In this document: in pieces, positions 1-34,318 of the stretch | Numbering within the stretch: the stretch's first letter is position 1 | How the letters are laid out: each line of letters begins with the position of its first letter | Source: a virus | Reading direction: 5' to 3' (one strand) | IMG/VR virus record: IMGVR_UViG_3300007276_000146 | Span: 1-34,318 of that record | DNA: 34,318 nucleotides | The notes under the pieces: model-generated | The model's database searches: none | Told to the model about the DNA's origin: nothing | The model's input: only the letters and a program-made list of their open reading frames with translations | Made by a program: the position numbers and the translations under genes

Positions 1-2
1 AT

Positions 3-2228
3 GCTGCTTTCGAAACATTTATTTCAGAAGAATATATCGAAGAGAAAGCACTCGAAGGTCTGAAAAAGAAAGCAGAAAAATCTGGTATTCCTTACGGCAT
101 TCTCAAGCAAGTATATAATCGTGGCATGGCGGCATGGAAATCTGGGCATCGTCCAGGCACAACTCCGCAACAGTGGGCATATGCTCGTGTCAACTCATTC
201 GTTACAAAATCTTCTGGAACATGGGGAGGTGCTGATAAGGATCTCGCTGCAAAGGTAAGAGAAGAAGTTCAGCCAAATTGTGGGTGTGGTCAGAATCCTT
301 GCATAACATATGGTAAAGTTGATGAAGACCTGACTATGGCTAAACTCAAGGGCAAATTCGCAAGTAAAATAATGAACCGCGAGAAGAAAAGAAAACTTGT
401 CCAGATGATCAAAGACAGAGGTATCTCCTCTGTAGCGCAAATGTATGGAATAACTCCTCGTCAGTTACAAGCGATTACTGAATCGTTTGAACTTGAAGAG
501 AAAGTCAATCAGTCACAGGTCGATCAACTTGAAAAGTTCGCCGACCGTATTCTCTCAAAATATGATATCGATGTTGAGTTTACAAGGCATTTTGTAGATA
601 GACTCAATGACCCACGCAACAATCCTGAAATCAAAGTTGCTGAACTTCAGAAGTTCTTTAAGAAGATACAGAAGAACAAAGGTAAAGATATTAAATCAAA
701 TCCAGATACTCAAGTTGTATTGAAAGACCTTACAACAAGCATTAACTTGCCCGTAGTGATTAACTACAAAGACGGTGAGTTTGAAGTTCTTAATAAGACA
801 ATTATGCGTAAGAAAGATTTTAAGACGCCTAATAAAACGATAAAATATGAAGATGCGGTGGCTGATGCAAGAGAAAAAATTAAACGTGAGAAAGAAGCAG
901 ACAAAACTAAACATGATGCAATGCTTGACCGTGCGCGATTACAAAAAGCACAGAATAAAAATCGTGCGACTGAATCGATTGATGAAGCATTTGAATCATA
1001 TCTGAAAGAAGGTGTTAATGATCCTGCTATCTTCAAATCAGTGTTTCTTGCTGGTGGACCAGGCTCTGGAAAGTCATTTGTAGTCAAAAAATCTGGTCTT
1101 GCTTCGATGGGATTTGTTACGATTAACTCTGATGACGCATTTGAAAGAGCATTGAAGAAAGCTGGCTTATCGTCAACACCAGAAGATATATTCTCTGTAC
1201 AAGGACAAGAGATACGTGGTGCTGCAAAAAATCTTACAGCAAAAAAACAAGAAACTGTTCTCAAGGGCAGACTCGGTGTTGTTGTTGATGGCACAGGGCG
1301 TGACTATGATAAAATTCAAAAGCAAGCACAAACTCTTAAAAATATTGGTTATGATGTTGCGATGATTTTTGTCAACACAGACCTCGATACTGCTCTTGAA
1401 AGGAATCGTAAAAGAAAAAGAACACTACCAGACGATGAAGTCGAGAAGATGTGGAAAGATGTCCAGAAAAATATTGGTAAGTTTCAACGCTTCTTTGGAA
1501 AAAACTTTCAGGTTGTTGACAACTCTACGGATTCTGATTTTCAAAAAGAAATTATCTCTGCTTTTAAGACAATGAGCAAGTTTGCAAAGAAATCAATCGT
1601 AAATCCAAAAGCAAAAAAATGGATTGAACAAGAGAAAAAAGACCGCAACATTAAAGAAGATAACGAACATGAAAACTGTGGTACTCCAGAATGTTGTGGA
1701 AAATGTGATACTGCGATGCCTTTAGATGAAGCGTTTGTTGCGAGTATTTCAGATACGATGTATGCAAAAGACTTTGAAGAGCATAAAGTACAAGGAGGAT
1801 TTGCTTATCATCCATCGGTTGCTGAAGAAGGCGGCGCGGGCGAAGAAGGTACCGATAAACTCAAAAAGAAATATGCTAAAGACACACCAGGCGAAGAAGT
1901 TGAAGAAGATTGGGGTTGCTGGTGTTCAGAAGAACATTTAATCGAAGCAGAACTTCAAGAAGCTGAGTATAAAGGACGCAAAGTTCAACTCAATAATCCA
2001 ACTCGTTCAAGCGACGGTAAGAAAAAGTTTTACGTATATGTGAGGAACGATAAGGGTAATATCATCAAACTTGGTTTTGGTGATCCTAATATGGAAATCA
2101 AACGCGATAATCCTGCTCGTCGCAAATCATTTCGGGCACGTCATAACTGTAGTGATCCAGGACCAAAATGGAAAGCTCGATATTGGGCTTGTTACAACTG
2201 GAGAGCTGGCGCAAAGGTAGATGATTAA
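3..2228 (+). CDS. Multi-domain virion-associated protein with P-loop kinase domain (5' partial)
   Basis: The reading frame is open to the left edge, so the true start lies outside the window; the internal ATG at 126 falls within a conserved domain. Domains in order: an N-terminal segment like the phage DUF5824 family (about nt 60-230, with GMAAWKSGHRPGTTPQQWAY); a helical region; a second conserved phage segment (about nt 560-840); a zeta-toxin/polynucleotide-kinase-like P-loop domain (Walker A GGPGSGKS at nt 1053-1076, then VVVDGTGRD); and a C-terminal domain ending in a Cys/Trp-rich motif (RHNCSDPGPKWKARYWACYN). Domains are separated by IDEA (978-989), LDEA (1722-1733), LIEA (1938-1949) and LQEA (1953-1964), which match the T4 prohead-protease consensus. 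Inference: a packaged protein processed into pieces. The role of the kinase is unknown. Confidence 0.75.
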   Translation, partial: AAFETFISEEYIEEKALEGLKKKAEKSGIPYGILKQVYNRGMAAWKSGHRPGTTPQQWAYARVNSFVTKSSGTWGGADKDLAAKVREEVQPNCGCGQNPCITYGKVDEDLTMAKLKGKFASKIMNREKKRKLVQMIKDRGISSVAQMYGITPRQLQAITESFELEEKVNQSQVDQLEKFADRILSKYDIDVEFTRHFVDRLNDPRNNPEIKVAELQKFFKKIQKNKGKDIKSNPDTQVVLKDLTTSINLPVVINYKDGEFEVLNKTIMRKKDFKTPNKTIKYEDAVADAREKIKREKEADKTKHDAMLDRARLQKAQNKNRATESIDEAFESYLKEGVNDPAIFKSVFLAGGPGSGKSFVVKKSGLASMGFVTINSDDAFERALKKAGLSSTPEDIFSVQGQEIRGAAKNLTAKKQETVLKGRLGVVVDGTGRDYDKIQKQAQTLKNIGYDVAMIFVNTDLDTALERNRKRKRTLPDDEVEKMWKDVQKNIGKFQRFFGKNFQVVDNSTDSDFQKEIISAFKTMSKFAKKSIVNPKAKKWIEQEKKDRNIKEDNEHENCGTPECCGKCDTAMPLDEAFVASISDTMYAKDFEEHKVQGGFAYHPSVAEEGGAGEEGTDKLKKKYAKDTPGEEVEEDWGCWCSEEHLIEAELQEAEYKGRKVQLNNPTRSSDGKKKFYVYVRNDKGNIIKLGFGDPNMEIKRDNPARRKSFRARHNCSDPGPKWKARYWACYNWRAGAKVDD

Positions 2229-2668
2229 TGTATGAGTATAAATGTAATGTAGTAAAGGTGATTGATGGCGACACGGTTGATATTGACATCGATCTTGGAT
2301 TCGGTATCTGGATGAAAGATGAGCGTGTTCGGATTATGGGTATCGATACACCAGAAAGCCGAACGAGTGACAAAGTTGAGAAGAAGTTTGGACTTGCTGC
2401 AAAGAAGCGACTTCAAGAACTTCTGGGCAAAACTGCCATTCTGAAAACGCAAGTGAACAAGAATGGTGAAGATATGAAGGGTAAGTTTGGTCGTATTCTT
2501 GGAGATTTCGTTTGTTTTGACGGTGCTAACGATAGACAAAGCACAGTCACGCAAATACTGATACAAGAAGGACATGCTGTTGAATATCATGGCCAAAGCA
2601 AAGATGATATTCAAGAAGCGCATTTAGTTAACCGTAACAGATTATTAGAAAGTGGAGTTGTAAAGTAA
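2228..2668 (+). CDS. Thermonuclease (staphylococcal nuclease family)
   Basis: This 146-residue protein has the SNase fold signature: VIDGDTVDI at residues 11-19, RIMGIDTPES at 35-44 and GRIL at 88-91. The catalytic set Arg35, Asp40, Glu43 and Arg89 appears intact. SNase enzymes hydrolyse DNA and RNA phosphodiester bonds using Ca2+. There is no clear signal peptide, so a cytoplasmic role such as nucleotide scavenging or DNA repair is more likely than secretion. The start ATG overlaps the stop of the upstream gene, and the stop overlaps the next start (TAATG), so it is translated within the operon. Comparable SNase genes are common in marine T4-like phages. Confidence 0.88.
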   Translation: MYEYKCNVVKVIDGDTVDIDIDLGFGIWMKDERVRIMGIDTPESRTSDKVEKKFGLAAKKRLQELLGKTAILKTQVNKNGEDMKGKFGRILGDFVCFDGANDRQSTVTQILIQEGHAVEYHGQSKDDIQEAHLVNRNRLLESGVVK

Positions 2669-2841
2669 TGGATCATACAACCGATCAAGGCGTGAGAGGA
2701 ATTTATTGTCAAAACTGTGGTCGACCAAGCCATTGCGGCGTACCATTTATGGAAGATTATAGCAGAATCCCTTATAATCGTGGTATTGAAGGTCATATTG
2801 AAGTATGTAAAAGCTGTCGCTGTAAAAGCTGTAGCGAGTAA
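2668..2841 (+). CDS. Small cysteine-rich (zinc-finger-like) protein
   Basis: A 57-residue ORF whose ATG overlaps the upstream stop in a TAATG junction, the usual coupling in this genome. It contains CQNC near the N-terminus and CKSCRCKSC at the C-terminus, enough cysteines for one treble-clef or ribbon zinc site. The family is not recognised. It may bind nucleic acid or a protein partner, but nothing in the sequence decides between these. It is the last gene before a late-promoter-like octamer. Confidence 0.6.
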   Translation: MDHTTDQGVRGIYCQNCGRPSHCGVPFMEDYSRIPYNRGIEGHIEVCKSCRCKSCSE

Positions 2842-2845
2842 AAAT

Positions 2846-2853
2846 TATAAATA
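2846..2853 (+). promoter_or_regulatory. T4-type late promoter octamer TATAAATA
   Basis: An exact TATAAATA lies in the intergenic gap 39 bases before the start codon at 2885. In T4 this octamer, centred near -10, is recognised by gp55 on sliding-clamp-activated RNA polymerase. Here it precedes genes of virion type, which fits late expression. Neither gp55 nor gp33 is in this window, so the assignment is inferred from the motif and its position. Confidence 0.6.
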
Positions 2854-2884
2854 AGAGAAACAATTGTACTCAGAGGAGAGACCA

Positions 2885-3247
2885 ATGTCACGTATTTTAA
2901 CATCCAAAGGGTGGAGAGAATTAGAGCTTAATGAAGAACACCAAGAAGAGCTTGGCGAACACAAAGGCAATACGCCACATAAGCATCCTCATGAAAAATT
3001 TGATGAAGGTGACGAGAATCCTGCAAATAGCCAGCATCTCTGTGCGAAGAACGTAGTACACGAAGAGTATGGTGAAGGTCATTGTATTTCTGAGAAGCAT
3101 GCCGAGCCTGACAGATATGGTCACGTTGCTTGGTATGACATAATGTTCGAGCATGGTATCGAAGAGCGTCTTCCTGTCAACGAAGTTAAAGTTACGAAAG
3201 CTGAAGATCATATTCATTCTTCGAAGAAAATGAAAAAAGGTAAATAA
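2885..3247 (+). CDS. Conserved phage hypothetical protein, His/Glu-rich
   Basis: A 120-residue protein with no recognised enzymatic motif. The ATG at 2885 is chosen over an upstream in-frame TTG at 2864 because a strong GAGGAGAG ribosome site sits just before it; the TTG form would place that site inside the gene. The protein is rich in His, Glu and Lys and has two cysteines (LCAKNVV and GHCISEK). The segment around HVAWYDIMFEHGIE resembles small conserved proteins beside structural genes of marine T4-like phages. It sits directly behind the late-promoter octamer and two bases before the next virion gene, so a late or structural role is plausible but unproven. Confidence 0.7.
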   Translation: MSRILTSKGWRELELNEEHQEELGEHKGNTPHKHPHEKFDEGDENPANSQHLCAKNVVHEEYGEGHCISEKHAEPDRYGHVAWYDIMFEHGIEERLPVNEVKVTKAEDHIHSSKKMKKGK

Positions 3248-3249
3248 CA

Positions 3250-4743
3250 ATGACCAATTATTTCCGTAAACCAGATGCTCTTGTAGATGCCGTTCGTGCT
3301 GTTCTTTCTGGACAATCTACGGAAACGCAAACAGCGGTCGAAGCAAAATTAGATCCTGTCGATCAGAAAGCACTCAAGGGTAAGCACAAAGATCGTAAAG
3401 ACAAAGACATCGATAATGATGGTGACGTTGATTCGACTGATCAGTATCTTCACAAACGGCGCAAAGCGGTTTCGAAAGCAATTGCCAATGAAGCCAAAGA
3501 CGATGAAGATGAAGTTGTTGATAAAGACGACGATGAAGATGAAGATGAAAAAAAAGCCAAGAAGAATAAACCGTCTGATAAAAAAGACGAAATTGATGTT
3601 GAACCAACTGCTCCTGAACAGAGCATGGTTGCTGAGAAGGAAATGACTGCCGCGCAAAAGAAGAAGCGTGAAGAAATCGTTCTTTCAATGAAAGATAAAA
3701 TGGGCGACTTCAAAAAGAAGTATGGCGACCGTGCGAGAGATGTGATGTATGCAACTGCTACAAAAATGGCAATGAAGGAAGGCTTTGAACTTGATATTGA
3801 GAAATCAAGCCTTATTGAAGAAGTTGAACTTGATGAAGCAAAGTATGACCTCTACCACAAAGACTTTTCCTCTGCTATGCAACACGCATATAAGATGGCA
3901 AAGAAACTTCACGGTATTACGATTGACCCTAAAGAGATTGATGATAAGGTTGCAACCGGCCCAAAAAAACCTGGCTCTGGTAAGACAAACAGTTATCGTC
4001 TAAAAGGTGACAAAGGTGCTATCCAAGTTCAAGTGTATAACAAGGGTGGTTCAAAACCATTTGAGTTGAACATGTACAAAGAAGAAGTTGATGAGAAAAA
4101 ACTATCTCCTCAAGAACGTGATGCGTTGCAGAAAAAATATGGATCTAAAGCAGGGAAGAAAAGATCATCAAAAGCCTATCAGGGTAAGTTTAAAGAAGAA
4201 GTTGGCCTTGATGAAGCGTTCAAAAAGGGCGATAAGGTCACTATTAATGTGGCTAAGTCCAGTGAACCTGAGATGCAACGACTAAGAAAAGAACTTGGTG
4301 ATACTATTAGCGGCATAGTTATGGGACAATCAGGCAGAATTCTTATGGTAAAAACTGCTAAAGGTCAGGTAAATCCTCATGTAAAAGATGTTATGAAAGA
4401 AGAAGTTGGCCTTGATGAAGGTCGTGGTCGCCCTCGTAAAGATGGTAAAAGTTCGAGTTCTGATGATAGAGAACATATTCAGATGCAACTTCGCAAGTCA
4501 GTATCACTTCGTGGTCTGAAAGACGTAGAGTTTGATGATGGCAAAAAAGTCAAAGTGCCTGCGAAAGTAGCACAAAGTGTAATGTCAAAGATTGATGGCA
4601 TTAAAGATGCAAAGCAAAAACAGAATGCTGTTCAGCATATCTCTAAGTCACATAAACATATGATGGACTTTCATAAGGGTGACTACAAAGATAAAGAACA
4701 AAGACGACAGGATGCTATAAACGCACCTTTTAAAAAGAAATAA
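3250..4743 (+). CDS. Multi-domain internal virion protein with repeated prohead-protease-type linkers
   Basis: A 497-residue, highly charged protein. The N-terminus (YFRKPDALVDAVRAVLSG) is followed by a Ca-binding-like loop (DIDNDGDVDSTDQYL, about residues 55-69), then an acidic Asp/Glu/Lys low-complexity stretch (about 80-120). After that come several small domains separated by near-identical linkers, EEVELDEA, EEVGLDEA and EEVGLDEG, plus a shorter EEVDEK. L-D-E followed by A or G fits T4 gp21-type prohead protease sites. One inter-linker domain (about residues 197-280) has a beta-rich look (KGAIQVQVYNKGG). Inference: a head-internal protein that is trimmed and may be packaged or ejected with DNA. 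The domain functions are unknown. Confidence 0.7.
   Translation: MTNYFRKPDALVDAVRAVLSGQSTETQTAVEAKLDPVDQKALKGKHKDRKDKDIDNDGDVDSTDQYLHKRRKAVSKAIANEAKDDEDEVVDKDDDEDEDEKKAKKNKPSDKKDEIDVEPTAPEQSMVAEKEMTAAQKKKREEIVLSMKDKMGDFKKKYGDRARDVMYATATKMAMKEGFELDIEKSSLIEEVELDEAKYDLYHKDFSSAMQHAYKMAKKLHGITIDPKEIDDKVATGPKKPGSGKTNSYRLKGDKGAIQVQVYNKGGSKPFELNMYKEEVDEKKLSPQERDALQKKYGSKAGKKRSSKAYQGKFKEEVGLDEAFKKGDKVTINVAKSSEPEMQRLRKELGDTISGIVMGQSGRILMVKTAKGQVNPHVKDVMKEEVGLDEGRGRPRKDGKSSSSDDREHIQMQLRKSVSLRGLKDVEFDDGKKVKVPAKVAQSVMSKIDGIKDAKQKQNAVQHISKSHKHMMDFHKGDYKDKEQRRQDAINAPFKKK
3817..3840 (+). repeat. Linker repeat EEVELDEA, copy 1
   Basis: This encodes Glu-Glu-Val-Glu-Leu-Asp-Glu-Ala between two domains. It is nearly identical to the copies at 4195 and 4399 and contains the L-x-E-A pattern of a prohead protease site. 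Confidence 0.7.
4195..4218 (+). repeat. Linker repeat EEVGLDEA, copy 2
   Basis: This has the same linker pattern as copy 1 with Gly in place of Glu at the fourth position. The first 23 bases match those of copy 3, which suggests recent duplication or strong constraint. Confidence 0.7.
4399..4422 (+). repeat. Linker repeat EEVGLDEG, copy 3
   Basis: This matches copy 2 except for the final residue (Gly for Ala). It precedes a basic segment (GRGRPRKDGK) resembling an AT-hook, which would become N-terminal if cleavage occurred here. Confidence 0.65.
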
Positions 4744-4814
4744 ATAAATTGACTAACTATATTATGCCGAGTAGTTCGGAAGATTAACCAACGAAAAGCG
4801 AAGGAGAAACGCAA

Positions 4815-5549
4815 ATGTCAAGTTGGAAATTTGGTTCTGAAAAGAACGACGATGCCAATTCATCCACAACTGGAGCCAGCTATAAAGCAGGCGGCCAGCC
4901 AAACGATGAAAGTTTTCAAAAGAAAAATAAACGTAATGTTATCGTTACCGATAAAGGTTGGGTTCGACGTGAACACCGCCTGATGAACGGTGGTGGTGCA
5001 AGTTCAGTTACGCGCCAGATCGATGAAGTTCTCGTTGCTGCTGGTGGTAAAGCAGGTCCTGCCGGACCAGATGCTACACCATCAACTGGTGGTATGGGTT
5101 TCCCTGACATTGCTGAAGTATTCATTGCAAACTCAACAGTTGATGATGTAAGTTCAATTGCCGCACTTTACGGTGCAGGTGGTTCTGCCCATCAACTCGT
5201 AGTTGTTTTCAACGAGCCTGTTAAGCACGCCGGTAACGCAGGTTCGCTCAAGCTGACGTTTGCAAACACGGCTGGTGGTAACAACGCTGTTATTGCAACT
5301 GCTGCGATTGGTAATGCGAATACGCATATTAAAGGCGCAAACAACCAAGTTGTGTTTACATTCACACCAACTGCTGGTGATGCTGGTACATATAAGATAC
5401 CGATTGGCGCAAGTGCGATTATTAACGCTACATCTCTTGCTGCTAACCTTGTTTCTTTGAACGCCGGTTTTGAAGCTGCAAACGATGTTATCACTTCGGC
5501 TGTATCAAACACTGTTACATCTACTGGCACATTTACGATTACTGCTTAA
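4815..5549 (+). CDS. Virion structural protein with C-terminal Ig-like/adhesin-type beta domain
   Basis: A 244-residue protein. The N-terminal third is polar (WKFGSEKNDDANSSTTGASY, then a basic stretch ending KGWVRREHRL). A short Gly/Pro linker follows (GGKAGPAGPDATPSTGG, about residues 75-92). The C-terminal part is rich in Ala, Thr, Val and Asn with alternating beta-strand character (QLVVVFNEPVKHAG, then VVFTFTPTAGDAGTYKIPIG), as in bacterial Ig-like or SwmB-type repeats of phage fibres and head decorations. An AAGGAG site at 4800-4805 supports the ATG. It lies between the internal virion protein and a fibre-like protein. A decoration or fibre component is the likely role; which one is not resolved. 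Confidence 0.65.
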   Translation: MSSWKFGSEKNDDANSSTTGASYKAGGQPNDESFQKKNKRNVIVTDKGWVRREHRLMNGGGASSVTRQIDEVLVAAGGKAGPAGPDATPSTGGMGFPDIAEVFIANSTVDDVSSIAALYGAGGSAHQLVVVFNEPVKHAGNAGSLKLTFANTAGGNNAVIATAAIGNANTHIKGANNQVVFTFTPTAGDAGTYKIPIGASAIINATSLAANLVSLNAGFEAANDVITSAVSNTVTSTGTFTITA

Positions 5550-5571
5550 TTTTAACTAGGAGTGTATCGAT

Positions 5572-5991
5572 ATGGCTGATAAAAAGGTAACACAACTCAC
5601 AAGTTTAGCTTCGCCTGCAAGCGAAGACTTGCTTTTGATTGTTGATAATCCAAGTGGTACTCCTACGAGTAAACAGATTTCAATTAAGAATCTTGCTGGC
5701 GGCATGCCTAACACTGCCGTCAGCACTCTTTCTGTTTCTGCGAATACTACGATTGCTGGTAGTAACACGATTATTTCAAGTAACGTGAACTTTACTTCCA
5801 CTGCTCGTGGGCCTCGTACTGCTGCAAGATTTATTACAATTGCTCCTTCAACAGGTACTGTGTCAAATAACGCGACGACAGAACTTGGTGGTGGTATGGA
5901 AGGATCAATACTATTTGATGAGAACTATCTTTATGTTGCAACTTCAAACACTGTAATCAAAAGGGTAGCACTCAGCGTTTTTGCGTCTTAA
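5572..5991 (+). CDS. Fibre-like structural protein
   Basis: A 139-residue protein. Its first 45 residues (KKVTQLTSLASPASEDLLLI, then a short turn and KQISIKNLAGG) match the common short repeat at the start of phage tail-fibre and baseplate adaptor proteins. The remainder is Thr/Ser/Asn-rich and beta-prone. GGMEGSILFDENYLYVATSN near the end resembles the C-terminal region of small phage fibre proteins. An AGGAG site precedes the ATG. It probably assembles as a trimer in a fibre or collar. No receptor-binding motif can be named. Confidence 0.6.
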   Translation: MADKKVTQLTSLASPASEDLLLIVDNPSGTPTSKQISIKNLAGGMPNTAVSTLSVSANTTIAGSNTIISSNVNFTSTARGPRTAARFITIAPSTGTVSNNATTELGGGMEGSILFDENYLYVATSNTVIKRVALSVFAS

Positions 5992-5999
5992 TATAAATT
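5992..5999 (+). promoter_or_regulatory. Late promoter-like octamer TATAAATT
   Basis: One mismatch from the TATAAATA late octamer, in the 26-base gap before the gene at 6018. Its position fits a second late start within the structural region. AT-rich composition makes chance occurrence more likely than for the exact copy at 2846. Confidence 0.35.
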
Positions 6000-6017
6000 A
6001 TAAAAAGAATACTATGA

Positions 6018-6407
6018 ATGTTTGAAACCCTTGATGATTCTAACTTTATGTTGTTTGCTGCGAAATTCTACGAGAATCCCAACGGGGACCAAATTGAATT
6101 TGAAGAAGACCTTGACCGCATAAAATATATAAAGAGATTGTTTCGTAGATATAAGGACGGAGGAGAGCTAAGAGAAAGATTGATATTAAATCATCTTATC
6201 GTCTTGTATAATGTTTTCTTTCATAAAGCATGTACAAGAATGCTCTGCTTCCGTCTCTACGAACACCTCGAATATATAAAACCTTTTCTGGTCTATTTAA
6301 ATTATTGGCCAGAGCGCGTGGAACCAATTGGTTTAAATGAAGAGGTAATTTTTGATTCTAATGTAGTAATGGATCCACACATTGTAGAAGTACTAAGGGA
6401 AATCTAA
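6018..6407 (+). CDS. Conserved phage protein, helical, unknown function
   Basis: A 129-residue protein with a pattern (DDSNFMLFAAKFYENPN, LDRIKYIKRLFRRY, then LILNHLIVLYNVF) that I recognise as a small conserved protein of marine T4-like phages near structural genes. It is predicted largely helical with no enzyme motif or signal peptide. The start overlaps nothing upstream, but its stop overlaps the next ATG (TAATG). A late-promoter-like octamer lies 19 bases upstream. A structural or assembly role is inferred only from position. Confidence 0.65.
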   Translation: MFETLDDSNFMLFAAKFYENPNGDQIEFEEDLDRIKYIKRLFRRYKDGGELRERLILNHLIVLYNVFFHKACTRMLCFRLYEHLEYIKPFLVYLNYWPERVEPIGLNEEVIFDSNVVMDPHIVEVLREI

Positions 6408-6973
6408 TGGCCAATGTAGTTAACTTATATCTTTTATATCGAATCGTAAAAGACCTTAGTACTCCATTCGAAGAGACTGACGCCTTTAAACTTGGATTGA
6501 TTGATGAAAAAGGTAAGCGTTTAAAGAAAGCGCAATCAAAAGAAGAGAAAGACGCTCTCTCATATTACTGGCGTTTCATATACAATATTAAAAGACTAAT
6601 GGGTAAAGTTGGTCTTAGTAGTAAACTTGCCACGTTTGCTGCCGCTCTGTTCCTCATCAGGGAGGAAACAGAAAAGAAACATACTCTCACAGAGGAATCG
6701 TTTTCTGATGAAAATGCGGTGCTTGAAGAAATTGTGAGAAATATGGAATACCTTCAAGAAAACTCTCAAAAGAATTTCAAACAACTCAGCGAAGAAATTG
6801 CTAACGTCACCGGACCTGCTGTTGCGGGTACTGGTGATGACCCTGTTCACTGGAAAAAAGTACCGTTTCGTGTAGGACCGAAAGGTGAGCGAAAGAAGAA
6901 GGGTCGTTATATTAATGGTGTTGCTTATCTTAAAAAAATCGCGAGAGAAGCCGATAAGAAGCGAGATAAGTAA
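6407..6973 (+). CDS. Conserved phage protein, probable assembly or structural role
   Basis: A 188-residue protein, basic at its C-terminus. The N-terminus (NLYLLYRIVKDLSTPFEETD) and the ALSYYWRFIYNIKRLM region recall a protein of unknown function found next to fibre-type genes in marine T4-like phages. The middle (about residues 90-140) is helical and may form a coiled coil. The last 40 residues (GPKGERKKKGRYINGVAYL and on) are strongly basic. It starts within the stop of the upstream gene and its own stop overlaps the next start, so it is translated as part of the 6018-7746 group. Confidence 0.6.
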   Translation: MANVVNLYLLYRIVKDLSTPFEETDAFKLGLIDEKGKRLKKAQSKEEKDALSYYWRFIYNIKRLMGKVGLSSKLATFAAALFLIREETEKKHTLTEESFSDENAVLEEIVRNMEYLQENSQKNFKQLSEEIANVTGPAVAGTGDDPVHWKKVPFRVGPKGERKKKGRYINGVAYLKKIAREADKKRDK

Positions 6974-7746
6974 TGCCTTATTTGAAATATATCAATGACG
7001 AAAATTTGAATATTGCAAGGAATCTTGTTAGAGGTGCGACTGTTGTACATAAGTTTGGTAGAAATCCAAGTGTAGGGGGTGCGCCAGAAACAATTTGGAT
7101 GTACGGTGGAACTTATACTTATCTTACATCACCATCTACAGTTTATGTTACGAGCAATGATAATGCCGATGCTGCTGCTGGTACTGGCGCAAGAACAATT
7201 ACTGTACAAGGATTAGATGTTAACTATCTTGAAATAGCAGAAACCCTTACGGTAGGTGGGGCGGTTTCAACAAAATCATTTTTAAGAGTATTACGCGCTT
7301 TTGTTTCAAGCGCAGGATCAACACAAACTAATGAAGGTAACGTAATAGTAACAACAGGGGCTGGTGGTTCTGGAACTGTATTGGCGGACATTGGCACTAT
7401 TGGTACTGGAACAACATTTGGTTTGGGGCAAACTCAGCTTGCAATATATACTATTCCAGCTCATTGTACGGGATATCTCAACACATGGAACGTAGGTCTA
7501 GGTGAATATAATAATGCCGCCACTGTAACTTTATATACGAGAGCAATTGGAAACGGACTAATTTTTAGAACAAGAGATATTATGGATATTCCTGGTGGTT
7601 TCCATAGAAGAAAATATGATGTTCCTTTTGCTTTACCTGAAAAAACAGATATTGAAATTAGAGCGATAGCAGATACAGGATCCACAATTAGTTCATCATT
7701 CGATATTACACTTTTACAAAATGATCATGTTGAAAGCAGAAGATAG
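6973..7746 (+). CDS. Beta-rich virion structural protein
   Basis: A 257-residue protein with no transmembrane segment. It is rich in Thr, Gly, Val and Ala and has many predicted beta strands (TIWMYGGTYTYL, TITVQGLDVNYLEIAETL). The C-terminal half contains a jelly-roll-like pattern (YTIPAHCTGYLNTWNVGLG, then VTLYTRAIG, then FALPEKTDIEIRAIADTG) seen in marine phage structural proteins. It closes the run of virion genes and precedes the lysis region by 9 bases. A capsid-decoration or fibre-accessory role is plausible. I do not recognise a named family. Confidence 0.6.
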   Translation: MPYLKYINDENLNIARNLVRGATVVHKFGRNPSVGGAPETIWMYGGTYTYLTSPSTVYVTSNDNADAAAGTGARTITVQGLDVNYLEIAETLTVGGAVSTKSFLRVLRAFVSSAGSTQTNEGNVIVTTGAGGSGTVLADIGTIGTGTTFGLGQTQLAIYTIPAHCTGYLNTWNVGLGEYNNAATVTLYTRAIGNGLIFRTRDIMDIPGGFHRRKYDVPFALPEKTDIEIRAIADTGSTISSSFDITLLQNDHVESRR

Positions 7747-7755
7747 GAATAGATT

Positions 7756-8220
7756 ATGAAACTCTCAAAGAACTTCTCCCTCGCTGAGTTTACAAAATCT
7801 CAAACAGCGTTAAGACTTGACATTGATAACACACCAGATCAAGAACATTTAGATAACGCATTTGAACTATTTGATAAGGTAGTTCAACCTGTGCGTGATC
7901 AGTTTGGTCCGACAACAATTAATTCAGGGTACCGTGGACCAGACTTGAACAAAGCAGTTGGTGGCTCGTCAAAGTCTCAACACTGTAAAGGTGAAGCAGT
8001 TGATATTGAATGTCCAGGTGTAGCAAACTATGATATTGCAAAGTGGATAGAAGACAATCTTGAATGGGATCAGTTGATACTTGAGTTCTACACGCCAGGT
8101 ATTCCAGATTCTGGTTGGGTTCATGTATCATATAAAGCAGACGGGAGCAATCGTAAGCAGTCGTTAACTGCTATGAAAGAAAACGGTAATACTGTATACA
8201 AAACAGGATTGATTGCATGA
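7756..8220 (+). CDS. Endolysin: M15-type peptidoglycan peptidase
   Basis: A 154-residue enzyme of the peptidase M15 family (D-Ala-D-Ala or L-Ala-D-Glu peptidases), expected to cut peptide stems of peptidoglycan at lysis. The N-terminal FSLAEFTKSQTALR is the typical lead-in. The zinc site is visible as H76 and D83 in SQHCKGEAVDIE and H123 in GWVHVS; SGYRGPDLNKAVGG (57-70) is also conserved. There is no signal peptide, so release needs a holin. It heads a group containing spanin-type and holin-type genes, which supports a lysis role over a virion-associated one. The stop overlaps the next ATG (ATGA). Confidence 0.87.
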   Translation: MKLSKNFSLAEFTKSQTALRLDIDNTPDQEHLDNAFELFDKVVQPVRDQFGPTTINSGYRGPDLNKAVGGSSKSQHCKGEAVDIECPGVANYDIAKWIEDNLEWDQLILEFYTPGIPDSGWVHVSYKADGSNRKQSLTAMKENGNTVYKTGLIA

Positions 8221-8387
8221 GCAAAGAAAAAGAAGGTCCGATTCAAAGTCATGATCCAAACTTACGAGCATGGGAATATGATGGCGATGGAACAAAGATA
8301 TACAAGTTAGAACAAGGATATCGAAATAAAACACCTTACACAAAAGAACACTGGTTTAAAGTTGGATTTTGGAAAGGCAGACAGTAA
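8217..8387 (+). CDS. Small hypothetical protein in lysis region
   Basis: A 56-residue ORF joined to both neighbours, by ATGA upstream and TAATG downstream. It is polar and aromatic-rich toward the end (EHWFKVGFWKGRQ) and has a short Asp-Gly-Asp-Gly turn. There is no membrane segment or cysteine. The function is not recognised; its placement between endolysin and i-spanin suggests it is expressed with the lysis genes. Confidence 0.6.
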   Translation: MSKEKEGPIQSHDPNLRAWEYDGDGTKIYKLEQGYRNKTPYTKEHWFKVGFWKGRQ

Positions 8388-8878
8388 TGTTCACGTATCT
8401 TAAAATAGCCATGGTTGTTATTGTTATTGGTGGAGCTGCTGGTGCGTTTTCATATGTTAAAGCACTTCAAGCCGACCTCGCGACAAGCGAAGCAAACAAT
8501 GCGAAACTTGAACAATCTGTTAGTCAACAGAAGGCAGTGATTGAACAGCAATTGAAAGATGTAAAAGCAATACAAACGGCGATGGTCGAGCAACAAGAGT
8601 TGAATAAAAAACTCAATGCTTCTATTGAAAATTTGCGAGATAAGTTTTCAAAAATAAACGCAAGTGGTAAGAAAAGAGATATTGGCGCCCTTGCTGAAGA
8701 TAAACCAAAACTCGTACAACGAGTAATAAATAAAGGAACCCGTAACGCTCTTCGGTGTATGGAAATATCGATGGGCGCACCTCTTACAGAGAAAGAAAAA
8801 AATGCTACAAAGAAGTCAGAGATTAATCCAGAATGCACTGGTATTGCCAATCCTTCTTATCAGCCTTACGGCAATTAG
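8387..8878 (+). CDS. Rz-like i-spanin (inner-membrane spanin subunit)
   Basis: A 163-residue protein with one N-terminal membrane anchor (AMVVIVIGGAAGAFSYV, about residues 8-24), a long periplasmic coiled coil rich in Gln, Leu and Glu (about 25-95), and a Lys-rich C-terminal part with two cysteines. This is the i-spanin layout; with an outer-membrane lipoprotein it fuses the membranes in the last step of lysis. The ATG at 8387 overlaps the upstream stop and is preferred to an in-frame TTG at 8369. Its 3' end is overlapped in another frame by the start of the probable o-spanin gene, an arrangement typical of Rz/Rz1. Confidence 0.75.
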   Translation: MFTYLKIAMVVIVIGGAAGAFSYVKALQADLATSEANNAKLEQSVSQQKAVIEQQLKDVKAIQTAMVEQQELNKKLNASIENLRDKFSKINASGKKRDIGALAEDKPKLVQRVINKGTRNALRCMEISMGAPLTEKEKNATKKSEINPECTGIANPSYQPYGN

Positions 8879-9209
8879 TGGTTGTAGTTCAGTCAAAGAG
8901 TTAGAAATCTTTACAAAGGAGATTGAAAGAACACCTTTGAATCTTAACGCGCCTCAAGCGTTGGAGATGGAAGAACTCGACTGGATTATTATTACTGAAG
9001 AAAACTATAAACAGGTATTCGATGACTTAAAAAAGAAAAATAAAGATGTCGTGTTATTTGGACTTACTGATGATGGTTATGAAACTCTTGCAGTGAACTT
9101 TGCCCAAGTCCGAAAGTATATAATCTTGAATAAAAGCATCTTACAAAAATACAAAGATTATTACGAGGGTAAAAAAGATGGCAACGAAAAAACTCGAACC
9201 GAAAAGTAA
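8802..9209 (+). CDS. Rz1-like o-spanin lipoprotein
   Basis: A 135-residue protein with a type II signal peptide: basic start (MLQRSQR), hydrophobic core (LVLPILLISL) and lipobox I25-S26-G27-C28. The mature protein would be lipid-anchored in the outer membrane. It begins 77 bases inside the i-spanin gene in a different frame, as Rz1 does. It is longer than classical Rz1; the region LDWIIITEENYKQVFDDL followed by LFGLTDDGYETLAVNFAQVR resembles a conserved domain in lysis-region lipoproteins of marine T4-like phages. The o-spanin role is inferred from layout and the lipobox. Confidence 0.68.
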   Translation: MLQRSQRLIQNALVLPILLISLTAISGCSSVKELEIFTKEIERTPLNLNAPQALEMEELDWIIITEENYKQVFDDLKKKNKDVVLFGLTDDGYETLAVNFAQVRKYIILNKSILQKYKDYYEGKKDGNEKTRTEK

Positions 9210-9519
9210 GTATGAAAAATATGATCTTGATGGTGATGGTGTAGTAACTGATGAGGAGTTGGCTATGGACGAAAAGTTAATGCGATTAGATAATGAGGAT
9301 AAGAAAGAAGATGCACAGCGCATGATGGCGTGGTTTGCATTATTCGGTATGCTACTATATCCTTCGCTTGTTGTAATATCAGTGTTTATAAAACTGGACG
9401 CTGCGGCAACTGTATTAGGTAATATGGCACCAACATACTTCGTTTCCGTTGCTGCTATCGTTGCTGCATTCTTTGGTAAAGAAGCCTATGTCAAGAGCAA
9501 AGGTACAACTACTAAATAA
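9178..9519 (+). CDS. EF-hand membrane protein, holin candidate
   Basis: A 113-residue protein with a soluble N-terminus holding one EF-hand-like Ca-binding loop (DLDGDGVVTDEE, about residues 16-27), a charged linker, and two membrane segments (WFALFGMLLYPSLVVISVF, about 52-70, and FVSVAAIVAAFFGKEAYV, about 87-104). The same combination recurs in lysis regions of marine T4-like phages. Two close membrane helices and the position after endolysin and spanins make it a holin candidate, but no experiment is known to me. Its start overlaps the o-spanin gene by 32 bases in another frame. Confidence 0.7.
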   Translation: MATKKLEPKSKYEKYDLDGDGVVTDEELAMDEKLMRLDNEDKKEDAQRMMAWFALFGMLLYPSLVVISVFIKLDAAATVLGNMAPTYFVSVAAIVAAFFGKEAYVKSKGTTTK

Positions 9520-9536
9520 TAAAAAAAGAGGGTATC

Positions 9537-10013
9537 ATGGGTAAGTTCAATAATAAAATTTCAGCAGAGTTTCATCCGCCTCGTAAGTGGATTCTTGAGC
9601 GGTTGCTTTCTTATAAGAATGATGACATCGATAACGAAGCATTTCATGCGATTGGTCTTGGCGGCAAAGAGAATGAAATACGATGTACAAAAGGTTTTGA
9701 AACTGATCTTGCTTCAGTTCCTCGTGCTATCTGGTGGTTAATTGCTCCGTGGGATATTGCTCGTGCTGCAATCATCCATGATCTTCTATATAAACAAATT
9801 CGTTTATATCGTGGAAAAAATCGTGGGCTGGGTCATATAGATTGGGATAAAGTTGTTGCTGCTAAGAAAGCTGCTGACAAAGTTTTCCTGATGGCAATGA
9901 AAGATGCAGAACCATCGGTTCCTAGTTGGAAAATATATGCTGCATACTATGCAGTTGTATTGTTTGGTCGTTGGTCAATTATTCCAAGAGAAGAAGATAA
10001 AAATGCCTCATGA
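9537..10013 (+). CDS. DUF1353 family protein
   Basis: A 158-residue protein with the DUF1353 signature: GFETDLASVPRAIWWLIAP (about residues 58-76) and AAIIHDLLYKQ (about 82-92), plus a C-terminal hydrophobic helix (YAAYYAVVLFGRWS). DUF1353 proteins are common in phages, often beside tail or lysis genes, and the biochemical role is unknown. A GAGGG site precedes the ATG. Conserved His and Asp residues could bind a metal. The end overlaps the next gene by 11 bases in a different frame. Confidence 0.8.
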   Translation: MGKFNNKISAEFHPPRKWILERLLSYKNDDIDNEAFHAIGLGGKENEIRCTKGFETDLASVPRAIWWLIAPWDIARAAIIHDLLYKQIRLYRGKNRGLGHIDWDKVVAAKKAADKVFLMAMKDAEPSVPSWKIYAAYYAVVLFGRWSIIPREEDKNAS

Positions 10014-10176
10014 TGGTTTAGATATCGAACTTCAGTATGAATCTGCTGGTTACTGCATGGATTGCGGTCACGATTGTCATTGTGATACAATAGTATGTGC
10101 TGATTTGATTGGTGTTGGTATGACAGATAAAAATCAACCTTGCGCTTGTCCAGCGTGTAAATGTAGTCAAAAATAA
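10003..10176 (+). CDS. Small Cys-rich zinc-binding-like protein
   Basis: A 57-residue protein with ten cysteines in two clusters, CMDCGHDCHCDTIVC and CACPACKC, which fit one or two zinc sites. The ATG at 10003 is preceded by AAGAAGATAAAA, and the gene overlaps the DUF1353 gene by 11 bases. It is not a known enzyme. It resembles the small Cys-rich proteins at 2668 and 14280 only in general style. Confidence 0.65.
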   Translation: MPHDGLDIELQYESAGYCMDCGHDCHCDTIVCADLIGVGMTDKNQPCACPACKCSQK

Positions 10177-10181
10177 AAAAA

Positions 10182-10562
10182 ATGCCAGAAGAAATAAAAA
10201 CAGAAGTAGAACTCCTTAAGCGAGATATGGAATTACTTGGTCAGCTTGCGGCTAAGTTTGATATAGCGATTGATCGTCTTACAGAGGTAAGCCAGTCAGT
10301 TGATAAAATGCTTGCAATCCATGAAAATCGCTTACAAAATCAAGAACACCAAGGTGAACTGATTCATCAACGTATTTCTGATTTCAAAAGAGAAATGTTG
10401 GATGAGATGAAAGATATGCGAAAACACAATGCCGAATGTTCTCGTGGAGTAGAGGACCGACTCGCACGTTTAGAAAAGTGGCGTTGGTTCGTTGTCGGTA
10501 TCGCTGCTGCTGTTGGTTTTATATTAGCGCAAATTAAAACTTTATCTGGCTTATTTTCATAA
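10182..10562 (+). CDS. Coiled-coil protein with C-terminal membrane anchor (XhlA-like)
   Basis: A 126-residue protein: a long helix with coiled-coil character (about residues 5-95, with LAAKFDIAIDRLTEVSQSV), then a basic patch and one C-terminal membrane segment (WFVVGIAAAVGFILAQI, about 102-118). This layout is like XhlA-type lysis proteins and tail-anchored phage proteins. No clear Shine-Dalgarno site precedes the ATG; the leader is a run of A, which is unusual here. It is the last gene before the primase promoter. A lysis or membrane-targeting role is inferred. Confidence 0.62.
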   Translation: MPEEIKTEVELLKRDMELLGQLAAKFDIAIDRLTEVSQSVDKMLAIHENRLQNQEHQGELIHQRISDFKREMLDEMKDMRKHNAECSRGVEDRLARLEKWRWFVVGIAAAVGFILAQIKTLSGLFS

Positions 10563-10567
10563 AATCA

Positions 10568-10595
10568 TTGACATTACTTCTTATTAAGTTATAAT
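10568..10595 (+). promoter_or_regulatory. Sigma70-type promoter before primase
   Basis: TTGACA (10568-10573) and TATAAT (10590-10595) both match the bacterial consensus exactly, with a 16-base spacer, in the 73-base gap between the lysis region and the primase gene. It would be read by host RNA polymerase early in infection and could drive primase, thyX and nrdJ. Confidence 0.8.
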
Positions 10596-10635
10596 AGGTC
10601 TTGTACCTGTTAATGACTAATAGTATTGGTAACTT

Positions 10636-11667
10636 ATGAATACGTTATGGATCGATATAAAATTTGCGAACTTAATATCTTCACAACTTGAACTGTTTAA
10701 GGTAAAGAAAAGTAATCCTTATCTTGCTAACTTTCGCTGTCCGGTTTGTGGCGATAGTAAGAAGAACAAGAAGAAGGCAAGAGGATATGTCTTTCAGCAT
10801 AAGACAGCTTTATTCTATCGTTGCCACAATTGTGGTGCGTCAATGGCATTTTCAAAATTCATTGATATGATAAACAGTGGTCTTTCGAAACAGTATCGAC
10901 TTGAGAAATATAAAGAGAGCGACGAAGAAAAGAAAAAAGAGCCAGACATTACGAGTTTTGCTCCTCCTAAGTTTATGTCAAGTGGTGTACTGAAGAAACT
11001 GAAAAAGATTAGTCAGTTAGCGCATGATCATCCCGCAAAACTCTATGTTGAGAAACGGCAGATTCCAGCCAATCAACATTTTAAACTCTTTTATTGTCCG
11101 AAGTTTAATGCTTTTGTTAATGAGTTTCTTTCGCCTGGTATGTTTGACGATATCGCCCTCAAGAACGATGAACCCCGCTTGATTATTCCTTTTATTAATG
11201 AAAAGAAAGAAGTATTTGCAATACAGGGTCGGTCGTTTCGTAAATCTGGTTTAAGATATATTACAATAAAGATTGACAAAGAAGCACCCCTCATCTATAA
11301 TATGGATAGTATTGATCAGACAAAGAACGTATATTGTGTAGAAGGTCCGATTGATAGTATGTTTATTCCGAACAGTATTGCCGTCGGCGGTGCTGACCTT
11401 AAACGTGTCAATGAAGTTTTGACTACAGATAAGGTCATATACATATTTGATAACCAACCTCGAAACAGAGAGATTATTAATATTATGCAACGAGGAAGTA
11501 AAGATGGACAGAGAATGGTTGTCTGGCCAGACAATATTAAAGAGAAAGATATTAATGAAATGGTTATGAACGGGCGATCACAGAGCGAAATTCTCAATAT
11601 TATAAATTATAATACGCACTCAGGTCTAGCCCTTAAAATGAAAATCAATACATGGAGTAGATGTTAA
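10636..11667 (+). CDS. DNA primase, T4 gp61 type
   Basis: A 343-residue primase that makes RNA primers for lagging-strand synthesis, normally in complex with the replicative helicase (gp41 in T4). An N-terminal zinc finger is visible: C35, C38, C63 and C66 in RCPVCGDSKKNKKKARGY and YRCHNCGASM. The TOPRIM-type core has the conserved acidic residues E236 and D240 (VYCVEGPIDSMFI) and D272 (VIYIFDNQP). The length agrees with gp61. It is the first gene after the consensus promoter at 10568, and its stop overlaps the thyX start. Confidence 0.88.
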   Translation: MNTLWIDIKFANLISSQLELFKVKKSNPYLANFRCPVCGDSKKNKKKARGYVFQHKTALFYRCHNCGASMAFSKFIDMINSGLSKQYRLEKYKESDEEKKKEPDITSFAPPKFMSSGVLKKLKKISQLAHDHPAKLYVEKRQIPANQHFKLFYCPKFNAFVNEFLSPGMFDDIALKNDEPRLIIPFINEKKEVFAIQGRSFRKSGLRYITIKIDKEAPLIYNMDSIDQTKNVYCVEGPIDSMFIPNSIAVGGADLKRVNEVLTTDKVIYIFDNQPRNREIINIMQRGSKDGQRMVVWPDNIKEKDINEMVMNGRSQSEILNIINYNTHSGLALKMKINTWSRC

Positions 11668-12341
11668 TGAACGTCCGACTGATATCTTATTCTCGTATTC
11701 CTGAGGCATCGGACTTAAATATCATAGACAATGCTCAAGAACTGATTGCATACTGCGCTCGTGTTTCGAATCCGTCAAATCAGATTAACTCAGAAACATC
11801 CGAGCGTCTTATTAAATATTTAATCAAACACCAACACTGGTCGCCTCTCGAAATGGTCAGTGCTTGTTTAGAGATTGATACTACTAGAGATATTGCTCAT
11901 CAGATTGTTCGCCATCGTTCTTTTTCTTTTCAAGAATTTAGTCAACGATATGCGAATCCTGAAGAGCAAGGCGATATGTTTGAGTTTAGTGAAGCACGGT
12001 TACAAGATACGAAGAACCGTCAGAACTCAATAGAAGTGAATAATATTATATTACAAAATCAGTGGAAAATAAAACAAATAGAAATTGCTCAACAATGTAA
12101 AGATGTTTACGACTGGGCACTAGAAAATGGAATAGCAAAAGAACAAGCAAGAAAAGTATTACCAGAAGGTATTACAAAAACAAAACTTTATATGAATGGT
12201 ACGTTGCGTAGTTGGGTACATTACATCTCTTTAAGAAGTGCCAATGGAACGCAGAAAGAACACATGGAAATAGCGAAAACATGTGCGAAGATTATTGCAG
12301 AAGTGTTTCCGCTTATTAAAACGATAGAGGACGAAAAATAA
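11667..12341 (+). CDS. thyX: Flavin-dependent thymidylate synthase ThyX
   Basis: A 224-residue enzyme converting dUMP to dTMP with methylene-tetrahydrofolate, FAD and NADPH. The ThyX signature RHRxxSxxxxSxRY is present as RHRSFSFQEFSQRY (residues 82-95), and the C-terminal substrate-binding region (LRSWVHYISLRSANGTQKEH) is intact. The ATG at 11667 is chosen because it forms the TAATG junction with primase and lies 9 bases from GGAG; an ATG at 11661 in the same frame is possible. Together with the RNR behind it, it supplies DNA precursors. Confidence 0.93.
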   Translation: MNVRLISYSRIPEASDLNIIDNAQELIAYCARVSNPSNQINSETSERLIKYLIKHQHWSPLEMVSACLEIDTTRDIAHQIVRHRSFSFQEFSQRYANPEEQGDMFEFSEARLQDTKNRQNSIEVNNIILQNQWKIKQIEIAQQCKDVYDWALENGIAKEQARKVLPEGITKTKLYMNGTLRSWVHYISLRSANGTQKEHMEIAKTCAKIIAEVFPLIKTIEDEK

Positions 12342-14269
12342 TGTCAAACTACTTACCAACACTATATCAACAATTCATTCATTTATCTCGGTACTCTCGT
12401 TGGTTGCCTGAAAAGGGCCGGCGTGAAACTTGGGAAGAAACTGTATCTCGATATTTCGATTTTTTCACTGAGCATTTGAAAGACATGCATGATTATGATG
12501 TTGGTAGTATTCGTAAAGAGTTAGAAGAGGCTGTTCTTTCGTTGCAAGTGATGCCGTCGATGCGTTGTTTGATGACTGCTGGTGAAGCACTCAAGCGTGA
12601 AAACATTGCTGGGTATAACTGTTCGTATGTTGCTGTTGACCGTATTCAAGCGTTTGATGAAATACTCTATGTGTTGATGAATGGTACCGGTGTTGGATTT
12701 AGTGTTGAACGACAATATGTAAACGAACTCCCCCACGTTGCTGATGACTTTCATGAAACAGATACGACGATTGTTGTTTCTGATAGTCGCCTTGGTTGGG
12801 CAAAAGGTCTCAAAGAACTTGTTGGTATGCTGTATGTTGGTCAGATGCCGAAGTGGGACTTGTCAAAACTTCGTCCAGCAGGTGCTCCTCTCAAGACTTT
12901 TGGCGGTCGGTCAAGTGGACCTGATCCTCTTGATAGTCTGTTTACTTTTTGTGTTGAGAAGTTTCGTGGAGCTGCTGGTCGTAAACTCTCTTCGCTTGAA
13001 TGTCATGATATCGTTTGTAAGATTGCAGAAGTTGTAGTTGTTGGTGGTGTTCGCCGTTCTGCATTGATTAGTCTTTCAAATCTTTCTGATGATCGTATGC
13101 GCCATGCAAAATCCGGTCAGTGGTGGATTGATGAAGGTCAACGCGCTCTTGCAAATAACAGTGCGTGTTACACAGAAAAGCCAGATATCGGCATCTTTAT
13201 GGACGAATGGAAGTCACTATATGATTCTAAATCTGGTGAGCGCGGCATTTTTAACCGTGAAAGTGCTAATAAGATGGCTGAAATGAGTGGTCGCCGTGAA
13301 GTCGGAGACTATGAGTTTGGTACGAATCCATGCAGTGAAATCATTCTTCGCAGTCGCCAGTTCTGTAATCTATCAGAAGTTGTTGTCCGCGCGTCTGATA
13401 CAAGACAAACATTGATGAAGAAAGTCCGTCTGGCTACCATTCTTGGTACATTCCAGTCAACTCTTGTGAACTTTAGATATCTATCAGCCGCATGGAAGAA
13501 GAACTGCGAAGAAGAAAGACTTCTTGGTGTTTCTCTGACAGGTATTATGGACTGTGAACTCACGAACGGTAAGAAGGGCGATGATGTCCTTAAATCTCTT
13601 TTGATGGAACTCAAAGCAGAAGCAGTCAAAACGAATAAAGAAATGGCCGAAAAAATTGGCATCAATCAGAGTGTTGCTATAACATGCGTCAAACCATCGG
13701 GTACAGTCAGTCAGTTGGTTGATGCTGCATCTGGTATTCATGCTCGGCATAATCCATATTACATCCGCACGGTGCGTGGTGATAAGAAAGACCCATTGAC
13801 GAAAATGATGATTGATGCAGGTTTTCCTGTCGAAGATGATGTGATGAATCCGAGCCACACTTCTGTATTCTCTTTTCCAATGAAAGTCGAAAAGGGCGCT
13901 GTGTTCCGCATGGATATGGACGCAATCGAACAGTTAGAAATGTGGTTGACATATCAGAAATATTGGTGCGAACACAAGCCATCTGTTACAATTACCGTCA
14001 AAGAACACGAGTGGATGCAAGTTGGTGCGTGGGTATATGATAACTTTGATTACATGAGCGGAATCAGTTTCTTGCCTTTCTCGGAGCATACATATAAACA
14101 AGCACCGTATCAAGATATTGAAATGAAAGAATACGAAGAAACATCGAAGACATTGCCTAAAGAAGTTGATTGGTCAAAGTTATCGGAGTATGAACTTACC
14201 GATATGACTTCTGGTTCACAAGAGTTAGCTTGTACTGCTGGAGTATGTGAAGTTGTAGACTTAACATAA
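12341..14269 (+). CDS. nrdJ: Class II (adenosylcobalamin-dependent) ribonucleotide reductase
   Basis: A 642-residue monomeric-type RNR, shorter than the roughly 740-residue Lactobacillus enzyme. The thiyl-radical cysteine is C331 in NPCSEI. The active-site disulphide pair is C94 (YNCSYV) and C342 (FCNLSE). C331 and C342 are 11 residues apart, the same spacing as C408/C419 of the Lactobacillus enzyme. The C-terminal redox pair is C631 and C636 (CTAGVC). The enzyme would make deoxynucleotides without oxygen or a small subunit but needs host B12. It starts in the thyX stop codon. Confidence 0.9.
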   Translation: MSNYLPTLYQQFIHLSRYSRWLPEKGRRETWEETVSRYFDFFTEHLKDMHDYDVGSIRKELEEAVLSLQVMPSMRCLMTAGEALKRENIAGYNCSYVAVDRIQAFDEILYVLMNGTGVGFSVERQYVNELPHVADDFHETDTTIVVSDSRLGWAKGLKELVGMLYVGQMPKWDLSKLRPAGAPLKTFGGRSSGPDPLDSLFTFCVEKFRGAAGRKLSSLECHDIVCKIAEVVVVGGVRRSALISLSNLSDDRMRHAKSGQWWIDEGQRALANNSACYTEKPDIGIFMDEWKSLYDSKSGERGIFNRESANKMAEMSGRREVGDYEFGTNPCSEIILRSRQFCNLSEVVVRASDTRQTLMKKVRLATILGTFQSTLVNFRYLSAAWKKNCEEERLLGVSLTGIMDCELTNGKKGDDVLKSLLMELKAEAVKTNKEMAEKIGINQSVAITCVKPSGTVSQLVDAASGIHARHNPYYIRTVRGDKKDPLTKMMIDAGFPVEDDVMNPSHTSVFSFPMKVEKGAVFRMDMDAIEQLEMWLTYQKYWCEHKPSVTITVKEHEWMQVGAWVYDNFDYMSGISFLPFSEHTYKQAPYQDIEMKEYEETSKTLPKEVDWSKLSEYELTDMTSGSQELACTAGVCEVVDLT

Positions 14270-14279
14270 GGATAATCAC

Positions 14280-14474
14280 ATGGATAAAATGAAGCAAATA
14301 ATACTCTGTGATGATTGTGGTGCAGAATATACGATAACATATAATAGCGATGAAAAAATTGAATATTGTCCGATGTGCGGTGCAGACATTTATGAAGAAG
14401 ATGAAGAAACTGAAGAATATTATTGGGATGAAGATGAATGGCCGTATACCGACGAAAACGAAAGTAATGAATGA
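14280..14474 (+). CDS. Zinc-ribbon small acidic protein
   Basis: A 64-residue protein with CDDCG and CPMCG forming a rubredoxin-like zinc ribbon (residues 10-35), followed by a very acidic tail of Glu, Asp and Tyr. AAGGA lies 7 bases before the ATG. Such ribbons in phages may act in transcription or as protein adaptors; here the function is unknown. It sits between nrdJ and a nuclease gene, with a 4-base overlap to the latter. Confidence 0.7.
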   Translation: MDKMKQIILCDDCGAEYTITYNSDEKIEYCPMCGADIYEEDEETEEYYWDEDEWPYTDENESNE

Positions 14475-14908
14475 GTTATGAAAACCCTTGGACATTTGAC
14501 GAGGAAGTTTTTGATGATGAAGATGTAGACAATTACGTTGGTTTTGTTTATATGATAGTGAACCTTACAGATGGTAGAAAATATATTGGACGGAAATACT
14601 TTTACAATATTCGCAAGGTAAAAGGTAAAAAACGCCGTCAAAAATCTGAGAGCAACTGGAAAGAATACTACGGAAGTTCCGAAGAACTCTTGACAGACAT
14701 CGAAACATATGGTAAACTAAACTTTAAACGTATTATATTATCTTTACATACTACGAGAGGCGATTGTAACTATGAAGAAGTCAAACAACAATTTCTTTAT
14801 AACGTGTTAGAAGAAGATGGTTGGTACAATGGAAATATCTCAGGCAAATACCACAGGAAACCAAAACACATTTCCGAAGCTCGAAAAGTGGCAAAGGTTC
14901 GACTATAA
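14471..14908 (+). CDS. GIY-YIG family nuclease
   Basis: A 145-residue protein with a GIY-YIG-type fold: GFVYMIVN (24-31) stands for the GIY strand and KYIGRKYF (37-44) for YIG with the conserved Arg41. NYEEVKQQFL (about 100-110) carries the likely metal-binding Glu. Single-domain GIY-YIG proteins of this style are frequent in marine T4-like phages and may be free-standing homing endonucleases or DNA-repair nucleases. No separate DNA-binding domain is visible, so the homing role is uncertain. It overlaps both neighbours. Confidence 0.75.
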   Translation: MSYENPWTFDEEVFDDEDVDNYVGFVYMIVNLTDGRKYIGRKYFYNIRKVKGKKRRQKSESNWKEYYGSSEELLTDIETYGKLNFKRIILSLHTTRGDCNYEEVKQQFLYNVLEEDGWYNGNISGKYHRKPKHISEARKVAKVRL

Positions 14909-15008
14909 ACTCCATAATAAAATGGAAAGTTGGGATCAATTTGTTTTGAGAAAAATGAAAGAAGAGCGAGAATATTATGATTCAAGGAAAGATATGGGGA
15001 ACAACTGA
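14817..15008 (+). CDS. Hypothetical small protein bridging nuclease and cupin genes
   Basis: A 63-residue ORF that overlaps the end of the nuclease gene by 92 bases and the cupin gene by 32, both in other frames. The non-overlapping middle encodes a plausible helical, charged segment (WDQFVLRKMKEEREYYDS). Other possible starts are ATG at 14829 and 14922; none has a good ribosome site. It fills an otherwise empty 68-base gap. Whether it is translated is uncertain. Confidence 0.45.
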   Translation: MVGTMEISQANTTGNQNTFPKLEKWQRFDYKLHNKMESWDQFVLRKMKEEREYYDSRKDMGNN

Positions 15009-15324
15009 GCCTCTACTCGTTACTCCGATGATTGAACTTCATCGAATACATGTAAAAACAAAAATGAAATGTTCAGTTCACATGCATGAACGCAAGTGGA
15101 ATATGTTTTATTGTGTGAGTGGATCAATACATATACATACTCGAAAGAACGATTACGAACTGGTTGACGTTACAAAGTTACATCAGGGTCAGTTTACATC
15201 AGTCAAACCTGGAGAGTATCATTGGTTTGAAGGTACCGCTCTTGATGCTGAAGTTTTAGAAATTTATTATCTCGAACCAATCAGTGAAGATATTGTTCGT
15301 GAGACGGTTGGTGGTCATGTCTGA
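14977..15324 (+). CDS. Cupin-domain protein
   Basis: A 115-residue single-domain cupin. Metal-site residues are visible in motif 1 as H35 and H37 (CSVHMHERKWNMFYCVSG) and in motif 2 as H82 (PGEYHWFEG). It resembles the mannose-6-phosphate isomerase/sugar epimerase side of the cupin family, so it may isomerise or bind a sugar. It opens the glycan operon: its 3' end overlaps the following glycosyltransferase gene by 8 bases. The exact substrate cannot be read from sequence. Confidence 0.75.
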   Translation: MIQGKIWGTTEPLLVTPMIELHRIHVKTKMKCSVHMHERKWNMFYCVSGSIHIHTRKNDYELVDVTKLHQGQFTSVKPGEYHWFEGTALDAEVLEIYYLEPISEDIVRETVGGHV

Positions 15325-16015
15325 TGTCTCTGTTGTATGCGTAAAGTGGGGAACGCTTTATTCTGATGAATATGTTCAGATTCTCAAAGCGATGGTTGAG
15401 CGTAATACAACAATAGATTTTGATTTTGTTTGTTTTTCAGATACGGATATTCCCAACGTAGAAACGAAAGAACTTCCGAAAGGATTAACTGGTTGGTGGA
15501 ATAAACTTGTACTCTTTGATAACAGGTATAAACTCAATGAACGGATTGTCTACTTCGATCTTGATACTGCAATTACTGGTAATATTGATTGGCTTCTTGA
15601 TTACCGCGGTGAGATTATGGGGATCGAAAATCTCGGCACGGCTAACTACAAGTACGAAAACGTTGATCAATACCGTAATGTATTTCAATCTGGCGTCCTT
15701 GCTTGGAATTATAAAGTCGGTCATCAAATATGGAATTGGTTTGATATCAATAAAGAAGAAGCAATAAAACAATTTCGTGGTGACGGTGAGATGCTTCATG
15801 CACTATTGGACGGTCCGGACCTTCTACAGCATCTTTATCCTAATCAACTCAGGTCTTATAAGTATGAGTGTTACGATGAAGGATTGATTGAAGGTACCTC
15901 AATAGTATGTTTTCACGGCGAACCAAATCCACACCAAGCTATATCAGAAACCGTAAGTCCATGGGGAACAGTATTTGAACCTCGTGGGTGGGTTGCGGAA
16001 CATTGGAGAATATAA
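15317..16015 (+). CDS. Glycosyltransferase, GT-A fold (GT8-like)
   Basis: A 232-residue protein with a DxD metal/nucleotide-sugar site at D81-L82-D83 (YFDLDTA), preceded by a beta-strand-rich start (SVVCVKWG) and followed by GTSIVCFHGEPNPHQA with a conserved-type His. The layout resembles GT8-like retaining transferases of phages. The start ATG at 15317, within the end of the cupin gene, is chosen over an earlier ATG at 15284, which would overlap the cupin much more. The donor and acceptor are unknown; it lies with two more transferases in one operon. Confidence 0.75.
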   Translation: MSDVSVVCVKWGTLYSDEYVQILKAMVERNTTIDFDFVCFSDTDIPNVETKELPKGLTGWWNKLVLFDNRYKLNERIVYFDLDTAITGNIDWLLDYRGEIMGIENLGTANYKYENVDQYRNVFQSGVLAWNYKVGHQIWNWFDINKEEAIKQFRGDGEMLHALLDGPDLLQHLYPNQLRSYKYECYDEGLIEGTSIVCFHGEPNPHQAISETVSPWGTVFEPRGWVAEHWRI

Positions 16016-16887
16016 TGAAAAAGATTGCGATACTCACGCCGACACGCGCTCGTCCAGGAAAACTTGATACATTTCTCGACTCTGTATATAAAACAGCGGC
16101 AAATCCAGAAAGAGTTTTTTGTTGGAACTATATTGATGAAGATGATCCTCGACAAAAAGCATACGAAGATTACACGAAGACGCAACATGATAACTCTTGT
16201 AATCTTGTAGCAGAACAGCAGTCTGTTTCTATTTCTTGGAACTTTCTTGCCAACTACGCAACAAGCCCTAGCTTATCCGAAAATCCAGCAGATATCCTGA
16301 TTATGGGCAACGATGACTTGATATATCGTACACAAGGTTGGGACACGATTGTTGAAGAAGAGTCAAATATATTTTCTGATGAAATATACTGCATGTGGAT
16401 GGAAGACTTGATTAATGGAGAGAAACATTGCGCCTTCCCGATAGTTTCAAAGAAATGGTATACGACAGTTGGATATTTTACTCCGGGCGTGTTCAACTTT
16501 GGTTACAACGATACTTGGGTTTTCGACGTAGCAAAAAGAGTTGGTCGAACTCACTTTATTCCAAACGCCGTAAATGAACATATGCACTTTACTGCTGGTA
16601 AGTCTGGTATGGACGACACATATAATCGCAATCGGACAGAAGAACGCGGAAATCTTTATGAAAAAGATAAAGTGATATTCGAAGATACTGCCAGTGATAG
16701 ACAAGCTGATGCAGAAAAACTTTTGGAGATTATCAATGGACAAACACGTTTACCAAGCGAAAGCGAGACTATCAAAGGCAAGCGACAATCAAAAAGTAAA
16801 ACAGCTAAAGGAAGTAATAAAGGAAAAGCCAAAAAAGCAACGACCAAAAAACGGACAAGGAAAACCAAAGCGAGTGCAAGTGAGTAA
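16015..16887 (+). CDS. Glycosyltransferase, GT2-like, with basic C-terminal tail
   Basis: A 290-residue protein starting in the stop codon of the previous gene. The GT-A core begins IAILTPTRARPGKLDTFLDS, carries an acidic metal-site motif (ILIMGNDDLIY, about residues 97-107), and ends near residue 245 (AEKLLEII). The last 45 residues are almost only Lys, Ser, Thr, Arg, Ala and Gly, like a histone tail. This stretch overlaps another ORF with its own ribosome site, so the tail may be a by-product of coding in the other frame rather than a functional domain. Confidence 0.72.
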   Translation: MKKIAILTPTRARPGKLDTFLDSVYKTAANPERVFCWNYIDEDDPRQKAYEDYTKTQHDNSCNLVAEQQSVSISWNFLANYATSPSLSENPADILIMGNDDLIYRTQGWDTIVEEESNIFSDEIYCMWMEDLINGEKHCAFPIVSKKWYTTVGYFTPGVFNFGYNDTWVFDVAKRVGRTHFIPNAVNEHMHFTAGKSGMDDTYNRNRTEERGNLYEKDKVIFEDTASDRQADAEKLLEIINGQTRLPSESETIKGKRQSKSKTAKGSNKGKAKKATTKKRTRKTKASASE

Positions 16888-16933
16888 ACAAGAACTTCTT
16901 GTTCGTATGAAAAGGAATGCAGATAAAAAATGA
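16736..16933 (+). CDS. Overlapping small basic protein in alternative frame
   Basis: A 65-residue ORF of which 152 bases lie inside the glycosyltransferase gene in the +1 frame and the last part outside it. GGAG at 16725-16728 is 7 bases before the ATG, and the TGA overlaps the next start (ATGA), the coupling seen throughout. The product is helical and basic (VYQAKARLSKASDNQKVKQL, then SKQELLVRMKRNADKK). The composition looks like ordinary coding. I favour this frame as real. The function is unknown; it may bind nucleic acid. Confidence 0.6.
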   Translation: MDKHVYQAKARLSKASDNQKVKQLKEVIKEKPKKQRPKNGQGKPKRVQVSKQELLVRMKRNADKK

Positions 16934-17733
16934 ATACTTGGGCTATTTACCGCATACACTATGGAATTGATTTTCTTAAACAATCGATTGATTCAGTTAT
17001 AGATTCAGTCGACCATTTGTTTGTGATATATTCATTAGACCCTTGGGTTGTAAAAGATACCGTACATTATCTCGGCAAAGAAGTTCCTATGCCAAAGCTA
17101 CAGGAAGATGTACATGCATTTATGGCAGAGCATTACGGTCACAATGAGAAAGTCACTTGGTTTCAGCAGGAAGTTGATACGCCTAAAAATCAGTTTCGTA
17201 AATACTATAATATTTGTGTAAAAAAATATAATATAAAACCAGATCGTGTGTTGTTTATTGAACCTGATATGGTATATGCAAAAGGCGATGTTGATAAACT
17301 TTTTGAACAGTCAATGTATAGCTCTTCGCCCTGTCTTGGTACAACTCAGATTGAACTTTGGAAAAATTACTGCTGGCGTATTCCTCAACGCCCAAGAATC
17401 GGACCTGTTGTTTGGATCATAGATAGAATGCCTCACTTCTCGACTCATTTTGGACCAACATCGCCCAACTTAGAAAAAGTCGCGTCAATGATTCAAAACT
17501 ATAACTTTGGTTTTTGTTTGAATCCACAGACAATGTTGTATAAACATTTAACTGCGATTAACTTTTCAGCAGAGATAGGAGATTCCATACCGTCACAAGA
17601 ATGGTATCGTGATAAATGGTTAAACTGGACACCAGCAACAAGAGACATTGAAATATCAGAAGCATGGAAACATCTGATTCCAAAGGCAGACATATATAAT
17701 ATGTCGGAAGAAATGAGTTTACAAATGTCATGA
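16930..17733 (+). CDS. Glycosyltransferase-like protein (GT-A)
   Basis: A 267-residue protein with a glycosyltransferase-2-like N-terminus (WAIYRIHYGIDFLKQSIDSV) and a probable metal-binding acidic motif in VLFIEPDMVYAKGD (about residues 108-121). The C-terminal half is rich in aromatic residues and ends with a long helix. It starts in ATGA overlap with the alternative-frame ORF and its stop overlaps the carbamoyltransferase start. A sugar-transfer role is likely, though the match to any GT family is weaker than for its neighbours. Confidence 0.6.
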   Translation: MNTWAIYRIHYGIDFLKQSIDSVIDSVDHLFVIYSLDPWVVKDTVHYLGKEVPMPKLQEDVHAFMAEHYGHNEKVTWFQQEVDTPKNQFRKYYNICVKKYNIKPDRVLFIEPDMVYAKGDVDKLFEQSMYSSSPCLGTTQIELWKNYCWRIPQRPRIGPVVWIIDRMPHFSTHFGPTSPNLEKVASMIQNYNFGFCLNPQTMLYKHLTAINFSAEIGDSIPSQEWYRDKWLNWTPATRDIEISEAWKHLIPKADIYNMSEEMSLQMS

Positions 17734-19298
17734 TTACATTATCTGCATACAACGGACATAACGCTGCTATCTGTATTATGAAAGATGGTAAGATACTTTT
17801 AAATTGGGAGCTTGAAAGATTTTCTCGTATCAAGCATGATTATGGATTCAATCAGGAGTTTTTAGATAAGAGTTTACAACATTGTAATCTTACAATAGAT
17901 GATATTGATGTAATCCTTACAAATCAACAATCGTTTGGTCGTAAACCTCCATGGAATGTTCCCGATACAAAAGATGTAAATTTCGATTCTTTTGAAATTA
18001 ATGGGAAAAGGGCATACGCTGTAAATCATCATCTCTGTCATGTTGCCTCTTCGTACTTCACGTCTCCTTTTGATAGTGCTACTATCATTACACAAGATGG
18101 CGGTGGAGACGACGAAAACTTCTCATGGGCAGAAGCATCTGGAAATAAGATAACAAAGTTTGGTACCGAAAAGGTAAAGAACATTGCAGGATGGTGGTCA
18201 GGTATTACGATGAATAACTATCGTATGCCTCGTTTACATAAATGGGATCCAGGTTCTGGTGCTGGTAAGATTATGGCACTTGCTGCCTATGGAACATCTG
18301 ACCTAGAGCTTCATTCAAAAGTTGAGAAAGATTTACAACAAGGACGCCGACAACACTATACCGACCCGCACGGTGTTGCTTATAACAACGATGAAGACTT
18401 ATCCGATTCGAACAGCGAGATGAGTCAGAACGTGGCAAATGCTCTACAGACAATAACAGAAAGAGAGATAAAAAGCATCTATGACAGAATATTGGATAGG
18501 CATCCTAATGATAATCTTTGTATTGCTGGTGGTATTGCTCTCAATTGTGTAGCAAATACGAGAGTCAAAAGCAACTTCAAAAATCTACACTGCCCTCCAT
18601 TTCCAAACGATACTGGTCTTGCTGCGGGAATGGCTTTGTGGTACTGGCATCATTGTTTAGAGAATCCAAAGTCTAATCAGTTATTTTCTCCATATCTCGG
18701 ACCAGAATATTCCGACGAAGAAGTACTTGACTGTTTAGAAAAATCAAGTTATACTTATGAAGAGTTGACGATTGATAAAGTTGCTAATATATTATTGCAA
18801 CGTGAAGTCATTTGTATGTCAAGAGGGAGAAGTGAAAGCGGGCCAAGAGCATTAGGTCATCGAAGCATTATGTGTATTCCTGATGGTGAGCATGGTCGTG
18901 ATTATTTAAATTTTAAAATCAAAAAAAGAGAGTGGTATCGCCCATATGCGCCAATCATTCTTGACAACTATGTTCAACAAATTCTTGAAGACTATATGCC
19001 AGTATCACCATATATGAGTACGAGTGGTACGATTAAAGAAGCGTGGAGAGAAAAACTTGATGCAGTCAATCACGTTGATAATTCGACAAGACCACAGATT
19101 ATCACATATGGACAAGAACCTTTTGTATATCAACTCTTAGAAAAGATTTATGCCGAATGTGGTATTCCAGTTTTGTTGAATACATCATTCAACATGCAAG
19201 AGCCTATCGTTGAAACGCCTCAGCAATCATTAGATACGTTTGATAAATTCGAAATCAATCATCTTGTTTTACATAATTATTTGGTAACAAAAAAATGA
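17730..19298 (+). CDS. Carbamoyltransferase, NodU/CmcH/TobZ family
   Basis: A 522-residue enzyme that would transfer a carbamoyl group from carbamoyl phosphate, via carbamoyl-AMP, to a hydroxyl, usually of a sugar. The N-terminal ASKHA-like domain shows SAYNGHNAAICIM, the metal-site motif NHHLCHVASSYF (about residues 98-109), ITQDGGGDD and CIAGGIALNCVAN. The C-terminal domain has the family motif RGRSESGPRALGHRSIM (about 365-381), RPYAPIIL and PVLLNTSFN. All main motifs appear present. It overlaps the genes on both sides, tying it to the glycosyltransferases and the radical SAM enzyme. Confidence 0.88.
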   Translation: MITLSAYNGHNAAICIMKDGKILLNWELERFSRIKHDYGFNQEFLDKSLQHCNLTIDDIDVILTNQQSFGRKPPWNVPDTKDVNFDSFEINGKRAYAVNHHLCHVASSYFTSPFDSATIITQDGGGDDENFSWAEASGNKITKFGTEKVKNIAGWWSGITMNNYRMPRLHKWDPGSGAGKIMALAAYGTSDLELHSKVEKDLQQGRRQHYTDPHGVAYNNDEDLSDSNSEMSQNVANALQTITEREIKSIYDRILDRHPNDNLCIAGGIALNCVANTRVKSNFKNLHCPPFPNDTGLAAGMALWYWHHCLENPKSNQLFSPYLGPEYSDEEVLDCLEKSSYTYEELTIDKVANILLQREVICMSRGRSESGPRALGHRSIMCIPDGEHGRDYLNFKIKKREWYRPYAPIILDNYVQQILEDYMPVSPYMSTSGTIKEAWREKLDAVNHVDNSTRPQIITYGQEPFVYQLLEKIYAECGIPVLLNTSFNMQEPIVETPQQSLDTFDKFEINHLVLHNYLVTKK

Positions 19299-20659
19299 GC
19301 AAAACTCTACGAACAAAAAATATGACAGCAATTCGTACTATCGAACTCCCAGAAGATGGTGGTACTGTTACTCTTTACGAAAATAAAGATGAGTTGATTA
19401 TTCATCGATATGCTGCTCGTGGTAAGATTGAAAACTGGGTATCAAACTACGAACTTATTAATGAGAATAATGAGTCATCTTTGCATCCGATAGATACTGA
19501 ATACGGTAATAAGATTCTTGATCGAATCGATAATGGTGAAAACTATTCAAACGTCTTTATCTTTTATTCTGACGAAGCAATCGAATCTGTATTACCAACT
19601 GATAAAAGCGTAGAAGAACATACGTATACCTCAACAGGCATCAAGTTTTGGCGGCATTCAGAAGCGATGTTTAACTATAAGAACGGTGGTCCAAATACTG
19701 TAATCTCTACGCATATTTCACCAGAAGGGTCGTGCAATCTCAAGTGTCCATATTGTTCTGTGACTTATCGTGATACACATAGCCGCCTTGATATGTTGAC
19801 GATACAAGACTATGTGATTAAACTTAAATCTCGTGGATTGAAAGCGGTTATTCTTACGGGCGGTGGTGAGCCAACTTCGTACAAATACTTTAATGAACTT
19901 GTTCGATGGTTGAAAAGTGTAGACCTTTCTGTTGCACTGATTACAAACGGCACATTGACTCGCCGAGTTGACGATGATGTTTGGAAAATGTTCTCATGGA
20001 TTCGAGTATCAATCAATATCTTTAATGGTTGGGAAAAAACGATTGGTCTACCGCAAGATAAGATAGATTATGAGAATACCGTTGTGGGTTGTTCAATGGT
20101 GTATACGGTTGAGCATGAAGCATCCGATGAGATCATGAGTGACCGTGTCGAACTTCTTAACAAAGCATCAATGGTTGCTGATCGATGTGGCGCAAAGTAT
20201 ATTCGCTTGTTGCCGAATTGCTTGCTTAGTCAGTATGACTTGATTCGCCAGCATAAGTCGCTCGACAACACACTTCAAAAAGTTGCCGACCCACGTTTCT
20301 TTCATCAGTACAAAGTACATGGTGCGCCTCAAACGTCCAAGTGTCATCAATCTTACTTTCGTCCGTACTTATCTGAAGAAGTTGATGTTGCTTCTGGTAA
20401 ACCAGGTACCGTATATCCCTGCGACTCAGTTGTTCTCAATGATGGTTACGCAGTGTTTGCTGAAGAGTATCAGTTGTGTCATGCTACAGATATTCTTGAT
20501 TATATGGATGGGCGGATTCAACAAAAGTTTGACGCAAAGACTCGGTGTACGGGATGCGTCTTCACGGATAACGTAAATATGTTAGACGATTTTGTCAATG
20601 ATAAAGTTGACCGTTTCCCTGATTTTACTACACCGTTGATGCACGAGGAATTTGTTTAG
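19295..20659 (+). CDS. Radical SAM enzyme with C-terminal auxiliary cysteines
   Basis: A 454-residue enzyme. The 4Fe-4S motif CxxxCxxC is C147, C151 and C154 (SCNLKCPYCSV), followed by the SAM-binding VILTGGGEPTS motif. The first 140 residues form an extra N-terminal domain of unknown kind. Further cysteines near the end (KCHQSYF, VYPCDSVV, TRCTGCVF) suggest a SPASM or twitch-type auxiliary cluster. Such enzymes carry out difficult C-H chemistry on peptides or sugars. Its place between carbamoyltransferase and methyltransferase points to sugar or nucleotide modification, which is inference. A second ATG at 19322 is an alternative start. Confidence 0.85.
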   Translation: MSKTLRTKNMTAIRTIELPEDGGTVTLYENKDELIIHRYAARGKIENWVSNYELINENNESSLHPIDTEYGNKILDRIDNGENYSNVFIFYSDEAIESVLPTDKSVEEHTYTSTGIKFWRHSEAMFNYKNGGPNTVISTHISPEGSCNLKCPYCSVTYRDTHSRLDMLTIQDYVIKLKSRGLKAVILTGGGEPTSYKYFNELVRWLKSVDLSVALITNGTLTRRVDDDVWKMFSWIRVSINIFNGWEKTIGLPQDKIDYENTVVGCSMVYTVEHEASDEIMSDRVELLNKASMVADRCGAKYIRLLPNCLLSQYDLIRQHKSLDNTLQKVADPRFFHQYKVHGAPQTSKCHQSYFRPYLSEEVDVASGKPGTVYPCDSVVLNDGYAVFAEEYQLCHATDILDYMDGRIQQKFDAKTRCTGCVFTDNVNMLDDFVNDKVDRFPDFTTPLMHEEFV

Positions 20660-21210
20660 TGGAGCAAGACAGAGTAGAACATTGGAATAAAGGTTATAAT
20701 AAGAATGGTCTCACTTATATAAATCCAATTAATAGAATACCAGATTATGTAGAGTTTATTCGTGGTAAAAAAATTCTTGAGATTGGACCTGGCGACGGCA
20801 GACAATTGAATCTGATTAAGCCGTATGCAAGTGAATATGCTATTGCTGACATCTCACCAAGATGTCTTCATAACTATGTTGATACTATTGAGAAACGATA
20901 TTTGATTCATAGTTTTGATGATGATTTCAACGACAAGTTTGATTTGATTGTTTTATTTTATGTGTGGCATCATGTGTTAATGGAAGAGACTACAGCATAT
21001 ATGCAATTTCTTTCTCGCCATACTGTAGATGGTGGTCACATGTGTTTCAATATATCTACAATTGGACAAAAAGAACCTACATATACAACAACGACTCCAA
21101 GAAATCCACAAGAGTTTAAAAACTTCTTGACTTTGAGAAATTATGAAGTTATACTCGAAAGTAGTGAAGAGCCAAACAATTATTTATTTTTGGTAAGAAA
21201 CTGTATATGA
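20659..21210 (+). CDS. SAM-dependent methyltransferase (class I)
   Basis: A 183-residue Rossmann-type methyltransferase. Motif I is ILEIGPGDGRQL (about residues 39-50), followed by YAIADISPRCL and FDLIVLFYVWHHVL. It starts with GTG in the stop of the radical SAM gene (TAGTG), with GAGGAA upstream. It is small, with no DNA-methyltransferase catalytic motif such as DPPY, so a small molecule or sugar is the likely substrate. It overlaps the next tiny ORF. Confidence 0.82.
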   Translation: MEQDRVEHWNKGYNKNGLTYINPINRIPDYVEFIRGKKILEIGPGDGRQLNLIKPYASEYAIADISPRCLHNYVDTIEKRYLIHSFDDDFNDKFDLIVLFYVWHHVLMEETTAYMQFLSRHTVDGGHMCFNISTIGQKEPTYTTTTPRNPQEFKNFLTLRNYEVILESSEEPNNYLFLVRNCI

Positions 21211-21278
21211 GTCTTTATGACCAAGAGTCGATTGATTACCTTTATAAGTATCATAGTGATGTTAAGATTTGGATATGA
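21207..21278 (+). CDS. Very small hypothetical ORF
   Basis: A 23-codon ORF (SLYDQESIDYLYKYHSDVK core) beginning in ATGA overlap with the methyltransferase and ending 3 bases before the next GTG start. Its only support is the tight placement. It may be a spacer that keeps ribosomes on the message rather than a functional peptide. Confidence 0.35.
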   Translation: MSLYDQESIDYLYKYHSDVKIWI

Positions 21279-21281
21279 TCT

Positions 21282-21527
21282 GTGAAAATACGATATTATG
21301 AAAAGATAGATGGATGGCGTTGGATAGGATTTGTCCTCGCTATGATTAGCGCATTTATACTATCAGGTGGTGAATCAACGAATCAAGCGATAGGTTGGAC
21401 AATCGCTTGCGTTAGCTGCGTTATTTGGATTTACATGGGTTGGAAAGACAGAGATGTTCCGAGAGCATTAATGGAACTAATGTATCTTTTTCTCGCAATA
21501 AGAGGCATTTGGAACTGGATTGATTAA
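21282..21527 (+). CDS. Small membrane protein
   Basis: An 81-residue protein with two to three hydrophobic segments (WIGFVLAMISAFILSGG, IGWTIACVSCVIWIYMGW and LMYLFLAIRGIWNW), starting with GTG. It resembles small membrane proteins of unknown function in marine phages. The helix-turn pattern is loosely like part of a PnuC-type transporter, but it is far too short for one. It could anchor or export products of the glycan operon; there is no direct support. Confidence 0.6.
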   Translation: MKIRYYEKIDGWRWIGFVLAMISAFILSGGESTNQAIGWTIACVSCVIWIYMGWKDRDVPRALMELMYLFLAIRGIWNWID

Positions 21528-21539
21528 GAGAAGAAAATA

Positions 21540-22166
21540 ATGGAAAAAGAATTTTTTGATAAGAGTTATTATGAGAACGGACCACAGGCAGACAAATCGC
21601 TTTATCAAAACTATCGCTGGATGCCAGAGCTAACAATTCCCCTCGCACATCATATCATTCAATCAATGGGAATTATGCACGACCATACTGTAATGGACTT
21701 TGGTTGTGCAAAAGGTTTCCTCGTAAATGCATTGCGTCTTCTTGGTTTAAAAGCATATGGTGTTGATGTATCAGAATATGCAATCAGCCAATCAATGAAA
21801 GAAACGAGTAACTACATACAAGTGATAGAGCCATTTAGCAATGACTTCAGAACATGTGATCATTTAATTGCAAAAGATATTTTAGAGCATATTGAATATG
21901 AACATATTGATGAGCAGATGGATATATTAAGAGAAAAATGTGAAACAATCTTTGCGGTGATTCCACTTGGAGATGGTGAGAAGTATCTGATTCCAGCATA
22001 TGAGTTTGATAAATCTCACCATATTCGAGAAAGCAAAGAATGGTGGCATGATAAATTTAAGAGAGCAGGATTTCACAATATTAACGTAACAACAGAATTA
22101 GGACCATTTAAAGCAAATTGGTCAGAAGTAAATTCAAAAGGCAATCTTTTAGTAATTGGTTCGTAA
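21540..22166 (+). CDS. SAM-dependent methyltransferase (class I), second copy
   Basis: A 208-residue protein with motif I VMDFGCAKGFLVNALRLLG (about residues 51-69), acidic loop AYGVDVSEYA and LIAKDILEHIEYEHI, the layout of sugar/lipid methyltransferases of the UbiG/Methyltransf_11 group. GAGAAG precedes the ATG. It is not closely similar to the methyltransferase at 20659, so it is not a tandem duplicate. It is probably another tailoring step on the same product. Confidence 0.82.
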   Translation: MEKEFFDKSYYENGPQADKSLYQNYRWMPELTIPLAHHIIQSMGIMHDHTVMDFGCAKGFLVNALRLLGLKAYGVDVSEYAISQSMKETSNYIQVIEPFSNDFRTCDHLIAKDILEHIEYEHIDEQMDILREKCETIFAVIPLGDGEKYLIPAYEFDKSHHIRESKEWWHDKFKRAGFHNINVTTELGPFKANWSEVNSKGNLLVIGS

Positions 22167-22179
22167 TAGGAGTATTGAA

Positions 22180-23373
22180 ATGAATATCGGATTTGTTGGA
22201 GTGGGCAAGCTCGGACGAGATGTAGCAGAAGTGATGAGTGAATATCATGATGTGGTTGGTTATGATATCGCTAAGATTGATACGACAGTAAAGATGGTCG
22301 ACTCGGTACGAGAAGCAGTACAAGGTAAAGATATTGTCTTTATTGCTGTTCCAACTCAACATGACTTTGCATATGATGGTCGGCATCCTTCAAGTCATCT
22401 TGAGCCGAAAGACTTCGATTACACGATTGCTATCGAAGCGACAAAAAAGGTTGACGACCATGTTGACAAAGGTACGATGATTGTAATGATTAGCACGATG
22501 CTTCCCGGTACAGTCCGCCGTGAGATTGAGCCTCTCATTTCAAACGGTCGTTTCATCTACAATCCATATTTGATTGCACAGGGCACAGTGAAGTGGGACT
22601 TTGTAAATCCAGAGATGGTGATGATTGGTACCGAAGATGGTTCAACGACTGGTGATGCGATGAAGCTGATTGCGTTCTACGAGCCGATGATGGAGAAGAA
22701 AGATATTCGGTATGAAGTTGGTACGTGGGAAGAGATGGAAAGCACGAAAGTTTTCTATAATACATTCATCACAGCGAAACTCTGTCTTGTCAATATGATC
22801 CAAGATGCTGCAATGGCAGTTGGTCATATGAATGTAGATGTTGTTACTGATGCGTTGAAACACTCAACTGACCGTATTATGGGTCCGAAGTATATGACTG
22901 CTGGTCTTGGTGATGGTGGTGGATGTCATCCTCGTGATAACATTGCCCTTCGGTCTTTCGCTGATCGTCACGGATTTGGTTACGATTTGTTCGATGCGAT
23001 TATGGTAGCGAGAGAAGAGCAAGCACTGAATATTGCAAAACACTTTGAACTGGTCGGTGTTCCAGATGATATGCCATGCGTTGTTCTTGGATCTGGATTC
23101 AAACCAGGATTAGATAATCAGCAGGAAGGATCACCATCGATTCTCGTTGGATATTATCTTGAACAGCTTGGCTGGGATGTCAGTTATGATAATGTACTAC
23201 AAGAGCCAGCGGCATATATGCTCGGCTGGCCAAAGCACTTCGATAACCATAAGTTTGCACCAGGGTCATATGTCATTGATCCCTGGCGCAGTTGTATGGA
23301 TGGTGGTAAAGATGTGAAAGTGTTCCACTACGGGAACTCGAGGAAAGATTTGTTAGGAAGCATCCCCGATTAA
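22180..23373 (+). CDS. UDP-glucose/GDP-mannose 6-dehydrogenase homologue
   Basis: A 397-residue NAD-dependent dehydrogenase. The Rossmann motif GFVGVGKLG is at residues 4-12; the catalytic cysteine is C249 in GGGCHPRDN; substrate-region motifs include MLPGTV and VLGSGFKPGLDN. These enzymes oxidise a nucleotide sugar twice to the uronic acid. The ATG at 22180 has TAGGAG upstream; an in-frame start at 22156 lacks one. It closes the plus-strand operon, and its last 21 bases overlap the end of a convergent minus-strand gene. It would supply an activated uronic acid to the glycosyltransferases. Confidence 0.85.
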   Translation: MNIGFVGVGKLGRDVAEVMSEYHDVVGYDIAKIDTTVKMVDSVREAVQGKDIVFIAVPTQHDFAYDGRHPSSHLEPKDFDYTIAIEATKKVDDHVDKGTMIVMISTMLPGTVRREIEPLISNGRFIYNPYLIAQGTVKWDFVNPEMVMIGTEDGSTTGDAMKLIAFYEPMMEKKDIRYEVGTWEEMESTKVFYNTFITAKLCLVNMIQDAAMAVGHMNVDVVTDALKHSTDRIMGPKYMTAGLGDGGGCHPRDNIALRSFADRHGFGYDLFDAIMVAREEQALNIAKHFELVGVPDDMPCVVLGSGFKPGLDNQQEGSPSILVGYYLEQLGWDVSYDNVLQEPAAYMLGWPKHFDNHKFAPGSYVIDPWRSCMDGGKDVKVFHYGNSRKDLLGSIPD

Positions 23374-23568
23374 CGAATCGATATACTGATGAATTTCAGT
23401 CTGATTCGGAAACTCGTAGGAGCTGCCGATAGATGCGACAGTTTCTTTGCCATTAGGATCAACGACATAATGCCAAAGTTTTTTATTGCATCTATCGACT
23501 TCTTCTTCCCACTCGGAGTAGAATTTCCAACCTCGATATGACATTCCATAATAGCTATGGCCTCTCAT
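23353..23568 (-). CDS. Minus-strand hypothetical protein
   Basis: A 71-residue protein, rich in Tyr, Trp and Glu (RGWKFYSEWEEEVDRCNKKL), with no known family. Its ATG overlaps the TGA of the deoxyribonucleotidase gene upstream on the same strand, and GGAG lies about 9 bases before it. Its 3' end runs 21 bases into the convergent dehydrogenase gene. It is expressed from the minus-strand promoter at 24091-24119. Confidence 0.65.
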   Translation of the reverse strand: MRGHSYYGMSYRGWKFYSEWEEEVDRCNKKLWHYVVDPNGKETVASIGSSYEFPNQTEIHQYIDSLIGDAS

Positions 23569-24053
23569 TTCATAGCACTCCTTACTTTCGAAAATAAATC
23601 TTCAAGGCTATCTTCATTCGCTTGATATCGAATACCGATACCACCAGCTTTTGTCCAACGATCAATGTTATCAGCACGATCATCAATCAGAATGTTTGGA
23701 CGATCCTTATCATCTAACGCAAACTTCTCTTTCAGTTTCGTGAAGATTGCTTCTTTCGGATCATAGCCATTATCATTAAGCCACTGACGTTTCCAGAAAG
23801 TGCAGTTGTCATAATCATCACGCAATGGTGCAGATAGAATACACCACTTGCCGTTAGTCTCTTTATCAACAAACGCAATCAACTCATCAGAAGTTTTAAA
23901 CTTTGGTAACCGAGCAAAGAAATCAGTACCACGCAACTCACTAATGGTTGCTTCTTTATCGGGAATCTCTTTCCAGCTATTCGTTTTGGCGTAATTAGCC
24001 AACTCACTAAAGAAGTCAGCGATGACTCCATCCATATCAACGTAAATAGTCAT
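23565..24053 (-). CDS. 5'(3')-deoxyribonucleotidase, HAD family
   Basis: A 162-residue HAD-type phosphatase of the NT5C group. Motif I is DMDGVIADFF (nucleophile Asp6, acid Asp8), motif II is ILSAPLRDD and motif IV is LIDDRADNIDRW. It dephosphorylates deoxynucleoside monophosphates and could balance dNTP pools alongside ThyX and RNR, although it is transcribed on the opposite strand. AAGGAA lies 5 bases before the ATG. Its message begins at the divergent copy of the repeated promoter, with a possible 15-codon upstream ORF overlapping its start. Confidence 0.82.
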   Translation of the reverse strand: MTIYVDMDGVIADFFSELANYAKTNSWKEIPDKEATISELRGTDFFARLPKFKTSDELIAFVDKETNGKWCILSAPLRDDYDNCTFWKRQWLNDNGYDPKEAIFTKLKEKFALDDKDRPNILIDDRADNIDRWTKAGGIGIRYQANEDSLEDLFSKVRSAMK

Positions 24054-24084
24054 TATATTCCTTTTCTTTGTTAATCATCATCAT
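24037..24084 (-). other. Possible upstream ORF at the predicted 5' end of the minus-strand transcript
   Basis: Starting at the predicted first base of the transcript, ATGATGATGATT opens a 15-codon frame (MMMINKEKEYNDYLR) that ends inside the nucleotidase gene in another frame. No ribosome site can precede it. It may be a leaderless upstream ORF or simply a conserved 5' end. Confidence 0.3.
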
Positions 24085-24090
24085 ATACAC

Positions 24091-24119
24091 AGTATAATTC
24101 TTTTTGAGAAATAAGTCAA
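24091..24119 (-). promoter_or_regulatory. Divergent copy of the repeated early promoter (type B), minus strand
   Basis: On the minus strand: TTGACT (24119-24114), 17-base spacer, TATACT (24096-24091). It matches type B promoters at 25163 and 25499, with only two differences from ACTTGACT to ATGATGATGATT. It drives the nucleotidase and the gene at 23353. Confidence 0.75.
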
Positions 24120-24140
24120 GTGTTTTCTTCTCAAAAAAAA

Positions 24141-24201
24141 TTATTTTAGGGGTTGACTTATTTTCTAGCCTATCGTAATATGTATATATGATGAGAAAAC
24201 A
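24141..24201 (+). repeat. Promoter-leader repeat type A, copy 1 (61 bases)
   Basis: Identical over 61 bases to 24497-24557. It spans the AT-rich upstream part, TTTTAGGGG, both promoter hexamers and the leader to GAGAAAACA. The identity extends well past what a promoter alone requires. Confidence 0.9.
24153..24181 (+). promoter_or_regulatory. Repeated early promoter type A, copy 1
   Basis: TTGACT (24153-24158), 17-base spacer, TAATAT (24176-24181). The predicted start, 7 bases downstream, falls on the A of ATGATG at 24188. An A/T-rich tract upstream may act as an UP element. It drives the gene at 24215. Confidence 0.7.
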
Positions 24202-24214
24202 AAAGGAGATATCA

Positions 24215-24445
24215 ATGTTGATTTCAGAATGGAAAAAAGCAGAATGGCGTAGCACCGAGACTTGGGAGAGCGTTAACTGTCGTTCAGGTAACGTGACCAT
24301 TACCAAAGTTGGTGATGGGTTCCTTGGTCGTGATACCAACGGTATGCTGGTTTCTCAGTTTACTAGTGCCACCTTTGAAGAGTGTGTAAAGTTGATGGAA
24401 TCATGCTTTGTCTGGCAAGTATCAATGGGCAAAAAAGTAGCCTAA
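24215..24445 (+). CDS. Small early-type hypothetical protein
   Basis: A 76-residue protein with its own promoter copy. The ATG at 24215 has AAGGAG 7 bases upstream; an in-frame ATG at 24188, at the predicted transcript start, would add 9 residues. The sequence (ISEWKKAEWRSTETW, then CVKLMESCFVW) has no known motif. Small early phage proteins with individual promoters often act on host functions; this is inference only. Confidence 0.7.
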   Translation: MLISEWKKAEWRSTETWESVNCRSGNVTITKVGDGFLGRDTNGMLVSQFTSATFEECVKLMESCFVWQVSMGKKVA

Positions 24446-24496
24446 ACTGGTTGACTATTAGCAAAAAATCCGATGAATAATTATTTTGAAAAAAAG

Positions 24497-24557
24497 TTAT
24501 TTTAGGGGTTGACTTATTTTCTAGCCTATCGTAATATGTATATATGATGAGAAAACA
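24497..24557 (+). repeat. Promoter-leader repeat type A, copy 2 (61 bases)
   Basis: Exact copy of 24141-24201, 356 bases downstream. It diverges immediately after GAGAAAACA, where the first copy has AAAGGAG and this one has GAGAGAG. Confidence 0.9.
24509..24537 (+). promoter_or_regulatory. Repeated early promoter type A, copy 2
   Basis: TTGACT (24509-24514), 17-base spacer, TAATAT (24532-24537), with the predicted start at the ATG of 24544. It drives the genes at 24571 and 24747. Confidence 0.7.
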
Positions 24558-24570
24558 GAGAGAGATAGTG

Positions 24571-24732
24571 ATGACTAAAAAAGCCTTACGAAAGTTGATT
24601 GCGAAAGAAATTGAAGCCGGCGCGAAGATTACTGTATTAGCGCCTTCTACAAAGAAAGTCGATACGTTTCGTCATTCTTCGAGCATTTTCAACCGCGGTC
24701 GTAAGAAAGCTACTCTTTCCGGCACTGTTTAA
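24571..24732 (+). CDS. Small basic hypothetical protein
   Basis: A 53-residue, strongly basic protein (KKALRKLIAKEIEAGAKITV, then NRGRKKATLSG). The ATG at 24571 follows a weak GAGAGAGA site; the in-frame ATG at 24544 would add 9 residues and lies at the predicted transcript start. Basic character suggests nucleic-acid or protein binding. The family is not recognised. Confidence 0.6.
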   Translation: MTKKALRKLIAKEIEAGAKITVLAPSTKKVDTFRHSSSIFNRGRKKATLSGTV

Positions 24733-24746
24733 AGGAGAAAAGATCC

Positions 24747-25154
24747 ATGGAATACAAAGTTTACCAAGTTACCCTGACCGACGCTGAAGTCAAAAAAGTC
24801 AACTTCGAAGGTCATAACGCAGTTCCGAAACACTCTCGGAACTTGAACCTCAGCATGGCGTACAGTAAGTCCGCCGACGAGAAAAGAGCCATGCTCGCAG
24901 AAGCATGGAGCGAAGGTGACTACGGCGCTCCGGTTGCTACAGTTTGGGCTCGTAACCTTGAAGAGGTTTTCACAGTCGGCAACGGCATGGGAGAGCAGTC
25001 CAGACTTGAGCGTCATGGTCGTATGAAAAGCGTTTCAGTTGGCGATGTTGTTCGTGATGAGGACGGTAAGTTGCACCTGGTTGACAGCACAGGATTTCTT
25101 GTCTTAGATTATCAGGGTGCCGTGAATCGTGGTGAAGAATGGGTCAACGTCTAA
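24747..25154 (+). CDS. Conserved phage hypothetical protein
   Basis: A 135-residue protein with AAAGGAG upstream. The pattern YQVTLTDAEVKKVNFEG, VATVWARNLEEVFTVGN and VSVGDVVRDEDGKLHLVDS resembles a small protein family of unknown function that recurs in early regions of many marine phages. No catalytic residues stand out; the C-terminal part looks like a beta-barrel. It shares the transcript of the basic protein at 24571, and its stop codon coincides with the start of the next promoter repeat. Confidence 0.7.
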   Translation: MEYKVYQVTLTDAEVKKVNFEGHNAVPKHSRNLNLSMAYSKSADEKRAMLAEAWSEGDYGAPVATVWARNLEEVFTVGNGMGEQSRLERHGRMKSVSVGDVVRDEDGKLHLVDSTGFLVLDYQGAVNRGEEWVNV

Positions 25155-25217
25155 AAAAAGACTTGACTTATTTTTCAAAAAGAAGTATACTGTGTATATG
25201 ATGATGATTGATAAGGA
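25154..25217 (+). repeat. Promoter-leader repeat type B, copy 1 (64 bases)
   Basis: Identical over 64 bases to 25490-25553. It begins at the last base of the preceding stop codon and ends in the ribosome site AAGGA, so repeat and gene form a unit. Confidence 0.9.
25163..25191 (+). promoter_or_regulatory. Repeated early promoter type B, copy 1
   Basis: TTGACT (25163-25168), 17-base spacer, TATACT (25186-25191). The predicted start falls on the first A of ATGATGATGATT at 25198. Confidence 0.78.
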
Positions 25218-25224
25218 GATGAAC

Positions 25225-25491
25225 ATGAAAAACTTACAAAAAGTGATTAACGACCGAATGAAAGATGCTCAGGGGATCTGGGCTGATGACAAAGACATGC
25301 AGGAAATGCTTTTCCAAGATGCGGTTGATGCTTTCTCAGTAATGAAAGACATCGAGAAAGGCGAAATCGCCTCTGCTAAAATGACTGTTTGGCGGTTGGA
25401 TACCTGCATTATGGAATCGATCCTTGAAGCTGTTTTGAGAGACAAGGGTCGTCACTGGACTGAAACTAATTTTGAAGTGGAGTTTGCCTAA
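25225..25491 (+). CDS. Small early-type hypothetical protein
   Basis: An 88-residue, acidic, helical protein (KVINDRMKDAQGIWADDKDM, then FQDAVDAFSVMKDIEKGEI). The ATG at 25225 follows AAGGAG; in-frame ATGs at 25198-25206, at the predicted transcript start, could extend it by 9 residues. No family is recognised. It has its own promoter copy, and its stop lies at the edge of the next copy. Confidence 0.68.
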   Translation: MKNLQKVINDRMKDAQGIWADDKDMQEMLFQDAVDAFSVMKDIEKGEIASAKMTVWRLDTCIMESILEAVLRDKGRHWTETNFEVEFA

Positions 25492-25553
25492 AAAAGACTT
25501 GACTTATTTTTCAAAAAGAAGTATACTGTGTATATGATGATGATTGATAAGGA
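25490..25553 (+). repeat. Promoter-leader repeat type B, copy 2 (64 bases)
   Basis: Exact copy of 25154-25217, 336 bases downstream, again starting at a stop codon of the preceding gene and ending in AAGGA. Confidence 0.9.
25499..25527 (+). promoter_or_regulatory. Repeated early promoter type B, copy 2
   Basis: TTGACT (25499-25504), 17-base spacer, TATACT (25522-25527), with the predicted start on the ATG at 25534. It drives 25561 and probably the coupled genes downstream. Confidence 0.78.
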
Positions 25554-25560
25554 AATGAAA

Positions 25561-25788
25561 ATGATTACTTATTTAGATGCGTATAACGGTGGAATTAAGA
25601 TGTATGCCGGAAAGGGAAACCTTAAAGGTTGGTCTAAGACTGCAAAAGGTATTGCATACACCTTGAAAACTTGTGGAGTTGGAGAAACCATGATGGGTGG
25701 CTCCTCTATGGATTTTGCATCTGAGAATGGTTTTAAAACCGATGATGGTGCGATGTTGTTGTTGAAACGCGCTTTGGAGTTAATATAA
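25561..25788 (+). CDS. Small early-type hypothetical protein
   Basis: A 75-residue protein (TYLDAYNGGIKMYAGKGNL, then GETMMGGSSMDFASENGF). The ATG at 25561 follows AAGGA; in-frame upstream ATGs begin at 25534. No family is recognised. The stop overlaps the next start (TAATG), so the genes up to about 28664 may share this promoter. Confidence 0.65.
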   Translation: MITYLDAYNGGIKMYAGKGNLKGWSKTAKGIAYTLKTCGVGETMMGGSSMDFASENGFKTDDGAMLLLKRALELI

Positions 25789-26105
25789 TGCGTTATGTGA
25801 TTGATATCTTTGATACTCCTGATGTTGTTGGTAGTTCACTGTCTGGCTACGTTACAGCCACTTACGAAGAACTTAATGCTATCTTCAGCGAAGATAATGA
25901 ATCATTCTGTGATAAGACTAACGCACAGTGGGCCGTTTCATTTTACGACAATGAAGAAGAACGATACGTTACCGCTACGATTTACGACTGGAAAGAAGAT
26001 TCGGTTCCAGTTGGCAAATACAAGTGGCACATCGGTGGTTATGACCGCGGTGAAGTTGATGCTGTAATGGACACGATTGAAGCGTATCGAAAGGAAACTG
26101 CATAA
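25788..26105 (+). CDS. Conserved phage hypothetical protein
   Basis: A 105-residue soluble protein, acidic, with beta-strand pattern (WAVSFYDNEEERYVTATIYD, then KWHIGGYDRGEVDAVMDTIE). Similar small proteins are found in marine phages, with no known function. It is coupled to both neighbours by TAATG junctions. Confidence 0.65.
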   Translation: MRYVIDIFDTPDVVGSSLSGYVTATYEELNAIFSEDNESFCDKTNAQWAVSFYDNEEERYVTATIYDWKEDSVPVGKYKWHIGGYDRGEVDAVMDTIEAYRKETA

Positions 26106-26344
26106 TGATGAAAGCATTACTCATAGTTACTGCTGCCAATTTTGGTAGTTATCAAGTCGAGATGCCTTCAATGGCCGATTGTTTAGAAGCGAAGTCGCAA
26201 GTGACACGTCAAAATGAAAAAATTGAAACACTGTGCATTCCTGCTGTTGGAGAAACCGCTAAGGTAGAAAAGTTTTTTTCAATCTTTATGAACATCGTGT
26301 CTGAAATAAAACAACTTGAGAATGAAGGAAAGTTAGCTCAATGA
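26105..26344 (+). CDS. Small, probably exported, hypothetical protein
   Basis: A 79-residue protein with a short hydrophobic N-terminus (MMKALLIVTAANFGS) that could be a weak signal sequence, two cysteines that could form a disulphide (ADCLEAK and TLCIPAV), and a helical C-terminus. It starts in a TAATG junction and overlaps the next start by 4 bases. It opens the run of exported proteins. The function is unknown. Confidence 0.6.
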   Translation: MMKALLIVTAANFGSYQVEMPSMADCLEAKSQVTRQNEKIETLCIPAVGETAKVEKFFSIFMNIVSEIKQLENEGKLAQ

Positions 26345-26850
26345 AAAAAACACTTTTAGCAACTGCCGCGATGTTGTATGCGACTGGAGCATCTGCTGGG
26401 CAGACATTCGTTGAAGTGCCCGTAGTAAGTTCAGTTGCGGTTCAACAAACATCGGAAATCCGCACTCCTATTCGTAACTGCACGGATCAGCTTGTCGAAG
26501 TCGATGAGCGTGGAAATGCTGTTGGTACTCTTGTTGGCGCGGCTATCGGCGGTTTAATTGGCAGTCAACTTGGTGGTGGTACCGGTAAACTTGCAATGAC
26601 TGGTCTTGGTGTTCTTGGTGGTGCTGCTATTGGTAGTAACGGTCTTTCGAAAGACTGGCCGCCTCGCAAAAAACAATATCGCAAAGAAACAGTTTGCACC
26701 ACCTCGTATAACATTCAACACCAAACAACGATTGTTGGTTACAATGTGACCTACAACTTCGAGGGTCAAAAGTATACGACTCGGATGCAGACTGCTCCTG
26801 GTAAGAGCATTCGGTTGATGCTGAATACATCTCACACGGTGCAGCAATGA
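26341..26850 (+). CDS. Exported glycine-zipper protein (17 kDa surface antigen-like)
   Basis: A 169-residue protein with a Sec signal peptide (KKTLLATAAMLYATGASAG, likely cleavage after ASA) and a glycine zipper (VGTLVGAAIGGLIGSQLGGG, followed by GLGVLGGAAIG; about residues 61-100) as in the 17 kDa antigen/SlyB-like family. The C-terminal domain has two cysteines (RNCTDQ and TVCTTS) and beta pattern (IVGYNVTYNFEGQKYTTR). There is no lipobox. It is expected in the periplasm or outer membrane. Such a protein in a phage may alter the host envelope. Confidence 0.78.
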   Translation: MKKTLLATAAMLYATGASAGQTFVEVPVVSSVAVQQTSEIRTPIRNCTDQLVEVDERGNAVGTLVGAAIGGLIGSQLGGGTGKLAMTGLGVLGGAAIGSNGLSKDWPPRKKQYRKETVCTTSYNIQHQTTIVGYNVTYNFEGQKYTTRMQTAPGKSIRLMLNTSHTVQQ

Positions 26851-27329
26851 TCAAACGCACTCTTTTTTTCTGTATGATTTCATCAACCGCAATGGCTGAT
26901 GATTCGTGTGGATATAAGTTTGATGTGAACACAAACTTCGAAGGTGTAATCCAATCGTCTAAAAACTATGACAAGAGGGCCTTTGATTATGTGAAAGAAA
27001 CTCGCAAATGTGTTGTGAGCCTTGATGTAAGGATTGAAGATAAGTGGTATCCAACGAGTGGTACATATATCTTCGGACCAGACATGACACAGAACGAAGC
27101 ATGTAAACGAGCGGAAATCACGGCAAAAGAAGATATTCTTCGTAAGAATGTACCTGAAAAACTCAACAAAAAAATTAAAAGTTCTTGTGTAAAATCTATT
27201 GACATTCCTGTTCGTCCAGTACATAATATATCTTATGAAGAAACGAAACTAAAGAAATGTGAGAAAAAATGGTACTCAGTTTTTATTGGTAGAAAAGAAG
27301 TTTTGGCTTATAAGGACATTTGTAAATGA
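26847..27329 (+). CDS. Exported hypothetical protein
   Basis: A 160-residue protein with an N-terminal signal peptide (IKRTLFFCMISSTAMADD, likely cleavage after AMA), and several cysteines in the mature part (DDSCGYKF, RKCVVSL, EACKRAE, KSSCVKS, KKCEKKW, KDICK), an even number that could form disulphides in the periplasm. No family is recognised. It overlaps the glycine-zipper gene by 4 bases and is translated with it. Confidence 0.68.
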   Translation: MIKRTLFFCMISSTAMADDSCGYKFDVNTNFEGVIQSSKNYDKRAFDYVKETRKCVVSLDVRIEDKWYPTSGTYIFGPDMTQNEACKRAEITAKEDILRKNVPEKLNKKIKSSCVKSIDIPVRPVHNISYEETKLKKCEKKWYSVFIGRKEVLAYKDICK

Positions 27330-27460
27330 TTAAATTATTTATTGGTATTGCTATCGGAGTTGTGTTGACGCACTATGATGTAGTTCCATATGTCATGGCA
27401 TTTTTTGTGGAGTCGGGTGCCCGTGATACTATCGTAGAGACTCTTATGAACGTGAAGTGA
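27326..27460 (+). CDS. Small single-pass membrane protein
   Basis: A 44-residue protein with a hydrophobic N-terminal segment (KLFIGIAIGVVLTHYDVVPY) and an acidic tail. The ATG overlaps the preceding stop (ATGA). Small proteins of this form are frequent in marine phage genomes. The function is unknown. Confidence 0.55.
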   Translation: MIKLFIGIAIGVVLTHYDVVPYVMAFFVESGARDTIVETLMNVK

Positions 27461-27469
27461 GATTATATT

Positions 27470-27538
27470 ATGATTACTGGACTAACAATATTTGGTGCTA
27501 TCGTTGTTACCAATATTCTACTTGAGGTGATTTTTTAA
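27470..27538 (+). CDS. Tiny hydrophobic ORF
   Basis: A 22-residue ORF, almost wholly hydrophobic (ITGLTIFGAIVVTNILLEVI), whose stop overlaps the next ATG (TAATG). It has a poor ribosome site. It could be a membrane micropeptide or only a coupling ORF. Confidence 0.4.
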   Translation: MITGLTIFGAIVVTNILLEVIF

Positions 27539-27681
27539 TGAAACCGTTTGTGATGATGATAACGGGATTCTTTCTCGTTATATCGCTTTCTGCTTGTGGC
27601 AACACAGTAGTAGGTATTGGTCAAGATATTCAAGCAATGGGTAAAGATATTATGAAAGAGGAGAAAGTTGTTGAAAAATAG
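27538..27681 (+). CDS. Entericidin-like lipoprotein
   Basis: A 47-residue lipoprotein precursor. The signal peptide ends in the lipobox L17-S18-A19-C20; the mature part, GNTVVGIGQDIQAMGKDI, follows the entericidin A/B pattern (Cys-Asn/Gly-Thr-x-x-Gly-x-Gly-x-Asp-Ile-Gln-x-x-Gly). Entericidins are small toxin/antidote membrane lipoproteins of Proteobacteria linked to lysis in stationary phase. It is an unusual cargo for a phage. The stop overlaps the start region of the next lipoprotein gene. Confidence 0.72.
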   Translation: MKPFVMMITGFFLVISLSACGNTVVGIGQDIQAMGKDIMKEEKVVEK

Positions 27682-28321
27682 CTTTATGATTGTTGGTGCT
27701 GTGAGCGTTCTTGCTCTCGGCGCTTGCAAAACGACACAAGAAGGGCCCGGGCCCGAAGCGTCGAAACTTCAAACTGTTACGTATGAATACAAGCGTGACC
27801 GAGTTACAGAACAAATCTCTACGATTCCGGAATGGTTCAAAACTCTTCCTGAGGATAGTGATAACATCTTTTCTGCTGGTACATCAGTGACACCCGATAT
27901 GCAGTTCTCTATTGATGCTGCTGTTCTGAACGCAAAAGTTATTCTTGCTGACCGAATTAACTCTCGGCTCCGCAGTCAAGTCAAGCAGTTCCGTGCTAAA
28001 GTTGGTAGCGGCGATCTCGATGCGACGGTGATGACAGAACTGGAAAAAGCAGTCAAGAATATTACTGCAAACACCGATGTCTCTGGATATCACATTTCAA
28101 ATCTTGAAGTCGTACCACATGGCACTCAGTATCGTGCTTATGTGTTGCTTGAATATTCTGATGTTGAAGCACGTAAGATTTTATCAAATCGTGTTCGGAA
28201 AGATCAAATGTTGATGGACAAAATTCGTGCATCTCGTGCTTGGAAGGAGTTAGATAAAAATGCAGATAAGCAAAATGCCGATGATGCTGACCGTCTCAAT
28301 ACTATTCTTAGCGGTCAGTAG
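27671..28321 (+). CDS. LPP20-like outer-membrane lipoprotein
   Basis: A 216-residue lipoprotein. The TTG at 27671 is preferred: it is 7 bases from AGGAG and gives a signal peptide (KNSFMIVGAVSVLALGAC) with the lipobox Cys at residue 19. A TTG at 27668 and an ATG at 27686 are alternatives. The mature region has IPEWFKTLP, NIFSAGTSVTPDMQFSIDAA and RAYVLLEYSDVEA, a pattern like the LPP20 lipoprotein family. It is likely anchored to the outer membrane. Its 3' end overlaps the next gene by 62 bases in another frame. Confidence 0.68.
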   Translation: MKNSFMIVGAVSVLALGACKTTQEGPGPEASKLQTVTYEYKRDRVTEQISTIPEWFKTLPEDSDNIFSAGTSVTPDMQFSIDAAVLNAKVILADRINSRLRSQVKQFRAKVGSGDLDATVMTELEKAVKNITANTDVSGYHISNLEVVPHGTQYRAYVLLEYSDVEARKILSNRVRKDQMLMDKIRASRAWKELDKNADKQNADDADRLNTILSGQ

Positions 28322-28664
28322 TCAAGCAAAAGCTATCGAACCAATATCTCTTGTTGGCATGGTTGCATCACCGATCTTTTGTAAGATGATTGGATGTAAA
28401 GAAACAAACTATCTTTTCGCAGAAGATCCTGTTGGTTCTCGAAAAAGACTGGATGAAATGCGAAGTGAGTTTGACTGGGCTTCCTTTATGAAAGAAGATT
28501 ATGAAGAAGGTGATTGCGAGGAGTTTTTTTCAGATATCGCTATAAATAACAGCAATAGAGGAAAGGCTTGTTACATTGAAGGTAAGTGGGTAATTCAACC
28601 TCATGACGATCAGTGCAAAAAAGATCCGTTTAAAGAAGGCTGCTTTATATCGCGTCTTCGATGA
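28260..28664 (+). CDS. Exported hypothetical protein
   Basis: A 134-residue protein with a signal peptide (MPMMLTVSILFLAVSSQAKA, then likely cleavage) and several cysteines that could form disulphides (IFCKMIGCKE, GDCEEF, KACYIEG, DQCKKD, EGCFIS). AAGGAG lies 10 bases upstream of the ATG. It starts inside the LPP20-like gene in another frame and overlaps the following gene. The family is not recognised; it closes the exported-protein run. Confidence 0.62.
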   Translation: MQISKMPMMLTVSILFLAVSSQAKAIEPISLVGMVASPIFCKMIGCKETNYLFAEDPVGSRKRLDEMRSEFDWASFMKEDYEEGDCEEFFSDIAINNSNRGKACYIEGKWVIQPHDDQCKKDPFKEGCFISRLR

Positions 28665-28842
28665 TTTACCAAAAGAGATACAAAACGCAATCAATTATGC
28701 AGATATAGGATTTTCCGACAAAGATATTTCATATCTGCATCAACTTTATTTGAATGGTGAAAGCATATATAATATTGTTACCATGATGAAGCAGAAAGAA
28801 GCATTTATAATTTTGACTACTGATTTGATTGGAAAAAAATAA
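28603..28842 (+). CDS. Small hypothetical protein upstream of nadE
   Basis: A 79-residue basic, helical protein (SAKKIRLKKAALYRVFDDL, then YLHQLYLNGESIYNIVTMM). It begins 62 bases inside the exported-protein gene in a different frame and ends in the nadE start (TAATG). The second half resembles a small helix-turn-helix arrangement, but the fit is not convincing. Confidence 0.55.
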   Translation: MTISAKKIRLKKAALYRVFDDLPKEIQNAINYADIGFSDKDISYLHQLYLNGESIYNIVTMMKQKEAFIILTTDLIGKK

Positions 28843-29573
28843 TGAATACACACGAGAAAATTGGTCATATTGAATCTTGGCTTGATAACTACCGCAAAGA
28901 GAATAGCATCGAATCATTTGTTGTTGGTATCTCTGGCGGCATCGATTCTTCTGTTGTAAGCACATTATGCGCTCGAACTGGTGTTCCGACATATGTTGTA
29001 AGTATGCCTATCAAACAGAAACCTGAACAGCATTCACTCAGTCTCGCACATGGCGAATGGCTTGAAGAGAAGTATGGTAATGTCAAGTATCTCGTCAGAG
29101 ACCTCACAAAGATTTTTATTGAGTTTGAAGAGAAGTTTGATGACATGCAGAGCGACCTTGCATTTGCAAACTCTCGTGCGCGGTTGCGTATGATGACACT
29201 CTATCAAGTTGCACAAAGTCGAAACGGTATCGTTGTTGGTACAGGAAATAAAGTCGAAGACTTCGGTGTTGGTTTCTACACGAAGTATGGTGATGGCGGT
29301 GTTGATATTAGCCCGATTGCTGATTGTATGAAAACTGAAGTTTGGGATATGGGTCGTGTTCTTGGTGTTGATGAACGTATCATTGATGCTGCTCCGACAG
29401 ACGGTCTATGGGATGACGGTCGTAATGACCAGGGACAACTGGGCATGAGTTATTCCGAACTTGAAGCGGCCATGCTTGGAGAAGGTCCACAAGAGAACAT
29501 CGATAAGTTTCTTAGTATTCAAAAGAAAAATCTTCATAAGATGAATCCGATTCCAGTATGTAAGGTAAGCTAA
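28842..29573 (+). CDS. nadE: NAD+ synthetase (ammonia-dependent type)
   Basis: A 243-residue enzyme that amidates nicotinic-acid adenine dinucleotide to NAD+ with ATP. The PP-loop SGGIDSS is at residues 31-37; substrate and ATP-binding motifs GTGNKVEDFGVGFYTKYGDG and DISPIAD are intact, as is PTDGLWDDGRNDQ. There is no glutaminase domain, so ammonia is the nitrogen source. It is coupled to genes on both sides. No other NAD-pathway gene is in the window. It could keep NAD+ high during infection or counter NAD+-depleting defences (inference). Confidence 0.9.
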   Translation: MNTHEKIGHIESWLDNYRKENSIESFVVGISGGIDSSVVSTLCARTGVPTYVVSMPIKQKPEQHSLSLAHGEWLEEKYGNVKYLVRDLTKIFIEFEEKFDDMQSDLAFANSRARLRMMTLYQVAQSRNGIVVGTGNKVEDFGVGFYTKYGDGGVDISPIADCMKTEVWDMGRVLGVDERIIDAAPTDGLWDDGRNDQGQLGMSYSELEAAMLGEGPQENIDKFLSIQKKNLHKMNPIPVCKVS

Positions 29574-29767
29574 TGGAAGATCATGAAAAACACTCAAGAT
29601 TTATGCAGAGTCTTCCTGATGATGTACAAGAACTTAAAGATATCATCGAAGTTCAAAAAGTTCAGTTAACGGTGTTACAAAGAAAACTGAAACTGTATAC
29701 AAATCCATATGTGCTGTCGGTTTCTTTTGATAAAAAAAATAATAAAAAAAATCATAAAAAGGATTGA
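29573..29767 (+). CDS. Small coiled-coil protein
   Basis: A 64-residue protein starting in the nadE stop (TAATG). The central heptad-like helix (DVQELKDIIEVQKVQLTVLQ, and on) is a likely coiled coil; the tail is Lys/Asn-rich (DKKNNKKNHKKD). No family is recognised. Confidence 0.55.
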   Translation: MEDHEKHSRFMQSLPDDVQELKDIIEVQKVQLTVLQRKLKLYTNPYVLSVSFDKKNNKKNHKKD

Positions 29768-29770
29768 CAT

Positions 29771-29953
29771 TTGAAACTGTATAGTTTAGAATATGAAAAG
29801 TGGTTAAGAGATCCTCGAATTTCAGCGGCTGTAGATAACTGTGAATTGAGTACTTTATATCAATGGTTATGGGATACTATGCAAAATGACAATGCACATG
29901 CTACCAAGTTATTATACAACGACAAGCACCAAAAAACGCAAGAAGAAGAATAA
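29771..29953 (+). CDS. Small hypothetical protein with TTG start
   Basis: A 60-residue protein (SLEYEKWLRDPRISAAVDNC, then LYQWLWDTMQNDNAHATKLL). TTG at 29771 has AAGGA 7 bases upstream, and no ATG fits. The end overlaps the tRNA-bearing ORF by 56 bases in another frame. The family is not recognised. Confidence 0.55.
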   Translation: MKLYSLEYEKWLRDPRISAAVDNCELSTLYQWLWDTMQNDNAHATKLLYNDKHQKTQEEE

Positions 29954-30269
29954 GACTAAATCTTTGATCGCGGCTGAAAAAGAACACCAGAAGTTTCTCA
30001 AGCGTATGGGTGTTAGTCAGACGAAACAAAGGGGACTTAGCTCAGTTGGGAGAGCGACGGCTTTGCAAGCCGTAGGTCAGGAGTTCGACCCTCCTAGTCT
30101 CCACCAATCTTCAAAACCCACCTGGAATTCAAGTATGTCTAAAAAAGAAACCAAAGAGTACAGCGGTAAGCGCAAACTCCTCGGTATCGCTACGATGCAT
30201 AAATCAAATATGGTTCCAGTGTTCAGTAAAGAAGATGCTGAAGAAATTGCAAGGATGAGAAGAGGATGA
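29898..30269 (+). CDS. Conserved phage protein whose reading frame runs through a tRNA gene
   Basis: A 123-residue ORF. The N-terminal part (MLPSYYTTTSTKKRKKK, then AAEKEHQKFLKRMGVS) and the C-terminal part (SKKETKEYSGKRKLLGIATM, then HKSNMVPVFSKEDAEEIARM) both resemble the two ends of one small conserved protein of marine T4-like phages. Between them (about residues 46-71) the frame translates the tRNA-Ala gene at 30031-30106 without a stop. ATG at 29898 is chosen because MLPSYYTT looks like a family start; 29886 is possible. Whether a full-length protein is made is unknown. The stop overlaps the next ATG. Confidence 0.6.
   Translation: MLPSYYTTTSTKKRKKKNKTKSLIAAEKEHQKFLKRMGVSQTKQRGLSSVGRATALQAVGQEFDPPSLHQSSKPTWNSSMSKKETKEYSGKRKLLGIATMHKSNMVPVFSKEDAEEIARMRRG
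30031..30106 (+). tRNA. tRNA-Ala (anticodon UGC)
   Basis: A 76-base cloverleaf with encoded CCA. The acceptor stem is GGGGACT/AGTCTCC with the G3-U70 wobble pair that identifies tRNA-Ala. The D stem is GCTC/GAGC, the anticodon stem ACGGC/GCCGT with loop TTTGCAA (anticodon TGC), and the T stem AGGAG/CTCCT with loop TTCGACC. All stems pair. It lies wholly inside the ORF at 29898-30269 on the same strand. Confidence 0.95.
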
Positions 30270-30520
30270 TTCGCAAAAGAATTGCTGACAAAGAAATGAT
30301 TGTCAACATCGATGGTCCTGATGGTAATGCATTCCATCTTATTGGTATCGCTGTAACTCTTGGAAGAGACACTTCCATGAAAGAAGATGAAATAAAACAT
30401 ATGAAACAAGAAATGATGGAAGGTAACTATATTAATCTTCTTAAAATTTTCGAAGAATATTGGGGAGAGTATGTTGTCCTTGAAACTAAAAATGAAGAAT
30501 ATTTGAAAGAAATGCGATGA
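30266..30520 (+). CDS. Conserved phage hypothetical protein
   Basis: An 84-residue protein with an N-terminal motif MIVNIDGPDGNAFHLIGIAV that I recognise as typical of a small conserved phage family of unknown function. The rest is helical and acidic (MKQEMMEGNYINLLKIFEEY). ATGA overlap upstream and downstream makes it part of the chain of coupled genes. Confidence 0.68.
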   Translation: MIRKRIADKEMIVNIDGPDGNAFHLIGIAVTLGRDTSMKEDEIKHMKQEMMEGNYINLLKIFEEYWGEYVVLETKNEEYLKEMR

Positions 30521-30762
30521 CCGATAACTCTCAAGAAATGACTAAAATTTCACAACAAATTTGGAATACATTGGCTCCGTATACAGAAAATTCAGACGAT
30601 GTGATGATGGCCGCTGCTGTTGTTTTGAAAACATCAATACAATTATATTCATGTGTTATGAATGACGAAGATATCGAAAACATGCTATCGGGGTTCATTT
30701 GTGATAATATTCCACAAATCAGAGCGCAATTCGAAAAAAAACTACATACACAAATACATTGA
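30517..30762 (+). CDS. Small hypothetical protein
   Basis: An 81-residue, mostly helical, acidic protein (KISQQIWNTLAPYTENSDDV, then DIENMLSGFICDNIPQIRAQ) with no recognised family. It is coupled to the previous gene by ATGA and followed by a 10-base gap. Confidence 0.6.
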   Translation: MTDNSQEMTKISQQIWNTLAPYTENSDDVMMAAAVVLKTSIQLYSCVMNDEDIENMLSGFICDNIPQIRAQFEKKLHTQIH

Positions 30763-30772
30763 GGATTGAAAG

Positions 30773-31132
30773 ATGAAAATGGATTTTGCTTTTTACTGGA
30801 GTGAGTTTTCTTGGAAGATGTATGATATCGCAACCATTTTGTTTGACGATACAAAGAATGATTTGAGGGCGTTGCCGAAGACCGTCCGATTACAGATACT
30901 CACAACACTTAGTGCCGTTTGGTCCACTGCATTTTCTATTATGGTATTTGAAAGTATCTACGAAGTATCATATGCTTGGGGATGGCTAACAATTGGTCAT
31001 GTTGCGATTATCCTTGCTGCCTATATTACATTCCACGCATTCAAAAATATCCGTGATAAAAAAAGAAACGGTGTTACTGGTAAGCTAAAAAGCTGGGATG
31101 AATGTATTGATTTTCTAGGAAATAAAAAATAA
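30773..31132 (+). CDS. Hypothetical membrane protein, two to three segments
   Basis: A 119-residue protein with GAGGA upstream. The soluble N-terminus is aromatic (DFAFYWSEFSWKMYDIAT); membrane segments fall at about residues 43-63 (ILTTLSAVWSTAFSIMVFE) and 70-91 (GWLTIGHVAIILAAYITFHA). The basic C-terminus is probably cytoplasmic. The family is not recognised; it could be a membrane-targeting early protein. The stop overlaps the next start. Confidence 0.62.
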   Translation: MKMDFAFYWSEFSWKMYDIATILFDDTKNDLRALPKTVRLQILTTLSAVWSTAFSIMVFESIYEVSYAWGWLTIGHVAIILAAYITFHAFKNIRDKKRNGVTGKLKSWDECIDFLGNKK

Positions 31133-31323
31133 TGAGACATTTTGTTTCGCGTTGGCGCCGAGATGATTTTAATATTGAAACTGATCCACACGGCGTAAGT
31201 ATAGATAAATGTAAATCTCACCCAGGTTATGCGGTTTTTGAAGATCGTAGATTTCTAGGATATGTTAAAGAGATTACAGACAAAGAATTTTGCGATGTTG
31301 AAGAATGGAGTATTGAAGACTAA
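31132..31323 (+). CDS. Small hypothetical protein
   Basis: A 63-residue soluble protein (FVSRWRRDDFNIETDPHGVS, then KSHPGYAVFEDRRFLGYVKE). TAATG junctions at both ends. It has a beta-rich look but no family is recognised. Confidence 0.58.
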   Translation: MRHFVSRWRRDDFNIETDPHGVSIDKCKSHPGYAVFEDRRFLGYVKEITDKEFCDVEEWSIED

Positions 31324-31574
31324 TGTGGTTATGGATCATAAGTAATATTGCCGGTGCATTACTTGGTGCGGCAACCGTATCGTGGTTTAGCAAAACAAAA
31401 GCTGGTAAATGGTGCGAGAGTAAGTATCTTGAGATTTGCTGGTGGGCAAACGAAAAGTATGGAATTGATATTTTAAACAAAGAAGAAGTTTCTCTTCAAA
31501 ACAAATATCCAAAGCTCACAGCAAGGATTATTAAACTTGAAAGTCGTTTGACGGAAATTGAAAAAGACAAATGA
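31323..31574 (+). CDS. Membrane-anchored coiled-coil protein
   Basis: An 83-residue protein with an N-terminal membrane segment (WLWIISNIAGALLGAATVSW) and a C-terminal short coiled coil (LTARIIKLESRLTEIEKD). No lipobox. The function is unknown; it resembles a small phage membrane protein. It overlaps the next gene by 4 bases. Confidence 0.6.
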   Translation: MWLWIISNIAGALLGAATVSWFSKTKAGKWCESKYLEICWWANEKYGIDILNKEEVSLQNKYPKLTARIIKLESRLTEIEKDK

Positions 31575-32356
31575 AAATCTCATTGGTTACTGGAGGATTT
31601 GATCCTCTTCATTCTGGGCATATTGCTTATTTCAATGCAGCAAAAGAACTTGGAGATATGCTCGTTGTAGGATTGAATACGGATGACTGGCTTGCTCGAA
31701 AAAAAGGTCGCCCGTTTATGCCTTGGAATGAAAGAGCCAGTATCATATCTTCGCTTGAGGTAGTTCAATGTGTGATCGGATTTGAAGACTCCGACGATAC
31801 TGCGGGTAATGCCATTTTTCAAACACTCGCAGGGTTTCCAGACGCTCAGGTGATATTTGCTAATGGCGGCGATAGACCTGAAGACAATGTTCCCGAATAT
31901 GAAATGTACAGAATTAATGAGCGCGTTGAGTTTGTTTATGGTGTAGGTGGTGAAGATAAAAAGAACTCCAGTAGCTGGATTCTTAAAGATTGGGAATCGC
32001 CTAAGATACAACGAGCGTGGGGTTACTATCGCGAGTTATATGAGGGTGATGGTTTTAAAGTGAAGGAACTTGTGATTGATCCTCATAATAGACTGAGTAT
32101 GCAACGCCATCAACATCGTTCCGAAACGTGGAATATCGTAAGTGGAAAAGCTAGTGTTGTTACAAATTGGAGAACATATGACGATTTAAATCCTTTTGAT
32201 GGTGGCAATCTTTGGAATTTACATAGAGATAATCCATTTAATATTTCAAAAAATACTTGGCATCAGGGTCGTAACGATAGTGATGAGCCAGCACATATCG
32301 TAGAGATATGGAAAGGTGATATATTAACAGAAGATGATATTGAAAGGTATGACTAA
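31571..32356 (+). CDS. Nucleotidyltransferase-cupin fusion protein
   Basis: A 261-residue two-domain enzyme. The N-terminal cytidylyltransferase-like domain (about 1-145) has GGFDPLHSGH (HxGH at 14-17), as in RfaE2/HldE and glycerol-phosphate cytidylyltransferases, and NSSSWILKDW near its end. The C-terminal cupin (about 165-245) has H180, H182 and E185 (MQRHQHRSETWNIVSG) and a later TWHQGRN, like sugar isomerases of the mannose-6-phosphate family. The fusion would activate a sugar phosphate and alter it, feeding the glycosyltransferases. The exact sugar is unknown. Confidence 0.8.
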   Translation: MKISLVTGGFDPLHSGHIAYFNAAKELGDMLVVGLNTDDWLARKKGRPFMPWNERASIISSLEVVQCVIGFEDSDDTAGNAIFQTLAGFPDAQVIFANGGDRPEDNVPEYEMYRINERVEFVYGVGGEDKKNSSSWILKDWESPKIQRAWGYYRELYEGDGFKVKELVIDPHNRLSMQRHQHRSETWNIVSGKASVVTNWRTYDDLNPFDGGNLWNLHRDNPFNISKNTWHQGRNDSDEPAHIVEIWKGDILTEDDIERYD

Positions 32357-32514
32357 TGAACGAAGAAATAAAAATTGAAAAAATATGGACTGAGTTCAAG
32401 CAAAATAATCCAAACGGCACTGCAAATGAGTTCTTTACTCTTGTTTCACAACAACTCAACTGTGGTCTACAAGAAGCAAAGACTTATGCTTCACATTTAT
32501 TTTTGTCAGAATGA
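32356..32514 (+). CDS. Small hypothetical protein
   Basis: A 52-residue helical protein (KIEKIWTEFKQNNPNGTANE, then LVSQQLNCGLQEAKTYASHL) linked by TAATG upstream and ATGA downstream. No motif is recognised. Confidence 0.5.
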   Translation: MNEEIKIEKIWTEFKQNNPNGTANEFFTLVSQQLNCGLQEAKTYASHLFLSE

Positions 32515-32642
32515 AAATAATATCTAAAATATTTAATATAATCAAGTATTTTGTATTGACTTTATTTTCATTATGGCTTATCTATATAATAGGTATGGCA
32601 ATTACAAATACATTTTGTGACTGTGTTAAAAATTGGTTTTAA
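32511..32642 (+). CDS. Small membrane protein
   Basis: A 43-residue ORF with one membrane segment (YFVLTLFSLWLIYIIGMAIT) and two cysteines near the end (CDC). The start overlaps the preceding stop. Very AT-rich, so a chance ORF is possible. Confidence 0.45.
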   Translation: MKIISKIFNIIKYFVLTLFSLWLIYIIGMAITNTFCDCVKNWF

Positions 32643-32658
32643 TGAAGGGAATTGAATA

Positions 32659-32934
32659 GTGGGAAAGAAGAGGTCACGGGCGAGTCAAACGAGTAAAGGT
32701 GAGCGTCGAAATGTAGCGAAGTCTGTAAGAAAGGCGATGAGCCGAGATTATCGTGCGAATGGTTTCGGTATAATGACAAATAAGATTGATGCTTGGTTAG
32801 CAGGTAAGCGAGTCATGGTAACTGTACCGAATACAGGTAAAGATAATAAGAAAGCGCCGTTCATTCGTATTCCAGCATCTGAAGCGTGGGGTGATCCTCG
32901 TCGCAAATATACAATGAAACAATCATCGGAGTAA
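32659..32934 (+). CDS. Conserved phage basic protein
   Basis: A 91-residue, strongly basic protein (KKRSRASQTSKGERRNVAKS, then RVMVTVPNTGKDNKKAPFIR) of a small family I recognise from marine T4-like phages, with unknown function. It starts with GTG after AAGGGA. Charge and a beta segment suggest nucleic-acid binding. Confidence 0.65.
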   Translation: MGKKRSRASQTSKGERRNVAKSVRKAMSRDYRANGFGIMTNKIDAWLAGKRVMVTVPNTGKDNKKAPFIRIPASEAWGDPRRKYTMKQSSE

Positions 32935-32940
32935 TATATC

Positions 32941-33183
32941 ATGGTCTACAAACGTGAAAATATCAAAGAAGTTCTGAGTAATCATATCGCACGAGTAAAG
33001 TTCATGAAAACGGACGGTACAGAGCGTGTGATGGAATGCACTCTTCAAGAATCCATTCTGCCTAAAGTAGAAGAGGTTTCCAATCGTCCAGTCAACGAAG
33101 CAGTACTTCCTGTTTGGGATGTCGAAAAGAATGCTTGGCGTTCTTTTCGTATTGATTCGATCATGTCGGTCCAGGTGATATAA
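32941..33183 (+). CDS. SH3-like beta-barrel phage protein
   Basis: An 80-residue protein with a small beta-barrel pattern: IARVKFMKTDGTERVMECTL (18-37) and LPVWDVEKNAWRSFRIDSIM (56-75). The motif VWDVEKNAWRSFRIDSI is typical of a widespread phage SH3-fold family of unknown function, sometimes thought to bind nucleic acid. The stop overlaps the next start. Confidence 0.72.
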   Translation: MVYKRENIKEVLSNHIARVKFMKTDGTERVMECTLQESILPKVEEVSNRPVNEAVLPVWDVEKNAWRSFRIDSIMSVQVI

Positions 33184-34169
33184 TGAAGTTTAAGATTACC
33201 GGACTCGAAGAGGAAGCTCAACGAAAAGCGGATGAAGAAGGGCAGATTGCTCCTGACGGAAGTGTTATTAACTCTCGCGGCGGCACTGAACTGATGAAAG
33301 AAGGATTGATTGAGCGGTTAGACGATGAACTTCTCAATGAGTTTAATATCATCTGTTCTCGTGTGCGTGACCTTGATCCAGATAAGAAAAATATTCTCTG
33401 GTTACACGACCTGTGGCAAGACCCAGAGGCGCAACATCTTAAAGATGCCGCATCACGTCAGCGATTTGCTAAACTTGTGTTTGTATCGAACTGGCAGTTT
33501 CAGACATATCATATGGGACTTGGTGTTCCATACGCCGAATCGATTACGATGAAAAACTGCATTGAACCAATCATGGACTTCGAGAAAGATAAAGACGGAC
33601 CGATTCGTCTCATCTATCACACAACACCACATCGTGGTCTTGAAATACTTGTACCTGCATTTGAAGCACTGTATAATAAACATGGCGATAAGATTGTTCT
33701 TGATGTTTATTCATCGTTCAGCATTTATGGTTGGGCTCAACGAGATGCCGATTACGAAGCAGTGTTTGATAAGTGTCGTGAACATCCTGGCATTAACTAC
33801 CATGGTGCAGTACCAAACGATGAAGTGCGCGAAGCATTAAAGAAAGCGCATATCTTTGCGTTCCCGTCAATCTGGCAAGAGACTTCATGTATCGCTGCTA
33901 TTGAAGCATTAAGTGCGAAGTGTGCGATTGTTTGTCCGAACTTGGCCGCTCTTCCCGAAACCGTTAGCGATTTTGGTCTTGTCTATCAGTGGCATGAAGA
34001 TCCTCAAGCACACGCAAATCGTTTCGTACAACTGGTCGATGCCGTGATTAATGACTATTGGAATGAGCATCATCTTGCTAAACTCGACTTTCAAAAGACG
34101 TATGTCGATAATTTCTATTCATGGAATACTCGTGTTCGTGAGTGGGAAAATCTTCTTCAAGGCCTGTAA
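33183..34169 (+). CDS. Glycosyltransferase, GT-B fold (GT4 family)
   Basis: A 328-residue enzyme. The C-terminal nucleotide-sugar domain shows IRLIYHTTPHRGLEILVPAF (about 140-159), YHGAVPNDEVREALKKAHIF and the GT4 motif FPSIWQETSCIAAIEALSAK (ExxxxxxxE). The N-terminal acceptor domain has LWLHDLWQ and FVSNWQFQTYHM. It is the only GT-B transferase here and lies downstream of the nucleotidyltransferase-cupin gene, so it may use its product. It starts in the preceding stop codon. Confidence 0.82.
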   Translation: MKFKITGLEEEAQRKADEEGQIAPDGSVINSRGGTELMKEGLIERLDDELLNEFNIICSRVRDLDPDKKNILWLHDLWQDPEAQHLKDAASRQRFAKLVFVSNWQFQTYHMGLGVPYAESITMKNCIEPIMDFEKDKDGPIRLIYHTTPHRGLEILVPAFEALYNKHGDKIVLDVYSSFSIYGWAQRDADYEAVFDKCREHPGINYHGAVPNDEVREALKKAHIFAFPSIWQETSCIAAIEALSAKCAIVCPNLAALPETVSDFGLVYQWHEDPQAHANRFVQLVDAVINDYWNEHHLAKLDFQKTYVDNFYSWNTRVREWENLLQGL

Positions 34170-34214
34170 ATTGATAATCAATAAATATTTTTTTGAAAAA
34201 AATCATTTTAGGGG

Positions 34215-34243
34215 TTGACTTATTTCTTATCCTGCATTATACT
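34215..34243 (+). promoter_or_regulatory. Repeated early promoter, hybrid A/B copy
   Basis: TTGACT (34215-34220), 17-base spacer, TATACT (34238-34243). Upstream (ATTTTAGGGG) it matches type A; downstream (from TATACTGTGTATATG) it matches type B. The predicted start lies at the ATG of 34250. It drives the gene at 34279. Confidence 0.75.
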
Positions 34244-34249
34244 GTGTAT

Positions 34250-34282
34250 ATGATGATGATTAACAAGGAGAAAGAAAGATGA
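34250..34282 (+). other. Possible leaderless upstream ORF
   Basis: From the predicted transcript start, ATGATGATGATT opens a 10-codon frame (MMMINKEKER) whose TGA overlaps the ATG of the gene at 34279, the same coupling used between real genes here. No ribosome site precedes it. Confidence 0.35.
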
Positions 34283-34318
34283 TTTCAGGAATTACCAAAG
34301 TGATGTGGAAGTCAGCCG
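34279..34318 (+). CDS. Hypothetical protein (3' partial)
   Basis: Only the first 13 codons (MISGITKVMWKSA) are in the window; the gene runs off the right edge. AAGGAG lies 8 bases upstream of the ATG. It has its own copy of the repeated promoter, as the small early genes at 24215-25788 do, so a small early-type protein is likely. Confidence 0.6.
   Translation, partial: MISGITKVMWKSA

Follow-up and report, generated by a model that had tools for sequence, protein, structure and literature searches.

A complete tRNA-Ala gene within an open reading frame

The 34,318-base IMG/VR virus record studied here (the window, meaning the whole stretch of DNA analysed) carries a tRNA gene inside an open reading frame that runs through it without interruption, which raises the question of whether the same nucleotides serve as both tRNA and protein-coding sequence. 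A chance open reading frame across a tRNA is a well-known annotation artefact. ARAGORN and Rfam concordantly called a tRNA-Ala(TGC) on the plus strand at 30031-30106, and its score of 68.2 bits against RF00005 (gathering threshold 29) places it among cloverleaf tRNAs. The acceptor stem GGGGACU/AGUCUCC contains the G3-U70 pair, the anticodon is UGC and CCA is encoded at 30104-30106, confirming the complete tRNA-Ala(UGC) proposed in an earlier note made from the letters alone. A tmRNA identity was rejected, both programs calling a plain tRNA.

That note had placed the tRNA within a 123-residue frame opening at 29898. The nesting held up, but 29898 is a later in-frame ATG, from which the tRNA would span codons 45-70; the ATG at 29886 is the likelier start because homologues open with M-x-x-M-H-L-L-P, giving a host ORF of 127 aa. 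The locus is organised as follows.

29771..29953, + strand: upstream ORF overlapping the start of the host ORF
29886..30269, + strand: host ORF, 127 aa, open from ATG 29886 to TGA 30267-30269 and unbroken across the tRNA; matches phrog_27048
29886..30014, + strand: conserved N-part MTMHMLPSYYTTTSTKKRKKKNKTKSLIAAEKEHQKFLKRMGV, a basic stretch and a predicted helix (residues 25-41 in the model); N-part profile and dN/dS
30015..30030, + strand: 5' spacer, 16 nt
30031..30106, + strand: tRNA-Ala(UGC), 76 nt, CCA encoded, G3-U70, called by ARAGORN and Rfam; equals codons about 49-74 of the host ORF
30107..30137, + strand: 3' spacer, 31 nt, with an in-frame ATG (30135-30137) at its end
30138..30266, + strand: conserved C-part SKKETKEYSGKRKLLGIATMHKSNMVPVFSKEDAEEIARMRRG, predicted beta-beta-alpha (pLDDT about 85-90); C-part profile and dN/dS
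30266..30520, + strand: next gene, its ATG overlapping the host ORF stop (ATGA)

The host ORF thus overlaps neighbouring genes at both ends, and its neighbourhood consists of ordinary large-phage genes such as ribonucleotide reductase and primase. A DNA-level search of phage records found matches to the tRNA alone. The conserved last codons of the host ORF (KRR or MRR followed by the stop) often read AGGAGA-TAA right before the next ATG at many loci (for example L183 after 1930), and because of this position they may double as the ribosome-binding site of the next gene. Other loci share with position 30266 of the window an ATGA overlap between the host ORF and the next gene.

The regions flanking the tRNA belong to one conserved phage protein

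The window protein matched phrog_27048 with an E value of 1.6e-14 over residues 9-122 (profile positions 17-127 of 127). Several isolated phages (Acidovorax ACP17, Delftia PhiW-14, phage C48C1 and Synechococcus phage BUCT-ZZ01) encode tRNA-less homologues, uninterrupted proteins of about 110-130 aa in which an ordinary linker occupies the tRNA position. Close relatives that lack the tRNA (e.g. L245, L262, L278, L284, L285, L316 and L328) have in its place a linker of comparable length and unrelated sequence. These comparisons bear out the suggestion that the two flanks are opposite ends of a single conserved phage protein. They modify the view of the tRNA as an insertion: the frame was kept, but rather than being simply added, the tRNA replaces a variable linker in the better-aligned cases. 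In the predicted structure model of the window protein, a low-confidence linker (residues 45-95) separates the helix from the beta-beta-alpha end, and the stretch encoded by the tRNA is predicted to fall within it. Sequence searches of Pfam, NCBIfam, PADLOC and the PDB assigned no function and no solved relative to the protein, and a fold search in BFVD returned only uncharacterised phage proteins with low TM-scores.

Nested tRNAs of many kinds occur in homologous genes

Scans of viral contigs (IMG/VR), some of which chose loci by the N-part alone, were combined with records from other searches to give 278 N-part loci with 151 distinct ORF sequences. A tRNA together with a recognised C-part was found in 118 distinct homologous ORFs, the tRNA lying on the sense strand in every case and the frame being open in 118/118. 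Ala, Arg, Pro, Thr, Trp or Ile tRNAs were found singly, while pairs comprised Ala+Pro, Ala+Thr, Arg+Pro, Arg+Met, Thr+Pro and Pro+Thr; at least seven kinds have therefore been nested in this family, one or two per gene, and they have been repeatedly exchanged. All 90 distinct nested tRNAs end in CCA. The viruses with nested-tRNA genes form a large group of marine phages. Among individual loci, L062 (2477-2851) keeps the frame through a tRNA-Arg with its C-part replaced by a different, coiled-coil-like tail; the nested tRNA at L108 (2364-2459), 96 nt with an extra arm, is called Ile(TAT) with unsure identity; and the tRNA-Pro genes at L014 (460-536), L103 (2402-2478) and L065 (2663-2739) share a divergent D-arm (GGAA...TCC) with one pair lost.

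One such gene belongs to an isolated phage, which makes the arrangement directly testable. Gene 124 of Methylophilales phage Melnitz (MZ577097) encloses a tRNA-Trp (L183, 1695-1768), the other three annotated tRNAs of this phage all being intergenic; the predicted residues of gene 124 that the tRNA-Trp encodes include GSIPCSPAIR and CYGSTSDSKPLGR. In the paper on Melnitz the nested tRNA is listed as gene 125, and passages on tRNAs in that paper make no mention of the nesting within gene 124 (PMC9004378). The record MZ577097.1 has only a CDS at this position, without a tRNA feature and with the locus tag _125 absent. This mismatch between record and paper is a warning to annotators.

The reading frame is retained through tRNA exchange, gain and loss

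Were the frame free to drift, about a third of tRNA changes would be expected to preserve it, and fewer still would leave it open. The 118 ORFs contain 36 spacer/tRNA architectures with tRNAs of 74, 76, 77, 78, 79 and 96 nt, and the total length is a multiple of three in 36/36, a count drawn from related rather than independent loci among which recombination could copy ready-made in-frame cassettes. For these reasons the exact probability of frame retention is uncertain. A tree of 76 C1-type genes, for which the N- and C-parts were the only input, required at least 30 changes of tRNA content, and on the C2-type tree tRNA-Trp was gained or lost about twice. All 90 distinct nested tRNAs lie in an open frame, with a mean of 1.37 of the three frames open per nested tRNA. 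Of 119 nested tRNAs, which are interrelated, 118 had 40 or more open codons on each side within a single sense frame, as against 1 of 117 control phage tRNAs taken from five other tRNA-rich phage regions and parts of Melnitz. The conserved flanks and the frame kept in all homologues rule out a chance ORF over the tRNA.

These architectures also bear on whether the tRNA could behave like an intron, with the mRNA halves rejoined after its excision or with ribosomes hopping over it. RNA ligases do occur in this broad phage group, for example in Caulobacter phage Cr30 near its tRNA-less homologue; however, excision would leave the N- and C-parts out of frame in 27/36 architectures while retention keeps them in frame in all 36, and the window spacers sum to 47 nt, so that we regard an intron-like tRNA as hardly conceivable.

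The frame persists even where a tRNA has decayed. Locus L110 contains a recognisable dead tRNA-Pro with a 3-nt insertion in the anticodon loop and no Rfam match, its frame being open, and L061, L065 and L116 retain stumps of a second, lost tRNA with the frame kept; loss of a tRNA thus does not release the frame. A different junction was seen at the end of a contig from a Rhodospirillales MAG (L346, 1-230; NZSA01000014.1), where the N-part and the 5' half of a phage-like nested tRNA-Pro are joined to a 3' half that differs. Immediately past this tRNA the frame ends, and an unrelated, possibly bacterial, long ORF follows. Either the contig is a chimera fused at tRNA sequence in common, or recombination genuinely produced this junction. 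It is the only odd junction at a nested tRNA that we saw that bears on the idea of an att site.

Both protein and tRNA appear to be under selection

Median dN/dS was 0.11 for the N-part and 0.13 for the C-part, indicating purifying selection; a dead protein is excluded by these values. In the stems of the nested tRNA-Pro, two-sided changes occurred in 14/21 pairs with 99.3% of cells paired, covariation that was matched by 0/500 shuffles and was far above slid controls as well. The nested Ala, Thr, Arg and Trp tRNAs displayed compensatory stem changes like those of tRNA-Pro, and stem covariation excludes a dead tRNA. With the flanks under purifying selection and the tRNA-Pro stems covarying, both products look selected, as far as sequence comparison can tell. 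The earlier note had left two readings, a frame kept with the tRNA segment translated or a dead protein with its frame kept by chance; in-frame architectures throughout and the low dN/dS strongly favour the former.

One could still suppose that the tRNA no longer works and is kept purely as coding filler, much as the dead tRNA of L110 persists as a linker. Yet each tRNA kind represented by several members shows compensatory stem changes, CCA is encoded in 90/90, anticodons are intact and the window tRNA scores 68 bits, leaving this supposition a negligible probability.

Read-through of the tRNA best accounts for the arrangement

Taken together, the comparisons show, at the level of homologous sequences, that the N- and C-parts make up one protein, that its frame is kept when tRNAs are swapped, gained or lost, and that the cloverleaf is maintained by compensatory changes. 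We consider it highly likely that this is a dual-use gene whose tRNA doubles as a translated linker and a processed RNA. The gene would encode a small protein composed of an N-terminal basic and helical part, a linker encoded by the complete tRNA gene, and a C-terminal beta-beta-alpha part. Ribosomes would translate unprocessed transcripts straight across the tRNA, producing a disordered linker of about 25 residues per tRNA, while other copies of the transcript would fold at the tRNA and, as tRNA biology suggests, release it through RNase P at the 5' end and 3' nucleases. Such release would destroy that mRNA for full-length protein, and competition between RNase P cleavage and translation for one transcript, as previously suggested for this locus, is plausible. 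A linker that tolerates almost any sequence could therefore act as a landing site for the exchange of tRNA cassettes, provided that the frame survives.

Start codons past the tRNA bear on two other explanations. The window taken alone, with its internal ATG, could be read as three separate genes (an N-protein, a tRNA and a C-protein) whose common frame is meaningless or reflects mere translational coupling. By contrast, all 36 architectures are in frame, the tRNA-less homologues are one continuous protein, and no ATG, GTG or TTG lies between the tRNA and the C-part in 30/118 ORFs, including 18 of the Trp/C2-type with Melnitz. Separate genes appear largely refuted on these comparisons and are very improbable, and we found neither the unrelated flanks nor the independent genes that would have spoken against the original proposal.

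Under the second explanation, the cut 3' RNA is translated from an in-frame ATG before the C-part into a short C-terminal protein, which would be the main product or an additional one. An ATG exactly one codon ahead of the C-part (C1-type) is present in 47 of 63 stretches bearing a tRNA but in only 5 of 65 without one, and the window has this ATG at 30135 with GGA upstream. However, a Shine-Dalgarno motif is missing at 41 of those 47 ATGs, the ATG may be shared by descent, the 30 ORFs without an internal start would have no such product, and the constant frame of the N-part would be left unexplained, so we think this explanation unlikely. A point against read-through itself is that about half of the ORFs lack a clear Shine-Dalgarno motif ahead of their own start. 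Given that removing the tRNA breaks the frame in 27/36 architectures and that no internal start exists in 30/118 ORFs, read-through is the best explanation.

With read-through as the preferred reading, we tentatively raise the further idea, on which we would place a modest bet at most, that the nesting might form a built-in switch. A transcript would be either translated whole or cut to yield the tRNA, protein output during infection would be set by ribosome loading relative to tRNA processing, and the ATG past the tRNA would let the cut 3' RNA give a shortened protein in many lineages.

Relation to known systems

To our knowledge, a complete tRNA gene read in frame within a conserved protein has been undescribed so far, and the full text of open-access papers yielded no description of in-frame nested tRNAs. 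The general class of overlapping genes and two-use RNAs is known; the nested in-frame tRNA form is not. It offers a natural case of a single RNA that has to accommodate both tRNA maturation and translation, and by such nesting compact genomes could gain tRNAs at little cost in length.

As in the overlapping (dual-coding) genes of viruses, a single stretch of sequence is under two selections, but here a structured tRNA is paired with a protein frame on the sense strand, and the tRNA has been exchanged for others many times. Like tmRNA (ssrA), the arrangement combines tRNA structure and translated sequence in one RNA. tmRNA, however, functions as a single molecule made of a tRNA-like domain and a short tag-encoding ORF, whereas here the whole of an ordinary tRNA is contained in a longer ORF, and any given transcript would serve as either tRNA or mRNA. 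Transcripts that supply both a protein and a tRNA or other functional RNA are also known from bifunctional bacterial RNAs, which combine a regulatory RNA and a small ORF, and from mixed tRNA-mRNA operons (E. coli tufB and tyrT/tpr, for example); in these operons the tRNA is outside the coding sequence or merely touches it, while here it is inside and in frame. The nested tRNAs resemble the ordinary CCA-encoding tRNAs of phage tRNA clusters, which by contrast are intergenic. Finally, the window protein matches phrog_27048 along its length, and C-part relatives in isolates such as ACP17, PhiW-14 and C48C1 come without a tRNA in the gene.
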